Source of the DNA: an uncultured Calothrix sp.
GTDB taxonomy: Bacteria; Cyanobacteriota; Cyanobacteriia; Cyanobacteriales; Nostocaceae
DNA length: 64,000 nt
Reading direction: 5' to 3'
NCBI GenBank assembly: GCA_937973965.1
Contig: CALJJQ010000094.1
Span: forward strand, 1 to 64,000
In this document: positions 1 through 64,000 of the stretch, piece by piece
Numbering within the stretch: the first letter of the stretch is position 1
Layout of the letters: the number at the start of each line of letters is the position of its first letter
Notes under the pieces: generated by a model
What the model was told of the DNA's origin: nothing
Databases searched by the model: none
The model's input: only the letters and a program-made list of their open reading frames with translations
Position numbers and translations under genes: made by a program

Positions 1-240
1 GGTGAAGGAGGGCACGTAGTAGCGCTAGTCTACGACAACTCTGTGGGTATAGCGCCTTGATCATAAAGCTTTTTCGAGGCTAAAAGCCACAACTACGAAC
101 CCATCAGAACTTATGGAACAAACCAAAGCGTACTCCATGCCATTTTGATGGGTGAGTAAAGGTTCGTAGGTGTGCTAGTCTACAACAACCATGCGGGTAT
201 AGGTTTTTATAATAAAACTTTTTTGGGATTAGAGCCACTA
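1..240. repeat. Two tandem copies of a dispersed repeat (family A)
   Basis: Two diverged copies (about 1-98 and 145-240) share a GGTGAG(T)AAAGG edge, a CGTAGTAG...CTAGTCTAC block, the string GGGTATAG, a run like AAAGCTTTTTCGAGG and an inner AGCCAC near the other edge. Related copies lie at 30375-30485, 42645-42722 and 57590-57748. TAGCGCTA and GTAG/CTAC arms make each copy able to fold. I see no protein frame. The rest of 241-321 is ordinary AT-rich upstream sequence. Confidence 0.6.
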
Positions 241-321
241 CTTACGAAAACCTCAAAACCTATATGGTCAATTACTAATACAAAAATTCTGAATTCAGAA
301 TTACTTCTAGGGAAAAAATAA

Positions 322-1533
322 ATGGGGGAACGGGAAGCAAGTGCCTTTGAGAAATCTGATTTGCAGTCTGTGGGAATGTACCCATCACGGATGTCGTCAG
401 TACAATCACCGATTATTCCTGTAGTGGGTGAACTAATTCGTTCCCATCCGGGGACAATCTCCCTGGGACAGGGTGTGGTATCCTACCCTCCCCCCACAAC
501 AGCGATGGAAATGCTATCCCAGTTTTTCGCCCAGCCACAAAACCATTTGTACCAACCAGTAGAGGGTATTCCGCGATTAATTGAGGTAATAGGAGAGAAG
601 CTAACAGGGTTTAACCGGATTGACTGTCGCGATCGCCATATCATTGTCACGGCTGGAAGTAATATGGGGTTTGTGAATGCCTTGTTGGCAATTAGTACTC
701 CCGGAGATGAAATTATCCTCAACGCACCCTATTATTTCAACCACGAAATGGCGGTGATGATGGCTAGTTGTCAACCTGTGGTTGTCGCAACAGATGCTAA
801 TTATCAGTTGGATGTGGAGGCGATCCGCAAAGCTATCACACCCAAAACCAAGGCTATTGTCACCGTTTCCCCGAATAACCCCACTGGTGCAGTTTACTCC
901 TTAGAAAGTTTAAGGGAAGTAAATCAAATTTGCCGCGATCGCTCGATTTACCACATCAGCGATGAAACCTACGAATATTTTACCTATGAAGCGGCTAAAC
1001 ATGTTTCCCCTGCTGCATTTACAGATAGCCACGACCAGACAATTTGTCTTTATAGCCTCTCGAAAGCTTACGGGTTCGCAAGTTGGCGCATCGGTTATAT
1101 GGTCATCCCCCACCATTTGCTATTAGCAGTCAAAAAAGTCCAAGATACGATTTTAATTTGTCCCCCCGTCATTTCCCAATATGCAGCCATCGGTGCATTA
1201 TCCGCTCCACCGAGTTATCTACAAACAAATATTGGTGCGATCGCTCAAGTTCGTAAAGAAGTTTTAAATTTACTTGCGTCTTTAGCCGATATCTGCACGA
1301 TTGCTCCAGCCCCAGGTGCATTTTATTTCTTTCTCAAAATACATCTGGATATAGATTCATGGGAATTGGTGAAAATATTAATTCAAAAATACCAAGTCGC
1401 AGTCATCCCCGGAAACACCTTTGGGATGGAACAAGGATGCTATCTCCGGGTTGCCTATGGCGCACTTCAAGCTGAAACCGCCTGTGAAGGAATTACGCGA
1501 TTAGTTCGGGGTTTGCGGGATATCGCTAAATAG
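322..1533 (+). CDS. PLP-dependent class I/II aminotransferase
   Basis: This is a fold-type I, pyridoxal-phosphate-dependent aminotransferase, probably acting on an amino acid and a 2-oxoacid in the cytoplasm. The sequence shows SLGQGVVSYPPP near residue 47, the substrate/PLP motif SPNNPTGAVYS, the DETYEYF cofactor-contact segment, and the Schiff-base lysine in SLSKAYGFASWRIGY. A conserved arginine that would bind the substrate carboxylate is in YLRVAYG near the C-terminus. The length of 403 aa is normal. The ATG at 322 is preceded by a weak GGGAAAA; an internal ATG at 376 (MYPSRMSS) is an alternative. Exact substrate cannot be read from sequence. A GAGACG palindrome follows the stop codon directly and may end the transcript. 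Confidence 0.85.
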   Translation: MGEREASAFEKSDLQSVGMYPSRMSSVQSPIIPVVGELIRSHPGTISLGQGVVSYPPPTTAMEMLSQFFAQPQNHLYQPVEGIPRLIEVIGEKLTGFNRIDCRDRHIIVTAGSNMGFVNALLAISTPGDEIILNAPYYFNHEMAVMMASCQPVVVATDANYQLDVEAIRKAITPKTKAIVTVSPNNPTGAVYSLESLREVNQICRDRSIYHISDETYEYFTYEAAKHVSPAAFTDSHDQTICLYSLSKAYGFASWRIGYMVIPHHLLLAVKKVQDTILICPPVISQYAAIGALSAPPSYLQTNIGAIAQVRKEVLNLLASLADICTIAPAPGAFYFFLKIHLDIDSWELVKILIQKYQVAVIPGNTFGMEQGCYLRVAYGALQAETACEGITRLVRGLRDIAK

Positions 1534-1534
1534 G

Positions 1535-1561
1535 GAGAGACGCGATATATCGCGTCTGTAC
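1535..1561. repeat. GAGACG palindrome (family F) after aminotransferase
   Basis: A near-perfect palindrome, GAGACGCGATATATCGCGTCTG, begins two bases after the aminotransferase stop. It is one of about fifteen related palindromes in the window. It could form a hairpin in RNA and help terminate transcription, but it lacks a clear T-run, so that role is inferred. Confidence 0.7.
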
Positions 1562-1814
1562 TAGTTAAGTTGCGGTTTTATGTTTGATTGCGCCCACCTA
1601 CTTACCGTTTTACTTTGGAGTTGATACCTGACGGGGAGCTTTCGGGAGCAGGGGAAGAAAATGTCTCAAAATATGAGGGGAATGGTATAACAGCTTACAT
1701 GTATTGCTGACACCAATTTTCTCTGCTTTGTCTGCAAAAAATCCTTGACAAAATCCCGTTATATGTAGATAATAATGAAGTTGCAAAAAACGCAATCAAA
1801 AATAAAAAACATAA

Positions 1815-1888
1815 GGGACTGTAGTTCAATTGGTTAGAGCACCGCCCTGTCACGGCGGAAGTTGCGGGTTCGAGCCCCGTCAGTCCCG
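1815..1888 (+). tRNA. tRNA-Asp (GTC)
   Basis: A complete 74-nt cloverleaf is visible. The acceptor arm pairs GGGACTG (1815-1821) with CAGTCCC (1881-1887), followed by a G discriminator. The D-loop contains TTCAATTGGTTAGAGC. The anticodon stem CCGCC/GGCGG encloses CTGTCAC with anticodon GTC, which reads aspartate codons. The T-arm has GGGTTCGAGCCCC. CCA is not encoded. A short T-run follows at once. It lies upstream of gltX on the same strand. Confidence 0.97.
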
Positions 1889-2049
1889 TTTTTGATTACT
1901 CATAAGGTTTCTAAGCCCCCACCTTTATAGTAGAGGCGTAGAGGTTTGAGGTGCAGCCTCGGGTTCCCACGTGGAGCATGGGGACAAATAAGTGGTGATT
2001 GGGGAATTTTCATCAGCATGATTCCACACTCAGCACTAAGATAAAAAAG

Positions 2050-2088
2050 AAGTGAATCCAAAATCTAAAATCCAAAATCCAAAATCGA
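2050..2088 (+). repeat. STRR heptamer repeat upstream of gltX
   Basis: Tandem CCAAAAT/CTAAAAT heptamers run right up to the gltX start codon. This matches the short tandemly repeated repetitive sequences described for heterocystous cyanobacteria. The same type abuts hupL, hupW, sufS, sufC, tatA, pth and the lipoate-ligase gene in this window. Confidence 0.85.
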
Positions 2089-3525
2089 ATGACTGTTAGA
2101 GTCCGTATAGCCCCCAGTCCCACAGGGAATTTACATATAGGTACCGCTCGCACTGCGGTTTTTAACTGGTTATTTGCGCGTCATCATGGCGGCAAATTTA
2201 TCCTACGCATCGAAGACACAGACCAAGAGCGATCGCGTCCTGAATTTACAGAAAATATATTAAACGGCTTGCGCTGGTTAGGTTTACATTGGGATGAGGG
2301 GCCATTTTTCCAATCCCAACGTTTAGATATATATAAACAAGCAGTACAAAAGCTGTTAGATCAGGGTTTAGCCTATCGTTGCTATACCACAAGTGAGGAA
2401 CTTGATGCGATGCGAGAAGCGCAACAAGCACGCAAACAAGCACCTCGCTACGATAACCGTCACCGTGACCTGACCCCTGAACAGGAAGCAGCTTTTCAAG
2501 CGGAAGGACGCAGCTTTGTGATTCGCTTCAAAATCGATGATGAGCGAGAAATCATTTGGAACGATTTAGTTCGTGGCAAAATGGTCTGGAAAGGTAGCGA
2601 TTTAGGGGGTGATATAGTCATCGCTCGTGCTAGCGAAGGGGGTATCGGTCAACCTCTGTATAATTTTGCTGTGGTTGTGGATGATATGGATATGGCAATT
2701 ACCCATGTGATTCGGGGGGAAGACCATATTGCCAACACCGCCAAACAAATTCTCCTTTACGAAGCTTTTGGTGCAAAACCACCAGAATTTGGCCATACAC
2801 CCCTAATTCTCAATAAAGACGGTAGTAAATTATCAAAACGTGACGGTGCAACATCGGTTACAGAATTTCAGCAACTAGGTTTTACCGCCGAAGCGATTGT
2901 TAACTATATGATGTTATTGGGATGGTCTCCACCAGACACTACCCAGGAAATTTTTAGCCTCGAAGAAGCTGCCAAAATTTTCAGTTTTGACCGGGTGAAT
3001 AAAGCTGGAGCCAAATTCGATTGGGACAAACTTGACTGGATTAATAGTCAGTATATCCACGCAATGCCTGTGGATAAATTAACGGATATGCTCCTCCCCT
3101 ACATGGAAGCATCTGGACAAAAAATTGAGGGGAAATACAACCGAGCTTGGTTTGAGCAATTAGTTGCCATGATTGGAGCCAGTTTAACACGCTTACCGGA
3201 AGCAGTGGAAATGGCCAAACCCTTCTTTAGTGATACTATTACCTACAGCGAAGAAGCCCAAACCCAGCTGCAAAATCCCCAAGCCAAAGACATACTAACA
3301 GCTGTCACCCAAGCCTTGGCCAACGGCGAACCACTCACCGCAGAATCAGCCAACGCCATCATTAAACAAATTATGAAGGCTCATAACCTCAAAAAAGGTG
3401 CAGTCATGAAAACCATTCGCGCTGCACTCACCGGAGAAGTGCATGGTCCGGATTTAATCCAATCCTGGCTATTACTGCATCAAATTGGCCAAGATCAACC
3501 ACGATTTGCCAATGCGATCGCTTGA
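2089..3525 (+). CDS. gltX: Glutamyl-tRNA synthetase
   Basis: This class I aminoacyl-tRNA synthetase joins glutamate to tRNA-Glu; in cyanobacteria, which commonly lack GlnRS, it usually also charges tRNA-Gln for later amidation, and its product feeds tetrapyrrole synthesis. The HIGH motif appears as [13 protein letters not shown] at residues about 9-21 and KMSKS as SKLSKRDG near residue 247. The RIEDTD segment of the active site is present. At 478 aa it has the normal bacterial length, with the C-terminal anticodon-binding domain complete. The ATG at 2089 lies directly after an STRR tract, leaving no clear Shine-Dalgarno. It may be co-transcribed with the tRNA-Asp upstream, but the 200-bp gap makes that uncertain. 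Confidence 0.97.
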
Positions 3526-3716
3526 TTTATTAAATTAAGGTCGCCTTTCCTGTCACCGATTCCCCAACCAGTAAATAGAGATATAGAAGCTAAACCCGTA
3601 CAACTTAACACAGCTTCTCTCTCTTTACTGCGGTCATAATCTCGACCGATAGGCACAATTGAGGTGACTTCCACAACAAACAACCTAATTGTGTCCATCG
3701 GATACACTGATTGCAT
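3495..3716 (-). CDS. Possible small hypothetical protein
   Basis: This 73-aa frame overlaps the end of gltX by 31 bp in a convergent arrangement and its start overlaps the end of the next minus-strand frame (3685-3924). The stretch [19 protein letters not shown] looks like ordinary coding sequence, which is why I list it. I recognise no domain. It could be a spurious frame or a remnant of a longer gene. Confidence 0.25.
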
Positions 3717-3924
3717 CTACCTTTTTTATACCAATACAGTTCAGTTTCGGATAATTTAATTGTGATTCAGGAGAATTGTCGCTTGGATCGGCGTAATATC
3801 GATTCTTTTGTACTTTGCAATAAATGAAACTAGAATAATCAATGGTTACAGCCCCTGATATGTAGCCAGCATTAGCGTAAACGATATAAAAGATATCAAT
3901 CCAAAATCCGACGAGTATCCCCAC
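3685..3924 (-). CDS. Small hypothetical protein with a paralogous fragment nearby
   Basis: The frame starts at a GTG at 3924 and encodes 79 aa. Its N-terminus is hydrophobic (ILVGFWIDIFYIVY), followed by NAGYISGAVTIDYSSFIYC. About 30 codons of the same protein sequence recur on the plus strand near 6247-6345, and most of the differences are silent or conservative. That pattern suggests the segment was once under protein-level selection. I do not recognise the family. It may itself be a remnant, because an in-frame TGA lies just upstream of the hydrophobic stretch. Confidence 0.4.
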   Translation of the reverse strand: MGILVGFWIDIFYIVYANAGYISGAVTIDYSSFIYCKVQKNRYYADPSDNSPESQLNYPKLNCIGIKKVDAISVSDGHN

Positions 3925-4053
3925 AAATATCCAGTCAAGCAGCCAAATAACTCAATCAGTAGTTGATTATATAGCCAACCTTACTGTATACCGTGGGGAA
4001 CAAATGGGGTATGTTATTGGTATTTTATCCGGAAGAATTATCAAACATGTCAA

Positions 4054-4539
4054 TTAAGACATTGCTTGCACCATATAATCGAAATATGGAGCAGCAACCG
4101 CCGCGTCTTCAGAACTCAAAAGTTCCAACGCTGCATTTTTGAGACAGTTGATTGCTTCCACCATCCCAGGTAAAGGAACACCCAGGGAATTGTACATTTC
4201 CCGCGCTCCAATTAGCCCGATTTTCTCGATGACTTCAATTTCACCCGCAAGAACACCGTAGGTAGCAAGACGCAGATACCAGCCGAAATCGCGGATACAT
4301 TGCGCTCTTTCCCTTTGTCCGTAGGCATTTCCACCGGGAGAAATGAAATCAGGGCGTTTTTGCCAGAGATTTTTGGTTGCTTCTTGGACAATTTTCTTTT
4401 CGTTCTCGCCCATTGTAGACGCTATGCGAATCCGTTGTTCACCGGTTTGCATAAAGTCTTGGATGCTTTTGAGTTCGCCACTGCTAGGATAGCGCAGTTC
4501 ATCGTCGGCTTTGAGAATAACTTGGCTTACTACAGTCAT
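4054..4539 (-). CDS. apcD: Allophycocyanin alpha-B subunit
   Basis: ApcD is a minor, far-red-shifted allophycocyanin subunit of the phycobilisome core. It acts as a terminal emitter, passing excitation to the photosystems (notably photosystem I in the literature). From the ATG at 4539 the protein is 161 aa, the usual length. It begins [19 protein letters not shown], typical of ApcD rather than ApcA, ApcB or ApcF. The chromophore-binding cysteine sits in [15 protein letters not shown], near residue 81. An in-frame upstream ATG adds MIALI but lacks family support. As in many cyanobacteria it is not in the apcABC operon. A MITE-like repeat lies upstream of it at 4645-4780. Confidence 0.95.
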
Positions 4540-4644
4540 GATTAATGCAATCACGTTGAATATTAATACTAGCTAGTTTAGCGATTCTTGTGGGCACAAG
4601 TAAACTAACTTGGGAGTTGGGAGTTAGGGATTGGGGTTGGGAGT

Positions 4645-4780
4645 TAATACGGTTCGGATCAGAAAAGTCGTAAACCCCAAATAATTGTAGAGACGCGTTA
4701 GCGTTCACCTCCTCTGAAAGAGGCTACATCGTGTTTCCCTCCCAAAATCACCACAAAAAATCATTAACCTAACCCTATTG
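4645..4780. repeat. MITE-like element, family B (full)
   Basis: The left edge reads AATACGGTTCGG and the right edge AACCTAACCCTATTG, an imperfect inverted pair whose consensus is CAATACGGTTCGG. A GAGACG-type segment lies in the middle. A second full copy lies at 46316-46421 and a partial one at 6116-6183. No coding capacity, so a non-autonomous mobile element is the simplest reading. Confidence 0.65.
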
Positions 4781-4938
4781 ATTGGAAGTTAGGGGTTAGG
4801 CAATAAGAATTATTTCAGATTTGGCTGTGTCAAACTTACTAGTTAAGTGATTACCAACACCAAAATGCAGATGTATCTTTCATCACATCTGCACATCCCA
4901 GGATAGTCAATATCATGGGTGTTTTCATGGGCTATAAA

Positions 4939-5853
4939 TTACTCACAACAGCGAGCTGCTGCAATTGCGATCGCAGCGAGTTGGGCTGAAGAATTAATGA
5001 GTTTCAGTCGATCTTCGTTGAGTTCAAAGGGCATTTTCCATTGCAGTGATAAAACAGCTAGTAGTTGCTCTTTGTAAATCACGGGTATGGCCATGTGGGC
5101 TTGGACGTTATGGTCAAGGTAGTGAGGAAGATTGGCAAAATTCTCATCCTTGGCAATATTTGTCACCGCTTTGATTTGCTTGCTGGTAATTACCTCCTTC
5201 ACCATCGGGTCTTGCGCTACCCAATTATCTAGTACATTTTGCTGTCCATTCCCATCGGGATAGATACCCTGACAAGCTATTAAACGGTCGGCTTCAACTA
5301 ATTGCAGAACACATGTATCAGCACCAACACTTTCACCAAATGTGCGTGCAATTGGAGTAAGGGTTGCTTCTAAACTGCTAGCTGATTGGGTGACATGGAC
5401 TAGGGAGGTTAGTAGGGACATTTGGGAATTGGCTAACCGTAGTTCTTCGGTACGCTGTTTGAGCAAATCATAGGTTTCCGCTGCACGCTGGACGACAGCC
5501 TTTAGTTCCCCAGGGTCCCAAGGTTTGGTAATATACTTGTAAACTTGTCCGGCGTTTATAGCCTCAACTAAATCCTCAATATCGGTAAAACCTGTCAAAA
5601 TAATTCTGACGGTATCGGGAAACTGGGGTACGGTTTTGCTGAGGAATTCTGTTCCTTTCATTTCTGGCATTCTCTGGTCAGAAATGATAACCGCAACTTC
5701 CCCCTCCGTGGCTAAAACTTGCAATGCATTGATACCACTGTCGGCTTTGAGGACATGAAAATCTCGTCGAAACGTCCGATACAGTAAATCCAAGTTATCG
5801 GGTTCGTCGTCAACAACTAACAGTTTCAGTTTTTTGGATTTGGTAGTTATCAT
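4939..5853 (-). CDS. Response regulator with REC and GAF domains
   Basis: A two-component regulator without a DNA-binding domain. From the ATG at 5853 it is 304 aa. The REC domain (about residues 5-125) has the acidic pair in VVDDEP, the phospho-acceptor aspartate in VIISDQRMPEMKG, a TG switch site and the lysine in ITKPW. A linker of likely coiled-coil character (LLKQRTEELRLANSQ) leads to a GAF domain (about 150-300) with CVLQLVEADRLIACQG and VIYKEQLLAVLSLQW. GAF domains bind small molecules or chromophores; no canonical bilin-binding cysteine context is evident. An upstream in-frame TTG would add eight residues. No partner kinase lies alongside, so the input is unknown. Confidence 0.85.
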   Translation of the reverse strand: MITTKSKKLKLLVVDDEPDNLDLLYRTFRRDFHVLKADSGINALQVLATEGEVAVIISDQRMPEMKGTEFLSKTVPQFPDTVRIILTGFTDIEDLVEAINAGQVYKYITKPWDPGELKAVVQRAAETYDLLKQRTEELRLANSQMSLLTSLVHVTQSASSLEATLTPIARTFGESVGADTCVLQLVEADRLIACQGIYPDGNGQQNVLDNWVAQDPMVKEVITSKQIKAVTNIAKDENFANLPHYLDHNVQAHMAIPVIYKEQLLAVLSLQWKMPFELNEDRLKLINSSAQLAAIAIAAARCCE

Positions 5854-6115
5854 TGGTTCACAGATGGTATTTATCAAAGCAGGAAAATAGAAAAATCCAT
5901 TTGTACTATTGAGAATAGATACTCTTTATCTATGGTTTTTAATCAGGATTTGACTGTGATATGCATTACCAACGATAACGTGAGTGTCGGATAATGTCGC
6001 ATGGTGAATGTGCTGAAAATATAAGCTTTTAAGCAAAATGATTATAGGAAATTGCTTAATTATATTTCTAAGGTGTCTTGTTAATCATCAGTGGAAACAG
6101 GGAATTGGGTAGGAG

Positions 6116-6183
6116 TATTGTAGAGACGAGATATATCGCGTCTCCCGAAACCACAACGAAAAATCATTAACCGAACCGTATTG
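6116..6183. repeat. MITE-like element, family B (partial, left end lost)
   Basis: The right half of family B is present: a GAGACGAGATATATCGCGTCTC palindrome, CCCGAAACCACAA, and the terminal CCGAACCGTATTG. The left inverted end seen at 4645 and 46316 is missing. Confidence 0.6.
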
Positions 6184-6228
6184 GGAGTGCGGAAAGAAGT
6201 GATTGTATGAAAATTTGCAGTAAATAGT

Positions 6229-6390
6229 GTGGAAAGTTGTTTATGGTGTAATATCGTTTACACTAATGGTTGCTACATATCAGGAGCTATAACCGTTGAT
6301 TACTCTAGTTTCATTTATTGCAAAGTACAAGATAATCGATATAAGCATTGGATGTATACTCATCAATTCCTCTGCATCAAGGGAGGATAG
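6229..6390 (+). pseudogene. Fragment paralogous to the 3685-3924 gene
   Basis: Translated on the plus strand, this stretch gives IVYTNGCYISGAITVDYSSF and then IYCKVQDNRY, matching the protein encoded by the minus strand at about 3790-3895. The match covers only about 35 codons and ends in a TAG near 6390. No convincing start codon precedes it. It is best read as a duplicated gene fragment. Confidence 0.5.
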
Positions 6391-6434
6391 TAGCAAAAAA
6401 AGGATAGGTGTTGCACCTACCCTTGAAAGACTTT

Positions 6435-6550
6435 CCCTGGATTTCTCACGAGTAAGTCGTAAACCTTGAGTAACGAATTCATTTTCCTTCTATTCACTAC
6501 TCCCTAATCCCTACTCCCTGTGAGTTTTAGGGTTTTGTGAGAAATGCGGG
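6435..6550. repeat. MITE-like element, family D
   Basis: The ends CCTGGATTTCTCAC and GTGAGAAATGCGGG are inverted repeats of each other. The inner sequence contains TAACGAATTC and ACTCCCTAATCCCTACTCCC. An inverted-orientation copy is at 21334-21434, with diverged relatives near 23180-23252 and 46565-46660. The element lies just downstream of the ABC permease stop codon. Confidence 0.6.
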
Positions 6551-6564
6551 TTTCTGGATACCTG

Positions 6565-8481
6565 TCATCCTGCTTTCAATAATTGCTGGGTTTCTGATGT
6601 TCCCAACTTATTAATTTGTTCCACCAAAGTGTAATTCAACAGGGCAAATACCACTACTTCTGCAAGAATTGCCATAATTACCATGAAATTATTCACACCT
6701 GCTAATCCAATCCAGGGTAAAGCCGTTGTCAACCAGGGTAAACCTTCCACAGCAGGGTTGATATTCAGGAGGCTATAAATTAAAGGTGGGAAGCAAATTA
6801 AAGCACTGACAATTCCCACAGCCCAAAAATAACGTTTAGGGCTTTTCATCAGTAACAGTTTTTGACAAACACTTGCCAATATCATGGCAATGATAAATTG
6901 TAAGCCAATACCTAATAAACCCCTAAAGCGACCAACATCGTTGATAAAATAGCGCACAGTATAGGAGTATTCTGTATTAAACCCAGGCATAATAATGAAC
7001 CATACTGCAACCGGGAGGCAAATCATCGCCAGGTTAATTGCGATCGCCACAATTGCTGGACTTTTTTCTCCCCAGATTAAATCACCTATCAGGTTATGTT
7101 GCCAACCATAACGGTTCCCTTGTTCGCAGTGACGAAATCTAGCCCAATCAATTACGGTTTGGCGAACTGGTGTCAAAATTATACACAATCCAAACATCAA
7201 AACCGTATTGACAATAAATATAAACGGTAAATTTTCAGAAATCTGTTGGGCTAAATCATAGATCCGAAAGCCACCGCTCAAGTAAGCAACCTTACTCGCG
7301 TTAATAGTATTTTGACTATTTTGGAGGGTAAATCCCCATAACACAGCTTGAGTACTACAAACTAAGGCGTAACTTTGACCCTTACTAAACATGGCTGCAT
7401 TGGGGTTGCGGAAGCGACGTTCTAAAGCTTGCCAACACCAGTAACTCCAAAAACCGTAGTTGACTAAATGAACAATGAGTAATCCTAGAAGGGAAGCACC
7501 GACAGGTAAATGGAAGAATTGCAATGATTGAAAATTTTCCCACTGATAGCGGTTATATAGGTTGGGGAATAAATAACCTGTCATGTCCATTGGACTCAAA
7601 ATCCGCAACCAGGCTGTAGCATGGTTGATGTAGGGTCCACTTGATGCCATGAAGGTGGATATCAACAAGAAAATTAACAGTACACCGCTACCTAACCAGC
7701 GTTGGAAACCATCTAAGAATCTGGTGAATAGTCCGTAGACAACGGATGCACTAAACCAGAACCAGCAACTAGCTGCCAAAACTAGGTAGTAACTAATAAT
7801 ATGGGTCCAAGAAATCCCAGCGCTGTGTCCGGAAATTACATGGAGGGGAACCGCTAAAGCTGCAAATAAATATACCAGAATTGGTACACCCAAAATTTTA
7901 CCGATAAAAATACTGCGTTCCGATTGGGGACTGAGACGAATAAAGTTTAATGTTCCCTTCCGTTCTTCTTGGATCAAGTTATTAATAATTAAATAACTTC
8001 CGGCAACTAACAAGACAAAAATAAAAATTACATTCAGGGTTTGGAAAATATACTCCCAATGGTCTTTCCACCATGCAGCATAATTTATTTGATCCAGGGG
8101 ACAGAACTTACTCCAGTAGGCTTGATTGAGAGTATCTCGCAGTGCAGTAGTATCAGCAATTTGCTGCTTCACATTAGCCAGTTTTTCCGCATCAAAATGT
8201 TGCTTACTGTTATAAAAGTTTTTTTGAACTTCAAGTTTATTTAGAGCAGCGCTGAGTTCTTCAACTCTCCTGCGACCTGACTCCGCTAAGTTGCAATATC
8301 TTTGTGATAGGGGATACTCTTCTCCCGGAAATTCCCGGATTTGGTATAGACAAATAAAAAACTGTCCCATCAAGGATGTAATAGTTGCAACAGCTATTGT
8401 AAACGGTTGGAGGCGACCTTTGATTTCCCGAAATAATTGGGGGTTCAAGTCTCCCAATCGGTCAATTAAATTGAGTCTCAT
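6565..8481 (-). CDS. ABC-2 type transporter permease
   Basis: A large membrane protein (638 aa), the likely permease partner of the ATPase encoded just upstream at 8767-9723. The N-terminal MRLNLIDRLGDLNPQLFREIKGR is followed by a hydrophobic segment, a charged soluble region (residues about 50-135), and then a cluster of membrane spans starting at VIFIFVLLVAGSYLIINNL. The sequence IQEERKGTLNFIRLSPQSERSIFIGKILG is the ABC-2 permease signature that contacts the ATPase. Many further hydrophobic spans follow to the C-terminus. Exporters of this design move lipids, polysaccharides or peptides; the substrate is not deducible. The 285-bp gap between the two genes holds no visible gene. Confidence 0.8.
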   Translation of the reverse strand: MRLNLIDRLGDLNPQLFREIKGRLQPFTIAVATITSLMGQFFICLYQIREFPGEEYPLSQRYCNLAESGRRRVEELSAALNKLEVQKNFYNSKQHFDAEKLANVKQQIADTTALRDTLNQAYWSKFCPLDQINYAAWWKDHWEYIFQTLNVIFIFVLLVAGSYLIINNLIQEERKGTLNFIRLSPQSERSIFIGKILGVPILVYLFAALAVPLHVISGHSAGISWTHIISYYLVLAASCWFWFSASVVYGLFTRFLDGFQRWLGSGVLLIFLLISTFMASSGPYINHATAWLRILSPMDMTGYLFPNLYNRYQWENFQSLQFFHLPVGASLLGLLIVHLVNYGFWSYWCWQALERRFRNPNAAMFSKGQSYALVCSTQAVLWGFTLQNSQNTINASKVAYLSGGFRIYDLAQQISENLPFIFIVNTVLMFGLCIILTPVRQTVIDWARFRHCEQGNRYGWQHNLIGDLIWGEKSPAIVAIAINLAMICLPVAVWFIIMPGFNTEYSYTVRYFINDVGRFRGLLGIGLQFIIAMILASVCQKLLLMKSPKRYFWAVGIVSALICFPPLIYSLLNINPAVEGLPWLTTALPWIGLAGVNNFMVIMAILAEVVVFALLNYTLVEQINKLGTSETQQLLKAG

Positions 8482-8766
8482 GGTGGTGATTCTCCCACAT
8501 TTGCAAACTGAAATTTGAGCGATAGACGATTTTATTTACTTGGCGGCAAGGTGAGGTTACAGTTTGTTTTATTACATCTATGATAGTTGCTATTTCTGAA
8601 TATCTGCCAATATTAAAATTTTGTTTATTTATTGATGGTTACACTAATTCGATATTTTAGGATTAGTGAAGATGCAATTTCTGAGGAGTAAACTTAGCAA
8701 TCAGCAAACTCCCTCAAAACAGTTTTACTGGAAATCGTGTCAATCCTTCGATGCAGAGCAACTTAT

Positions 8767-9723
8767 CTAGGATGCTTGCTTATGACCTAACTTAAGGAAG
8801 ATTTTTTCTAAATCTTCTTTTGTACAATGGAAGCTTGTAAGTAACACTCCTGCAACAATTAGCGATCGCAATAGTTCGGCTGCTTCTGCTTTGTCTCCAG
8901 AAAAGTCGGCTCGGATTTGGGTTTTAGTTGGCAAAACCTCCCAACTGTTCACTAGGGAGTTGTTTTTCAGTTCCCCGATCAACACATCCATTTGGCTGGA
9001 GTCCAGAATGCTGATTTCAATTTGCTGACGTGATAATCGTTGATAGAGTTGGTTTAATGATGCACTTTCAACTAAATACCCCAGTTCCATAATCCCTACT
9101 GAACTACAAAGTTCGGCTAAGTCACTCAAAACATGGGAGGAAATTACAATTGTCATCCCCGCTTCCCGCAAGGCTTTGATTATTTCCCGAAATTGCATCC
9201 GCGCAATCGGGTCAAGTCCAGAAACTGGTTCGTCAAGGAGGAGAACTATCGGTTCGTGGATGATTGTCCGAGCTAGGCTTAATCGCTGTTTCATTCCCCG
9301 CGATAGGGTGGAAATTAAACTGTGACGTTTGTTACCAAGTTGGATTAAATCAATCACCTCGTGTAATCTTTGGGTGCGCTTGGGTTCTTTGAGGTTGTAC
9401 AACCGAGCAAAATAATCCAAATAATCCCAAACAGTTAATTCGTCATAGAGGGGATAATCGTCAGGAAGATAGCCTATTCGCCGTTTCAGCTTGGGGTTAC
9501 TTTGATCACGCAACAAGCGATCGCCGTTGATATAAATTTCTCCCATTGTTGGTTCTTCTGCGGTAGCTAACATCCGAATTAATGTTGTTTTTCCTGCACC
9601 GTTCGGACCAATCAAACCGTATACCTCACCAGCTTGAATCTCCAAATCAATTTGATTGACTGCTATATGACGTTCAAACTGCTTAGTTAAACCCGTAGTG
9701 CGAATTGCTAACTCTGTAACCAT
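8767..9723 (-). CDS. ABC transporter ATP-binding protein
   Basis: This 318-aa ATPase powers transport together with the permease encoded downstream. Walker A is GPNGAGKTT at residues 39-47, the Q-loop lies near YLPDDYPLYDEL, the signature is LSRGMKQRLS, and Walker B is IVLLLDEPVSGLDP. The switch histidine is in ISSHVLSDLAELC. The C-terminal 90 residues form the extra domain common to CcmA/NatA-type ATPases. Gene order ATPase then permease, same strand, suggests an operon. Confidence 0.92.
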   Translation of the reverse strand: MVTELAIRTTGLTKQFERHIAVNQIDLEIQAGEVYGLIGPNGAGKTTLIRMLATAEEPTMGEIYINGDRLLRDQSNPKLKRRIGYLPDDYPLYDELTVWDYLDYFARLYNLKEPKRTQRLHEVIDLIQLGNKRHSLISTLSRGMKQRLSLARTIIHEPIVLLLDEPVSGLDPIARMQFREIIKALREAGMTIVISSHVLSDLAELCSSVGIMELGYLVESASLNQLYQRLSRQQIEISILDSSQMDVLIGELKNNSLVNSWEVLPTKTQIRADFSGDKAEAAELLRSLIVAGVLLTSFHCTKEDLEKIFLKLGHKQAS

Positions 9724-9980
9724 TGCTGTACTGATGGTGGATGGAATACCAACTAACTTAGCCTTGATCTACAGCGATTGTCATAGGGGTTACGGAAATT
9801 GCAACCGTTTTCATTAAAACTTGATATTTCCACTACAATTCTCATCGCTAATATATATATAAAAAATTGATGTATTGGGTTTGAGAGATTTGTCACAGCT
9901 CGTGGGAATACTAAGGTCAGGTTAAGGAACATTTAAGTTCGATTCAGTCTGAATTAGCTAGGTACCATATAAACTTTCTT

Positions 9981-10601
9981 ATGGATTTTGAATCGCTAGT
10001 AAAACATCCGATTACAGGGCAAACAATTACTACAGCCATAGAAGATGGACGGGAATGGGGACAGCGTTTTCTCAGTGATCCATCATGGCAGCAAAATAAA
10101 CGGAGAATGGCAGACTATGTGATTAAAGAATCAAATCGTTCGAGTCGATCTCAGTACAATCTGATGATGGGGGTGGATGATGTACAGGACTCGTTCACTA
10201 ATCAAGGAGTTGATCCAGAGTTGCACAGCCATCTGTATCAGCAGGTAAAATTAGCAGCAACATTATTTACGATTTATGAAATAGACACGAAATCCCCACT
10301 CATGCATCCTTTAATTATTGCTGCGGCTGCGGGGATGGAGATAACGGAGTTGGCAGATTATTTAGGAACTCAGACCCAAAAAGCAGCGATTAAAAAAGCC
10401 TTGATGGCGAAGCGGGGTATGGGTTTTTGGGAAATGCACCGGAGTTTTGGTCTGAAGTTGATTTCCCAGGTATATCAGAGAACCGGAATGAAGATGACGA
10501 AGTTGATCCCCCATCCATCTTCAGTTTCCCAGTATCGTCAACCTGTGGACAGTTGTGGTCAGTCGGTGATGTCATTTATTCATGCTTGGAACGCGTCGTG
10601 A
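9981..10601 (+). CDS. Hypothetical protein, 206 aa
   Basis: I do not recognise this family. The protein is soluble-looking, with no signal peptide and one moderately hydrophobic stretch, LMHPLIIAAAAGMEITELADYLG (residues about 107-129). The middle of the protein looks helical. The ATG at 9981 follows a long intergenic tract and lacks a strong Shine-Dalgarno. It is divergent from the ABC exporter. Codon use resembles that of its neighbours, so recent transfer is not indicated. Several overlapping frames on both strands near 10390-10612 appear to be shadows. Confidence 0.6.
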   Translation: MDFESLVKHPITGQTITTAIEDGREWGQRFLSDPSWQQNKRRMADYVIKESNRSSRSQYNLMMGVDDVQDSFTNQGVDPELHSHLYQQVKLAATLFTIYEIDTKSPLMHPLIIAAAAGMEITELADYLGTQTQKAAIKKALMAKRGMGFWEMHRSFGLKLISQVYQRTGMKMTKLIPHPSSVSQYRQPVDSCGQSVMSFIHAWNAS

Positions 10602-10718
10602 ATTGGCTGTGAACTAGTGTGAACTAAGTTGAATAATTATATCCGCAGCAACTGGGTGAATGCCTGTTAGATAAAATTGTGGGTACACAATGATGTTCAG
10701 ACGATGGGAGAATGAACT

Positions 10719-10835
10719 ATGTCAGAACATACTCAGAAAATGACGACCCATGATCACAGTGTTGCGAATTTAATTATTGTCAGCTTTTTAGTTTTGTGTG
10801 GCATCACAGTGATTTTTCTGTTAGGTCTGTTTTAG
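10719..10835 (+). CDS. Small single-span membrane peptide, 38 aa
   Basis: A short frame with a hydrophilic, His/Thr-rich N-terminus (MSEHTQKMTTHDHSVAN) followed by one clear membrane span, LIIVSFLVLCGITVIFLLGL, to the C-terminus. A GGGAG Shine-Dalgarno lies about eight bases upstream of the ATG at 10719. The design resembles small thylakoid or cytochrome-complex subunits, but I cannot match it to a named one. It lies about 120 bp after the 206-aa gene on the same strand. A GAGACG palindrome follows. Confidence 0.5.
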   Translation: MSEHTQKMTTHDHSVANLIIVSFLVLCGITVIFLLGLF

Positions 10836-10869
10836 GGAAATTTTTGTACTCAAGGGAAACCCATTATCT

Positions 10870-10899
10870 GGTAGAGACGACCCGTCGGGTCGTCTCTAA
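10870..10899. repeat. GAGACGACCCGTCGGGTCGTCTC palindrome (family F)
   Basis: A perfect palindrome with 11-base arms sits between the convergent ends of the 38-aa peptide gene and hisZ. It could act as a bidirectional transcription terminator, inferred from position and hairpin potential. Close copies lie at 30683-30733, 36749-36774 and 39598-39628. Confidence 0.75.
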
Positions 10900-10910
10900 T
10901 TAACAAAAAT

Positions 10911-12122
10911 TCAACCTACGGTTTCCAAAACCGGATTACCGTCATCTTCAATCCAAACGATTTGAGTAATCTGACGACTACGCGCATATTCTCGCACTCC
11001 ATCGGGGTTGCGATCGCCAAAATCGATTTCCACCCGCACTAGATGGTCAGAATTGCGTAATTTAGCGGCATAATTAAAGGCGGCAGCATAGGCATTTGCA
11101 GTTTGGGGAACCACCAACCAATTTGTGACCGGGAGAGTTTGCGGTAGCTGCTGGGATGCGGTTAATACCTCGTATAAATCATCAATCAGAAAAACAAAAC
11201 CGATCCCCGGAATATTTTCTCCCTGGGGATGGTAGTGACTTAGGAGGGTGTCATAGCGTCCACCCCGTCCGATGACTCGAACTTGATTTTTGGTTTGACT
11301 AACAACTTCAAACACGATTCCCGTGTAGTAATCAAAGGTTTGGATCAAGCTTAAATCCAGGACGATGGGGAACTGGTGATTGGCATTTAATAAATCGAGT
11401 AAAGCCTGTAAATTATTGATTGCCGTTAACTGTTCCGGTGTTGTCAACAGGGTTTGTAACTTCGAGAGGACATCCTCTGGTTGACCCCGCAAATCGATGA
11501 TGGCCAGAGCGCGATCGCGTAATTCATCGCCAAGTGGTAAAGTTTCCACAGCGACTCGATCCAAATTGGCGATCGCATGACGAATTTGCGGTTGAAGTTG
11601 TTCGGGAAAAGCCGTTAATAGGGATTGGGTAATACTTGCTTCCCCTAAAACCAGACTCCAATCAGGTAAATCTAATCCCTGGAGACAATCAGCAACTAGG
11701 GTGAGGATTTCTGCATTGGCAATTAATCCCCCTCCCCCCAACAGTTCCACACCCGCTTGATAAAACTCCTGCTGACGGTTGTGTCGCGATTCGCGGGCAC
11801 GTTGGAACACATTGGCATTGTAATATAGCCTTTGGGGATACTTTGTTGTCCCCATCCGTGTCACCGCAGTCCTGGCAATTGAGGCTGTTAATTCTGGACG
11901 CAAACCTAAATCCTCATCTTCGCCATTCTGTAATTGAATCACAGTCCGACGCTGGATGGCTCCACCAGCCATTAAAGTATCCATCCGTTCCAAAGTTGAG
12001 GTAATAATCCGATGGTATCCCCACCGGTGAAACACCAATTGTAAACGTTCCTCAATCCAACGTTTTTGCGCTACATCCAACGGTAGTAAATCCCTTGCAC
12101 CCGTAGCTGGTTGATACACCAT
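10911..12122 (-). CDS. hisZ: ATP phosphoribosyltransferase regulatory subunit
   Basis: HisZ is a catalytically inactive paralogue of histidyl-tRNA synthetase that forms a complex with short-form HisG and is needed for the first step of histidine synthesis. The protein (403 aa) begins MVYQPATGARDLLPLDV, and shows class II synthetase motif 2-like sequence around LRPELTASIARTAVTR and the histidine-binding motifs TFDYYTGIVFEV and RGGRYDTL. The absence of a full anticodon-binding domain separates it from HisS. Its ATG shares one base with the stop codon of the upstream J-domain gene, so translation is probably coupled. Confidence 0.92.
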   Translation of the reverse strand: MVYQPATGARDLLPLDVAQKRWIEERLQLVFHRWGYHRIITSTLERMDTLMAGGAIQRRTVIQLQNGEDEDLGLRPELTASIARTAVTRMGTTKYPQRLYYNANVFQRARESRHNRQQEFYQAGVELLGGGGLIANAEILTLVADCLQGLDLPDWSLVLGEASITQSLLTAFPEQLQPQIRHAIANLDRVAVETLPLGDELRDRALAIIDLRGQPEDVLSKLQTLLTTPEQLTAINNLQALLDLLNANHQFPIVLDLSLIQTFDYYTGIVFEVVSQTKNQVRVIGRGGRYDTLLSHYHPQGENIPGIGFVFLIDDLYEVLTASQQLPQTLPVTNWLVVPQTANAYAAAFNYAAKLRNSDHLVRVEIDFGDRNPDGVREYARSRQITQIVWIEDDGNPVLETVG

Positions 12123-13105
12123 TATTTTTTCTTCCCACCAAACAAACCAAATAAACCGCCCCCCTCGGATTTATTATCAGGCTTTTTGGTCGCCGATGCA
12201 GCTGTTCCCGTCATCGGTTTTGGCTTTGCATCAGTTTTGCCACCAGATTTAGCCGCAGATAACTTTTCCAGTTTACCCATCCATTCCAAGGCTGTTTCAT
12301 CTTGGGGGTTGAGCTTGAGGGCACGTTCAAAATGAACTTTAGCCATTGTCATTTGATTTTGCTTCAAATAGACCACTCCGATCAAGCTATGGGCCCGACT
12401 TTCATTGGGTGCTAATTTAATGGCATCCTGTAATTCTACCCTTGCCTGTGCCAATTGATTCTTGGTCATTAAATCTTGGGCGCGGCGTAAATATTGGATT
12501 ACGGTTGTATCTTCTTTGTTTGGGGCTGGTTCTGATGATTTAGCTTGCGTATTTACACTTGCATTAGGAGATGGAGAAGTATGATTTGGAGTATTACTAG
12601 AAGGAGATGAATTATTTGTAAATTTTTTCCCAGCCGTCCGCATCAAATACACCATATTTAGCTCACTGATATGGGCAATAATGGGAATAACTTTTTCCAA
12701 GGACTCAAACTGGGTTTCGGCAATTTTGGCGATCGCAACTCGATACAATTGGTCTACATTGGCTGCTGCTGCTAGTTGACGAGCCATATCTGTAGAAATA
12801 TCAATGGAAGCTGAGTCCTGGACTAGGCGTTTACCAAATTGGGACAAAACTACCATATATTCTGTATAGGAGCGCTCCTGGGAAAGTTTTTCATAGGCTG
12901 GATTTACCAACTTTGATAGTAAAGCACTAGCCAGTTTTTTCTCCTTTTCGCTAGCATTCGTACAACTATCTGGATGCAACCTTCTGGCAATTTTTAAATA
13001 ACGCTTCCGGATTGTCTTTAAATCCGCATCCACTGGAACGCACAACACCGCGTGATGGTCTATAAAATCGTATTTGAAAAGTCCACGTTCTATTTTAATT
13101 GACAT
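12122..13105 (-). CDS. J-domain protein with TPR repeats
   Basis: A probable co-chaperone-like protein. The N-terminal J-domain-like segment (about residues 10-70) includes VLCVPVDADLKTIRKRYLK and RRLHPDS; the HPD motif that stimulates DnaK is present. The middle is Ser/Asn/Pro-rich and likely disordered. Two or three TPR units follow (RAQDLMTKNQLAQARVELQ, then AHSLIGVVYLKQNQM, then AKVHFERALKLNPQDETALEW). The tail is basic and ends GGLFGLFGGKKK. I chose the ATG at 13105 (MSIKIERG) over 13114. It overlaps hisZ by one base; a functional link to histidine synthesis is not implied by known biology. Confidence 0.8.
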   Translation of the reverse strand: MSIKIERGLFKYDFIDHHAVLCVPVDADLKTIRKRYLKIARRLHPDSCTNASEKEKKLASALLSKLVNPAYEKLSQERSYTEYMVVLSQFGKRLVQDSASIDISTDMARQLAAAANVDQLYRVAIAKIAETQFESLEKVIPIIAHISELNMVYLMRTAGKKFTNNSSPSSNTPNHTSPSPNASVNTQAKSSEPAPNKEDTTVIQYLRRAQDLMTKNQLAQARVELQDAIKLAPNESRAHSLIGVVYLKQNQMTMAKVHFERALKLNPQDETALEWMGKLEKLSAAKSGGKTDAKPKPMTGTAASATKKPDNKSEGGGLFGLFGGKKK

Positions 13106-13114
13106 ACGGGGCAA

Positions 13115-13830
13115 ATCTAAAATTAATTTTCTTTAGTTTTTCTAGTTTACTTCCCATCTCCCGAATCTTTGTGAATTTGATACTCGTGTTTTTACTGATT
13201 TTTTAAAAGTACTTTGAAGAGGAAGTGTTTTCTGTTTGAGATGAGGGAATAGGGAGCAGGAAGTAGGGGAAATAGCTGGAAAGAATTCAATAAATCCAGT
13301 CAACTGGTGATAAGTCTGTTTTTGACCAAAAATCATGTAAACCTCGCGGAAGGTTGGACACCCTGTACCTTTAGGTTGTTGACATACTCACGGGTCGGCT
13401 TGGTAGAACATAACTTACTCATTGTCTCTCAGTGATGCTGCTGTCTTTACTTAATTAACAGCTTACGCCCTGAGAGCTTTTTTTACTCAATTGCTGACTT
13501 TTCAAACATCCTCTCACACAAAGTCCTAAGTTCTCGCCAACCTTGCTGACTAATCACTCTAGAAAGTTTTCAGATAAGTGCATAGAAACTCCAAAACCTT
13601 ACATCTGTAGTTTTTTTGGTCTTGTGAAAATTGGAATCCCTGGGGTTAAAACTACTCCCTGTACAAATGACCCGACGGGTCGTCTGTACCTACTCCCTGT
13701 TCCCTACCTTCACGAAAAGACTTTTTCCGCAGACCCTACACAGCAAGCTTGTTGTGTAGCGCGTCTATGGCTGTCAAAAATTTATCATACTATAGTTTTC
13801 AGCAAGTCCTAATTGTGCATGGGTAATGAA
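13115..13830. other. Intergenic region, 716 bp
   Basis: No convincing gene. It contains a GAGACG-family palindrome (ACCCGACGGGTCGTCTG, near 13670), fragments related to repeat family C (TTTTCAAACATCCTC near 13500), and several CTACTCCCTGTTCCC-like runs that recur across the window. The short frames here have repeat-derived sequence and no recognisable domain. Confidence 0.6.
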
Positions 13831-14415
13831 TTAGCCATGAAAATAGCTGGGTTCGTTTCCTGGTATCCATTTGATGTTGCAACCAATACTCGGTTTCTGT
13901 TCACCGGAAACTGCTTCACCCGCAAGGGTTGCATCAATGGCTTTCCTTAAATCTTCACCAGTGACGGGTATGTCGTTACTCGGACGACTATCATCTAACT
14001 GTCCGCGATAAACTAGTTTTCTCTGAGCGTCAAATAGGAAGAAATCTGGCGTACAAGCGGCGGTATAAAGTTTGGCTATTTCTTGGGTTTGGTCGTAGCA
14101 AAGGGGAAATTTAAACCCTAATTCAGCCGCCATTTGCTTTAATGATTCCGGTGCATCATCAGGGTATTTACTAGCATCATTGGCACTAATGGCAACAATA
14201 CCTAAGCCTGTCGCGAAATAATCATTGCCTAACTTTGCTAATTCGGTTTGAATATGTTTGACAAATGGACAATGACGACAAATAAACATTACCAATAGGG
14301 CTTTTTTATCGGCAAAGCTAGCTAGGGAAATAATTTCACCTGATGTGACATCCGCTAGCTGGAAATCCGGCGCTGATGTACCTAAGCCTAACATGGTGGA
14401 AGCTGTTAAAACCAT
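13831..14415 (-). CDS. Thioredoxin-fold (redoxin) family protein
   Basis: A 194-aa protein of the AhpC/TSA-thioredoxin-like family, probably a thiol-disulfide oxidoreductase or peroxidase in the cytoplasm. It has GTSAPDFQLADVTSGE near the N-terminus, then VMFICRHCPFVKHIQ with a CxxC motif at about residues 46-49, and a cis-proline region in AACTPDFFLFDA. The sequence YRGQLDDSRPSND is typical of this cyanobacterial and bacterial subgroup. There is no signal peptide. The family's in vivo substrate is not established to my knowledge. Confidence 0.85.
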   Translation of the reverse strand: MVLTASTMLGLGTSAPDFQLADVTSGEIISLASFADKKALLVMFICRHCPFVKHIQTELAKLGNDYFATGLGIVAISANDASKYPDDAPESLKQMAAELGFKFPLCYDQTQEIAKLYTAACTPDFFLFDAQRKLVYRGQLDDSRPSNDIPVTGEDLRKAIDATLAGEAVSGEQKPSIGCNIKWIPGNEPSYFHG

Positions 14416-15073
14416 AGTTCACCCTAGTCGAAGAATACAGGATACAAAATACAGGATATAGGAGAAATAACTGCTTACTAAGCAAATTAAAGTAAAGCTT
14501 CCAAATCCGAAGTCTTGGAAAGTCTGGAATACCAATAATATTATTGTACTGCAATTATATCTCGCGATCACAACACAAACGCAAGATTATTGTCTGATAA
14601 TTATCCCCTCTAATCAATTAAAAGCATTTTTGCAGGGGATAAAAACAAATACAACAGAAGCAGGTATTTTTTTCCTCTAATTAAAAGCAAAATAGTCTAG
14701 TTAATCATCACAAAAAGACAAACGTTACTTAAATTGTAAACACCCATCCTATATCATCAAAATCAATCAAGATATACTGAGCAAAGGGAAACGTAAATTC
14801 TCACTGGTCATCTAGTTCGCAATATGATCAATTATGCCTCATTGGGTGATATAAAGTTGATTTAAAAACCATAGTTTGAGTGTGAAGATATCCTAATTAA
14901 AACAACTCATAATTACGTACGCGAAGGGTTGCCGTAGGCTATTACGTAGCTTGCTTCCCGCGTAGCGGGTATTACGTAGACGCGAAGCGTTGCCGCAGGC
15001 TATTACGAATTAAGTTAACACAGGTGTTTCTACCAACAGATTTACCAACCGAAAAAGGCAGTAGATAAACACC
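14416..15073. other. Intergenic region with CGCGAAGCG repeat
   Basis: AT-rich and without a plausible gene until the repeat at 14912-15011. Divergent promoters for the redoxin gene and the PhyH-like gene must lie here, but I see no clear -35/-10 pair. Confidence 0.5.
14912..15011. repeat. CGCGAAGCG/GCCGCAGGC dispersed repeat (family E), double copy
   Basis: Two consecutive units of TTACGTA(GA)CGCGAAG..TTGCCG(C/T)AGGCTATTACG are separated by GCTTGCTTCCCGCGTAGCGGG, which is itself palindromic. Related units are at 42378-42428, 46174-46262, 55886-55956 and 56719-56758. Such repeats are common between genes of Nostocales genomes. Confidence 0.75.
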
Positions 15074-16039
15074 ATGATGATTGTATATCAAGAACTATTG
15101 ATTATTGTGCTTAGATACATCAAATATAACTTTGATGATATCAAAAAAAATCCCGATTGGTTCATAATGAAGAAACTGGGTAGATTTAGGCGTATTCGTG
15201 AACTCAGGAAAAAGATATACGCTCGAAGTCATCCACTTCCAAATCCAGATAAAAAAAATATCTCATCAACGGTTTTTAAAAACATTGATATAGATACAGT
15301 TACCCATCAACTTACACAAAAAGGTATTTATATCGGGTTAAACTTACCACCTGAAATTACCCAAGCAATCAAGGACTTTGCCGACAATCACCGTTGCTAT
15401 TCCTGTACAGGAATGTTTAATTCCCTTCAACCCCAACTAGGATTTTATCCCCATGAATATCCGCAAGCACAACTCAAATTACAAAGAACCAGCTTAATCG
15501 CGGAATATTTTAATTTTTCCTCTATTTGTCCAGCAATCCAACAACTAGAAAACGACCCTGTACTCAAAGCGATCGCATCTCAATATTTAGGAGTACCCGT
15601 TGTCCATGTGGGAACGAAAATGTGGTGGAGTTTTCCTCCCCATCCGGATTTACCCCCTGCAAAACCTGTACGACAACTGTTTCATATCGATTTAGATGAC
15701 TACAATTTTGTCAAATTTTTCTTCTATCTAACGGACGTAGATTTGCAAAATGGTCCCCACGTATATATTCGTGGTAGTCATAAAAATCAAACATTTTGGC
15801 ATCAGTTACTCAAAGGACGCTCCACAGATAGCAGAATTGTTAAGTATTATGGTAAAGATAGTTTACTTGTTGTTTGTGGTCCAGCAGGACAGGGATTTGT
15901 CATCGAACCAACTGGTTTTCATCAAGGTTCCAGCGTCATTTCTTCCCCTCGCTTACTTTTAAATATTATTTTTGCCACAGTGGATTATGACATGTTTTAC
16001 ACCAATGTTGATCCACAAAAACTTACATGTATTCTGTAA
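15074..16039 (+). CDS. Phytanoyl-CoA dioxygenase (PhyH)-like protein
   Basis: A probable Fe(II)/2-oxoglutarate-dependent dioxygenase (321 aa). The iron-binding HxD is visible as FHIDLDDYNFVKFFFYLTD (residues about 207-225) and the distal histidine as PTGFHQGS near residue 284, with RLLLNI downstream supplying the expected arginine for 2-oxoglutarate. The motif NGPHVYIRGSH is typical of the PhyH fold. The N-terminal 60 residues are basic and not part of the domain; an ATG at residue 32 (MKKLGRFRR) is a possible alternative start. Substrate is unknown. It has no obvious operon partner and is flanked by repeats on both sides. Confidence 0.75.
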   Translation: MMIVYQELLIIVLRYIKYNFDDIKKNPDWFIMKKLGRFRRIRELRKKIYARSHPLPNPDKKNISSTVFKNIDIDTVTHQLTQKGIYIGLNLPPEITQAIKDFADNHRCYSCTGMFNSLQPQLGFYPHEYPQAQLKLQRTSLIAEYFNFSSICPAIQQLENDPVLKAIASQYLGVPVVHVGTKMWWSFPPHPDLPPAKPVRQLFHIDLDDYNFVKFFFYLTDVDLQNGPHVYIRGSHKNQTFWHQLLKGRSTDSRIVKYYGKDSLLVVCGPAGQGFVIEPTGFHQGSSVISSPRLLLNIIFATVDYDMFYTNVDPQKLTCIL

Positions 16040-16541
16040 TACAAGTAAACAAGTCAGATCATGCGATCGCATTACTGAATATATTTTTCTTTTGATTTGT
16101 TGACGGTTAACAGTTAACAGCTATAAACAAAGCCTTCCCGCAAGGTTGTTTAAAAAGTCATTTTTCATACTTGAATTATCGTTTTTGGGAATAGGAAGAG
16201 ACGCGACATGTCGTATCTGTACTCTCAAAGGAAAAATCAGCTTTATAACTCCATATCCAGGGTCAGGAAGATAGTCAAAATAGTGATAATCAATACTTGA
16301 CAAACAACCTCTAAACCTGACATACGTATTTGTTTACACTTTTTGCGACTAAAATGACCTCTAGTTCCCGAAATATAGAGACGCAATATATCAAGTCTCT
16401 ATATTTCAGCAAAACCTAAATAGATACTCGTAGTTAACCATTAACACCAAAAAATTAATTTTTCCCAAATAATTTTAGAAGAATACCCTCGTTAATCGAT
16501 CCATATCCCCATCCAACATAAAACTTAACATCAACCAGCCC
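16040..16541. other. Region upstream of hupS
   Basis: About 500 bp holding the hupS promoter and two GAGACG-type palindromes (16196-16220 and 16376-16403). A 16130-16230 stretch resembles repeat family C. I looked for a consensus NtcA box (GTA-N8-TAC) and found none; a GTA-N6-TAC near 16325 has the wrong spacing. Confidence 0.5.
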
Positions 16542-17504
16542 ATGACAAACGTACTCTGGTTACAAGGTGGTGCTTGTAGCGGCAACACAATGTCCTTCCT
16601 GAACGCCGAAGAACCCACCGCTTGTGATTTGATGACCGACTTTGGTATTAAATTACTTTGGCATCCATCTCTAGGATTAGAAATGGGTGAAAATTTACAA
16701 AACCTGCTTTGGAACTGTGTCCTCGGTAACACACCTGTTGATATACTCGTGTTTGAGGGTTCGGTAATTAGGGCACCCAATGGCAAAGGAGAATGGAATC
16801 GCTTCGCAGATCGTCCGATGCAAGATTGGTTGCTTGACCTATCCAAAGTTGCCAACTATATTGTGGCGGTTGGAGACTGTGCTACTTGGGGGGGAATTCC
16901 CGCAATGGCTCCCAATCCCAGTGAATCCACAGGACTGCAATTTCTCAAGCGTCAACACGGTGGTTTTTTAGGACAGGATTTTCGCAGTAAATCGGGATTA
17001 CCTGTGATTAATATTCCCGGATGTCCTGCACACCCGGATTGGATCACACAAATTTTAATTGCGATCGCTACTGGTAGAATTGGTGATATCACTCTGGATG
17101 AGTTGCAACGTCCCCAAACCTTTTTCAAAAGCTTTACTCAAACTGGTTGCACCCGCAATCTTCACTTTGCCTATAAAGCTTCCACTACGCAGTTTGGACA
17201 ACGCACGGGATGTTTGTTTTACGATTTAGGTTGTCGTGGACCGATGACTCGTTCATCCTGTAACCGGATTCTCTGGAACCGTGTCTCCTCCAAAACTCGT
17301 GTGGGAATGCCTTGTATTGGTTGTACGGAACCAGAGTTTCCCTTTTACGACCTCAAACCAGGAACCGTGTTTAAGACTCAGACTATTATGGGTGTGCCGA
17401 AAGATTTACCACCCGGAGTCAATAAAAAAGATTATGCCATTCTGACAATGGTTTCTAAAGATACTATGCCAGATTGGGCAGAAGAAGACTTCTTTATTGT
17501 CTAA
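16542..17504 (+). CDS. hupS: Uptake [NiFe]-hydrogenase small subunit
   Basis: HupS carries the iron-sulfur clusters that take electrons from H2 oxidised by HupL. In heterocystous cyanobacteria this enzyme recovers H2 made by nitrogenase in heterocysts. The 320-aa protein begins MTNVLWLQGGACSGNTMS with the first cluster cysteine at residue 12; further ligands lie in VGDCATWGG, IPGCPAHPDW, TGCTRNLH, GCLFYDLGCRGPM and MPCIGCTEPEFPF. As in other cyanobacterial HupS proteins, the Tat signal peptide of proteobacterial homologues is absent. hupL follows after 155 bp on the same strand. Confidence 0.97.
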   Translation: MTNVLWLQGGACSGNTMSFLNAEEPTACDLMTDFGIKLLWHPSLGLEMGENLQNLLWNCVLGNTPVDILVFEGSVIRAPNGKGEWNRFADRPMQDWLLDLSKVANYIVAVGDCATWGGIPAMAPNPSESTGLQFLKRQHGGFLGQDFRSKSGLPVINIPGCPAHPDWITQILIAIATGRIGDITLDELQRPQTFFKSFTQTGCTRNLHFAYKASTTQFGQRTGCLFYDLGCRGPMTRSSCNRILWNRVSSKTRVGMPCIGCTEPEFPFYDLKPGTVFKTQTIMGVPKDLPPGVNKKDYAILTMVSKDTMPDWAEEDFFIV

Positions 17505-17659
17505 TTTATTATCTAAATCTTATTACCCAAATTAGAGAACACACCTGGATTCGCAATTCGGAGTAACATGTATTCCTTACTCTCAATTCCAAAATCTATA
17601 GACGCGCGTAGTGCGGATAGACCGAAGAGTAATCTAAAATCTAAAATCAGGAGAGGAGA
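17505..17659. other. hupS-hupL intergenic spacer with STRR
   Basis: This 155-bp spacer ends in ATCTAAAATCTAAAATC heptamers followed by a strong GGAGAGGAG Shine-Dalgarno just before hupL. It also includes a GACGCGCGTAGTGCGGATAG stretch resembling repeat family E. An STRR-containing hupSL spacer predicted to fold has been described in Nostoc punctiforme; the layout here is alike. Confidence 0.7.
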
Positions 17660-19255
17660 ATGGGAGTTCAAATATTAGATATATCGCCCGTTGGTAGAGT
17701 TGAAGGCGATTTAGATGTACGTGTAGAAATCGAAGACGGAGTAGTAGTTAATGCCTGGACCCATGCGGAAATGTTCCGAGGTTTTGAACTGTTACTTAAA
17801 GGGAAAGACCCCCAAGCGGGATTAATTGTCACACCCAGGGTATGTGGAATTTGCGGAGCATCCCACCTGAGTAGTGCAGCTTGGGCATTAGACACAGTTT
17901 GGGAAACCCAAGTTCCCCGCAACGCCATTCTTGCTCGTAACCTGGGACAAATTGTGGAAACCCTACAAAGTATTCCCCGGTATTTTTACGCCTTATTTGC
18001 AATTGATTTAACCCACCGTAAATATCGTCATAGTCCCTATTATTTGGAAGCTTGTAAACGGTTTAGTGCCTTCACTGGTACATCCTATGAAAAAGGAGTG
18101 ACAATTTCCGCCAAACCAGTAGAAATATATGCCCTATTTGGTGGACAATGGCCCCATAGCAGTTATATGGTTCCTGGTGGAGTGATGTGCGCTCCCACTT
18201 TGACCGATGTCACCCGCGCTTGGGCGATTTTAGAGTATTTCCGTCGTAATTGGTTGGAACCAGTTTGGTTGGGTTGTTCCCTAGAACGGTATGAGGAAAT
18301 CAAAACCTATGATGATTTCATGGCTTGGTTAAACGAAAAACCAGAACATTGGAATTCGGATTTGGGTTTATATTGGCGGATGGGTTTGGATATTGGTTTG
18401 GATAAATATGGTGCAGGTATCGGTCGCTATGTCAGTTGGGGATATTTACCCCATGAGTTGAAATATCAAAAGCCGACGATTGCGGGAAGAAATGCGGCGA
18501 CAATTATGAAGGGTGGTGTGTACGATAGCTTCACTGATACCCATACTGCGATGGATCAAGCCTTTATTCGCGAAAATACTACCCATTCCTGGTATGAGGA
18601 AAGTGAAGGTGATATCCATCCCTTTGACCGCACTACAAAACCAAGGGTGAATAATCAAAAAGACTTTGAAGGAGCCTATTCCTGGTCTACTGCGGTATCT
18701 CACCAAAATCTAGGACGACTAGAAGCAGGACCATTTGCGCGTCAGTTAATTGCTGGAGGAAAACACGGTGAACCTTGGCAGCACTATGATGGGTTTATTC
18801 TCGATGCATTTAAATCGATGGGTGGTGCTAGTGTGCATTTACGTCAATTAGGACGACTCCATGAATTAGTGAAACTGTATCGTCAAGCAGAACATTGTTT
18901 ACGGGAATTCCGTTTAAATGAGGAATGGTACATTAAACCGGAAGAACAAGACGGACGGGGATGGGGTGCAACGGAAGCAGCGCGAGGTGCTTTGTCCCAC
19001 TGGATTGAAATTCAGGGAGGTAAGATAAAAAATTACCAAATTATTACTCCGGGAACCTGGAATATTGGTCCCCGTGATGGGAAAGGGATGCGTGGACCGA
19101 TTGAAGAAGCTTTGGTGGGTACTCCTGTTGCTGACCCGACGGACCCCATTGAAATTGGACATATTGCGAGGTCTTTTGATTCCTGCTTGGTATGTACTGT
19201 ACATGCTCATGATGCGAAGACTGGGGAGGAATTAGCTCGGTTTCGGACTGCGTGA
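17660..19255 (+). CDS. hupL: Uptake [NiFe]-hydrogenase large subunit
   Basis: HupL holds the Ni-Fe active site that oxidises H2. At 531 aa it is full length and continuous. The N-terminal nickel ligands are in RVCGICGASHLSSAAWALD and the C-terminal ones in FDSCLVCTVH, near the end. The tail AHDAKTGEELARFRTA after that histidine is the peptide removed by the HupW protease. The coding sequence includes CATAGCAGTTATATGG at 18155-18170, one base from the XisC target of Anabaena hupL as I recall it, yet no element is inserted here. Strong Shine-Dalgarno upstream. Confidence 0.97.
   Translation: MGVQILDISPVGRVEGDLDVRVEIEDGVVVNAWTHAEMFRGFELLLKGKDPQAGLIVTPRVCGICGASHLSSAAWALDTVWETQVPRNAILARNLGQIVETLQSIPRYFYALFAIDLTHRKYRHSPYYLEACKRFSAFTGTSYEKGVTISAKPVEIYALFGGQWPHSSYMVPGGVMCAPTLTDVTRAWAILEYFRRNWLEPVWLGCSLERYEEIKTYDDFMAWLNEKPEHWNSDLGLYWRMGLDIGLDKYGAGIGRYVSWGYLPHELKYQKPTIAGRNAATIMKGGVYDSFTDTHTAMDQAFIRENTTHSWYEESEGDIHPFDRTTKPRVNNQKDFEGAYSWSTAVSHQNLGRLEAGPFARQLIAGGKHGEPWQHYDGFILDAFKSMGGASVHLRQLGRLHELVKLYRQAEHCLREFRLNEEWYIKPEEQDGRGWGATEAARGALSHWIEIQGGKIKNYQIITPGTWNIGPRDGKGMRGPIEEALVGTPVADPTDPIEIGHIARSFDSCLVCTVHAHDAKTGEELARFRTA
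18155..18170 (+). other. XisC-type recombination site-like sequence inside hupL
   Basis: The 16 bases CATAGCAGTTATATGG differ at one position from CACAGCAGTTATATGG, the direct repeat at which the 10.5-kb hupL element is excised in Anabaena PCC 7120 heterocysts (from memory). Only one copy is present and hupL is continuous. The site encodes HSSYMV, conserved for protein reasons, so similarity alone does not prove past use. Confidence 0.55.
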
Positions 19256-19498
19256 GTCGATGTGGGATTAGGGGAGTCTGGGAATTTTTAACCTGATTCC
19301 TTTCTCCTTTGATCAAAACCTCTGAGATACCCTATTTTTCACAGAATGGGAAGGATATCAATGTTGATAGACGTAGCGAAATTAACGAAAAAAAAAGATT
19401 ATCCAGGTTAATCTTGCTTATCCAGGGTATAGCGTTGCTGAGAACCATTAATTGACCATCAGGTATTTATTTCTCTCCCGAATAGAGGCATTGGAACT

Positions 19499-19825
19499 AT
19501 GCTATTTGTTAACAATGAAAGCTTCCCTGTTAATATTACGGTACAGATTAGAAAGAATATTTATACAGCAGAAGTTTGGTTTGACGATAAAGTGAATGTT
19601 GCTTATTATCATCCCATTAGTGAGGCTGAGGATTATTATATTAAATTAATTTTGACAGAGCTTGTGGCAAAATACCAGGGTAAAGGCAAATACTTTCTGC
19701 TGTTAGATTTACGAAATATGCCGAAGGTGGGTATTATTCTTGTCCCCTTAGAGAAGCTGAGTGAATTGTATACTCTCACGAAAAATTCCGAATCGGAGAA
19801 TATTTTACTGAATACTAGCAGCTAA
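19499..19825 (+). CDS. Hypothetical protein, 108 aa, downstream of hupL
   Basis: I do not recognise this protein. It is small and soluble-looking, with an apparent alternation of beta-strand-like segments (VNITVQIRKNIYTAEVWFDD) and a helix (DYYIKLILTELVAKYQGKG), then a KYFLLLDLRNMPKVGIILVP segment. It resembles the size and pattern of STAS-like or immunity-like folds, but I see no diagnostic motif. It is on the hup strand, 243 bp after hupL, so co-transcription is possible but unproven. Confidence 0.55.
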   Translation: MLFVNNESFPVNITVQIRKNIYTAEVWFDDKVNVAYYHPISEAEDYYIKLILTELVAKYQGKGKYFLLLDLRNMPKVGIILVPLEKLSELYTLTKNSESENILLNTSS

Positions 19826-20036
19826 TTCAAAGAATAAATAATACAGGTAAATTTACTACTAGTTTGTCTCTTTCCAGGGCGTTCATCTAGAATTTATTAT
19901 TGGTGAATGGTAAGGCTTGATTTGAGGATTGATTGCCTTCCTACTCCCTGCATTTTTGAGAATTTAGGAAATAGACAAAAAATGACATATTGCATCTTGA
20001 TAAGTACCATCAGAATTTCATAAATAAAGGTTAATT

Positions 20037-20471
20037 GTGTCTGAAATTGCATTATATCCCCATCTTCCCAAATTACCAGTTGATGCTCTCAAGGAGTTTA
20101 CTGAATGGTGTATCCTAGAGCAAGCTGTTGAGGCTGGATATGAATTTACTGCTGATAATAGTAAATTGATTAATCTCGCACCTGATTATTACATTGAAGA
20201 ATTGGTAGACCAGTTTATTAAGGCGACTCGTAATTCTATTGAGGGTGGGATGGCTGCATTAGCAGCAGGTAAACAAGCTGATAATCACGGACTTCAGGGG
20301 ATACCCATCGTAGTAGATTTTGTTTCTCTCTATGTGAGATATTTGGTTCCAAAGGGTCGCAATAATATGTATCCTAGTCACGAGACAACCAATCAGGTGT
20401 ATGAACTAGCTTGTCAGCAACAATGGGATAAATTATTGGAAATAGGGAAAAAATATCATGTCGTTTTTTGA
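20037..20471 (+). CDS. Hypothetical protein, 144 aa, in hup region
   Basis: The frame starts at a GTG at 20037 with an AAAGG Shine-Dalgarno seven bases upstream. The protein is largely helical in appearance: PVDALKEFTEWCILEQAVEAGY, then NLAPDYYIEELVDQFIKATR, then a central GMAALAAGKQADNHGL. No membrane span or signal peptide. I cannot assign a family. It lies between hupL and hupW on the same strand, which raises but does not establish a link to hydrogenase or heterocyst function. Confidence 0.55.
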   Translation: MSEIALYPHLPKLPVDALKEFTEWCILEQAVEAGYEFTADNSKLINLAPDYYIEELVDQFIKATRNSIEGGMAALAAGKQADNHGLQGIPIVVDFVSLYVRYLVPKGRNNMYPSHETTNQVYELACQQQWDKLLEIGKKYHVVF

Positions 20472-20651
20472 TTAAATTATCAGAATGCAACCTATGCAGC
20501 ATTGAAAATCTTGATAAATATGATACTATTCCCTGACAAATCATATCTTTATGGATGTGAGATTTTGGATAATACATCCTTGGGTATTAAGGGCTGTATC
20601 TATCTGCCATATCTTGTTTGAATTAGTATTGAATCAGTAAAGGGGAATAGG

Positions 20652-21314
20652 ATGGCTAGGGTGTGGTTAATTCGACATGGTGAAAGTGAAGCGAATGCGG
20701 GAATGCCAACTGGTGAACCTGCTACTATCAAGTTAACTGCTAAGGGACATAAACAAGCACAGGAAATTGCGGATGCTTTTGTAACTGCGCCATCTTTGAT
20801 TGTCACCTCACCTTTTCTACGGACAAAGGAAACAGCGCAACCGACGATTGAACGTTTTACGTCTGTTCCCAGTTTCGAGTGGCAAATTCAGGAGTTTAAT
20901 TATTTAGCTGATTCTCGTCGCAAAAATACTACCTTGGAACAACGTCAACCAATGGCTGAGGAATATTGGTCACGAGGTGATGTGAATTATGTGGATGGAG
21001 ATGGGGCTGAATCTTTTGTGGAAATGATGGGACGGATTCACGATTTGTGGACAAAAATACGGTGTTTGGAGAATGAATTTGTTGCTATTTTTACCCACGG
21101 ATTATTTATACGTATTTTTATTTGGTTTTTATTAGTTAAGCCCCAGGAAATTACTTTAGAAACTATGTCTAATATTCGGGTTTTTCTGACTTCATTTCCG
21201 ATTCCTAATGGGGCGATTTTACCGTTACAAGTTCAATTCCAAGAGATTTGGCTTGGTAGTATTATGATTTCCCATTTACAGGAGTTTAAGTTACAGAGTA
21301 ATTGGGATGATTAG
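20652..21314 (+). CDS. Histidine phosphatase superfamily protein
   Basis: A phosphoglycerate-mutase-like phosphatase (220 aa). The catalytic RHG motif is in VWLIRHGESEANAGM at residues about 8-10, and a second arginine in SPFLRTKETAQPT. The general acid/base region contains FVEMMGRIHDLW, and the second catalytic histidine lies in AIFTHGLFIRIF. A strong GGGGAATAGG Shine-Dalgarno precedes the ATG at 20652. Substrates of this superfamily range from sugar phosphates to phosphoproteins, and the sequence does not settle which. It sits within the hup region on the same strand. Confidence 0.87.
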   Translation: MARVWLIRHGESEANAGMPTGEPATIKLTAKGHKQAQEIADAFVTAPSLIVTSPFLRTKETAQPTIERFTSVPSFEWQIQEFNYLADSRRKNTTLEQRQPMAEEYWSRGDVNYVDGDGAESFVEMMGRIHDLWTKIRCLENEFVAIFTHGLFIRIFIWFLLVKPQEITLETMSNIRVFLTSFPIPNGAILPLQVQFQEIWLGSIMISHLQEFKLQSNWDD

Positions 21315-21333
21315 GGTATTGGATTGAGGATTT

Positions 21334-21434
21334 TGCATTTCTCACAAAACCCTAAAAGTTACGGGGGAGTAGGGAGTAGAAGCAAAATTAATTCGTTACT
21401 CAGGAATTACTACTTACTCGTAAGAAATTCAGGA
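21334..21434. repeat. MITE-like element, family D
   Basis: Inverted-orientation copy of the 6435-6550 element: it opens TGCATTTCTCACAAAACCC, includes GGGGGAGTAGGGAGTAG and TTCGTTACTCA, and closes near TAAGAAATTCAGG. It lies between the histidine phosphatase and hupW genes. Confidence 0.6.
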
Positions 21435-21440
21435 TAGGAG

Positions 21441-21541
21441 ACAATAGTCTAGTTAGACTTAAAAGCCTGATTATTGGGTTAGGTTGGGTTAAAGAATGTA
21501 GAGGTAGTAACCCTCGTGGAATGCGTCCCCACGCGGAGCAT
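21441..21541. repeat. Dispersed repeat, family H
   Basis: The string AGGCTTAAAAGCCT-like core followed by GATTATTGGG, AGAATGTAGA and CCCTCGTGGAATGCG recurs at 42168-42251 in the same order. Part of its right end resembles 1950-1985. No coding capacity. Confidence 0.6.
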
Positions 21542-21597
21542 CGGGACGAGATCATCACAAAAACTGTGTGAACTTATGGGTAAATTTCCACAAATCC

Positions 21598-21634
21598 TGG
21601 AATCCAAAATCCAAAATCCAAAATCTAAAATTAA
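21598..21634 (+). repeat. STRR heptamer tract before hupW
   Basis: Four to five CCAAAAT/CTAAAAT heptamers end three bases before the preferred hupW start. Translated in the hupW frame they give NPKSKIQN, the same artefact-like peptide seen upstream of sufS and the lipoate-ligase gene. Confidence 0.85.
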
Positions 21635-21636
21635 CT

Positions 21637-22119
21637 GTGTTGACTATTATTGGTTGTGGTAATTTAAATCGTTGCGATGATGGGGTGGGGGTAATTATTG
21701 CTCAACGCTTACAAAGTTATTTGCAGCAGTATCCCTGTGGGAATGTGCAGGTATTGGAATGTGGTACGGGGGGAATGGAGGTGATGTTTCAAGCACGGGG
21801 TAGTAGTCAGTTGATTGTGGTTGATGCAAGTTTTACTGGTTCTCCACCTGGGGCTATATTTGAGGTTCCGGGGGATGAACTGATAGCTCTGCCGGAACCT
21901 AGTTATAATTTACATGATTTTCGTTGGAATAATGCGATCGCAGTGGGCAAAAAAATTTTTCGCGATGATTTCCCGGAAGATGTGTTGGTCTATTTAATTG
22001 AGGCAGAAAATTTAGATTTTGGTTGGGAGTTAAGTGCTAAAGTACAGATTGCCGCAGAGTCTGTGGTGGAGAAGTTAAAAGCTCGAATTGGAAATTACAA
22101 TCATGGTGAGGAGCGATAG
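21637..22119 (+). CDS. hupW: Hydrogenase maturation protease
   Basis: HupW is the endopeptidase that removes the C-terminal extension of HupL once the Ni-Fe centre is in place. The sequence opens LTIIGCGNLNRCDDGVGV; the nickel-sensing Asp/Glu residues lie in this segment and in LIVVDASFTGSPPG, and the conserved histidine in YNLHDFRW. I placed the start at the GTG at 21637 (TTG at 21640 is equally possible) because a longer frame from 21568 would translate the STRR tract. This gives 160 aa, normal for the family. HupW and HupL in one region supports a functional uptake hydrogenase. Confidence 0.9.
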   Translation: MLTIIGCGNLNRCDDGVGVIIAQRLQSYLQQYPCGNVQVLECGTGGMEVMFQARGSSQLIVVDASFTGSPPGAIFEVPGDELIALPEPSYNLHDFRWNNAIAVGKKIFRDDFPEDVLVYLIEAENLDFGWELSAKVQIAAESVVEKLKARIGNYNHGEER

Positions 22120-22148
22120 GAAAATTAACCCTAAACTATAGCTCTAAT

Positions 22149-22514
22149 CTATTCTTGACGATAAATCCCTAGTTCGTCAACCCGCATTTCAAAGGGCATT
22201 CCTTCTCCTGTGGGGGGATAAATTCGGATTTTGCCACTGATACTCATTTCTTGCAGCAGTTTAGCCATCGATGGGAGCTTACGCAATATTTGCCAGTTGC
22301 TCATTTCGTCGGGACACTCGATGACGAGGGTGACTGCGCTTGCTGTACTGGTCATATACCAGCGACATCGGGAGAGTAATTCTTGAATCATGCGATCGCA
22401 TGATTCAAAAAAATAACGGCAAATTGATGCTTCAAGTTGCTGTCTGAGAATAATATCCGCAGATGTTAACTGTACTGGATGGGAATCTTCGTTGGTGAAA
22501 AAATTCTCTGTCAT
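22149..22514 (-). CDS. Hypothetical protein, 121 aa, convergent with hupW
   Basis: I do not recognise this protein. It is soluble-looking, with a helical N-terminal half (LRQQLEASICRYFFESCDRMIQELLSRCRWY) and a beta-rich C-terminal half (AVTLVIECPDEMSN, ISGKIRIYPPTGEG, FEMRVDELGIYRQ). Three cysteines lie in the first half (positions about 32, 39, 50). The ATG at 22514 is preceded by GGAGG-like sequence, supporting a real gene. The function is unknown; it ends 29 bp from the hupW stop codon on the other strand. Confidence 0.6.
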   Translation of the reverse strand: MTENFFTNEDSHPVQLTSADIILRQQLEASICRYFFESCDRMIQELLSRCRWYMTSTASAVTLVIECPDEMSNWQILRKLPSMAKLLQEMSISGKIRIYPPTGEGMPFEMRVDELGIYRQE

Positions 22515-23431
22515 TTCCTCCTCTCTTGGTAATTCGTGGATGTCTATTATTGGAGAAATGGATTGGGATTGCTATATGCGTGACTGTTTTAGACTTTGCA
22601 CGCTGATTGATTTCCCTTTGCGTTTGTTAACTGCTGATGGGTGACAGTAAAGACCTGGAAATCCCACGTCTCTTCTTGCATCAACCATCTGTAAGGACAA
22701 GCTCACTTGTTGACCGTGTAAAGTATAAACCTGGTGATACACGCACTTTTAAAGGCGCATACCTATGGTTGCACACGCCGCAATAATTAATTATTCAGAT
22801 TTTAAAAAACATTTCCGAAGCCAAAATTATCAATTTTGACTCTTTTGCAATCATGTCGGTGATTGTTTCATCACTGCTATTGTTTGCAATCCTCATCACA
22901 TAATCCCTGGTTAGACCTATGATAAAGGTAAACAAATAAAAAAAAGCAGTCTTTGATACAATATCTGCACACCTTGAATATTTTATTTTGGAAATTCCTC
23001 AGTCTGGAAGCAGAGATTAACTATGAGATTTTTAGTTGATTTCACTATCTCATGTTTCGGTTAATTCTTGGTAAAAATGAGTATAAATTTTTCCAAATTA
23101 TTGTTTGGTGTTTGACACTACAAACTCCTAAAAGGATGTTGTAAAAGTCGATTTTGATACTTAGCAAGCTGGTTTTTTGGGAGTAGGAAATAGAAATAAA
23201 ACTAAGCCATTACTCAACGCTTACCCTTAACTCGTGAGAAATACAGGATTATTCACAGTGTCACATACTCTACAATTAGAGATGCACTGTTACTAAGTTC
23301 TCAAAACAAAAAGGAGAACTCGAAAATCATGATTTCGGTTCGTCCTTTTTCGGATTATTGAAAATAATCAGTATGGAAGGACAGAATACAGGAAACATTA
23401 TGTTATGTACCTGTATAACTGTCAACCAAGA
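22515..23431. other. Long intergenic region, 917 bp
   Basis: No convincing gene. It contains a composite repeat at 23127-23252 with an edge of family C (CCTAAAAGGATGTTGTAAAA) joined to family D-like sequence ending CTCGTGAGAAATACAGG. The rest is AT-rich. Downstream of 23250, a GAGAACTCGAAAATCATGATTTCGG stretch could be a short leader but supports no gene of length. Confidence 0.5.
23127..23252. repeat. Composite repeat (family C edge plus family D-like end)
   Basis: The left edge CCTAAAAGGATGTTGTAAAAG and the following GTCGATTTTGATACTTAGCAAGC match repeat family C at 51000-51135 and 59925-60113. The right part matches family D (GAGTAGG, TTACTCA, CTCGTGAGAAAT). It looks like one element inserted beside or into another. 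Confidence 0.55.
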
Positions 23432-24046
23432 CTACTGTTGAGAACCAGCAGTCACTAATTCATTTGCAACTCCATTGTCTGCAAATTGTTCACGGGAACT
23501 GCGATCGAGTTTTGGCATACCGTGGAAGCAAGCTTCTGCTTCAATTTCATCAACGGTTTCCCAAGCTTCAATGGCTTCAAGGGAGTCTTCTCCCATGCTA
23601 GCTGCAATTGAACGAGCGTTGGAAATTGCTTTGTGGAGTTCTTTTTTCAAGAAGTGAATTTTTGGTGTTTCTGTGAAGTCACCTTTAGTGATAATATCGG
23701 TGACGGATATAACGCCAAGTAGTTCACCTTGAATGACTGGAGCGCGCCAAATACCAGTATTTGCAAATAACCGAGCAACGTATTCAATCCCTAAATCGGG
23801 GTTGACAACAATGCAGGGTTTGGTCATGATTTCGTAAATGTAGGTGTCTTGCGGATCTTTACCGTAAGCAACCACTTTCGCAGCGATATCGGTTTCAGTG
23901 ACGATACCGTAAGCATCTTCTGGAGTACGAGGTTCGACGATTAGCGATCGCAATCCGCGCAACCGCATTAGACGAACTGCTTCAGCTACGGTTGCGGAAC
24001 CTTTGATGGTTACTACGTCCTGGGTCATGATTTCTTTTGCTCGCAT
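23432..24046 (-). CDS. CBS-domain pair protein
   Basis: Two CBS domains fill residues about 1-125: MRAKEIMTQDVVTIKGSATVAEAVRLMRLRGL and YIYEIMTKPCIVVNPDLGIEYVARLFANTGIWRAPVI. The sequence GVISVTDIITKGDF is the usual end of a CBS unit. Such pairs bind adenosine nucleotides; in cyanobacteria related proteins are thought to modulate redox or metabolic enzymes. The remaining 70 residues are acidic and helical, without a recognised catalytic domain. Upstream is a 620-bp AT-rich intergenic region. Confidence 0.85.
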   Translation of the reverse strand: MRAKEIMTQDVVTIKGSATVAEAVRLMRLRGLRSLIVEPRTPEDAYGIVTETDIAAKVVAYGKDPQDTYIYEIMTKPCIVVNPDLGIEYVARLFANTGIWRAPVIQGELLGVISVTDIITKGDFTETPKIHFLKKELHKAISNARSIAASMGEDSLEAIEAWETVDEIEAEACFHGMPKLDRSSREQFADNGVANELVTAGSQQ

Positions 24047-24666
24047 GATTCTTACTCCTTCGATTCCTGCTTTGAATGTAAAATTGCGTCTAAATTACAG
24101 CAATTAATTCCAACTTAGATGAAGCTTCATCAAAATCGAGCATTTTATTGCAGATAATATGCTGATTCTGATGCTTGTTGATAGTGGTTTAAGTTGGATC
24201 TAATCTAATTCCGCTAATTTCATTCAGTCAATTTGAGCTATTTTCTGAAAACTTACGCAGGCAGAGGATTTTATTGTTAAATCTCCGGTTAATTCCCCGT
24301 TTTATTGGATTTAACACTGATTACAAATTAAAGGGAATGAGATTTTATCGGGCGCTTAAAACACTTTGATTTGTTTTTAAGCGTTGGAGAACTGCTAACA
24401 ACTTAGCTTATTTACATCCTATCCTTTTATTTTTTGAATGGCAAATTCATTTATAAAACTTTGCATTTTTCTAGTTTTTAAAAATATTAAATTAATCTTT
24501 AATTCAAGCTGTTTCGACTATTTTTGGTTATATCAGTAGTTGAACTAATTAATCAAAACTTCAGGAAATGAGTTACAAATTAGGTAATTAAGACCATGAC
24601 AAATGAAATTGATAATTTTCCGGATTGATTTAGTTATCAAGACCTACGGTAAAACAGGCTAAATTT
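24047..24666. other. Intergenic region, 620 bp
   Basis: Strongly AT-rich, no gene and no member of the repeat families I can recognise. The CBS-gene promoter lies at its left end. Confidence 0.5.
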
Positions 24667-25272
24667 CTACTTCTTGCAAGCAACAATATGGAAAATATGC
24701 CAGTATTTTTCCTCTCCTATAGCTGTTTTACCTAAGTATTCTTGTTCCTCAATAACTTCAATTTTAAAGGGGACTAAGAGGGTTTCGATTTGGGTACGGC
24801 TATGGAAAGTCATGGATGGAGAAGAACTCCAGGAATCCCGTATACCAAATAATTGACCAGCAAATCGTCCTCCTGGCTTTAATGCTTTGACTATTTTTTC
24901 CCATAGTTGGAGAAAGTCATCGGGATGACAGAATGGTAAGGAATAACTAGCATTAATTAAATCAACATCTTCAGGTAATTCCACAGCATTAAACTGTTTA
25001 ACTTGAGTTTGTAGTCGATTCGTATCCCCAGATATTAATTGACGCAATTGTTGAATTGCTAACCCTTCTCCATCAATTGCCAGTACAAACCAACCACGTT
25101 TAATTAATTCTTGTGTATCAATCCCATTTCCACAACCTAAATCTACTGCTAATTTTCCCCAGGTTTTCCGTTCAAAATCTGTTAAGGCTGTTAGTAGGGT
25201 TTTGCGAGGTGGACTAGCAGCGATCGCATGGTAATATGCAGACCAATCTCTGTTATTAGCGGAATTACTCAT
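24667..25272 (-). CDS. SAM-dependent class I methyltransferase
   Basis: A 201-aa methyltransferase resembling TehB-like or small-molecule enzymes. Motif I is KLAVDLGCGNGIDTQELIKRG (residues about 36-56), the acidic residue binding the ribose lies in VLAIDGEGLAI, and the motif IV region is VDLINASYSLPFCHPDDF. The segment VKALKPGGRFAGQLFG is the typical post-motif loop. The ATG at 25272 is well placed. The methyl acceptor is not deducible. It is divergent from the EEP-family gene that starts 119 bp away. Confidence 0.87.
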   Translation of the reverse strand: MSNSANNRDWSAYYHAIAASPPRKTLLTALTDFERKTWGKLAVDLGCGNGIDTQELIKRGWFVLAIDGEGLAIQQLRQLISGDTNRLQTQVKQFNAVELPEDVDLINASYSLPFCHPDDFLQLWEKIVKALKPGGRFAGQLFGIRDSWSSSPSMTFHSRTQIETLLVPFKIEVIEEQEYLGKTAIGEEKYWHIFHIVACKK

Positions 25273-25390
25273 GGGAATTCAGGTGATAAAATTTTGGTGT
25301 CACAGTTTTATTGTTAATCTGAAAATTCCAAATATAATACCGACGTAAGCTCAGGGAAAATGGATTTGATACAAAGGGGGATGGATTCGG

Positions 25391-26425
25391 ATGGGGGTAC
25401 AACTATTAAAAATATTAAAAATCGGTGGTTTGATTATATCCGTGCCGATAATTTTACTGGTACTGTTTTATTTTTGGGGAAGTTCTGGTTCCTATCCCCA
25501 GGAAAAATATAATCAAATCACCAAATATGACACCAAAACCACACCGGGTGAGGATGGGATTTTTACAGTTATTTCCTATAATATTGGTTATCTCTCTGGT
25601 TTAGAAAATGCCGCTACTAGTAATGATGCAACTCAAGCTAGCAAAGAATTGTATGAGCAAAATTTACAAACCGTAATTACCGCGTTTAAATCCCTCAATC
25701 CTGATTTTATTGGTCTACAGGAAGTTGATATTCAGTCCAAACGTTCCTACAAGGTGAATCAAGTTGCTGAATTAGCAAAAAATTTAGGTTTACCAACAGC
25801 TTTAATTGGAATTAACTGGGATAAAAATTACATTCCCTTTCCCTATTTTCCCCTAAATGCCCATTTTGGTCGTACAGTAGCAGCTCAATCTATCCTCAGT
25901 CGCTACCCAATGACAAAAGGTACAAGAATCGTCTTAGAACCGGTCAAAAGTCAACCTTTCTACTACAGAGCATTTTATCTGGATCGAATTGCTCAAGTTG
26001 CCGAAATTGATGTCAAAGGTCAACCCTTAATTATTATTAACGTGCATTTAGAAGCATTCGACGAACCAACCCGGACAAACCAAACGGAAGAAATTAAAGA
26101 GTTAGCAGAGGAATACGCGCAAAAATATCCAGTATTGCTAATTGGAGACTTTAACAGTTCCCTCAATCGTCAAGAAGAAGGCCAACCATCGATTCAACTA
26201 CTCTTAAAATCCGCCATATTCCAATCAGCCATTAATCCAGACCAGTTAAAATCCGGTAAATTTGCCACCTATCCATCCAACCAACCCAAATATACCCTAG
26301 ATTATATATTTTATAACCGCGATCGCATTCAACTAATTGATGCACAGGTCATCACCACCACGGACACCGCATCTGATCATCTACCAGTCATGATGAGGTT
26401 CCGTCTGAGGAATTTTGGATCTTAG
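25391..26425 (+). CDS. Endonuclease/exonuclease/phosphatase family protein
   Basis: A 344-aa member of the EEP (DNase I-like) superfamily with one N-terminal hydrophobic span (IGGLIISVPIILLVLFYFWG), so probably membrane-anchored or exported. Catalytic motifs are present: VISYNIGYLSG, then FIGLQEVDIQS with the metal-binding glutamate, IIINVHLEAFDEP, LLIGDFNSS with the Asp/Asn pair, and the C-terminal SDHLPVMM. Substrates in this superfamily include nucleic acids and phospholipids such as sphingomyelin; which applies is open. The ATG at 25391 follows GGGGGATGG. It converges on sufS with an 10-bp gap. Confidence 0.85.
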   Translation: MGVQLLKILKIGGLIISVPIILLVLFYFWGSSGSYPQEKYNQITKYDTKTTPGEDGIFTVISYNIGYLSGLENAATSNDATQASKELYEQNLQTVITAFKSLNPDFIGLQEVDIQSKRSYKVNQVAELAKNLGLPTALIGINWDKNYIPFPYFPLNAHFGRTVAAQSILSRYPMTKGTRIVLEPVKSQPFYYRAFYLDRIAQVAEIDVKGQPLIIINVHLEAFDEPTRTNQTEEIKELAEEYAQKYPVLLIGDFNSSLNRQEEGQPSIQLLLKSAIFQSAINPDQLKSGKFATYPSNQPKYTLDYIFYNRDRIQLIDAQVITTTDTASDHLPVMMRFRLRNFGS

Positions 26426-26435
26426 ATTTTTCCGC

Positions 26436-27677
26436 CTACATCATACTGGCAAAAAAGTCAACTGTATCCTTCAAGGCACGGATAAACATGTTAATTTCCC
26501 TATGGGTATTATAGAATGATAAACTAGCACGGGCGGAACCGGATGCTTGAATGTATCTGTGTAAAGGCTGGGTGCAGTGGTGTCCGGAACGGATGGCTAC
26601 TCCTTCCTGGTCTAGTAAGGCTGATAGGTCACTAGCGTGGATTTTGCCGACGTTAAATGATGCTAATGCTGCGCGTCCTTCTCTTTTTGCGTCGGGTAGG
26701 GGTCCATAGAGACGAATATCGGGGATTTTTGCGAGTTGCTGGAAGAGATAGCTGGTTAATTCGGCTTCGTAGGCATGAATTCTATCCATGCCAATTTTGG
26801 TCAGATAATCCACAGCCGCACCTAATGCGATCGCTTCTCCAATTGCTGGGGTTCCGGCTTCAAATTTATGAGGTAATTCTGCGTAGGTTGAGTGGTCTAA
26901 ATATACATCGGCTATCATTTCCCCCCCACCGAGGAAGGGGGGCATTTCTGTGAGGATTTCCTCCTTGCCGTACAAGAAGCCAATTCCTGTTGGAGCGCAC
27001 ATTTTATGTCCTGATGCCACTAGCCAATCGCAGTCTATTTCCTGGACGTTGATGGGCATATGGGGTACACTTTGGCAGGCATCAATTAATACTTTGGCTC
27101 CCGATTGATGGGCTAATTGGCAAATTTCCGTCACCGGGTTAATACATCCCAGGGTGTTGGATACGTGGACAATTGCAACGAGTTTGGTGTTAGTTGATAG
27201 TAAATTTTGAAATTCTTGAATATCCAAGGTTTGTTCGTTTGTTAAACCCACATATTTCAGGGTTGCACCGGTTTTTTGAGCGACAAATTGCCAAGGAACT
27301 AAATTACTATGGTGTTCCATCACCGACAGAATAATTTCATCCCCCGGTTTGAGGTGATTCATTCCCCAGCTGTAAGCTACCAGGTTTATTGCTTCGGAGG
27401 CGTTACGAGTATAAACTATTTCATTACGAGATTTAGCCTTGATAAAGGCTGCAACCTTGTCCCTAGCTGCTTCGTAGGCATCGGTAGCCTTTGCACTCAG
27501 GGTGTGGGCACCGCGATGCACGTTAGCATTATAACGCTCGTAGTAGTCCCGTAGGGTATCCAGGACAAAGCGCGGTTTTTGCGATGTAGCTGCACTGTCC
27601 AGGTAAATGAGGGGTTTACCGTTGATTTCCTGGTGCAAAATCGGGAAATCGTCACGAATTTGTTCAGCGAGAGTCAT
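26436..27677 (-). CDS. sufS: Cysteine desulfurase (SufS)
   Basis: SufS is the PLP enzyme that takes sulfur from cysteine for Fe-S cluster assembly. From the ATG at 27677 the protein is 413 aa, the normal length for group II enzymes, starting [20 protein letters not shown]. The PLP lysine is in [18 protein letters not shown] and the catalytic cysteine in [15 protein letters not shown] longer frame from 27800 would translate an STRR tract (NPKSKIQNP), which I reject as the start. It ends the sufB-C-D-S series, 278 bp after sufD. Confidence 0.95.
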
Positions 27678-27955
27678 GGGATTTTGGATTTTGGATTTTG
27701 GATTGGTAATTTGGTAATAATAATATTTTTTTGACGAAGAGACGCGATATATCGCGTCTCTAGGTATATCTGGACATGTTGCAAACATTTTCTGAATCAA
27801 TATCAGATAACATTAACATGAAAAAATTTGAATACCCTTGTACAGAAGTAAACAACATTCCAGAAGTCGGATTTTGATGATAATTTTTTTTATTGTCAAT
27901 ATCCGCCTGAAAAATTCGATTTCTCACCCACTCCCCATTCCCGACTCCCTTCAAT
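27678..27955. repeat. STRR and GAGACG palindrome between sufD and sufS
   Basis: Directly upstream of the sufS start, on its strand, lie three to four ATCCAAA heptamers (27679-27706). A GAGACGCGATATATCGCGTCTC palindrome is at 27738-27762. The remainder holds no gene. Tight spacing of sufD and sufS is usual, so this spacer appears to be an expansion by repeats. Confidence 0.7.
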
Positions 27956-29311
27956 CTACAATTGTTTTGCTTGTATAAGTAACTTCTCAGACAATGATTT
28001 TACGGGAATTTGCTGGATAACTTCAGTTGCAAAAGCATTGATGAGCAACTTACGGGAATCATCTTGATTAATCCCTCGACTTTGGAGATAAAAAATCTCA
28101 TCGTCTTCCAGTTGACTAACAGTTGCTCCGTGGGCACATTTTACATTATCGGCGGTAATTTCTAGTTGGGGTTTGGTGTCAACACGGGCTTTTGTAGACA
28201 GGAGTAAATTCCGGTTTAATTGGGATGCGTCGGTAAGTTGGGCTGGTCTGGGAACCAGTATCTTACCATTAAAGATAGCATGGGCCCTATCAGCTATAAT
28301 GTTTTTCTGGATTTGCTTGCTGACACCATAGGGATAGTTGAGGGCGATCGCACTATGGGTATCGTTGACTTGTTTGTCTTTGGCAATGCTCAACCCATTG
28401 AGATCGGTTTCGGTTTGTTCCCCGGTTTGCAGGATTTCCAGGTGATGACGGGATAGTTGTCCACCGATGTTAATCGCGTTGCAGGTATAGCGACTGTAAC
28501 GGGATTGGGTGACAGCTGTTTTGCCGATGTGAAAGGCTGTTGCTGCTTCTGTTTGAATACGGGTATGGTTAATACTAGCGTTGTCTGCTAGCCAAATTTC
28601 ACTGACGCTGTTGGTAAAGTAGGTGTCGGTGTCGATGGAGATAAATTCCTCTACCAAGGTCATTTCCGCACCGGTTTCGGCAATAATTAGGGTACGGGGT
28701 AAATTTATAGTTTGGGGTTGACCTGTGGCAATAAATACTAGGTGGATAGGGGTATCCAGAATGATGTTTTTGTGGATGTAAATGACTGCTCCGTCCTTCA
28801 TTCCAGACGTGTTTAAGGCTGTAAATACCTCTAAAGCCCCTTCCGCTTGGGCAAAACAAGCTGAGATTTTGCCTGTATATTCACTGGGCAATTTAGTTAA
28901 GCTAGTTACCAATACCCCTGGTGGTAAATTCTCCATACGGGATAATTGGGGAGCAAACCGACCATTGACGAACACCAGACGACTGTTTGCTGTTTCCGGT
29001 GTCCCAATTTGTGTATCTACCTGGTCAAGCTGAACATTCTCTGCTGCGGTAAACTTTACCTGCTGCAAACCAGATAAATCCGTAAACCGCCATTCCTCGT
29101 CACGGGTGGTCGGTAAGGTGGAGTGACGCACCCAATTCGCAGCTTGGGTTTGAATTTCTTCCAACCAGTCGATGTTAGAACCAGTGTGTACCGTTGTCAA
29201 TAATTGACCCAGATACACATCCCGATCCAACAGGGTTTTGGTTAAACTTGCTACTTCTGAATTAGCGATCGCGCTGGGTGAAACCAGACTATTAACGGTA
29301 CTAGTAGTCAT
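27956..29311 (-). CDS. sufD: Fe-S cluster assembly protein SufD
   Basis: SufD is part of the SufBC2D scaffold on which Fe-S clusters are built. The 451-aa protein has the beta-helix core typical of SufB/SufD paralogues: ALNTSGMKDGAVIYIHKN, then TLIIAETGAEMTLVEEF, then INIGGQLSRHHLEIL, and the conserved C-terminal KCAHGATVSQLEDDEIFYLQSRGI. Its ATG lies one base after the sufC stop codon, so the two are cotranscribed and probably translationally coupled. Confidence 0.96.
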   Translation of the reverse strand: MTTSTVNSLVSPSAIANSEVASLTKTLLDRDVYLGQLLTTVHTGSNIDWLEEIQTQAANWVRHSTLPTTRDEEWRFTDLSGLQQVKFTAAENVQLDQVDTQIGTPETANSRLVFVNGRFAPQLSRMENLPPGVLVTSLTKLPSEYTGKISACFAQAEGALEVFTALNTSGMKDGAVIYIHKNIILDTPIHLVFIATGQPQTINLPRTLIIAETGAEMTLVEEFISIDTDTYFTNSVSEIWLADNASINHTRIQTEAATAFHIGKTAVTQSRYSRYTCNAINIGGQLSRHHLEILQTGEQTETDLNGLSIAKDKQVNDTHSAIALNYPYGVSKQIQKNIIADRAHAIFNGKILVPRPAQLTDASQLNRNLLLSTKARVDTKPQLEITADNVKCAHGATVSQLEDDEIFYLQSRGINQDDSRKLLINAFATEVIQQIPVKSLSEKLLIQAKQL

Positions 29312-29312
29312 G

Positions 29313-30101
29313 TTACACCCCCACGGTTTCTGTGTATTGGTCTAAAATCCAGTCATAACCACGGGATTCTAATTCTAGGGCTAATTCCTTACCACCACTA
29401 GTTAAAATCTTACCCCGCGCCATCACATGGACGTAATCGGGGATAATATAATTCAACAAACGCTGGTAGTGGGTAATCATCACCACTGCATTATTGGGAC
29501 GGGTTAATTGATTGACTCCGTTTGCAACAATTTTTAATGCGTCGATATCCAACCCGGAATCGGTTTCATCCAAAATAGCCAAGGTTGGTTCCAACAAAGC
29601 CATTTGTAGGATTTCGTTGCGTTTTTTCTCCCCTCCAGAAAACCCTTCATTTACGCTCCGGTTTAAAAAGGATGGATCCATTTTCACCACATCCAACCGT
29701 TCATAAACCAAATCTTCAAAGTCAAAGGGTTCCAATTCTTCTAATCCATTGGCTTTACGTTTAGAATTATATGCAACCCGTAGAAAATCCAAATTGGTGA
29801 CACCGGGAATTTCCAAGGGATATTGGAACGCGAGAAATACACCACTACGCGCTCTTTCTTCCGGTTCCATTTCCAAGAGGTTTTGTCCTTTAAAGATTAC
29901 TTCCCCACCAGTTACTTCATAAGCAGGGTGTCCAGCTAAAACCTTGGAAAATGTACTTTTACCGGAACCGTTGGGACCCATGATGGCATGGATTTCCCCA
30001 GCTCGTACTTCTAAGTTTACACCTTTGAGGATTTGGTTTCCTTCTACTTCTGCGGTCAAATCGCGTACCGACAGGATTATTTCACTATTTTCGATAATCA
30101 T
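29313..30101 (-). CDS. sufC: Fe-S cluster assembly ATPase SufC
   Basis: SufC is the ABC-type ATPase of the SufBCD scaffold. Walker A is [18 protein letters not shown] (near residue 40), the signature is [19 protein letters not shown], and Walker B follows as [17 protein letters not shown], the family-typical DETDSGLD. 262 aa is the normal length. An STRR tract lies just upstream (30108-30135), and 640 bp of mainly repeat sequence separates it from sufB. Confidence 0.97.
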
Positions 30102-30374
30102 CAGTCTGATTTTGGATTTTGGATTTTAGATTGGGGAAAGAATACAGAATACAAAAGATGGGAGATGTCAAATTGATTTTGATGGATGTCTTATACTGAG
30201 CTTGTCGAAGTCTGGTTTTGATGACATAAATCATACAAATTTTATATGCTGCTGACGGTTAACTGTATAACCGTTAACTGTTATCCATCAAAAGTTGTGA
30301 ATATACAACTAACAATGCGCAACAGCTTATCCATCGTTTATCGTATTGACGTACTAGTAGTCCACCACACAATT

Positions 30375-30485
30375 TCTCAGGGGTTCGTAAGTTGTGGCTC
30401 AAGCCACAAAAAAGCTTTAATATAAAGGTGCTATACCCACGGGGTTGTCGTTGTAGCGCAACTACGTAGCTTTCCTCACCCATCA
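30375..30485. repeat. Dispersed repeat, family A
   Basis: Shares GGGGTTCGTAAG, GTGGCTCAAGCCAC, AAAAAAGCTTTA, GGTGCTATACCCAC, TTGTCG and CCTCACCCATCA with the copies at 1-240 (opposite orientation) and 57590-57748. The GTGGCT...AGCCAC stem is palindromic. Confidence 0.65.
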
Positions 30486-30682
30486 TTAATCTAATAGGGG
30501 AGCGATCGCTGGCAAAGACTTGATTTTGATTTCGAGTTTATAGGTTCTGTTGTAATTACAGGTCATCTTGACCAAAATCCAACTTAATTACCCTACAAAG
30601 ATTTGAAAACCGCTTCATATCTGGATGGGAAGGGGGAAGGGGAAAAAATTACATCACGATATAATTTCTTCCCTATTACCTA

Positions 30683-30733
30683 GTAGAGACGACCTATCGG
30701 GGTAGAGACGACCCGTCGGGTCGTCTCTACTAC
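30683..30733. repeat. Duplicated GAGACGACC palindrome (family F)
   Basis: A half unit, TAGAGACGACCTATCGGGG, is followed by a full palindrome GAGACGACCCGTCGGGTCGTCTC ten bases before the sufB stop codon (its complement lies immediately 3' of sufB). It may mark the end of a sufB transcript. Confidence 0.7.
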
Positions 30734-30741
30734 CATCCCAA

Positions 30742-32181
30742 TCAACCCACACTACCTTCTAACTTCAAACTCAATAACTTATCAGCTTCCACTGCAAACT
30801 CCATCGGTAACTGATTAAATACATCCTTACAGAAACCGCTAATCATCATGGATACTGCGTCTTCTGCGGAGATTCCCCGTTGACTAAAGTAAAATAACTG
30901 GTCTTCACCAATTTTGGATGTGGATGCTTCGTGTTCCACTTTTCCAGTGTTGTTTTGTACCTGAATATAGGGAAACGTGTTAGCATGGGCGCGATCGCCG
31001 ATTAACATCGAGTCACATTGGGAATAATTCCGCGCTCCTTCCGCATTTGGTCCAACTTTCACCAATCCCCGGTAGCTGTTACTTGACTCTCCAGCAGAAA
31101 TTCCCTTGGAAATAATTGTACTGCGGGTGTTTTTGCCGATGTGGATCATCTTGGTTCCCGTATCAGCTTGTTGCTTATTATTGGTCAACGCGACCGAGTA
31201 AAACTCACCTACGGAATTATCCCCCACCAATACACAACTAGGATATTTCCAAGTAATCGCAGAACCGGTTTCCACCTGCGTCCAGGAAATTTTCGAGTTT
31301 CTCCCCTGACACAATCCCCGTTTGGTGACAAAGTTGTAAATTCCCCCTTTACCGTTCTCATCCCCTGCATACCAGTTTTGCACGGTCGAGTACTTGATTT
31401 CGGCATTTTCCAACGCCACCAATTCCACCACCGCAGCGTGTAATTGGTTACTATCGTACATCGGTGCAGTACAACCTTCCAAATAGGAAACGTAACTGTC
31501 ATCCTCTGCAATAATCAATGTCCGCTCAAACTGTCCTGTATCCCCACTATTAATCCGGAAATAGGTAGACAGTTCCATCGGACACTTCACACCCTTGGGA
31601 ATATACACAAATGACCCGTCGCTAAACACCGCCGAATTCAAGGCCGCAAAATAATTATCGGCGATTGGCACCACGCTCCCCAAATATTTTTTCACTAATT
31701 CGGGATGTTCCTGCAAAGCTTCGGAGATCGAGCAGAAAATCACCCCATCTTCCGCTAATTTTTCCTTGAAGGTTGTCGCAATAGATACGCTATCGAAAAT
31801 CGCATCCACCGCTACATTTGCCAAGCGTTTTTGCTCACTCAAGGGAATTCCCAGTTTCTCAAAGGTTTCCAATAAAGTCGGATCAACCTCATCGAGACTA
31901 TTTAGTTTCTTTTTCGCTTGCTTGGGAGCAGAATAATAAATAATATCTTGATAATTAATCGGTGGATAGTGTACGCTCGGCCATGTCGGTTCGGTCATCT
32001 TCAACCATTGACGGTAAGCACGCAAACGGAACTCCAACATGAACTCTGGTTCATTTTTCTTGGCGGAAATTAAACGAATTACATCCTCGCTCAATCCACG
32101 GGGAATCGTATCCGTCTCTATGTCGGTGACAAAACCGTACTTGTATGGTTGATTTACCAAGGTTTTGACAGTGGCACTCAT
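30742..32181 (-). CDS. sufB: Fe-S cluster assembly protein SufB
   Basis: SufB is the scaffold subunit on which the nascent Fe-S cluster forms. The 479-aa protein has the family landmarks: [26 protein letters not shown]-type segment [39 protein letters not shown], and C-terminal [19 protein letters not shown] and [23 protein letters not shown]. Its start at 32181 faces sufR with 220 bp between; two SufR operators lie in that gap. No intein is present. Confidence 0.97.
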
Positions 32182-32304
32182 TGGATCTCTCTCGTATTCT
32201 GGTTGGGACTCTCTTTAATCGGAACGGAGATAGGTGTATTCAGCACTTCTCACTTTTTTTACCGAGTTGTCACACGGCTGCTATTATGTATATATACACT
32301 AAAA

Positions 32305-32318
32305 CAACAGGTTTGTTG
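32305..32318. promoter_or_regulatory. SufR operator 1 (CAAC-N6-GTTG)
   Basis: The sequence CAACAGGTTTGTTG matches exactly the inverted repeat reported for SufR binding in Synechocystis (CAAC-N6-GTTG). It lies in the divergent sufB-sufR promoter region, 124 bp from the sufB start. Confidence 0.85.
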
Positions 32319-32349
32319 TTTAATGTATCTTCATTGTACGCTAAATTAA

Positions 32350-32363
32350 CAACAATAATGTTG
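32350..32363. promoter_or_regulatory. SufR operator 2 (CAAC-N6-GTTG)
   Basis: The sequence CAACAATAATGTTG is a second exact match, 45 bp after the first by start position. It lies 38 bp upstream of the sufR ATG, suggesting autorepression. The 45-bp centre-to-centre spacing is about four helical turns. Confidence 0.85.
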
Positions 32364-32401
32364 TTAAAGTCAAATTTCCTGATAATTTTTTTGTGGCGAA
32401 C

Positions 32402-33058
32402 ATGGCAACTTCGCAGCAGGCTTCAACCAAACAAGATATTCTCAAGTATCTGGCGAAACAATCACAGGCAACGGCACTGGAACTGGCGGAAGCCCTGGAA
32501 ATTAGTCCCCAGGCGGTTCGTCGTCACTTGAAGGATTTAGAGGCGGATGATTTAGTTGTATACGCTAGCACATCGCAAACGGGGATGGGTCGTCCTCAAC
32601 ATATATATAGATTAAGTCAAAAAGGACGCGATCGCCTACGACGGGATGTGGCAGATAGCTACGGAGAGTTTGCGGTTTCCCTATTGGATACTTTAGCGGA
32701 AACGGTAGGGCATGAGCAAGTTAGTTCCATTTTGCGCAAACAATGGGAAAGGAAGGCATTAGAATATCAGCAAAAGGTTGGTAACGGTTCGCTACAAGAA
32801 CGGGTGGAAAACCTGGTGGAGTTGCGCAAAGCAGAAGGATTTATGGCTGAGTGTCATCCGGTGGAGTTGGAAGGAGGGGAAGGTTTTATTTTAACTGAGC
32901 ATAATTGTGCTATATCCAATGTGGCGGAGTCTTTTCCCAGTGTCTGTGGTCACGAATTGGAAATGTTTGCAGCGATTTTACCGGATTGCACTGTGGAGCG
33001 TACCCATTGGATTATTAATGGGGAGCATCGTTGTGGTTATTTAGTGAAGTTGCTGTAG
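32402..33058 (+). CDS. sufR: Iron-sulfur cluster biosynthesis repressor SufR
   Basis: SufR is a DeoR/ArsR-like Fe-S-containing repressor of the suf genes in cyanobacteria. The N-terminal helix-turn-helix (residues about 12-62 from the ATG at 32402) includes ATALELAEALEISPQAVRRHLK. The C-terminal cysteines fit C-X12-C-X13-C-X14-C exactly: NC, VC, DC and RC in the last 55 residues. 218 aa is typical. A GTG at 32393 would add MAN. Divergent from sufB, with two operators between, as in Synechocystis. Confidence 0.96.
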   Translation: MATSQQASTKQDILKYLAKQSQATALELAEALEISPQAVRRHLKDLEADDLVVYASTSQTGMGRPQHIYRLSQKGRDRLRRDVADSYGEFAVSLLDTLAETVGHEQVSSILRKQWERKALEYQQKVGNGSLQERVENLVELRKAEGFMAECHPVELEGGEGFILTEHNCAISNVAESFPSVCGHELEMFAAILPDCTVERTHWIINGEHRCGYLVKLL

Positions 33059-33171
33059 GGAATAAACTTGATGTGCTGCATACACCAATAATTATTAATA
33101 GATTTCTCGAAATGCGATCGCACTACAATAATTTTTATTAACACACTTAAATTCTCACAAAGTTCACTATC

Positions 33172-33378
33172 ATGAGCATCAAAGAAGAACTACTCCAAGA
33201 AATAGAAAAAGTACCCGAACCTCTCTTACAAGAAGTTTTAGCTTTTGTACAATTTCTGCAAAATAAACATCAGCAAGAAAAGTTAGAAAATACCTTGCTC
33301 AGTGAATCCTCCCTGCAAAAAGATTGGTTAAAACCAGAAGAGGAAGAAGCATGGCAGAATTTATCAAAGGAGATGTAG
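33172..33378 (+). CDS. Small antitoxin-like protein (DUF2281-type)
   Basis: A 68-aa protein beginning MSIKEELLQEIEKVPEPLLQ EVLAFVQFLQ, the pattern of cyanobacterial DUF2281 proteins that act as, or resemble, antitoxins of small toxin-antitoxin pairs. It is acidic with a WxxL-type C-terminal tail (DWLKPEEEEAWQNLSKEM). It overlaps the downstream toxin frame by 28 bp, the usual coupling of such operons. The toxin is broken (next entry), so this gene may be a relic or may act on another toxin in trans. Confidence 0.75.
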   Translation: MSIKEELLQEIEKVPEPLLQEVLAFVQFLQNKHQQEKLENTLLSESSLQKDWLKPEEEEAWQNLSKEM

Positions 33379-33686
33379 TCATTCTCCCATTTCCTTTTTC
33401 CGATATAACTCAAGCTAAACGTAGACCTGCTGTTGTTTTTGCTAATCTGAGAGGGGATGACCTCATTCTCTGCCAAATTACTAGCCAAACAGTTAGTGAT
33501 GATTATGCGATAAAAATCGATAACAGTGATTTTAGCATGGGTGGACTAAATTAAATTAGCAATATCCGCCCAAATCGCCTGTTTACAGCAGATAAATCCA
33601 TCATTCTCTAGAAAGCAGGTCAACTAAAACCAGAAAAACTCGAAGAAGCGATCGCAAAAATAATTAAGATATTGCAATCAGAATAA
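33351..33686 (+). pseudogene. MazF/PemK-like toxin with two nonsense codons
   Basis: From the ATG at 33351 the frame reads MAEFIKGDVVILPFPFSDITQAKRRPAVV, the start of a PemK/MazF endoribonuclease-like protein (GDVV, PFPFSD and the KRRPAVV motif). It stops at TAA (33552-33554), where the frame continues ISNIRPNRLFTADKSIIL; a second stop, TAG, lies at 33609-33611, followed by KAGQLKPEKLEEAIAKIIK to a TAA at 33684-33686. The reading frame is kept throughout: 111 codons, normal for the family. The two stops replace codons where lysine and tyrosine would be expected. I infer inactivation; the first 67 residues could still be made. Confidence 0.8.
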
Positions 33687-33839
33687 CTTATTGATTTGAT
33701 TTATGATTTAAAATGCGAGAACAAGCCATTCAGGATATTTTCCGCAGACAGCTTTCCTATTGTACAAAATATAGACCATAAGCAAAAAGGGCATACAAAC
33801 GTATACCCTTGTGCGCAAAAACGTTTCCAACACAGAACA

Positions 33840-35474
33840 TTAAGCAGCACCAAAATTTTGTGTCCAGTAGTGGTTATAGTTAACTTCTCCGGTGTCATGG
33901 GCAAGATAGTAATAGCCAATACCAATTTCTTCGTATTTGGAGTTCAGAATGTTCTTGCGGTGACCAGGACTCTCCATCCAAGCTTGGACAACTTCTTCCG
34001 GTGTAGTTTGACCCGCAGCAATATTTTCCGCAGCACAGGTGTATTTATAACCACAAGCGTAAATGCGATCGCCGACACTTGAACCATTATACCCCCGATG
34101 GCTAAAGTAATCTGAGTTAGCCATGTCTTCACTGTGTAGTTGAGCTGCTTGGGTTAATTGAGAGTTTAATTTGAGGGGAGATAATCCTGCTTTGGTTCGT
34201 TCTAGGTTGGTTAAGTCTAAAACCCGTTTAATAAAAGCATGAAGCTGAATAGATGAGGAGGGGGATTCGGTTGTTATTGATGCTGTCTGGTTGGATGGGG
34301 AAGTAGCTGCAACTAAAGTGGTGAAAAAGCTCAGGTTGTAGTTACTAACAGCTTCTGAATTACCGGGATAAATCTGAAGGTAGTAAGTACCTGTTCCTAA
34401 TGCTTGAATGTCAATTACTTCACTACCATTTTCTGGATTCAATGATGTCGCTAAAACTGTTCCGTCGCTTCCCAATAATTGCAGGTCTATATTTGCACCT
34501 AAACCGTTCAGTTCCACTCGCAGATTGGTTCCCTCTTGACCAATACTCAAGCGATAGATATCTCCTATATCCCCTCCACCAACAGCATCCCGAATTGTTG
34601 TCCCATTAGAACTAATCGCAATCTCGCGAGCGGTTTCTAAGCTATTTCCAGCAAAGTCACTGGTGATGAGATGACTTGCATTTTTTCCTTCCTTCAGTCC
34701 GTACTGGATGAAATGTTCGTAAGCTTGACGGTAGTTAAAGCCAATATTCCGGATATCGGGATTATTCTCTAGGTAATATCCCACATTAAATTTATCAGTG
34801 GCTATTCTTCCCTCATCTAAACCAGATATCTGAAAATGGTTCAGTAAATCTTGATTACTCAGTCTGATCAAATCCCCATTGCTATCACGGTAGGAATTGA
34901 CATCAAAACTAATCGAAGCACCACGTCCTTCCTCTAAACCGTAAATTGTATAGTGTTTTAGTCCTTCGAGTCGATTTCCACTATAGAACTGATTTACGTC
35001 CGGATTGACTGCAAGATAGTAATTAACATCAAATACGGTTGAAAATAATCGACCTTCACTAACTCCACTGGTGACTAGATGGGTAAATAACTCTTCGTTA
35101 CTAAAATTAGTCAAGTCTGCATTCGCGCTGCGATAAAAATTTAAGTCGATCAAAGGTGAAAATCGCCTACCTTCAGCAATCCCCGTAGTGGATAAATGGT
35201 CGTATAACTGGGAATTGGAAAATTCCCCTAAATCAGGGTTTGCAGCACGATAAAAAGATAAATTTACATAGGGAGAAAATAAACGTCCAGCGTTTAAACC
35301 TTCGCTCTGAAAGTGGGATAGGACTTCTTGGTCATTTAATCCCTGTAGGTCGGAATTAGCACTGCAATAATAGCTCGCATCAAATAAATTTACAGGCATA
35401 GGTGTATCTTCAGGTGAACTGGATACAAGGTTTAATGTTGGTATTCCCCTATGCCAATGGGCAATTCGGCTCAA
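33840..35474 (-). CDS. CAP-domain extracellular protein with N-terminal repeats and PPC domain
   Basis: A modular 544-aa protein. Residues about 25-270 hold six units of 40-53 aa with the pattern (F/L)D(V/A)(S/N)YY(L/R)..NPD(L/V) ... EGR, a repeat common in cyanobacterial secreted proteins. Residues about 280-385 look like a prepeptidase C-terminal (PPC) domain (TNLRVELNGLGANIDLQLLGSDG). The C-terminal 130 residues are a CAP/SCP-like domain: LTNLERTKAGLSPLKLNSQL, SEDMANSDYFSHRGYNG and AWMESPGHRKNILNSKYEEIGIGYY, with a cysteine pair in CGYKYTCAAENIAAG. No standard signal peptide is evident; secretion by another route is inferred. Confidence 0.8.
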   Translation of the reverse strand: MSRIAHWHRGIPTLNLVSSSPEDTPMPVNLFDASYYCSANSDLQGLNDQEVLSHFQSEGLNAGRLFSPYVNLSFYRAANPDLGEFSNSQLYDHLSTTGIAEGRRFSPLIDLNFYRSANADLTNFSNEELFTHLVTSGVSEGRLFSTVFDVNYYLAVNPDVNQFYSGNRLEGLKHYTIYGLEEGRGASISFDVNSYRDSNGDLIRLSNQDLLNHFQISGLDEGRIATDKFNVGYYLENNPDIRNIGFNYRQAYEHFIQYGLKEGKNASHLITSDFAGNSLETAREIAISSNGTTIRDAVGGGDIGDIYRLSIGQEGTNLRVELNGLGANIDLQLLGSDGTVLATSLNPENGSEVIDIQALGTGTYYLQIYPGNSEAVSNYNLSFFTTLVAATSPSNQTASITTESPSSSIQLHAFIKRVLDLTNLERTKAGLSPLKLNSQLTQAAQLHSEDMANSDYFSHRGYNGSSVGDRIYACGYKYTCAAENIAAGQTTPEEVVQAWMESPGHRKNILNSKYEEIGIGYYYLAHDTGEVNYNHYWTQNFGAA

Positions 35475-35773
35475 AATATCTATCTTGCAGCCAATTATTA
35501 ATTAATTCTAAAGAGGGAACACACGCAGCTTATTGTATCAAAAGAAGTACATATAAGTGTGTAACCATGATGAGATATATTCGCTTAATGCCTCAATGAT
35601 TAATCTCTGTACACAGAATGAAATGGCTGTAATCTAGATTCAGAAATAGTTTCACCCATCGAAGACCAATTTAATTCATCAAATATAAATTTTTGTTAAT
35701 TAATATTCTCTGGGCGGAATAAAATCATCGAGTATAAGTTATGATTATAAGTTAAGCAATAAAATTTCAAAGA

Positions 35774-36730
35774 TTACTCTTCCACTCGATATCCCAACTC
35801 TGCCAACCGGATGCGGGATTGTCGCCATTTCGGTTGCACCTTGACGAATAATTCTAAATAAACCTTCCCAGCGATTAGCTTCTGAATTTGTTGACGTGCG
35901 GCACTACCAATATTTTTCAACATTAACCCTTTTTTCCCAATCAGAATCCCTTTTTGGGAATCCCGTTCCACATTAATCGTCGCCAGCACACGGGTAATTT
36001 TCTCCGTTTCTTCCACTAAATCAATGGCGATCGCAACTGAATGGGGTACTTCTTCACGGGTATGTAGTAATACTTGTTCCCGAATCAGTTCACCCATAAT
36101 AAACCGTTCCGGTTGGTCGGTGACTAAATCTGGAGGGTAATAATAGGGACCCGGTGCTAAATTTTCAATCAGAATATTTTGTAAGTTTGATAACTCAGTA
36201 CCAACTTTGGCGGAGAATTTCACCAATTGCCAATTGTATTCCCCAGCGAGTTGTTGATAGCTTGCATCAAGGACAGATGCGGTGTGAGGAGCTTGTAGAT
36301 CAATCTTGTTTAGACCCAAAATCACAGGGGTTTGACTGTGGGCTAATAATTCTGCCACATAGCGATCGCCCTTACCACATGCTACAGACCCATCCACCAC
36401 AAACAACACCACATCCACCGATTCGATGGCGATTTTGGCATTTTGCACCAGTACTTCCCCCAATTGGTGATGGGGTTTATGGATACCGGGTGTGTCCACA
36501 AAAATTAATTGGGCTGTATCCGTAGTCACAATCCCCCGCAGACGATTGCGGGTAGTTTGGGCTGTGGGTGATGTGATGGCGATTTTTTGCCCAACCAACT
36601 GATTCATTAAGGTAGATTTACCGACATTGGGACGACCAATGATACCGATAAATCCGGATTTAAAACCAGCAGGAGTTGGTGGAATCAGCGATGTAGTTGA
36701 GAGTTCAGGGTTAGGTGGGTGTTCTAGCAT
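35774..36730 (-). CDS. era: GTPase Era
   Basis: Era is the ribosome-associated GTPase that binds 16S rRNA 3' ends and helps small-subunit assembly. The 318-aa protein has G1 GRPNVGKST at residues 32-40, G3 DTPGIHKPHHQ, G4 NKID, and G5 near SAKVGTE. The C-terminal KH domain (about residues 225-305) has RDSQKGILIGKKGLMLKNIGSAARQQIQ. The N-terminal 24 residues are a short Pro-rich extension. A GAGACG palindrome is 30 bp upstream of the start (36749-36774). Confidence 0.95.
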   Translation of the reverse strand: MLEHPPNPELSTTSLIPPTPAGFKSGFIGIIGRPNVGKSTLMNQLVGQKIAITSPTAQTTRNRLRGIVTTDTAQLIFVDTPGIHKPHHQLGEVLVQNAKIAIESVDVVLFVVDGSVACGKGDRYVAELLAHSQTPVILGLNKIDLQAPHTASVLDASYQQLAGEYNWQLVKFSAKVGTELSNLQNILIENLAPGPYYYPPDLVTDQPERFIMGELIREQVLLHTREEVPHSVAIAIDLVEETEKITRVLATINVERDSQKGILIGKKGLMLKNIGSAARQQIQKLIAGKVYLELFVKVQPKWRQSRIRLAELGYRVEE

Positions 36731-36748
36731 AGTGGGTGGTGAGACGAC

Positions 36749-36774
36749 CCGATGGGTCGTCTGTACTCAGAGGG
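36749..36774. repeat. GAGACGACC palindrome (family F)
   Basis: GAGACGACCCGATGGGTCGTCTG forms a near-perfect hairpin just upstream of the era start, between era and the pentapeptide-repeat gene. Confidence 0.65.
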
Positions 36775-36897
36775 AGAAGGAGTAGCAAAGATAGGCGATG
36801 TATATTATTGCAAATTGCTCCTCCACTCCTTCTCCCCTACTGTCTCCTGTATTCTGTTTCCTCATAAATTCCCTTCGCACCATCTCCCCTTTTTTGA

Positions 36898-38460
36898 CTA
36901 ACTACTATAATTAAAACCTTTCATAAAGGCGACGACCGTACCAACACAGAAGGGTGTTAACTTGACCGCTTCATGGTAGGTATCAGCAAATACAGATTCA
37001 TTAATATCGGAACGGTTGGCTAAACGCTGGCCGAAATTGGGGTGTTCGTGAAGGATAATGGTTTGAGCGCTGGAGTTACTGAGGATAATTTGGGTTGGTG
37101 CATGAAAAAAGGGAATTTTTGTGACTAGGGTCAAAATATTTTGCATCTGTTTAATATTATCGGCATTGATGAGGGCATTTTCAATAGCTTGGGTAATTCT
37201 TTGGATACGATAGAAGGGGATACAACCATCATTGGCTGTATCTTCACTTTTGAGTAGTTCCAACAGACGCAGGGAATTTTGATGGGCGATCGCTGCATCT
37301 TTCCAAGGGAGGGTAGCAATACAAGCGGTGGGGAAAAGGGCTTCATCGTTGTCAACCCGGAAGGAAAACACTGTACGTCGTCGGTCGATATCTAAAGTTG
37401 GGGGATGTTTGAGTTCGGGGTATTTTTGGGAAATTTGATAATATGCACCAGCGATCGCAAAATGGGCTTCGTGGTCGAGGGGTCGATCAACTATAATCCG
37501 AATTAGGGAAGGATGGGCATTAAAGAAATCACGGGCTTCATCGATGTGAAAATACTTAATTAGGGAACCATCACCCGTAGGACTCAAATCCACCCATTCA
37601 CAGATAATTCCCTCGGTTTTTAAGCCAAATCGGGATGTGGCGAATAATTTGGCTGCGGTCAGGGTTGCACCACTTAAATCTGCACCAACCCAATCGGCTT
37701 GAATTAGTTTCGCTTGGTGTAAATTAGCATGAACTAAACTGGTATTGGTCAGGTTAGCGTGACTGAGATTAGCATAACTCAAATTGGCTCCACTCAGCTT
37801 TGCCCCACTTAAATCAGCCCAACTGAGATTCGCACCACTTAAATCTGCCCAGCGTAAATTTGCACCACTGAGATTCGCACCACTGAGGTTTGCCCGTGTC
37901 AAATTTGCTTGTCGTAATTCCGCATCTCGCAAATTCGCACCACTCAAATCACTTTTAGTCAAATCCACATTAGCCAGGTTCGCACTTTCCAGATTTGCCC
38001 CTGTTAAAAAACCCCCCTTCAAACAAGCTAGACTCAGATTCGCTTCCCGTAAATTAGCTTGACGTAAAGAAGCTTCCCGTAAATCCGCATTCCGCAAATT
38101 TGCCTTGTGTAAATCAGCACGGCTCAAATTGGCACGAATTAATTCTGCTCGAATGAGGGAGGTCTTGCGCATTTGCGCACGACTTAAATCCGCACGGATT
38201 AAATTAGCCACATTTAAACTTGCTCCCTTCAAGTCAGCATTACTTAAATGAGCGCCACTTAAACGAGCTACATTCAGCTTCGCATATCTTAAATTAGCAC
38301 CATTGAGGATAGCCCCACTCAAATTCACCACATTGAGATTAGCATGGGTGAGAATAACCTCACTTAATTTAGCACCATTTAAATTTGCCTCCGCCAAATC
38401 AACCCCACTAAAATCGCGGATACCAACAGTATATTTTTCGAGAAATTCCTCAACAGTCAT
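36898..38460 (-). CDS. Pentapeptide-repeat protein
   Basis: From the ATG at 38460, which follows AGGGGAAG, the protein is 520 aa. It begins MTVEEFLEKYTVGIRDFSGVDLAEANLNGAKL, and residues about 15-290 are a long run of A(D/N)Lxx pentapeptides forming a right-handed quadrilateral beta-helix. The C-terminal 230 residues are a distinct domain with FFNAHPSLIRIIVDRPLDHEAHFAI and IQRITQAIENALINADNIKQMQ, which I cannot assign. A longer frame upstream (from 38613) adds 51 residues without repeats and lacks support. Functions of such proteins in cyanobacteria are mostly unknown. The gene is divergent from tyrA. Confidence 0.85.
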   Translation of the reverse strand: MTVEEFLEKYTVGIRDFSGVDLAEANLNGAKLSEVILTHANLNVVNLSGAILNGANLRYAKLNVARLSGAHLSNADLKGASLNVANLIRADLSRAQMRKTSLIRAELIRANLSRADLHKANLRNADLREASLRQANLREANLSLACLKGGFLTGANLESANLANVDLTKSDLSGANLRDAELRQANLTRANLSGANLSGANLRWADLSGANLSWADLSGAKLSGANLSYANLSHANLTNTSLVHANLHQAKLIQADWVGADLSGATLTAAKLFATSRFGLKTEGIICEWVDLSPTGDGSLIKYFHIDEARDFFNAHPSLIRIIVDRPLDHEAHFAIAGAYYQISQKYPELKHPPTLDIDRRRTVFSFRVDNDEALFPTACIATLPWKDAAIAHQNSLRLLELLKSEDTANDGCIPFYRIQRITQAIENALINADNIKQMQNILTLVTKIPFFHAPTQIILSNSSAQTIILHEHPNFGQRLANRSDINESVFADTYHEAVKLTPFCVGTVVAFMKGFNYSS

Positions 38461-38702
38461 TTCTGCTTCCCCTCGGTAGGCAACACTGATAAACTCAAAT
38501 CCAGGTTCATTTGCACCATCTTGTATTTGTCGTCCCGATTCCCAAATTGATATCACCACAACCAGCACCATATTAGGAGTCCGATTTTCAGATTGAACAA
38601 AACAGCCTCCCATCTTGTCGCTACACTTCTAGAGTAAAATTTCTACTCACCACTCCCTGACCCTAAAAGATAGATTCAAAAACCAAAATAGATTCCCATA
38701 TC

Positions 38703-39548
38703 ATGAACATAGGCATTATCGGACTAGGATTAATTGGCGGTTCCCTGGGACTAGATTTGCGATCGCACGGACATCACGTGATCGGAGTCAGTCGTCGTCA
38801 ATCCACCTGTGAAACAGCCATGAAAAGGGGTTGTGTTGATTGCGCATCAACCCATTTATCCTCCCTGACCACAGTCGAGGTCGTATTTGTTTGCACCCCT
38901 CTTGGGCTTATTATTCCCACCGTCACAGAATTGATCACGTTTTTACCCAAAACTACGGTAATTACCGATGTTGGCTCCGTCAAAACACCAATAGTCCAAG
39001 CCATCACCCCCCATTGGCAAAACTTCATCGGTGGTCATCCCATGGCCGGAACCGCAGAAACCGGAATCGACGCAGCTATCCCCGCTTTATTTGTCAATCG
39101 TCCCTACGTACTTACCCCTACCTCCACCACCCCAGAATCAGCTACTGCAACTGTTGTAGGTATAATTCAACAATTAAAAAGTCACATTTATTACTGTCAA
39201 CCCCAAGAACACGACCAAGCCGTGAGTTGGATTTCCCACCTACCCGTCATGGTGAGTGCAGCTCTCATCTCAGCTTGCAGCCAAGAACGCGATCGCCATA
39301 TTCTCAATTTAGCCCAAAATCTAGCCAGCACAGGTTTCCGTGACACCAGTCGCGTCGGAGGTGGTAATCCCGAATTAGGTCGAATGATGGCAGAACACAA
39401 CCACGAAGCCCTATTAAATTCCCTACATCAATACCGTCACCATTTAGATGAGTTAATTAACTTAATCGACACCAAAAATTGGCAAAAATTACAGCAAAAA
39501 CTCCAATCCACCCAACAGGAACGTCCCCATTTTGTCAAGGAAAAATAA
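38703..39548 (+). CDS. tyrA: Prephenate/arogenate dehydrogenase
   Basis: TyrA makes the tyrosine precursor; in cyanobacteria the enzyme is usually an arogenate dehydrogenase using NADP. The Rossmann motif GLGLIGGSLG is at residues 7-16 of the 281-aa protein. Catalytic-region sequence TDVGSVKTPIVQAI, IGGHPMAGTAETGIDAA and SWISHLPVMVSAALI is present, with the conserved histidines. The next gene, a lipoate/biotin ligase-like protein, starts 118 bp later on the same strand across a repeat cluster. Confidence 0.94.
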   Translation: MNIGIIGLGLIGGSLGLDLRSHGHHVIGVSRRQSTCETAMKRGCVDCASTHLSSLTTVEVVFVCTPLGLIIPTVTELITFLPKTTVITDVGSVKTPIVQAITPHWQNFIGGHPMAGTAETGIDAAIPALFVNRPYVLTPTSTTPESATATVVGIIQQLKSHIYYCQPQEHDQAVSWISHLPVMVSAALISACSQERDRHILNLAQNLASTGFRDTSRVGGGNPELGRMMAEHNHEALLNSLHQYRHHLDELINLIDTKNWQKLQQKLQSTQQERPHFVKEK

Positions 39549-39574
39549 ATGATAATACAGGAGGAGGGGAGGTA

Positions 39575-39665
39575 TCGAAATAATCCAAAATCCATAGCAG
39601 AGACGACCCGTCGGGTCGTCTCTACGGTAATCCAAAATCCAAAATCGAATAATCCAAAATCTAAA
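39575..39665. repeat. STRR tracts flanking a GAGACGACC palindrome
   Basis: AATCCAAAATCCAT (39579-39592), then GAGACGACCCGTCGGGTCGTCTC (39600-39622), then ATCCAAAATCCAAAATCG and ATCCAAAATCTAAAATG ending at the next start codon. A palindrome sits between two heptamer tracts, as if inserted into one STRR. Confidence 0.8.
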
Positions 39666-40412
39666 ATGTATTGGCGACTCATTCCCCCCCTCGAACTAAA
39701 TGGAAAATTACAAATGGCAATTGATACCTGGTTATTCCAACAACATATTGCCGGAAACCATCCTCCCACCCTACGATTTTACACCTGGTCATCACCGACA
39801 ATTTCCCTCGGATATCACCAAAAAACCTATCCTCCGCAATGGGAAAACCTGCAATGGCAAGGACAAAAAATTAATATAGTTCGTCGTCCAACAGGGGGAA
39901 GAGCAGTTTTACACCAAGGTGATTTAACCTATGCAGTTATCACCTCCGGATTCAGTTCAAAACGTATAGAAGCCTATCAACAAATTTGTAAATTTTTAAT
40001 CCTTGGTTGGCAAAAATTAGGGATTAAATTACATTACGGTCAAGCTGGAAGGGGCTACATTCATAATCCCAATTGTTTCGGTACAGCCACAGGTGCTGAT
40101 TTAGTTACAGAAAATGGTTATAAATTTATTGGTAGTGCCCAATTACGCCAAGGTCAAAATATTCTGCAACACGGCTCCATGCGCATCAATCAAAGTGTTG
40201 AATTATATCAACAAGTTTTTCATCCCCAAGCACAGGAATTAATCATTAATCATCCCATTAATCCAGTGTCAATTTATCAAGATTTACCAACTATTATTGA
40301 TACTCTCCAAACCACAGCTGCAGAATGTTTTCAAATCCAGTTAGAAATTCAACCTTTCACACTCCAAGAATGGCAAGAAATCATTAAAATAATCGATTCT
40401 CTTGTACTTTGA
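39666..40412 (+). CDS. Lipoate/biotin protein ligase family protein
   Basis: From the ATG at 39666 the protein is 248 aa and begins MYWRLIPPLELNGKLQMAID. The LplA/LipB fold motifs are seen: TLRFYTWSSPTISLGYHQ, IVRRPTGGRAVLHQGDLTYAVI with the characteristic RRxTGGRAVxH, and GADLVTENGYKFIGSAQLRQG, with a lysine within KFIGSAQ. It probably handles lipoyl or related acyl transfer to carrier proteins. A longer frame from 39549 would encode STRR and palindrome sequence and is rejected. Confidence 0.82.
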   Translation: MYWRLIPPLELNGKLQMAIDTWLFQQHIAGNHPPTLRFYTWSSPTISLGYHQKTYPPQWENLQWQGQKINIVRRPTGGRAVLHQGDLTYAVITSGFSSKRIEAYQQICKFLILGWQKLGIKLHYGQAGRGYIHNPNCFGTATGADLVTENGYKFIGSAQLRQGQNILQHGSMRINQSVELYQQVFHPQAQELIINHPINPVSIYQDLPTIIDTLQTTAAECFQIQLEIQPFTLQEWQEIIKIIDSLVL

Positions 40413-40585
40413 TATAGTTGTCGCTTATGTCATATAAACTAATTGCGAATTATGAATTTTGTTCATCCATCGGTTCTGTTTAGGTGGTAAGAAGTAGCTT
40501 GCATGTAATGCTGACATCAAAAACCAATGAAAGGGGCTTTTCCCTACTTCCTACAGCCTTCGGGTAAGCGCTGTGTTGTTGGAGG

Positions 40586-40694
40586 CTAGTGGTCTGTCAA
40601 CTTTATTTTGATGGATGGTGGTGGTGTGGGCATCCTGCCCGCATTTAAGTTATAAATAAATGTATCCATCGTTTCTGTGTTGACAAACCACTAG
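40586..40694. repeat. MITE-like element with CTAGTGG ends (family G)
   Basis: A 109-bp stretch bounded by CTAGTGGTCTGTCAAC on the left and GTTGACAAACCACTAG on the right, inverted with one mismatch over 16 bases. The interior includes GGTGTGGGCATCCTGCCCGC and TTTATTTTGATGGATGG and has no coding capacity. It ends just after the dapL stop codon. I found no second copy in this window. Confidence 0.7.
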
Positions 40695-40698
40695 TATC

Positions 40699-41934
40699 TT
40701 AAGCTTTAAATTTATCGATAATTCGGGCCATTGCGGTTTCGACATTTTGGCGACTGTTAAAGGCGGAAATTCGGAAATAGCCCTCACCTGCAGCACCGAA
40801 ACCGGAACCGGGGGTTCCCACTACATGACAGGTATGTAGGAGCTTATCAAAGAAATCCCAACTGGATAAACCGTTAGGGGTTTTCACCCAGACGTAGGGT
40901 GCATTCACACCACCGTAAACCTGTAAACCTGCTGCGGTCAATTGTTCTCGGATTATTTTGGCATTTTCCATGTAGAAATTAATTAAAGCTTTGACCTGTG
41001 CTTGACCAGCATCAGAGTAAACTGCTTCCGCACCTCGTTGGACGATGTAGGATACACCGTTAAATTTGGTGGATTGACGACGGTTCCACAGTTTCCATAG
41101 TTCTACGTCGCTACCGTCGCTGGCTTTGGCTGTGAGGGTTTTGGGAACAACGGTTAGCGCACAACGGGTTCCGGTAAACCCGGCATTTTTGGAAAATGAA
41201 CGGAATTCGATGGCACATTCCCTTGCTCCGGGAATTTCGTAGATAGAATGGGGAAGGTTAGAATCGCTAATAAAGGCTTCGTAGGCTGCGTCAAAGAAGA
41301 TGATTGAGTTATGAGCGCGGGCGTAATCAACCCAGGCTTTTAGGTGTTCCTTGGTAGCCGTTGCACCTGTGGGGTTGTTGGGAAAACAGAGATAAATTAA
41401 ATCAACTCTTTGGTTGGGAATTTCGGCAGTAAAGTTATTTTCGGCGGAAATTGGTAAATAGACTAAACCCGCATATTCACCCTTTTCGTTCACTTCGCCA
41501 GTATTTCCCGTCATGACATTTGTGTCTACATACACAGGATATACGGGGTCAGTGACGGCAATGGTATTATCTTTACCAAAGATATCGAGAATATTACCAC
41601 AATCACATTTAGAGCCATCGGAGATAAAAATTTCCGATGCGTCGATATCACAACCACGGGCTTGGAAATCGTGTTGAGCGATTTTTTCCCGTAACCATTC
41701 ATACCCCTGTTCGGGACCATATCCTTTAAAGGTTTCCCGGTTTCCCATCTCGGCTACCGCTTGCACCATTGCTAGGCGACAGGCTTCCGGGAGAGGTTCA
41801 GTGACATCACCGATACCAAGGCGAATAATTACAGCATCGGGGTTTGCTTGGGCAAAGGTATTGACTCGACGAGCAATTTCCGGGAATAGGTAGCCAGCTT
41901 TGAGTTTGAGGTAATTATCGTTAATTTTTGCCAT
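40699..41934 (-). CDS. dapL: LL-diaminopimelate aminotransferase
   Basis: DapL converts tetrahydrodipicolinate to LL-diaminopimelate in one step, feeding lysine and peptidoglycan synthesis; it is the route used by cyanobacteria and plants. The 411-aa protein begins [24 protein letters not shown]. The PLP lysine is in [15 protein letters not shown] and [10 protein letters not shown] is the usual substrate loop. [16 protein letters not shown] is a family marker. Family E and H repeats and a GAGACG-like palindrome lie in the 830 bp upstream. Confidence 0.96.
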
Positions 41935-42764
41935 AAATGCTTGTGGGTAGGTTTAATTGGAAGTAGTTACACGTCTGTTAATAATGCGTTGTCGATGGGG
42001 AATCAGTCAACTGATTGCGGTGTCAGCTTTTTACATCTATACACTTTACACGATGAATGAGTAGAGACGTAGCAATGGTGCGTCTCTACACAACGTAAAA
42101 TTTTCAATTCATATTTGTATTCAGCAACGCCAAAAATTTCATCTGTCCTACTGGTTTGGCAAAATGCAATACAGTTCAGTTAGGCTTAAAAGCCTGATTA
42201 TTGGGTAGGTTAGGTTGAAGAATGTAGAAGCAGTGCCTAGGCTGTGTAATTTGTGCCTTTTTTGCGGTCGCAAATTCATGCATAAACCGTGACAACAAAC
42301 TTGTTCCAATACTCCGGCTCTTGATACATACAGGGAAGCTCTGCTTCCTGATTTGAGGCAGTAGCCCTCGTGGAATGCGCGTAGCGGGTATTACGTACGC
42401 GAAGCGTTGCCGCAGGCTATTACGAATTAATCATGTCTTTCTCAAAGCTATAGTAAAATTATGTAAGTTGTTTTACCTTTTTTAACACATCTTGAAAAAA
42501 GCGTCCGGAAAAAAATATTTGTAGATGTGATTTTGATAGCAAGATTTAGTGATTGCGATCGCTGACAATGGCAAATAGGTGGTGCAGGTTTCTTCTGTAC
42601 CATCTATCGCCTTTTTTTGCTGTTACTACGTACTTTTTCTCAGGTGCTATACCCGCAGGTTTGTCCTAGACTAGCGCTACTAAATGCCTTTCATTACTCA
42701 TCAAAATTAATGGGACAGACCAGTAGTTCCCGATAAACGGAGTTTTCCAGGTATATTTTGCTAT
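41935..42764. other. Repeat-rich intergenic region, 830 bp
   Basis: No gene. In order: a GAGACG-type inverted pair at 42062-42089, family H repeat at 42168-42251, family E unit at 42378-42428, an AT-rich stretch, and the edge of a family A copy at 42645-42722 (GGTGCTATACCCGCAGG, CTAGACTAGCGCTACTA). The promoter of dapL is at its left end. Confidence 0.65.
42378..42428. repeat. Family E repeat unit
   Basis: GCGCGTAGCGGGTATTACGT, ACGCGAAGCGTTGCCGCAGG and CTATTACGAATTAA match units at 14912, 46174, 55886 and 56719. Confidence 0.7.
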
Positions 42765-44942
42765 TTAATTGATTCTTGTTGCGGTTTCGGCGATAATTTG
42801 TCGAATTTGAGCATGGCTCAGGTGGGGGTTGGCATCTAATATTAATGCGACGGTTCCAGCTACGTGGGGTGCAGCCATTGATGTACCTCGATAATTTGCG
42901 TAGCTAATGCTACCAGCAACGGTGGATTTAATATCTTCTCCTGGAGCGACGACATGGAGCATATCAGGATTGTAACCAGCGCGGTTAGAGAAGTATGTGA
43001 TGTTACCATTGATATTAATTGCACCGACGGAAATACCGTAGTTTGTTGCTAAATATGCGGGGGCATAGGGGAAGCTACCAGCATCGTTTCCTGCTGCAAC
43101 TACAATCATCACATTGCGACTAGCTGCGTAGGCAAATGCTCGTTCTAATTCATTACTCGCAAAGAGCAAACCTAAACTCATATTAATCACCCGCGCACCG
43201 TTATCGACTGCGTAGCGGATTGCTGTTGCCAAATTTCCTGTATCGAGAAAGTATCGTTCTTCTGTTCTACCTATTCTCAATCCCATAATTTGGGAATCAT
43301 AGGCAACTCCTGTTATCCCTTCACCGTTGTTAGCAGCAGCAATTGTCCCTGCAACGTGGGTTCCGTGACTGTTCCACTCACCCCGTGAATCTGTGACAGG
43401 ATTGATATTGCTATTATTACCGTTGATTCCAGTACTAAAATTCCAGCCATTGATGTCATCCACATAGCTATTGCGATCGCTGTCTATACCGTTGCGAATT
43501 TCCCCTGGATTACGCCAAATATTTCTACTTAAATCGGGGTGATTCATAAATACTCCGTCGTCAATCACCGCGACAGTGATGTCTTTTCCTGTATATCCCC
43601 GTGACCATACATTGGGTGCGTTAATGGCATCATTACCCCAGTTTCCACCGGTTCTTCTTGACCAGTTGCTAGTGTTGATGCTGTTGTTTCCGTTCAGGTT
43701 TTGTCCTAAAGCCCTACTCACGGCATTATCTGCATTGACTAAACCATATCCATAGGTGCTGTTAAAGCCACTTAGCAAGGATAAATTGAGGGTATAGCAA
43801 CTGTTAGCACTACCATATCTGTAAACTCTAACGTAATAGTTTCCCGCAGCTAATTCCCGTCGGATTGATTCATTAGATGTATCTTCTTTTTCCGATGAGG
43901 TAAGTCTTCTACCGTTAGCATCAAATAGTTCTACATCCACATCTGCAATCAAACCGAATAAATCTAGGCTGAATCTGCTGGGTGAATTTACGGTGAAGCG
44001 ATAATAATCATCTACATCATTATTACCAACGTAGTTAGTAATCGTTCTGAGACCGTTGATTACGCCCAGGTCGGATGCGGTGCTTAAAGTATTATTATTT
44101 TCAATGGTATTACGCTTGATCACCCCTGCGATTTGCCAATCTGTGTCACCGATGGTGGTGAGGACGACATTTTCTCTCAAGTTAGTACCGTTCATTTGCC
44201 AAACGGAGTTTTGACCTGTTTGATAATTGCGCCAAAGTATATCTACCTGACCATCTCCATTCAAGTCGGCGGTGGCTTTGATTTGCCAGTTGGTACTCCG
44301 GGATTCTAGCCAAATACCGTTTTTGAGATTCGATCCATTCATTTCCCAAATGGCGTTTTGACCGGTTTGATAATTTCGCCAGAGTATATCTACTTGACCA
44401 TCGCGGTTAAAATCGGCGGTGGATTCTATTTTCCAGTTGGTGTCGTGAACTTGGGTGATAAATACACCACGGGAGAGATTAGTACAGTTCATTTCCCAAA
44501 TGGCGTTTTGACCGGTTTGATAATTTCGCCAGAGTATATCTACTTGACCATCGCGATTAAAATCTGCGGTGGATTCTATTTTCCATTTGGTATCGTGAAC
44601 CTGAATTAACCACACTCCTTCTTGGATGGTGGAACTGTCCCTCATCACCCAGATGGCGTTTTGTCCTGTCAGTGAATTACGCCACAGAATATCATCTTGT
44701 CCATTCCGATTAAAATCTGCGATCGCCGCAATTTTCCATGATGGGTCACGACTAACCATCATTAACCCCGCTTCATGGGTTGTTCCGTTCATTAACCAAG
44801 TGGCGTTACTACCTGTAGAAGAATTGCGCCAGAGTATATCTACGTTAAAATTATTGCTGGTGAGATTATTTACGGACTGCTGAACTAGAGGTGTTGTAGT
44901 AAATTGAGACTCGGTAAAGGTGAAGTTTTGTGGAACTGCCAT
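42765..44942 (-). CDS. Subtilisin-family serine protease with DILWRN repeats
   Basis: A 725-aa modular protein. Five units of about 50 aa with DILWRN(S/Y)xTGQNAIW form the N-terminal third; they resemble FG-GAP/VCBS-type beta-propeller blades. Residues about 275-390 resemble a PPC domain (DVDDYYRFTVNSPSRFSLDLFGLIADVDVELFDANG). The S8 catalytic domain follows: Asp in VAVIDDGVFMNHPDL (~459), His in NSHGTHVAGTIAA (~527), Ser in RGTSMAAPHVAGTV (~686). No standard signal peptide is seen; export by another route is inferred. Placement of the propeller-like repeats before the protease is unusual to my knowledge. Confidence 0.85.
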   Translation of the reverse strand: MAVPQNFTFTESQFTTTPLVQQSVNNLTSNNFNVDILWRNSSTGSNATWLMNGTTHEAGLMMVSRDPSWKIAAIADFNRNGQDDILWRNSLTGQNAIWVMRDSSTIQEGVWLIQVHDTKWKIESTADFNRDGQVDILWRNYQTGQNAIWEMNCTNLSRGVFITQVHDTNWKIESTADFNRDGQVDILWRNYQTGQNAIWEMNGSNLKNGIWLESRSTNWQIKATADLNGDGQVDILWRNYQTGQNSVWQMNGTNLRENVVLTTIGDTDWQIAGVIKRNTIENNNTLSTASDLGVINGLRTITNYVGNNDVDDYYRFTVNSPSRFSLDLFGLIADVDVELFDANGRRLTSSEKEDTSNESIRRELAAGNYYVRVYRYGSANSCYTLNLSLLSGFNSTYGYGLVNADNAVSRALGQNLNGNNSINTSNWSRRTGGNWGNDAINAPNVWSRGYTGKDITVAVIDDGVFMNHPDLSRNIWRNPGEIRNGIDSDRNSYVDDINGWNFSTGINGNNSNINPVTDSRGEWNSHGTHVAGTIAAANNGEGITGVAYDSQIMGLRIGRTEERYFLDTGNLATAIRYAVDNGARVINMSLGLLFASNELERAFAYAASRNVMIVVAAGNDAGSFPYAPAYLATNYGISVGAININGNITYFSNRAGYNPDMLHVVAPGEDIKSTVAGSISYANYRGTSMAAPHVAGTVALILDANPHLSHAQIRQIIAETATRIN

Positions 44943-45516
44943 ATGTATAATTACTTTTGTGTAGAGTACGTATTTTTCTGGTCTACAAGATATCTATACG
45001 GAAGACAAAAGCACCAAAGACCTGCACATTTCAATACAGGACTAATACGGCAGATTACGCAAAAGGGACAGGAAGAATTAGAGTTTTTTAACCATAAAAA
45101 TACTTGAATCTTGCACCTTACGAATTAAAATGCAAGTAAATATGGTTAGAGAAATTAATTACTCTCATTATTCATTATTTATGTTTTATTTATGTTTTAT
45201 TTGTAGTCGATTGTCATGAACTTACACTTTTAGCCAAGGATTTACAACCCCTGACGGACGGGAGCGTAGTTAAATAATTAAAAACTACACCAGTCAAATT
45301 TATTTTGAATTTGCCCAAGGTGCAAGATGGGAATATACCGAAAAATATCTATTTATCAATACATTACTTTTCAGCTAAAATACCCATAAAATGTGCAAAT
45401 ATTTGCTTGCAAATTGAGAAATATTTGATATAAATTAACTTGAATTTAATCACCATTTTAGACTACGAAATCAATTCTGTTATTCCCTGGAGACAACCCA
45501 CCGGGTATTCCCGTAC
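44943..45516. other. Intergenic region, 574 bp
   Basis: AT-rich with no gene and no obvious member of the repeat families. The subtilase promoter lies at its left edge and the NarL-type regulator ends at its right edge. Confidence 0.5.
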
Positions 45517-46164
45517 TTACAAATTTTCCCTAGCCCAGAGAGCAGCTTGAGTGCGATCGCGTAATTCGAGGTGGTTCAGGATTTGGGTGACGTAGTTTTT
45601 GACGGTTCCTTCGCTGAGAAAGAGGATTTGGGCGATTTCCCGGTTACTTTTTCCTTGGGCAATTAGGTTTAATACTTGCAGTTCTCGCTCGCTGAGGTTT
45701 GCTAATTGCCGGGATGGGGAGGGTTTGGAGGATTCTTCGTGGGGATAGCGCAGTTGGGCGAGTAATTTGGGAGCGATGGTGGGACCTAGTTGACAGTGAC
45801 CTTGATGGAGGGTACGGATTGCGGTTGCCAGTTGGGTTGCGGGTGTGCTTTTCAGTAAATATCCGGATGCACCAGCTTGGAGAGATTTCCAAATATACTC
45901 GTCTTCGTCAAAGGTGGTGAGAACTAGAATTTTCATCCAGGGAAAGCGTTGGTGGATTTCCTGGGTAGCGACTACTCCGTCGCAAATTGGCATTCTGATA
46001 TCCATTAAAATCACATCCGGCTGTAATTCGTGACTTAATGCGATCGCTTGTTTTCCGTTTGCTGCTTCTCCGACTACTTCTAGGTCGTCTTCTAGGGATA
46101 ATAAGGATGCTAATCCTTGGCGAAAAATTTCTTGATCATCTACAAGTAACAGTCGAATCATCAT
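45517..46164 (-). CDS. NarL/FixJ-type response regulator
   Basis: A 215-aa regulator with an N-terminal REC domain (RLLLVDDQEIFRQGL, phospho-acceptor in PDVILMDIRMPICDG, switch lysine near YLLKSTP) and a C-terminal LuxR-type helix-turn-helix (LSERELQVLNLIAQGKSNREIAQILFLSEGTVKNYV). It should be phosphorylated by a sensor kinase and bind DNA as a dimer. No kinase is adjacent, so its signal is unknown. A family E repeat starts just upstream. Confidence 0.92.
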   Translation of the reverse strand: MMIRLLLVDDQEIFRQGLASLLSLEDDLEVVGEAANGKQAIALSHELQPDVILMDIRMPICDGVVATQEIHQRFPWMKILVLTTFDEDEYIWKSLQAGASGYLLKSTPATQLATAIRTLHQGHCQLGPTIAPKLLAQLRYPHEESSKPSPSRQLANLSERELQVLNLIAQGKSNREIAQILFLSEGTVKNYVTQILNHLELRDRTQAALWARENL

Positions 46165-46173
46165 AATTTGTAG

Positions 46174-46262
46174 TTCGTAATAGCCTGCGGCAACGCTTGG
46201 CGTACGTAATAGCCTACGGCAAGCCGCTTCGCGTCTATGTAATTTGTAATACCCGCTACGGG
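46174..46262. repeat. Family E repeat, double unit
   Basis: TTCGTAATAGCCTGCGGCAACGC, CGTACGTAATAGCCTACGGC and CGCTTCGCGTCTATG are inverted relatives of the 14912-15011 repeat; TACCCGCTACGGGG ends it. It covers the start-proximal DNA of the NarL-type regulator. Confidence 0.7.
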
Positions 46263-46315
46263 GGAAGGAAGCTAGGTGATGACGCAGTGTGGTTTCTTTT
46301 GTGTAAGTCCGATTT

Positions 46316-46421
46316 CAATAGGGTTCGGAGCAGAAAATTCATAAACCCTAAATAATTGTAGAGACGAGATATATCGCGTCTCCCGAAACCACAAAGAAAA
46401 ATCATTAACCGAACCGTATTG
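46316..46421. repeat. MITE-like element, family B (full)
   Basis: CAATAGGGTTCGG on the left and CCGAACCGTATTG on the right form 13-bp inverted ends with one mismatch. A GAGACGAGATATATCGCGTCTC palindrome is in the centre. 106 bp long and non-coding. The copy at 4645-4780 has the same ends. Confidence 0.75.
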
Positions 46422-46930
46422 AGTCCTATTTATGAACAATCTGGGTATGGGGATGGTGACAGATATCCTCAATATAGCGGAGTTTTGAGGGCTAATTGTA
46501 AAGTTAATTTAAAACCAATGTCCGATGATGGCTGTTTCGGTTAGATATGGAGTGTGGATAAATCCTATATTTCTCATAAGGCAGTGATAAGCCATTGAGT
46601 AATGGGTTAATTTTTCTACTTGATGTGGAGGGAGGGGGAAGTAGGGAGTTGTGAGTAGTGTAATGATGTGGGAAACTTGTGAAGTATTTAGGAAAAAAGT
46701 ACTGTTAGGGAAATATTCCACACCTAAACATGGCTGCTAATTTGGATTCTCCGTCACTTCTCTCCACATTTCTCAAAACCTGATCAAACTTAGATTTATG
46801 ATGCGTTTTGCACTGCGACAAAGTTATGACTAAAGATTACGAGATGGGCGATCGCTCTGACTAGTGAGAAATGCGGCATTCTGTCTCCTATCCCCTGTAT
46901 CCTGTATTTTGTATTCTTCTCAGATTGTTT

Positions 46931-48289
46931 ATGTCCGACGAGTTAAAGTTTCAAGGTTCAGGAATAGACCGCTTACCACCACAGAATATTGAAGCGGAGG
47001 AGGCGATTTTAGGGGGAATTTTACTTGATCCGGAGGCAATTAGTCGAGTTAGCGATCGCTTGGTTGCGGATGCTTTTTATTTGAGCGCTCATCAGGAAAT
47101 ATACCAAGCTGCGTTACGTCTACATGCTCAGGGTAAACCGACGGATTTACTGACGATGATTGCATGGTTAACTGACCATGATTTATTAACTAAAATTGGT
47201 GGACGCAGTAAGTTAATTTCTCTGCTGGATCAAACGGTTTCGGCAGTTAATGTGGATGTACTAGCGCAATTGGTGATGGATAAATATACCCGTCGGCAGT
47301 TGATTAAGGCGGGGAATGAGGTGGTGCAATTGGGGTATGAGACGGAAACGGAGTTACCAAGAGTTTTAGATCGGGCTGAACAGAAGATTTTTGGGGTTAC
47401 TCAGGAACGTAGTCAATCGGGTTTGGTGCATATTGCGGAAACCTTAATTGCGAATTTTCAGGATATTGAGGAGCGAAATCAGGGAGTTGCCTTACCGGGG
47501 ATTACCTCCGGTTTCTACGATTTGGATGCGATGATTAATGGTGGTTTTCAACGGTCGGATCTAATTATTGTTGCAGGTAGACCAGCGATGGGGAAAACCA
47601 GTTTCTCGATGAATATAGCCCATTATATTTCTGGACATGTGCGCTTACCGGTGGCAATTTTTAGTTTGGAAATGTCGAAGGAACAGTTAGCATTACGGAT
47701 ACTTTCGTCGGAAGCGGGGATTGAAAGTAGTTATTTAAAAAGTGGCAGAATTAGTCAAAATCAGTGGGAGTCTTTAACTAGGGCTATTGGTTTACTGTCG
47801 GAAATGCCCATTTATATCGATGATACGCCTAATATTACCATTAATGAAATGCGATCGCAAGCTCGAAGATTGCAAGCTGAACAAGGTATGGATTTAGGTT
47901 TGATTTTAATTGATTATCTGCAATTAATGGAAGGTGCGGGGGATAACCGGGTGCAGGAATTATCCAAAATTACCCGTAATCTCAAAGGATTGGCTAGGGA
48001 ATTAAATGTACCCGTAATTGCCCTATCCCAGTTAAGTAGAGGTGTGGAAGCAAGAACAAATAAACGTCCAATGTTGTCCGATTTACGGGAATCGGGTTCC
48101 ATTGAACAGGATGCGGATTTAGTTATGATGTTATACCGGGATGATTACTACAACCCGGATACCCCCGACCGAGGAATTGCGGAAGTAATTATTGCAAAAC
48201 ACCGTCATGGACCCACAGGAACAGTCAAATTACTATTTGACCCCCAGTTTACCAAATTCAAAAATTTAGCCCGTCAGGGAGGATATTAG
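46931..48289 (+). CDS. dnaB: Replicative DNA helicase DnaB
   Basis: DnaB is the hexameric helicase of the replication fork. From the ATG at 46931 it is 452 aa, starting MSDELKFQGSGIDRLPPQNIEAEEAILGGIL, a normal DnaB N-terminus. Walker A is AGRPAMGKTSF in the C-terminal RecA-like domain, Walker B LGLILIDYLQLME, and LSQLSRGVEARTNKRPMLSDLRESGSIEQDADLV is the family's conserved late motif. No intein is present, although many cyanobacterial DnaB proteins have one. An upstream in-frame ATG (46871) lacks support. 640 bp of repeats precede it (families B, D and E). Confidence 0.96.
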   Translation: MSDELKFQGSGIDRLPPQNIEAEEAILGGILLDPEAISRVSDRLVADAFYLSAHQEIYQAALRLHAQGKPTDLLTMIAWLTDHDLLTKIGGRSKLISLLDQTVSAVNVDVLAQLVMDKYTRRQLIKAGNEVVQLGYETETELPRVLDRAEQKIFGVTQERSQSGLVHIAETLIANFQDIEERNQGVALPGITSGFYDLDAMINGGFQRSDLIIVAGRPAMGKTSFSMNIAHYISGHVRLPVAIFSLEMSKEQLALRILSSEAGIESSYLKSGRISQNQWESLTRAIGLLSEMPIYIDDTPNITINEMRSQARRLQAEQGMDLGLILIDYLQLMEGAGDNRVQELSKITRNLKGLARELNVPVIALSQLSRGVEARTNKRPMLSDLRESGSIEQDADLVMMLYRDDYYNPDTPDRGIAEVIIAKHRHGPTGTVKLLFDPQFTKFKNLARQGGY

Positions 48290-48430
48290 CCCATCGCCAT
48301 CTCTATACAAGATTGATTTATTCAGTTCTGCGTCAGTAATATGAGTTAAAAGTGATATTTTGGCGATCGCGCGTAATTTGACGTAATAACTTGGGAAATA
48401 GAGTACACAAATATCAAACCACAGGAAGAA

Positions 48431-49687
48431 TCAACGACTATCTTGAATCCTATTCGCAGCTAAACTGTCCTCAATCGCTCCTTCGGTGGTTAGCTGTCCT
48501 AAAGCTCCAGAAACCATCAGCTTGGGTAAATTTTCAATATCTTTGAGACGCGTTAATTTACTTTCCCCCGTATTCACATCACGGTGAACCACCACCACCG
48601 AAGGGACAATCTCCATTCCAAATGCATCCAGTAATGCGGGGTTGTGGGTGGTGACGAGGATATTAATTTCACGTTGTCTGCCCAATTCTAGCAGCATCCT
48701 AGCGAGTAATTCGGCACGGGAAGGATGTAACCCACTATCTACGTCTTCAATAATTAAACGACTATGACGGGGAATTGTTAATAAAGCCGTCATAATTGCC
48801 AAAAATCTCAAGGTTCCATCGGACATACTGCGAGCATCAATTTCTTGAATCTGTCCGTGAGTCCACTCTTCTTCACAGTAAAGCATGGCATCCCCACCAA
48901 GTCTACCAATTCGTTCAGCCCAAACTTTGACGATATTTCCTGCGGGTAAACCTTGAGCATATTCACACAAAGTCTCTTCAACTTCATCCCGTACACGGGT
49001 TGACAAACCAGCGATTACACCTGCAATATTTGACCCATCGCTATCGAGGGTTTTCGAGATGGGTGAGTAACCCCGCATTCGTTCGGGAACAGGGTTTAAA
49101 ACAAAGATTTTTTCTAAACTGCTAATAATCAGATTGACTTCGGTAATATTGTCGAGAACGTAGGTATTTTTAAAGTAGTTGAGAATCGATTTATGGTGAT
49201 TAGGTAACGTCCACCGGGCGTTTTTATATAGGGTAGAAATTTTTAAAATGATATCTTTATAATCATGGGAGTCGATATACCCAGAAATAATATCACGTTC
49301 AAATACGACTTTAGTTTTATCTCGTTGATACTCACGATAAATAATTTTTTCTGCTAAAATTTCTGCATCGGGCTTAGTATCAACATTCACACTATACAAA
49401 TAGTCTACTTGATTACCTTCCCCATCCACAAGCACTTTTAAAGTAAATTCGCGCTCTGGTTTTAATGCAGCCCAATCAATGCCTCCACGAATTGGAGTTA
49501 AAGTTTTATCTCCAGCAAGAGAAGCATCTATTGTATTCCCACCCACAAGACGTTTTAACAATATAAATGCTTCCACTAGATTAGATTTACCACTGGCATT
49601 TGTACCGACAATTACCGTAAATGGTGAAAGTGGTAGTTCGGCATAGGCAAAACTTTTCCAGTTTTCTAAAATTAGTTGCTTGAGCAT
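48431..49687 (-). CDS. AAA family ATPase (RecF/OLD-like)
   Basis: A 418-aa ATPase of the structural-maintenance-type fold: Walker A TVIVGTNASGKSNLVEAF near residue 32, a signature-like segment around SMSDGTLRFLAIMTALL, Walker B RLIIEDVDSGLHPSRAELL, and a late histidine in LVTTHNPALLDAFG. There is no obvious TOPRIM nuclease fused, so it is not a full OLD protein. Such ATPases occur both as housekeeping proteins and as defence components with a nuclease partner; no partner gene is adjacent here. Function open. Confidence 0.75.
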   Translation of the reverse strand: MLKQLILENWKSFAYAELPLSPFTVIVGTNASGKSNLVEAFILLKRLVGGNTIDASLAGDKTLTPIRGGIDWAALKPEREFTLKVLVDGEGNQVDYLYSVNVDTKPDAEILAEKIIYREYQRDKTKVVFERDIISGYIDSHDYKDIILKISTLYKNARWTLPNHHKSILNYFKNTYVLDNITEVNLIISSLEKIFVLNPVPERMRGYSPISKTLDSDGSNIAGVIAGLSTRVRDEVEETLCEYAQGLPAGNIVKVWAERIGRLGGDAMLYCEEEWTHGQIQEIDARSMSDGTLRFLAIMTALLTIPRHSRLIIEDVDSGLHPSRAELLARMLLELGRQREINILVTTHNPALLDAFGMEIVPSVVVVHRDVNTGESKLTRLKDIENLPKLMVSGALGQLTTEGAIEDSLAANRIQDSR

Positions 49688-49818
49688 GAACTACTAGGAT
49701 AATTAGGGTTAACAGTTAACAGTTAGCAGTTAACAGAAAAGGTCAATCATTAACTAAATAGGATGATTAAGATTCTGTATCCTGTATTTTGTTTCCTGTA
49801 CTTTGTTGAATAATTATC

Positions 49819-50982
49819 CTATGATTTTTTGATTTCTACATCTGAGATTTCCCCAGTTATATTTGTAGTGATATTGGGGTTAGTCTCTGGCTGAACATGG
49901 GTTGATAAATTGAATTCCCCAGAGCGCCAAATATCCGCAACATCTTTGATAAAACTGGCAATGGGTATGGCAACTAATAAGCCGAGTATACCAGCAAATT
50001 TAGCTCCTAATAGTAGAGAAATTACTACCCAGATAGGATTGAGACCAGTTAAATTACTGAGGAGACGAGGTGCAATTACATTGGAGTTAATTTGGTCGGT
50101 GGCGATCGCAACGATTAAAACCTCCAATCCTAGCCAGAAATTTTGTAAGCCGACTAACAATACCACTAAAGAAATACCAATACCTGTACCAAAGGGAAAG
50201 AGGGAGAAAAATCCGATGGTGATGGCAAATAATAAGCCTAAAGGAACTTTTAACACCCAAAAAGATAGGGTTAATAAAACAGATAAAATTGCCCCAATAG
50301 TAGCTTGACCAATAAAATAATTTTGAAAATCCTCACGAATTAACTGGCGAATGGGAGTACCAATTTTCGGGTTAAACCATTGAAAAATTCCATCCCAAAG
50401 TTTTTCTCCATTCAAAACCATGTAAATTGTTAATACAATCGTCAGCAATACATTCACAATTGTGCTAATTGTATCCACAGCAAAACCCAAAATTTTACCT
50501 GTGAAGGATTGAAATTGAGTGGATAAACGGTCAAGAGCTTGGGTAATTAACCCCCCAACGTTAATCGGAAATTCCTCTTGTTGGAGAATCCAACCTTGGA
50601 AAGCTTCAATTTTTTCCGTTCCGGAATCAATCCAACTTGGCAAAACTTGAGTTAATTCATACAACTGCTCAAAAATCACCGGAACCAGAGTAAAACCAAC
50701 CGCCACAACGATAACAATAGTTAAGAGTAAAACAAATGCGATCGCAATTATCCGGTTTAGTCCCCGACGTTGAAAAAAATTAATCGGATAATCTAAAACA
50801 AATGCTAATAAGGCAGCAGAAATAAATATACTTACTAAGGGTTGAAAATACTTTAAAACAATCAATAATACCCAGCCATTCAAAACTATCAAAGGAAAAG
50901 CGATTCCCCAAATCAACCAACGTGGTAATTGATTCGCTGAGATGTTTGATGATGACTCGTGAGGTGCAGGTAGATTATTCAT
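49819..50982 (-). CDS. AI-2E family transporter
   Basis: A polytopic membrane protein (387 aa) with about seven hydrophobic spans, among them WLIWGIAFPLIVLNGWVLLIVL, IIAIAFVLLLTIVIVVAVGFT and WVVISLLLGAKFAGILGLLVAIP. The conserved IxLNVIxPRLL-like motif appears as QINSNVIAPRLLSNLTGLNP. The family is named for autoinducer-2 export in E. coli (TqsA), but most cyanobacterial members have no known substrate. Family C repeat sequence begins right upstream of its start. Confidence 0.87.
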   Translation of the reverse strand: MNNLPAPHESSSNISANQLPRWLIWGIAFPLIVLNGWVLLIVLKYFQPLVSIFISAALLAFVLDYPINFFQRRGLNRIIAIAFVLLLTIVIVVAVGFTLVPVIFEQLYELTQVLPSWIDSGTEKIEAFQGWILQQEEFPINVGGLITQALDRLSTQFQSFTGKILGFAVDTISTIVNVLLTIVLTIYMVLNGEKLWDGIFQWFNPKIGTPIRQLIREDFQNYFIGQATIGAILSVLLTLSFWVLKVPLGLLFAITIGFFSLFPFGTGIGISLVVLLVGLQNFWLGLEVLIVAIATDQINSNVIAPRLLSNLTGLNPIWVVISLLLGAKFAGILGLLVAIPIASFIKDVADIWRSGEFNLSTHVQPETNPNITTNITGEISDVEIKKS

Positions 50983-50999
50983 TTGATTTGCTATTTAAG

Positions 51000-51135
51000 A
51001 TGAACTTAAGGCTCAAACGGTATATTTGTTGTTATCAACTGTACAGACGCGACATATCGCGTCTCTCCCTTATCCCGACTCCCAAAAACGAGCTTGTTAA
51101 GTATTAAAATCGACTTTTAAAACATCCTCTTAGGG
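51000..51135. repeat. Repeat family C
   Basis: On the complementary strand the order is CCTAAGAGGATGTTTTAAAA, AGTCGATTTTAATACTTAAC, AAGCTCGTTTTTGGGAGTC, a GAGACGCGATATGTCGCGTCTG palindrome and ACAACAAATATACCGTTTGAGCC. The 59925-60113 copy has the same order, with ACGACAAATATACCATTTGAGCC at the matching place. Confidence 0.75.
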
Positions 51136-51149
51136 GTTTGCGAACTTGA

Positions 51150-51587
51150 TTAATCATACCAATTACTAATAAACTCCAGTAAAATTTGCCGATGTAAAAC
51201 CCCCAAGGGACGTTCTTCCCCTGCAACTCGAGAAAAAGCTTTTCCCTGCTGAATTTCTGGAATTGAAATTAAACCCATATCCCATCCCTCATGTAATACT
51301 AATTCTTCCATACTGACTTCTAAAGGTGCATAAAACACATAACGAATCACCTTTTCGTCCGCGTAGATACCAAATTGACGCAGTGTGGGAGGTAAAACAT
51401 AACCAACCTCTTCTAACACTTCCCGTTGTACAGCTTGTTCAGGTGTTTCTCCCGGTTCTAGATGTCCCCCAAAAAACCCCCAAATACCTGGATTGGCAAT
51501 ATTGGGAATATTATCGCGCAATTGCATCAAAAATTTATCGTCTTGCTGGAGAATGGCGATCGCCACTTCAGTGGGTTGTTGATTCAT
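51150..51587 (-). CDS. NUDIX hydrolase
   Basis: A 145-aa hydrolase of nucleoside-diphosphate-linked compounds. The Nudix box runs from GFFGGHLEPGETPEQ to AVQREVLEEVGY (G-x5-E-x7-REVxEExGxx-type), residues about 38-60. The start is at MNQQPTEVAIAILQQDDKFLM. It could be a housecleaning pyrophosphatase; the exact substrate is not deducible. It lies 48 bp downstream of the lipoprotein gene on the same strand. Confidence 0.88.
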   Translation of the reverse strand: MNQQPTEVAIAILQQDDKFLMQLRDNIPNIANPGIWGFFGGHLEPGETPEQAVQREVLEEVGYVLPPTLRQFGIYADEKVIRYVFYAPLEVSMEELVLHEGWDMGLISIPEIQQGKAFSRVAGEERPLGVLHRQILLEFISNWYD

Positions 51588-51634
51588 GGGTTTTTCTGTG
51601 TGGGATTTCTTACTGCTTTATTTTTTATCAAAAA

Positions 51635-52069
51635 TTACTTTTCTTCTAAGTATATTTCCCCAAAATTCTTCCCTTCAAAAGAAATACTTTGGTAACGTAG
51701 TTGACCTTTTATCACCACTTGAGAATTGACTTTTAAATTATTTTGCTCCGTTAATACCCAAATCTTGCCAGTGTTGTCATCAATTTGATAGGCATATTTT
51801 TTGACTAGAGGTACACGTTGAGTGACTTTACCTTGGACATAAACCGTAGTCTGCTCCTGATTTGGAATCAAGTCAGAAGATAAATCACGAATTGGTGTGA
51901 CATTTGCACCAATCATATTTATCCCCGAACCAGTGATACTACCACAAGCACCTAACATCACTGTTGAGGTCAAAACGATAAATCCCCAAAGGATTGTTTT
52001 TGTATATGAGTAAAAAATACTTCCTAAATGCATAAACCCGGTCATGGGATAATTTTTGCTTTTCTGCAT
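51635..52069 (-). CDS. Putative lipoprotein with OB-like domain
   Basis: A small protein of about 144 aa from the ATG at 52069 (a TTG at 52090 is upstream, and an ATG at 52045 downstream is also possible). The N-terminal hydrophobic segment ILWGFIVLTSTVMLGAC ends in a lipobox-like LGAC, indicating a membrane lipoprotein. The C-terminal part, VYVQGKVTQRVPLVKKYAYQ and IDDNTGKIWVLTE, resembles bacterial OB-fold domains. I do not recognise the family. The gene may share a transcript with the NUDIX gene. Confidence 0.65.
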   Translation of the reverse strand: MQKSKNYPMTGFMHLGSIFYSYTKTILWGFIVLTSTVMLGACGSITGSGINMIGANVTPIRDLSSDLIPNQEQTTVYVQGKVTQRVPLVKKYAYQIDDNTGKIWVLTEQNNLKVNSQVVIKGQLRYQSISFEGKNFGEIYLEEK

Positions 52070-52283
52070 CAGTATATATTGTCTACTCAATTTTGGTGGT
52101 TAAGTCTCCACTAAGTTGGGAGTTGGGAATAGTGTTTGCGTCAGTGTCTGTGAAGAAGAAGGATGGTGATTACCAAGTAATAATAGACACCCTACGTGTC
52201 TAGACTACTCTCGCCCCCCATTTACAAGGGAGGTAATCGGGAATAGCTTCCGTTGTGATGTACACTAGAATCCGTAAAAATAA

Positions 52284-52356
52284 TTTTTCCCTAATTATTT
52301 AGAGACGTAACATGTTTTTCCCTAATTATTAGAGACGTAACATGTTACGTCTCTAC
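52284..52356. repeat. Partially duplicated GAGACG palindrome (family F)
   Basis: TTTTCCCTAATTATT followed by AGAGACGTAACATG occurs twice in a row with one extra T in the first copy; only the second copy completes the palindrome with TTACGTCTCTAC. It is a roughly 31-bp tandem duplication. It lies 40 bp upstream of folD. Confidence 0.75.
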
Positions 52357-52396
52357 CTGACCACAAAACTTTTTCCACCCATACTTACCGATTCCT

Positions 52397-53269
52397 ATGA
52401 ATGCACCTACAGCAAAAATTCTGGATGGTAAAGCTTTAGCTGCCAAAATTCATGAAGAATTAGTCTACAAAATTTCCCAAGCCAAGGACAAAATTGGTAG
52501 ACCTCCAGGGTTAGCTGTGCTGATGGTGGGGGATAATCCAGCTTCAGCAGCTTATGTGCGTGGAAAGGAACGTGCTTGTGCCAAAATTGGGATTAGTTCC
52601 TTCGGTAAACATTTTCCCACCGAAACCAGCTTTGAGGAATTGAGTAATGCGATCGCCGAACTCAACCAAGATGAGCGAGTTGATGGCATCCTGGTTCAGT
52701 TACCATTACCTAATCATCTGGATAGTGTGGCTTTACTACATCAAATTCTGCCCGAAAAAGATGCCGATGGATTGCATCCGATGAATTTAGGTCATTTAGT
52801 ACGGGGAGAACCGGGTTTACGCAGTTGCACACCTGCTGGTGTCATGCGATTATTACACGAGTATAATATACCGATTACCGGCAAACATGCGGTGGTAGTA
52901 GGTCGGAGTATTTTGGTGGGTAAACCCGTAGCCATGATGTTATTGGCGGAAAATGCAACGGTAACTGTTGCTCACTCCCAAACCGTCAATCTGAGCCAAA
53001 TTACCCAAACAGCTGATATTTTGATTGCCGCAGTTGGGCGATCGCAATTAATTTCTTCACAAATGGTAAAACCGGGCGCGGTTGTGGTAGATGTGGGAAT
53101 AAATCGTATTGTTGATGCTAGTGGGAATGCCCTACTTGTCGGCGATGTCGATTTTGAGAGTGTTTGCCGGGTAGCTGGGTATATTACTCCTGTTCCCGGT
53201 GGTGTTGGTCCAATGACCGTGGCGATTCTATTACAGAATACTGTTGATAGCTATCTCCAGAAAGTTTAG
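52397..53269 (+). CDS. folD: Methylenetetrahydrofolate dehydrogenase/cyclohydrolase
   Basis: FolD interconverts 5,10-methylene- and 10-formyl-tetrahydrofolate. The 290-aa protein has the family signatures: [21 protein letters not shown], with the catalytic lysine in [29 protein letters not shown], and [15 protein letters not shown] with VAHSQT for NADP binding, and the C-terminal [20 protein letters not shown]. Length and start are normal. Confidence 0.96.
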
Positions 53270-53489
53270 ATTTTCTCGATTTGTGGTGTGGGTTGTGAGT
53301 CACTGCTGGAAATTTATATATACTGTTTTCAGTTAGTATTGTGACTGGTTAGCTTAGAAAAAATACGGGTATAAATCATGGATTTTTCCGGAACTGCTCT
53401 TAATCTTAATAACCAAACAAATCTTAAAATCAACAAAACACCTCAAAATTTGTCACCAAAAATAACTTAACAAAATAAGGATTTTCAGC

Positions 53490-54416
53490 ATGGTAGCAGC
53501 GGAGAATATCCAAACCAACCAAACCTTAACTAAATTCGACCTCAAAGGTTATCTAAAAGAGCGAAAAGCTCTATGTGAAGCGGCTTTAGATGCATCGCTA
53601 CCCGTGCAATACCCAGAAAAGATATACGAATCCATGCGATATTCCCTGTTAGCGGGGGGAAAGCGGTTACGACCGATTTTGTGCTTGGCGACCTGTGAAA
53701 TGATGGGTGGAACAATCGAAATGGCAATGCCGACCGCTTGTGCATTAGAAATGATTCATACCATGTCCCTAATTCACGACGATTTACCAGCAATGGATAA
53801 CGATGATTATCGTCGCGGCAAATTGACCAACCATAAAGTCTACGGGGAAGATATTGCCATTCTTGCGGGAGATGGATTACTGACCTATGCCTTTGAGTAT
53901 CCTGTTACACAAACTAAAAACGTACCGGCGGAACGGTTATTAAAAGTTGTAGCTAAACTAGCTAAGGCAGTAGGAGCAGAAGGGTTAGTCGGTGGACAGG
54001 TGGTGGATTTGGAATGCGAAGGAAAAACTGATACCAGTTTAGAGACATTAAACTATATCCACAATCATAAAACAGCCGCTTTATTAGAAGCCTGTGTGGT
54101 GTGCGGAGGAATTTTGGCGGGAGCATCAGAGGAAGACATCGAACGTCTATCGCGTTATTCCCAAAATATTGGTTTAGCCTTCCAAATTATCGATGATATT
54201 TTAGATATTACAGCAACCCAAGAGGAACTAGGTAAAAGCGTCGGTAAAGACATCGCCGCGCAAAAAGTCACCTATCCCAGTTTATGGGGAATCGAAAAAT
54301 CCCGTCAACAAGCCGAAGAGTTGATAGCAGCAGCTTGTCAGGAACTCCAACCCTACGGCGAAGCAGCTCAACCTTTAATTGCGATCGCCCACTTTATTAC
54401 TAATCGCAGTAATTAA
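53490..54416 (+). CDS. crtE: Geranylgeranyl diphosphate synthase
   Basis: CrtE condenses isoprenyl units to geranylgeranyl diphosphate, the precursor of carotenoids, chlorophyll phytyl tails and quinones. The 308-aa protein contains the first Asp-rich motif in [30 protein letters not shown] and the second Asp-rich motif in [19 protein letters not shown]. The length and motif spacing fit the bacterial type II family (FPP or GGPP); chain length is inferred from cyanobacterial homologues. The PAP2-like gene follows after 150 bp on the same strand. Confidence 0.92.
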
Positions 54417-54566
54417 CCTCAACCCAAACACACCCCTAACATCTGCCCATCCTCACATTTGAGTAAAAAACCATAACACGGTAAAGTTGGAATACAAGGT
54501 TGCATCCCATACTTTATTTAAACCTCAACCACTGGTAATATTTATTCACTTTATTTCCGAAAAACC

Positions 54567-55028
54567 ATGCAGGACATAGGCGACATCTTCCAAAACCGGG
54601 TGCTGCTGGTTGCCCTGGTAGCTTGTATCATTGCCCAAGCAATTAAATTGATTGTGGAGATCATCAAAAATCGCAAACTCGATATCCGTGTGCTGGTAAC
54701 GACCGGAGGAATGCCTAGCGCTCACTCGGCTTTAGTGACAGCATTAGCGGCTGGAGTTGGACAAACCATTGGTTGGCAAACACCTGATTTTGCCCTGGCA
54801 ATGGTATTTGCTATTATTGTCATGTATGATGCTGCTGGAGTCCGTCAAGCCGCAGGGAAACAAGCCCGTATCCTGAATCAAATGATGGATGAACTATTTG
54901 ATGATAAACACGAGTTTAGCCAAGACAAACTGAAGGAGTTACTTGGACACACCCCCGTACAGGTCATAGCAGGTTCGGCATTAGGAGTAATGATTTCTTG
55001 GCTTGCTCGCTCTGCCTATGTTTTTTAA
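54567..55028 (+). CDS. Divergent PAP2 family protein (DUF212)
   Basis: A 153-aa integral membrane protein related to acid-phosphatase/vanadium-haloperoxidase membrane proteins. Hydrophobic spans include VLLVALVACIIAQAIKLIVEII and ALAMVFAIIVMYDAAGVRQ. The conserved TTGGMPSAHSALVTALAAGVG carries the active-site-like histidine, and RQAAGKQARILNQM is typical. Downstream of crtE in many cyanobacteria; a phosphatase acting on polyprenyl diphosphate is a plausible but unproven idea. Confidence 0.87.
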   Translation: MQDIGDIFQNRVLLVALVACIIAQAIKLIVEIIKNRKLDIRVLVTTGGMPSAHSALVTALAAGVGQTIGWQTPDFALAMVFAIIVMYDAAGVRQAAGKQARILNQMMDELFDDKHEFSQDKLKELLGHTPVQVIAGSALGVMISWLARSAYVF

Positions 55029-55159
55029 ACCTGTAGCTGATTGTGTACAGGCTGTAAATTTTTCATCAAAAAAAGTCACTGATTCCTACGAAACAAGTGT
55101 ATAAATATGACAAGATACAGCAGCACTAAAAATCCAAAATCTCAAATTCGGAGAAGGTG

Positions 55160-55441
55160 ATGAATGTCTTTGGTATCGGCTTGCCAGAAATGGCCCTAAT
55201 TATGGTAGTGGCGTTATTAGTATTTGGACCGAAGAAACTACCAGAAATTGGACGTAGTTTAGGGAAAGCGATTCGCGGTTTTCAAGAAGCATCAAGAGAG
55301 TTTCAAGAAGAATTTCAACGGGAAGCAAATCAGATTCAAGAATCAGTGAAAACAACCGCAGAAATTGAACCCAAGCAAATCACTCCCGCAACCACAGAAG
55401 CGGTAAAAACAGAAGTGAGTGAAACTGAGAAGGTTTCATAG
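55160..55441 (+). CDS. tatA: Twin-arginine translocase subunit TatA/E
   Basis: A 93-aa pore subunit of the Tat system, which exports folded proteins across thylakoid and cytoplasmic membranes. The N-terminal MNVFGIGLPEMALIMVVALLVFGPKKLPEIGRSLGKAIRGF carries the membrane span, FGPKKLPE hinge and amphipathic helix. The tail is acidic and low-complexity (EAVKTEVSETEKVS). The start is the ATG at 55160; a GTG at 55157 is in frame just before. An STRR-like tract precedes a GGAGAAGG Shine-Dalgarno. Confidence 0.94.
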   Translation: MNVFGIGLPEMALIMVVALLVFGPKKLPEIGRSLGKAIRGFQEASREFQEEFQREANQIQESVKTTAEIEPKQITPATTEAVKTEVSETEKVS

Positions 55442-55977
55442 TGGTAGTAAATAGGGAATAGGGAATGGGCAACAGTTTCACTCCAAATATTCCCATTTTT
55501 TTGATTTAATACCATTTCGCTCAAATTTTGACACATTTTCTGACCCCGCTACCCATGCTTTCCAAAATGCACCAACTCCAAAGTAAAATGCTATAAGCCT
55601 TATATCTTCGTCTTTTAGGACGCACTGATTACGATAAAATAAGACATTGAGATTGCTACTTTGCAAGAAGCCGCTGCGCGTCTACCTAACCACCCTACGG
55701 TCGATCCGCTACGGAAAGAAGTGCAATGACGTAACTGCTACCGTGATTGCGTAAGTCCTATCTTTGAGCAAATGATTTGTAATTCCTAGTAGCCAACAGC
55801 AAAACCCCACCGATGTAACTATGTAACACCTATGTAATTACAAATTCACCTAGGTTTCAAGCCCCTAGATGTATCCACGAAATATTAATTACGTACGCGA
55901 AGTGTTGCCGTAGGCTATTAGGTAGCTTGCTTCCCGCGTAGCGGGTATTACGAATTCCAAATCTAAAATCCCAATTG
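55442..55977. other. Intergenic region with family E repeat, 536 bp
   Basis: Short minus-strand frames here (near 55336-55666) have no recognisable domain and I do not count them. A family E repeat lies at 55886-55956 and an STRR-like CTAAAATC leads into pth. Confidence 0.55.
55886..55956. repeat. Family E repeat, two units
   Basis: TTAATTACGTACGCGAAGTG, TTGCCGTAGGCTATTAGG, GTAGCTTGCTTCCCGCGTAGC and GGGTATTACGAATTCC match the 14912 repeat closely. Confidence 0.75.
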
Positions 55978-56610
55978 ATGTCTCAAGCAACGGAAAAAAA
56001 GTTAGTTATACCTCAGTTAATCGTTGGTTTAGGTAATCCAGAACCAAAATACGACGATACCCGTCATAATATAGGTTTTGCAGCTATTGATGCTTTAGCT
56101 AAAACCTGGGGAATTTCACTAACCGAAAACCGCAAATTTCAAGGTGAATTTGGTGAGGGAATGGCAATCAATGGTGAAAAAATTCGCCTACTTAAACCAT
56201 TGACCTACATGAATCGTTCCGGACAGTCCATAGTAGCCGTCACTCACTGGTATAAACTTGCACCAGAATTGGTACTAGTCATTTATGACGATATGGATTT
56301 ACCGATTGGCAAAACCAGGTTACGTCTCTCTGGTTCTGCGGGTGGACACAACGGGATGAAGAGCGCGATCGCTCATTTGCACAGTGATAATTTTCCCCGC
56401 TTACGAATCGGGATTGGCAAACCAAAAAAGGATGGGGATAGTGGAACTGTTTCCCATGTACTTGGTAAGTTTTCTCAAGAAGAAGCCAGCTTGATGAAGG
56501 AAGTATTAGGTTTTGTCGTAGAGTGTACGGAACTGTGTTTAAAGCAAGGTGTGGAAATGGCGATGAATCGCTGTAACAGTAAAGTAATTTCCCTCAATCA
56601 GGATAGTTAA
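55978..56610 (+). CDS. pth: Peptidyl-tRNA hydrolase
   Basis: Pth releases tRNA from peptidyl-tRNA that drops off the ribosome. From the ATG at 55978 (MSQATEKKLV) it is 210 aa. VGLGNPEPKYDDTRHNIGF at residues about 14-32 carries the catalytic histidine, PLTYMNRSGQ and the aspartate in YDDMDLPIGKTRLR are present, and AGGHNGMKS is the conserved loop. The N-terminal 12 residues are an extension compared with E. coli Pth. A TTG at 55975 gives an extra residue. Confidence 0.95.
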   Translation: MSQATEKKLVIPQLIVGLGNPEPKYDDTRHNIGFAAIDALAKTWGISLTENRKFQGEFGEGMAINGEKIRLLKPLTYMNRSGQSIVAVTHWYKLAPELVLVIYDDMDLPIGKTRLRLSGSAGGHNGMKSAIAHLHSDNFPRLRIGIGKPKKDGDSGTVSHVLGKFSQEEASLMKEVLGFVVECTELCLKQGVEMAMNRCNSKVISLNQDS

Positions 56611-56718
56611 AAAGCAACAGGCTATAGCGGTTCCAAATCAGGTAAGGTACATCCTCCAAGCACTAATAACCTTTTCCGACAAAACGTGAATATACCCTCA
56701 GTAGCCGAAGAACCGTCA

Positions 56719-56758
56719 TAATTACGTACGCGAAGCATTGCCGCAGGCTATTACGAAT
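56719..56758. repeat. Family E repeat, single unit
   Basis: ATAATTACGTACGCGAAGCATTGCCGCAGGCTATTACGAAT (in two parts) sits 18 bp upstream of the SGNH hydrolase start, a third case of a repeat abutting a start codon in the pth region. Confidence 0.7.
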
Positions 56759-56775
56759 AAAAAATTACTGACCCG

Positions 56776-57555
56776 ATGTCTACTAATACTATTAATATTA
56801 TTATTTACTGCTCCTTAGCATTAAATCTTATTTTCAGCTTGATTGTATTAACTTTACTAATACGTAAAGGGGGCTGGAAATACCTCACTCAAAAAATCAG
56901 GAAATTCAGCAATCATCAACAGCTAGATTACGACAATATTTTTACACCCTATTACATCCATAAAAGTCATCAATTTGAAATTCTTGCCAACCCCCATCAT
57001 CAAAAGATAGTTTTATTAGGTGATAGTCTTACCGATGAAGGGGAATGGGTCGAATTATTAGCAAATCCCCATGTGATTAATCGTGGGATTTCTGGAGATA
57101 CCACCATCAGAGTCTGGAAAAGATTATCAGCAATTATTACAATTCAACCTCAGCAATTATTTCTGATGATTGGAGTAAATGACTTAGTAAACACCAATAA
57201 ATCATTAACCCAGATAACCCAGGATTATCGACAACTCATTCAAACCATAACCACCCAACTACCATCAACAGAAATATTTTTGCAGAGTATTATCCCCGTA
57301 AACACCACCCTTGCAACATTCTTGCGTACTCGTCCCCGTCCACAGGTTAGTCAGGATATTCTCACCCTCAACCAAAACATCCAAGCGATCGCCCAAGAAT
57401 TTGGATGTAAATATCTTGATATTTATTCCCATCTAGCGGACGAACACCACCAACTATTCCCAGAATGTACCACCGATGGAATCCATCTCAACGGCGAAGG
57501 ATATAAAATTTGGGCTGGGATACTGAAACAGAGAATACAAAATCCATCAGGTTAA
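56776..57555 (+). CDS. SGNH/GDSL-type hydrolase
   Basis: A 259-aa esterase-like protein with an N-terminal membrane anchor (IIYCSLALNLIFSLIVLTLLI, residues about 9-29). The catalytic serine lies in VLLGDSLTDEGEW (GDSL block I), block II glycine in NRGISGDTT, block III asparagine in LMIGVNDLVN, and block V Asp/His in TTDGIHLNGEGYKIW. Such enzymes cleave acyl esters of lipids or polysaccharides, often outside the cytoplasm; the substrate is unknown. Confidence 0.88.
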   Translation: MSTNTINIIIYCSLALNLIFSLIVLTLLIRKGGWKYLTQKIRKFSNHQQLDYDNIFTPYYIHKSHQFEILANPHHQKIVLLGDSLTDEGEWVELLANPHVINRGISGDTTIRVWKRLSAIITIQPQQLFLMIGVNDLVNTNKSLTQITQDYRQLIQTITTQLPSTEIFLQSIIPVNTTLATFLRTRPRPQVSQDILTLNQNIQAIAQEFGCKYLDIYSHLADEHHQLFPECTTDGIHLNGEGYKIWAGILKQRIQNPSG

Positions 57556-57589
57556 TTTTCCCTCTACCGGTCTATCCCATAGGTGATGA

Positions 57590-57748
57590 GGAGTTCGTAG
57601 TAGTGGTTTTAGCCTCGAAAAAGTGTTAACATAAGAGCGCTAAAGTGCTACTACGTGCCTTTCCTCTCCCATCAACGTCAAAATGTTAATTTTAAAGCGC
57701 TAGAGGACTACTACGTGCCTTTCCTCACCCATCAAAATTAATGGGACA
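57590..57748. repeat. Dispersed repeat, family A (double)
   Basis: GAGGAGTTCGTAGTAGTGG, TTTTAGCCTCGAAAAAGTG, two near-identical halves around GCTAAAGTGCTACTACGTGCC and GCTAGAGGACTACTACGTGCC, and CCTCACCCATCAAAATTAATG. GGGACAGAC at its right end also ends the copy near 42722. Confidence 0.7.
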
Positions 57749-57896
57749 GACACTAACTCCCAACTCCCAACTTTCTACACATTTTAGGGCTTTGCTCCAA
57801 ATCCGGGTATGGGATACCCATGATTGTGTCAAGCTTTGCAAATCGCAATTTTGTAGTATTTTTGAATGAGAGTCTGTATATAGATTGGGGTATTGA

Positions 57897-58688
57897 ATGA
57901 AACCGTTCCTCCACAAGAAAAGCCGCACACAGCAGGTTTGCGAATATCAAGGAAATTTACAGCCATATACCTTGGGTGCTAAATTTCGTCCGTGGCAACA
58001 AATTTTTTTGAGTGCCATTATTACTGGTATAATGACCCTATCCCTGTTTGTAGCACCAGCATTTGCAACGGGTGTCTATGAAATTCCCCCCCTAACACCG
58101 GATACCTGGGTTGTGGATGAGGGAGAAGTAATTAGTCGCATTAATGAGGGTAAAATTAGTAGCACCTTGGCTGATTTAGCGGCAAAAACTGGTAATCAAG
58201 TCAGATTTGTCACTGTACATCGCTTAGATTATGGGGAAACAGCAGAAAGCTTCACCAAAGCCTTGTTCCAACAGTGGTTTCCCGACGAACAAGCGCAAGC
58301 CAATCAAGTTATCCTCATGCTGGATACTGTGACCAATAACTCAGCCATTGTTTCCGGGGAAGGGGTAAAGTCCTTGCTCACGGACAAAATTGCTGCAAGT
58401 ATTGCGAATGAAACCTTACTAGTTCCCCTGCGAGATGGAGATAAATACAATCAAGCATTTTTAGACGCAAGCGATCGCCTAGTTGCAGTACTATCTGGTC
58501 AAGAAGACCCCGGTCCTCCACAGGTTAAAGACGACATCCAAGTGGAAGGTACTTACATGAGTGCGGAGGAAAGCAAGGAAAAAAGAGGTAACTCCACTGC
58601 TTGGGTAGTCGGATTACTCATTGCTGCTACTATTATCCCGATGGCAACCTATTATATCTATCTAGTATTTGCACCCAATAGTCAGTAA
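57897..58688 (+). CDS. TPM-domain protein, Psb32-like
   Basis: A 263-aa membrane-associated protein. A long charged N-terminus precedes a signal-like span (IFLSAIITGIMTLSLFVAPAFA). The TPM domain (about residues 60-210) contains TWVVDEGEVISRINEGKISSTLADLAAKTGNQVRFVT and VILMLDTVTNNSAIVSGEGV. The C-terminus carries a single membrane span (AWVVGLLIAATIIPMATYYIYLVF). This organisation is like Psb32, which protects photosystem II from photodamage in cyanobacteria; I leave the symbol blank because paralogues exist. Confidence 0.8.
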   Translation: MKPFLHKKSRTQQVCEYQGNLQPYTLGAKFRPWQQIFLSAIITGIMTLSLFVAPAFATGVYEIPPLTPDTWVVDEGEVISRINEGKISSTLADLAAKTGNQVRFVTVHRLDYGETAESFTKALFQQWFPDEQAQANQVILMLDTVTNNSAIVSGEGVKSLLTDKIAASIANETLLVPLRDGDKYNQAFLDASDRLVAVLSGQEDPGPPQVKDDIQVEGTYMSAEESKEKRGNSTAWVVGLLIAATIIPMATYYIYLVFAPNSQ

Positions 58689-59097
58689 AAAATTAACAGG
58701 AGTTACCCACAAAATATTATTGATGGGTGTTGCTGATTTAGGGGATGATTTAGCTGAATTTGGAACGAAATAATCATAGTTTTAGCCTCCATTTCATCCC
58801 GCATTTATGCAATACCTATTGATGAAATGTGGGTAATCCCTTACTGGCATCAACAGTATATAAAAATACAAGTCTATCGAGTTGCATAAAAATATATAAC
58901 GAAGTTCGTCAACAAATCCAATCTAAAAGACGTAAAGAGAAAGAACATGAAAGCATGAAAAAATTAGTGTCTTTAAATTGATGTGAGTACTCATACGGAG
59001 ATAGACTCATAGGGGAAACCCCCATCATATTGTGTAGCGATTGATGGTGGGTAACCTCCTAAAGGGACATACAGTAAATTGGCTTAGTTGGGAAAAA
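58689..59097. other. Intergenic region, 409 bp
   Basis: No gene. Two copies of a TGATGGGTG / GATGGTGGGTAACC-like string appear, and AAAGGGACATAC near 59060. No recognised repeat family. Confidence 0.45.
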
Positions 59098-59706
59098 TTA
59101 CCAGGTGCGGTTTTTATAGTTAATTACCTGGTCTAATCTCGGTAAGGCACTGATGGCGGATTCGCGGATGTACTCATCAATTGTTTCATCTTGACTTAGT
59201 TGGGTTAAAATTTCTACCGCTTGGGGATTGCCGGAATCACCCAATGCATTCACAATCGCAACGGCAACGGTGACATTTTCCGTGGTTTTTAGGGTATCAA
59301 CTAAAACATCGAAAGCTGGAGAACCGATTTCACCTAGAGCCATAACCGCAGCGATATGGACAACTGGATTGGGGTCGTTGGTGGCTTGTTGTAGGGCTGT
59401 AATTCCGGTGGAGGGGAAAGATGCATCGGGATGGTTAACAGCAACTTGAGCCATGACTTTAGCGCAGCTAGCGCGAACTGTGGGATTGTCACTATGGAGT
59501 AATAAATTTTCTAGAGGGGGGATAGAATCGGTACCAATTACACCTAGTGCTTGCACCGCAGCTCGACGATAGACTACATCTTCGTCGTCTAAGATGCTAA
59601 TCAAGCGAGGGATAGTGTTTTCATCCCGTTGTGCAGCGATTTCTAACATGGCGCGATCGCGTAAATTCGGATTGGGGTGTTTTAGCTGTTCAAAGAGTGC
59701 ATCCAT
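59098..59706 (-). CDS. HEAT-repeat protein
   Basis: A 202-aa protein built from HEAT or PBS-lyase-like helical repeats: LRDRAMLEIAAQRDENTIPRLISILDDEDVVYRRAAVQALGVIG, with further units around PTVRASCAKVMAQVA, VVHIAAVMALGEIG and VAVAIVNALGDSG. In cyanobacteria such proteins include phycobilin lyases of the CpcE/F type and NblB-like factors; my reading is consistent with, but does not prove, a role in bilin or phycobilisome handling. It has no adjacent phycobiliprotein gene. Confidence 0.78.
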   Translation of the reverse strand: MDALFEQLKHPNPNLRDRAMLEIAAQRDENTIPRLISILDDEDVVYRRAAVQALGVIGTDSIPPLENLLLHSDNPTVRASCAKVMAQVAVNHPDASFPSTGITALQQATNDPNPVVHIAAVMALGEIGSPAFDVLVDTLKTTENVTVAVAIVNALGDSGNPQAVEILTQLSQDETIDEYIRESAISALPRLDQVINYKNRTW

Positions 59707-60680
59707 AGTTTGATGGAATGAATTTTGTTAAGGAAAAATGTTTATCTGTTGTTAGAGTACAGGAAATAGGTAAATACTTGGTCTATTTTGTGGGAAAATT
59801 TCATCAAATGCGATCGCGTAAATTGGCATTAGGGTATGTTCAGCTGTTGTGCATTTAAGTTGTATATTTATTAATTTTGATAGATTCCAGCATAATTCCA
59901 AAAGTTATCCGGCTTTCGTCACCACATTTAGAGAATGTTTTCAAAGTCGATTTCAATATTTAACAAGCTCTTTTTTGGGAGTCGGGAGAAGGGACAGACG
60001 CGACATGTCGCGTCTGTTTATAACGACAAATATACCATTTGAGCCTATTCCCTGTCTTTAAGAAGCGGTTGATAAAGTACTTCTTGACACTTTCCAAACA
60101 TCCTCTTAGGGTATTACTTTAGTTGATGAGAGCTACCGATTTGAACCTGGTAATAGGAAAACATTCATCAACACAAGGGAAAGACATTACTACAAATAGA
60201 ATGCTTTGAAAACCAATATTAGTCCAGTTTGCTCATTCATCCATGTACAAGTTTTAATTATAACTAAGTATTTGAGTATTAGCGATCGCTGTCCGGCAAA
60301 TGTATTTGTGTTAATTAATTCTTTGGCTGCAATCAGTAGAGAAAATCAGGATTATGGATAGAATTTCTGGTTTTGACTGGAAATTGAGGAAGTCTGATTC
60401 CGAATGAAGACAGTAACTTTTGACAACAGACTAGATAAAAATAATACATCAAGCAATTACACAAATGAAGCGAAAAAAGTAAAACAGAAAAAATAATCAC
60501 TGCTTGATAAATTCTAGTTGAGATGATGGCAAATAAACATGAAAAATTTATACGAAGATTTATCTATGACAAACAATTTTCATGCTTTTTATAGTACACT
60601 GATTACTGATAATAGAAATAGAAAATACTATTGATCGCAAAAACATCCCATCCATCAAGAGTGGGGATTATATTGGCATA
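59707..60680. other. Intergenic region, 974 bp
   Basis: The longest gene-free stretch. A family C repeat fills 59925-60113; 60114-60680 is AT-rich and holds the promoter region of the PATAN-regulator gene. No RNA gene could be recognised. Confidence 0.5.
59925..60113. repeat. Repeat family C (full copy with both ends)
   Basis: The left edge ATGTTTTCAAAGTCGATTT and right edge AAGTACTTCTTGACACTTTCC then AAACATCCTCTTAGG are partial inverted repeats. A GAGTCGGG and an ACAGACGCGACATGTCGCGTCTG palindrome lie inside, then ACGACAAATATACCATTTGAG. Non-coding. Confidence 0.7.
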
Positions 60681-61889
60681 ATGGTCAAAACGATAAACAT
60701 AGGTAAACAGTCTTTTTTACACCCGTCCGACAACATCTCATTACTTCAGGAAACTGCGGTAAATTACAAAACAGGTAAACTGGAAGTGAGTAGCTCACCT
60801 AATACCTGGAGTTTTTTCTGGGAAGACGGTTATTTATTTTATGGCTTCTCTGGGACTGATAGTGGATATTTATTTGCCCGTAAAATCGAAGAGATATCTC
60901 CAGAAAATCCAATAATTCGGGCTAAATTGGCTCAGATTACTGTTCCAGAACTCATGGAACATCAATCTGGGGATAGGGAAGTATCAGCTTTGGGTGTTGA
61001 TGAGCAACATTATTTACTAATGTGCTGGCTGGTTGAGCAAAAATACTTGTCAATTTTACAGGTTCAAAATTTAATCACAGATATTACTAAAAAGGCAATC
61101 ACTTCATTTTTAGAAATTCCAGAATGTGAGTTGGAGTTTATTGCCAATCCCTTGATGAACAGTATGCCAAAATTTTGTTATCTGGATTTAGCAGATATGT
61201 ATGTTCAAGAAAATATTTGGTTATTAAAATTGAATAAGTTTGATGGGGAAATAGGTAGAGAAAAAACATTAAGTCTCTCCCCAGAAAATCAGCGAGAAAA
61301 ATTCATGTTTGATGTGGTTGCAGCAAAATCAATTAACCAGAAAACGAATTTAACAAAAATCCCCAATTATCCCGCACCAGAAAATTCAATTCCGACACAA
61401 TTCCTAGACAATGCAGCAACTTTTACACCAGAAACTCCATCCCCACATTTATTGAAAGCATCTCCCGTTGATTCCCAGCAACAAGCAAAAAAGGAACCAG
61501 ACTCAAGTAGAAAATTATATAAAATTTTATGTATTGACGATAGTCCGATGATTTTGAAAGCGATTGGTGGTTATTTAGACGAACAGATTTTTCAGGTGAT
61601 TGGAATTGATGACTCCCTGAAGGCTTTAGTGGAAATATTACGACATCAACCGGATGTGATTTTATTAGATATTTCTATGCCCAATTTAGATGGATATGAG
61701 TTATGTTCTTTATTACGTAAACATGCTAAATTCCAAAATACGCCGATTATTATGGTGACAGGTAAAACTGGATTAATTGATAAAGCTCGTGCTAAGTTAG
61801 TTAAGGCTTCCGGTTATTTAAATAAACCCTTCTCAAAAGCGGCATTACTGAAAATATTATTTCAAAATTTAGCCAAAATAGATAAATAA
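60681..61889 (+). CDS. PATAN-domain response regulator (PatA/PixG-like)
   Basis: A 402-aa protein: an N-terminal PATAN/DUF4388-type domain (about residues 10-190, with YKTGKLEVSSSPNTWSFFWEDGYLFYGFSG) and a C-terminal REC domain (about 280-400). REC landmarks are ILCIDDSPMILKAI, the phospho-acceptor in VILLDISMPNLDG, and the lysine in YLNKPFSKAAL. Such regulators are the first gene of PixG-PixH-PixI-PixJ type phototaxis/chemotaxis loci and act in motility. The REC gene follows after 68 bp. Confidence 0.88.
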   Translation: MVKTINIGKQSFLHPSDNISLLQETAVNYKTGKLEVSSSPNTWSFFWEDGYLFYGFSGTDSGYLFARKIEEISPENPIIRAKLAQITVPELMEHQSGDREVSALGVDEQHYLLMCWLVEQKYLSILQVQNLITDITKKAITSFLEIPECELEFIANPLMNSMPKFCYLDLADMYVQENIWLLKLNKFDGEIGREKTLSLSPENQREKFMFDVVAAKSINQKTNLTKIPNYPAPENSIPTQFLDNAATFTPETPSPHLLKASPVDSQQQAKKEPDSSRKLYKILCIDDSPMILKAIGGYLDEQIFQVIGIDDSLKALVEILRHQPDVILLDISMPNLDGYELCSLLRKHAKFQNTPIIMVTGKTGLIDKARAKLVKASGYLNKPFSKAALLKILFQNLAKIDK

Positions 61890-61957
61890 TCTCTGCCAAA
61901 ATAACCGGAAAAATAATCCTAATTTTTTCCGCTCACTACCAAGATTATTTGTAAAAT

Positions 61958-62359
61958 ATGCATGAAAAATCTATTAACAAATTAGCGAAATTATTATTAG
62001 TTGATGATTCCCCTAGTGAGTTGGAATTAATGCGACATTATTTGGCAAATGAAGGATATGAAGTAATCACTGCATCCAGTGCTTCAGTAGCTTTAGAAAT
62101 TGCTTTGACCCAAAAGCCAGATGCAATTGTGACAGATGTTGTTATGCCGGGAATGAGTGGTTTTGAACTGTGTCGATTATTAAAACGTCACCCAACTACC
62201 AAACAATCAGTAATTATTATTTGTAGTTCCAAAAATCTCGAAATTGACCGTTTGTGGGGAATGCGACAGGGTGCAGATGCTTATATTACTAAACCCTACA
62301 CTCGTGATACCTTGGTTCAAATCATTACGAATTTAGTTGCCAAAATTAGCCCTAGTTGA
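61958..62359 (+). CDS. CheY-like response regulator (PixH/PilH-like)
   Basis: A 133-aa single REC domain. LLLVDDSPSELELM gives the acidic pair, AIVTDVVMPGMSGFELC the phospho-acceptor, CSSK the switch residue and AYITKPYTRD the conserved lysine. It follows the PATAN regulator and precedes a receptor gene, the order PixG-PixH-PixJ-like. Output is probably by protein contact, not DNA binding. Confidence 0.92.
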   Translation: MHEKSINKLAKLLLVDDSPSELELMRHYLANEGYEVITASSASVALEIALTQKPDAIVTDVVMPGMSGFELCRLLKRHPTTKQSVIIICSSKNLEIDRLWGMRQGADAYITKPYTRDTLVQIITNLVAKISPS

Positions 62360-62632
62360 ATTATATTTTCAACCTTGAGAAACTGAGTTTGTTGTTGAGA
62401 TGATGAATGACTAAAAGTCAACTATCAACAAATCAAAGGAGAAATGCATCAGCACGGGAAGGATATTTAGGATAAATCGACAATCAATAAAGATGAAACT
62501 CAGCATTTTTCACACATTCTCAAAACTTGGAGTAGGGGTATTAGGAAAATCAAACTTTCGCAAAATCCAGATACTGACTGTTGATTACATAGAATTTGTG
62601 ATGAAAGTAATGAAAGGGAAGACAAGTCAACA

Positions 62633-64000
62633 ATGCAAACAACATTTAGCCACTCTCCGTTAGGCTTAGGATTAAAAAAGAAGGCAGCTATCTATAGTGT
62701 GATTTTCAGTGTGATTCCGGTTGTGATTATTGGAGCTAATACCTATGGGATGATGAACCAATTTATTCGACGGGACATTACCTTAAATAAGCAGTTACAA
62801 GCTGAGGGTTTAGCAAGCGGTATTAATCAATTTTTGTTAAATCGACAATTAGAATTGGAATTATTAGCAAATCAGGATTTTCTGAACAATGACAATAATA
62901 AACTGACTCAGGAAGAAAAGGAATTACGCTTAAAAAACTGGTTAGAAAAAGAAAAATTTTACAATAGCTTAGTTGTGTTGGATTTGCAGGGGAATGTCAA
63001 GTTAAAAACCTCATCCCAAGCAACGACTCCAGCCAAAAATGCCGATTATTTGCCAAAAATCCGTCAATCTGGTAATTTTACCATTAGTCAACCAGTATTG
63101 GATAATAATCGCCAAAACTCGCGAATTTACCTCAATGTACCCGTCAAAGACCGGGTAACAGGAGAAGTAATTAGGGTGATTAGGGGAGAGATTTCCAGTC
63201 AAAAATTACTTTCAGGAACAAGTCAAAAACGGCTAAGTCAGTATTTAGATAATAGAAAATACTACTTGTTAGACCAATCGGGATTGGTATTTCTGAGTAA
63301 TGACAGCAATCAACAGGGGAAGCCAATTGGGGAGATATTTGCTGAGTGGGATAGATTGAACAACTCCCCGCACATCATCACAGAAACTTTGCCAATAGTG
63401 GGTAATCAGAAACAAGCCTTAGTGACAGTTGTACCAACGGTAACTTCAGCAGACTTAGGTTGGAGATTGGTACTGAGTCAAGATCCAAACACTGCATTTG
63501 CTGTTCCCCGCAATCTGCTGAGGAATTTATTTATTAGTTCCATTTTAACCATATTGCTAGCGGTTATTATTGCTGTAATTCTCGCCAGAAGATTATCGTC
63601 ACGTTTAACAACTGCAAATATGGCAGTTACCAGTTTAGCACAAGGTAATTTAGACACACGAATGCCATTGGCTGGTGGAGATGAACTGACCTCGTTAGGT
63701 GCAAATATTAATAAAATGGCTGCTCAATTACAGCGATTCATCACAGAACGGAGTCAGGAAACCGAGCAATTAAAGCAATTTAGTCAAGCATTATTAACAA
63801 TTCAGCAAACTACGACCAGGGAAGAATTATTTAAAACAATTACCCAGGAAATGATGACTGCTTTAGGGGTAGAGCGGGTGACAATTTATGCTTGCAATCC
63901 CGATGGTAGCTATACCGCGATCGCCGAATCAGTGGTGTCGGGGGTTAAGAGTTTGCAACAGTTTCCCGTGTCCCAGGACATTATAGATAATACACGGGTA
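62633..64000 (+). CDS. Methyl-accepting chemotaxis protein, PixJ/PilJ-like (truncated by window end)
   Basis: The frame opens at an ATG at 62633 (MQTTFSHSPLGLGLKKKAA) and stays open for 456 codons to the last base. A first membrane span (IYSVIFSVIPVVIIGANTYG, about residues 20-40) and a second (LFISSILTILLAVIIAVILA, ~300-320) flank an extracellular sensor domain. A HAMP domain follows (TTANMAVTSLAQGNLDTRMP...GDELTSLGANINKMA, ~325-375), then the start of a GAF domain (about residue 398 on). The C-terminal signalling part lies beyond the window. No CheW-like gene lies between it and the REC gene. Confidence 0.85.
   Translation, partial: MQTTFSHSPLGLGLKKKAAIYSVIFSVIPVVIIGANTYGMMNQFIRRDITLNKQLQAEGLASGINQFLLNRQLELELLANQDFLNNDNNKLTQEEKELRLKNWLEKEKFYNSLVVLDLQGNVKLKTSSQATTPAKNADYLPKIRQSGNFTISQPVLDNNRQNSRIYLNVPVKDRVTGEVIRVIRGEISSQKLLSGTSQKRLSQYLDNRKYYLLDQSGLVFLSNDSNQQGKPIGEIFAEWDRLNNSPHIITETLPIVGNQKQALVTVVPTVTSADLGWRLVLSQDPNTAFAVPRNLLRNLFISSILTILLAVIIAVILARRLSSRLTTANMAVTSLAQGNLDTRMPLAGGDELTSLGANINKMAAQLQRFITERSQETEQLKQFSQALLTIQQTTTREELFKTITQEMMTALGVERVTIYACNPDGSYTAIAESVVSGVKSLQQFPVSQDIIDNTRV

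Follow-up and report, generated by a model that had tools for sequence, protein, structure and literature searches.

Family B, dispersed through the genome of the filamentous cyanobacterium Calothrix considered here, is very probably a MITE, a 106-bp non-coding relative of insertion sequences (IS) of the IS4 family, IS4 subgroup, that has been moved by a transposase acting in trans. Its ends are those of that subgroup, it is flanked by 10-bp target-site duplications, one site that it occupies is cleanly empty in a close relative, and the same ends and duplications lie on transposase-coding elements of related cyanobacteria. The GAGACG hairpin (family F) at its centre is probably cargo that a forerunner of B picked up and that has been carried since. 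The sequence-only reading had B as a MITE with a GAGACG core and took the mobility of B as a possible explanation for how F spreads; what it observed is partly confirmed, and its interpretation of the two families is supported in part, B being a MITE while the spread of F has to be accounted for otherwise.

The window, that is the whole 64,000-nucleotide stretch of DNA that was analysed, corresponds to contig C94 of a 5.4-Mb draft genome, and its features are collected in the table. Eight matches to the end motif occur in it at up to two mismatches, with 1.02 expected and 4 in the largest shuffle. Two full copies with near-perfect 13-bp inverted ends had been proposed, each with a palindromic GAGACG core. 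This stands for the copy at 46316-46421, whose ends match at 12/13 and 13/13 positions and whose hairpin core is intact, whereas the copy at 4645-4780 is weaker, its ends matching at 12/13 and 11/13 and its hairpin being interrupted by 27 nt in the loop and mutated in the right arm. Folded as single-stranded DNA the former has a z of -2.80 and the latter one of -0.78, which is no better than shuffles. A third copy, at 6117-6183, had been recognized as one end short and does indeed lack its left end; as its ortholog in Calothrix sp. NIES-3974 retains that end, the window copy is a deletion product. Orthologs in NIES-3974 exist for all three window copies, and all three are located between ORFs (minimum length 90 aa). 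The sole Rfam match at gathering scores was tRNA.

Table. Features in the window that relate to family B, the probable MITE, and to a sister element (strand + or, where none applies, a dot)
Feature	Position	Strand	Remark
Complete family B MITE, 106 bp	46316..46421	+	ends CAATAGGGTTCGG and (reverse complement) CAATACGGTTCGG; NIES-3974 ortholog present
Left copy of 10-bp target-site duplication, AGTCCGATTT	46306..46315	.	9/10 identical to right copy
Right copy of 10-bp target-site duplication, AGTCCTATTT	46422..46431	.	partner of 46306..46315
GAGACG-type (family F) hairpin core inside B	46358..46382	+	within the 46316 copy
Family B MITE, 136 bp, decayed ends, interrupted hairpin	4645..4780	+	
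Probable left target-site repeat, GTTGGGAGT	4636..4644	.	7/9 against ATTGGAAGT at 4781-4789
27-nt piece in hairpin loop	4698..4724	+	NIES-3974 ortholog without the piece
Family B MITE, left end lost by deletion	6117..6183	+	
Sister element, left part, IS4-type end CAATACAGTTCAGTTA	42167..42380	+	right end not found in window

Genome-wide, the end CAATACGGTTCGG has 49 matches at no more than one mismatch (8 for the reversed control), some of which belong to sister elements with CAATACGGTTCAG ends, and the 106-bp copy gives at least 57 BLAST matches in its own genome, 40 of 307 candidates having been scored. By script, 52 distinct copies with both ends were assembled from the own genome, NIES-3974 and other relatives, B and sister types being pooled; with 10 orthologous rows removed, the duplication count was made on 42, which still include one pair of orthologs, the 4645 copy with its equivalent in NIES-3974. 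The copies share their boundaries, and 10-bp duplications of at least 80% identity flank 33 of the 42, against a permutation mean of 0.6 and a maximum of 3. Flank identity is 0.81 at a length of 10 and near background at lengths of 2-9 and 11-16, and such a target-site duplication of fixed length is, like a short non-coding body of 106 bp with 13-bp terminal inverted repeats, a property by which MITEs are recognized. Among the 20 own-genome elements, 15 have at least 8 of 10 duplicated positions identical, two have 7, and the remaining three have 3, 1 and 1. The 4645 copy is one of the nine elements below 80%; it has 3/10 in the 10-bp register, the adjacent one giving an imperfect repeat of 9 bp. 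Target preference is discernible in 34 well-matched left repeats, a few orthologs included: each of positions 1, 2 and 4 is G in 21 of them, and position 3 is A or T in 29.

Movement itself can be seen by comparison with NIES-3974, in which counterparts were sought for 15 own-genome loci by means of their left flanks. Among the 15, L009 is the one clear case of mobility: its counterpart in NIES-3974 (L126) is a cleanly empty site holding a single GTAGTTGAGG. Seven copies (L004, L005, L007, L013, L018, L019 and L047) are recognizably common to both species. With the three window copies, which have orthologs there too, this dates most of the compared B copies to before the two species split; at least one arose later, or has been exactly lost. 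Partial remnants are present in NIES-3974 at L012, L014 and L015; at L016 tandem GAGACG palindromes replace the element there and the left side differs, and for L029 there is no ortholog among the matches listed. Some B copies also have short tandem duplications of the right half of the hairpin (L108 3730-3857; L020 1438-1553).

These data leave barely any credence for the notion that B is a palindrome of the REP-like or regulatory sort, not transposed at all but spread through recombination or the action of a Y1 (RAYT) transposase. In favour of that notion, the window copies of B are intergenic, and F begins with GTAG as do the GTAG-type REPs in the portion of PMC3733652 available, which are likewise short intergenic palindromes; the GTAG of those REPs is an unpaired tag, whereas in many copies of F, for instance at window 30702, L081 and L082, it is paired with CTAC. 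The 10-bp duplications, the empty site and the IS4-type ends all argue against it, as do the lack of any terminator-like site in 46200-46600 and the absence of GAGACG or CGTCTC from all three stretches fetched around own-genome PF01797 matches. Movement of F driven by RAYT was sought at these three loci and not found. Two promoter-like sites lie in 46200-46600, both outside the B element (shuffle mean 0.9).

A search for a full-length transposon with the same ends, which the sequence-only reading had proposed, succeeded in relatives (L060, L062 and others) and gave nothing in the own genome. Matches to PF13006 (Nterm_IS4) occur in 19 of the 60 genomes searched, and at 7 of the 20 PF13006 loci fetched both ends, of the CAATACNG type, are present and convergently oriented, spanning 898 to 2194 bp. 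The flanking duplications are 10/10 at L057, L059, L060 and L062, 9/10 at L064 and 7/10 at L051, while L056 has both ends and a value of 4/10 that amounts to none. The L060 element, of 1501 bp, has CAATACGGTTCGGTTAAG on both sides and that of L062 is 1541 bp; the ORFs of both match Nterm_IS4, DDE_Tnp_1 and NCBIfam NF033592 (transpos_IS4_1), and the L060 ORF has the YREK signature in the form Y-2-R-3-E-6-K (YHQRWEVENTIDELK). For the IS4 subgroup the portion of PMC2266710 available gives a length of 1400-1650 bp, ends of the form -AATR--------WTW----, repeats of 10-13 bp and YREK, and the relatives' partner elements agree with it in ends, size, repeat length, YREK and transposase type, the full ones being 1487-1541 bp with Nterm_IS4 and DDE_Tnp_1. 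B resembles the subgroup, as characterized there, in the type of its ends and in its 10-bp duplications; unlike an IS of the subgroup it is 106 bp long and has no transposase gene. Positions 14-16 of its left end are ATC and not WTW in most own-genome copies, whereas NIES-3974 and other genera have ATA. No evident sequence is common to B and the IS past the first 16 to 18 bp.

The lack of a full-length partner in the own genome would suit an origin of B's ends from another DDE family whose ends merely resemble those of the IS4 subgroup. Such an origin is extremely unlikely: the same 16-18 bp ends together with the 10-bp duplication are found on NF033592/PF13006-coding elements, and none of the eight PF01609 matches in the own genome has such ends (CAATACGG) at the element borders, L075 showing a neighbouring B half only. 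At L026 (~1545) and L075 (~1095) the left half of B stops in the loop beside DNA with a PF01609 transposase match, which looks like insertion of an IS into the B core.

A DDE transposase supplied in trans would recognize the CAATACGGTTCGG-type ends of B and join the element to a target whose two strands are cut 10 bp apart, giving the 10-bp direct repeats, and insertion would favour sites beginning GG(A/T)G; an IS4-subgroup copy with CAATACGGTTCGGAT ends in the own strain, if there is one, would be the direct parent. PF13006 was not found in the own draft genome or in NIES-3974, and because no such transposon was found in either, B looks orphaned in its own lineage, from which the source of the IS4-type transposase that presumably moved it would have been lost. 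No genome was found to have both B and a matching full-length element (G068, G073 and G081 being outside the PF13006 search), and in G004, the sole genome covered by both searches in which a PF13006 match accompanies B-like sequence, no such ends are present at the fetched locus. In classification, type I MITEs are those with ends in common with an IS, according to the portion of PMC3542288 available, and in the terms given there B resembles them in being short and non-coding with terminal inverted repeats, target-site duplications and dispersed copies; within its own genome it would be filed as type II, because the same-ended IS was found only in other genomes.

B is not alone in having these ends. 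Sister non-autonomous elements with CAATACAGTTCAGTTA ends include L032 and L042, of 212 and 349 bp and both with 10-bp duplications, and the own genome has sisters, L034 and L042 among them, that match B both in their ends and in having 10-bp duplications. The stretch at 42162-42380 of the window has 13 further matching places in NIES-3974. Other repeats were encountered close to the window copies. One of ~97 bp, at 6246-6344 and inverted at 3793-3889, has over 20 matching places in NIES-3974; the copy at 6246 is missing from that genome and seems to have a TA duplication, and the repeat is likely another MITE. A further repeat at 6436-6550 has at least 15 matching places in NIES-3974.

With regard to the hairpin, the proposal that F is nested in B is supported anatomically, as a GAGACG hairpin is at the centre of B in all eight genera in which B was found. 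This constancy, and the existence of decayed B copies, would agree with B being the vehicle of F and with the other GAGACG palindromes being leftovers of such copies, a relationship that is very unlikely and already largely refuted. The own genome has 253 palindromes of the form GAGACG-N4-26-CGTCTC (control 3), in several loop classes. When 150-bp flanks of the first 50 of them were inspected, one being shortened by a contig start, B arm sequence adjoined 3 of the 50, and the reversed-sequence control matched 2 of 50 (L188 and L191, 13-14 bases). A cruder comparison of coordinates places at least 4 of the 50 near B, and at least 7 of the 50 for the GATATATC-like class, on the basis of 45 of the at least 57 B matches, the 12 omitted covering the core alone. 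The flank test carries more weight because flanks were inspected directly, while the coordinate list rested on the 40 of 307 candidates scored. Five sister elements with the same ends (L032, L034, L035, L042, and L096 at 405) have no F, so the hairpin is not needed for movement or for the working of the ends. From the 3 of 50 and the F-less sisters it follows that F is cargo of B and not its product; on counts, B is rejected as the explanation of F.

F also occurs, and differs between the species, away from B. A long-loop GAGACG hairpin is carried by a different repeat as well (L149-L156 and L160), whose start is GTAGGTGGGTGG-like and whose end is GCACCTACCTA-like. The window F sites at 27739, 30705, 39600 and 36741 are common to NIES-3974. 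At about 6504, where the window has a run of heptamers, NIES-3974 has a perfect 29-nt palindrome of the F type, GTACAGACGACCCGTCGGGTCGTCTGTAC (GTACAGACG...CGTCTGTAC; L119 4492-4520), inside an ACTCCCT heptamer array and with no B nearby in the alignment; F can therefore come or go without B, gain and loss both being possible there. At three loci (L016, L019 and L003/L088) B entered, or stopped at, the arms of F. If target fractions of 0.54% to 2% are assumed, 3 of 21 gives a binomial tail of 0.0002 to 0.008; the sites had, however, been noticed beforehand, both the fractions and the denominator are rough, and the target remaining in the own genome at L016 and L019 is half a palindrome.

The 27-nt piece in the loop of the 4645 copy has 23 matches in the own genome (29-nt pattern, up to three mismatches; control 0), of which 12 are in B or its remnants and 11 elsewhere, several of these in one other repeat. 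By inspection, all 23 occupy GAGACGCG^...^TATATCGCGTCTC or a mutated version of this site, the right arm being missing in one case. The window copy has the long loop and its NIES-3974 ortholog the short one, while the arrangement is the opposite for L007 (short) and L123 (long); because orthologous loci differ in both directions, the loop change recurs at the same place, and it may come about by gain, hairpin deletion or conversion between copies. The NIES-3974 short form is without the A of standard short hairpins, so loss in NIES-3974 is at least as likely as gain in the window, and with L007 and L123 reversed as well, a fresh insertion in the window copy is not established. The small dispersed repeats (SDR) of Nostoc reported by Elhai et al. 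in 2008 are said to occur in diverse contexts, and the piece is like them, as they are reported, in size and in being found inside a minitransposon and inside hairpins; unlike them, it has all 23 of the copies found in one kind of site. An arrangement of three nested and interacting tiers of repeats in these cyanobacteria is unlikely; in it B would both carry and enter the F hairpin, F would itself be mobile and be lodged in several carriers unrelated to one another, and a 27-nt element would enter the F loop and nothing else.

B-like sequence (E no greater than 1e-8) was found in 10 of 100 genomes searched, from 8 genera with the own genome counted. An exact-pattern scan of contigs, from which records near the own genome may be excluded, gave five stretches, in Plectonema cf. 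radiosum LEGE 06105 and Calothrix NIES-3974. The core hairpin is fuller in other genera, TGTAGAGACG...CGTCTCTACA, and the right side in the window lineage has lost TACA. In a Plectonema copy the fold pairs both the ends and the core (z -8.87) and is stronger than that of the 46316 copy. Nezha, from Anabaena and Nostoc, is like B a cyanobacterial MITE, and its partner and ends are reportedly ISNpu3-like. The B element is not described in the available portions of the literature searched, which included PMC3733652, PMC10969869, PMC3116915, PMC3542288, PMC2246112 and PMC2266710 with supplements outside the search, and literature matches to the end, IS-end, hairpin and insert strings were unrelated by title.

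That B is an ordinary kind of element, now assigned to the IS4 subgroup, is well supported, and the assignment gives a mechanism, with IS4-subgroup ends and 10-bp duplications, to a repeat that could be mistaken for a regulatory palindrome. The MITE is now separated from the hairpin that it carries, and how F spreads becomes a sharper question since B does not account for it. The two close species provide loci at which the direction of each insertion, deletion or 27-nt loop change can be worked out singly, and the 27-nt piece, should it move independently, would rank with the smallest known mobile sequences that are site-specific.
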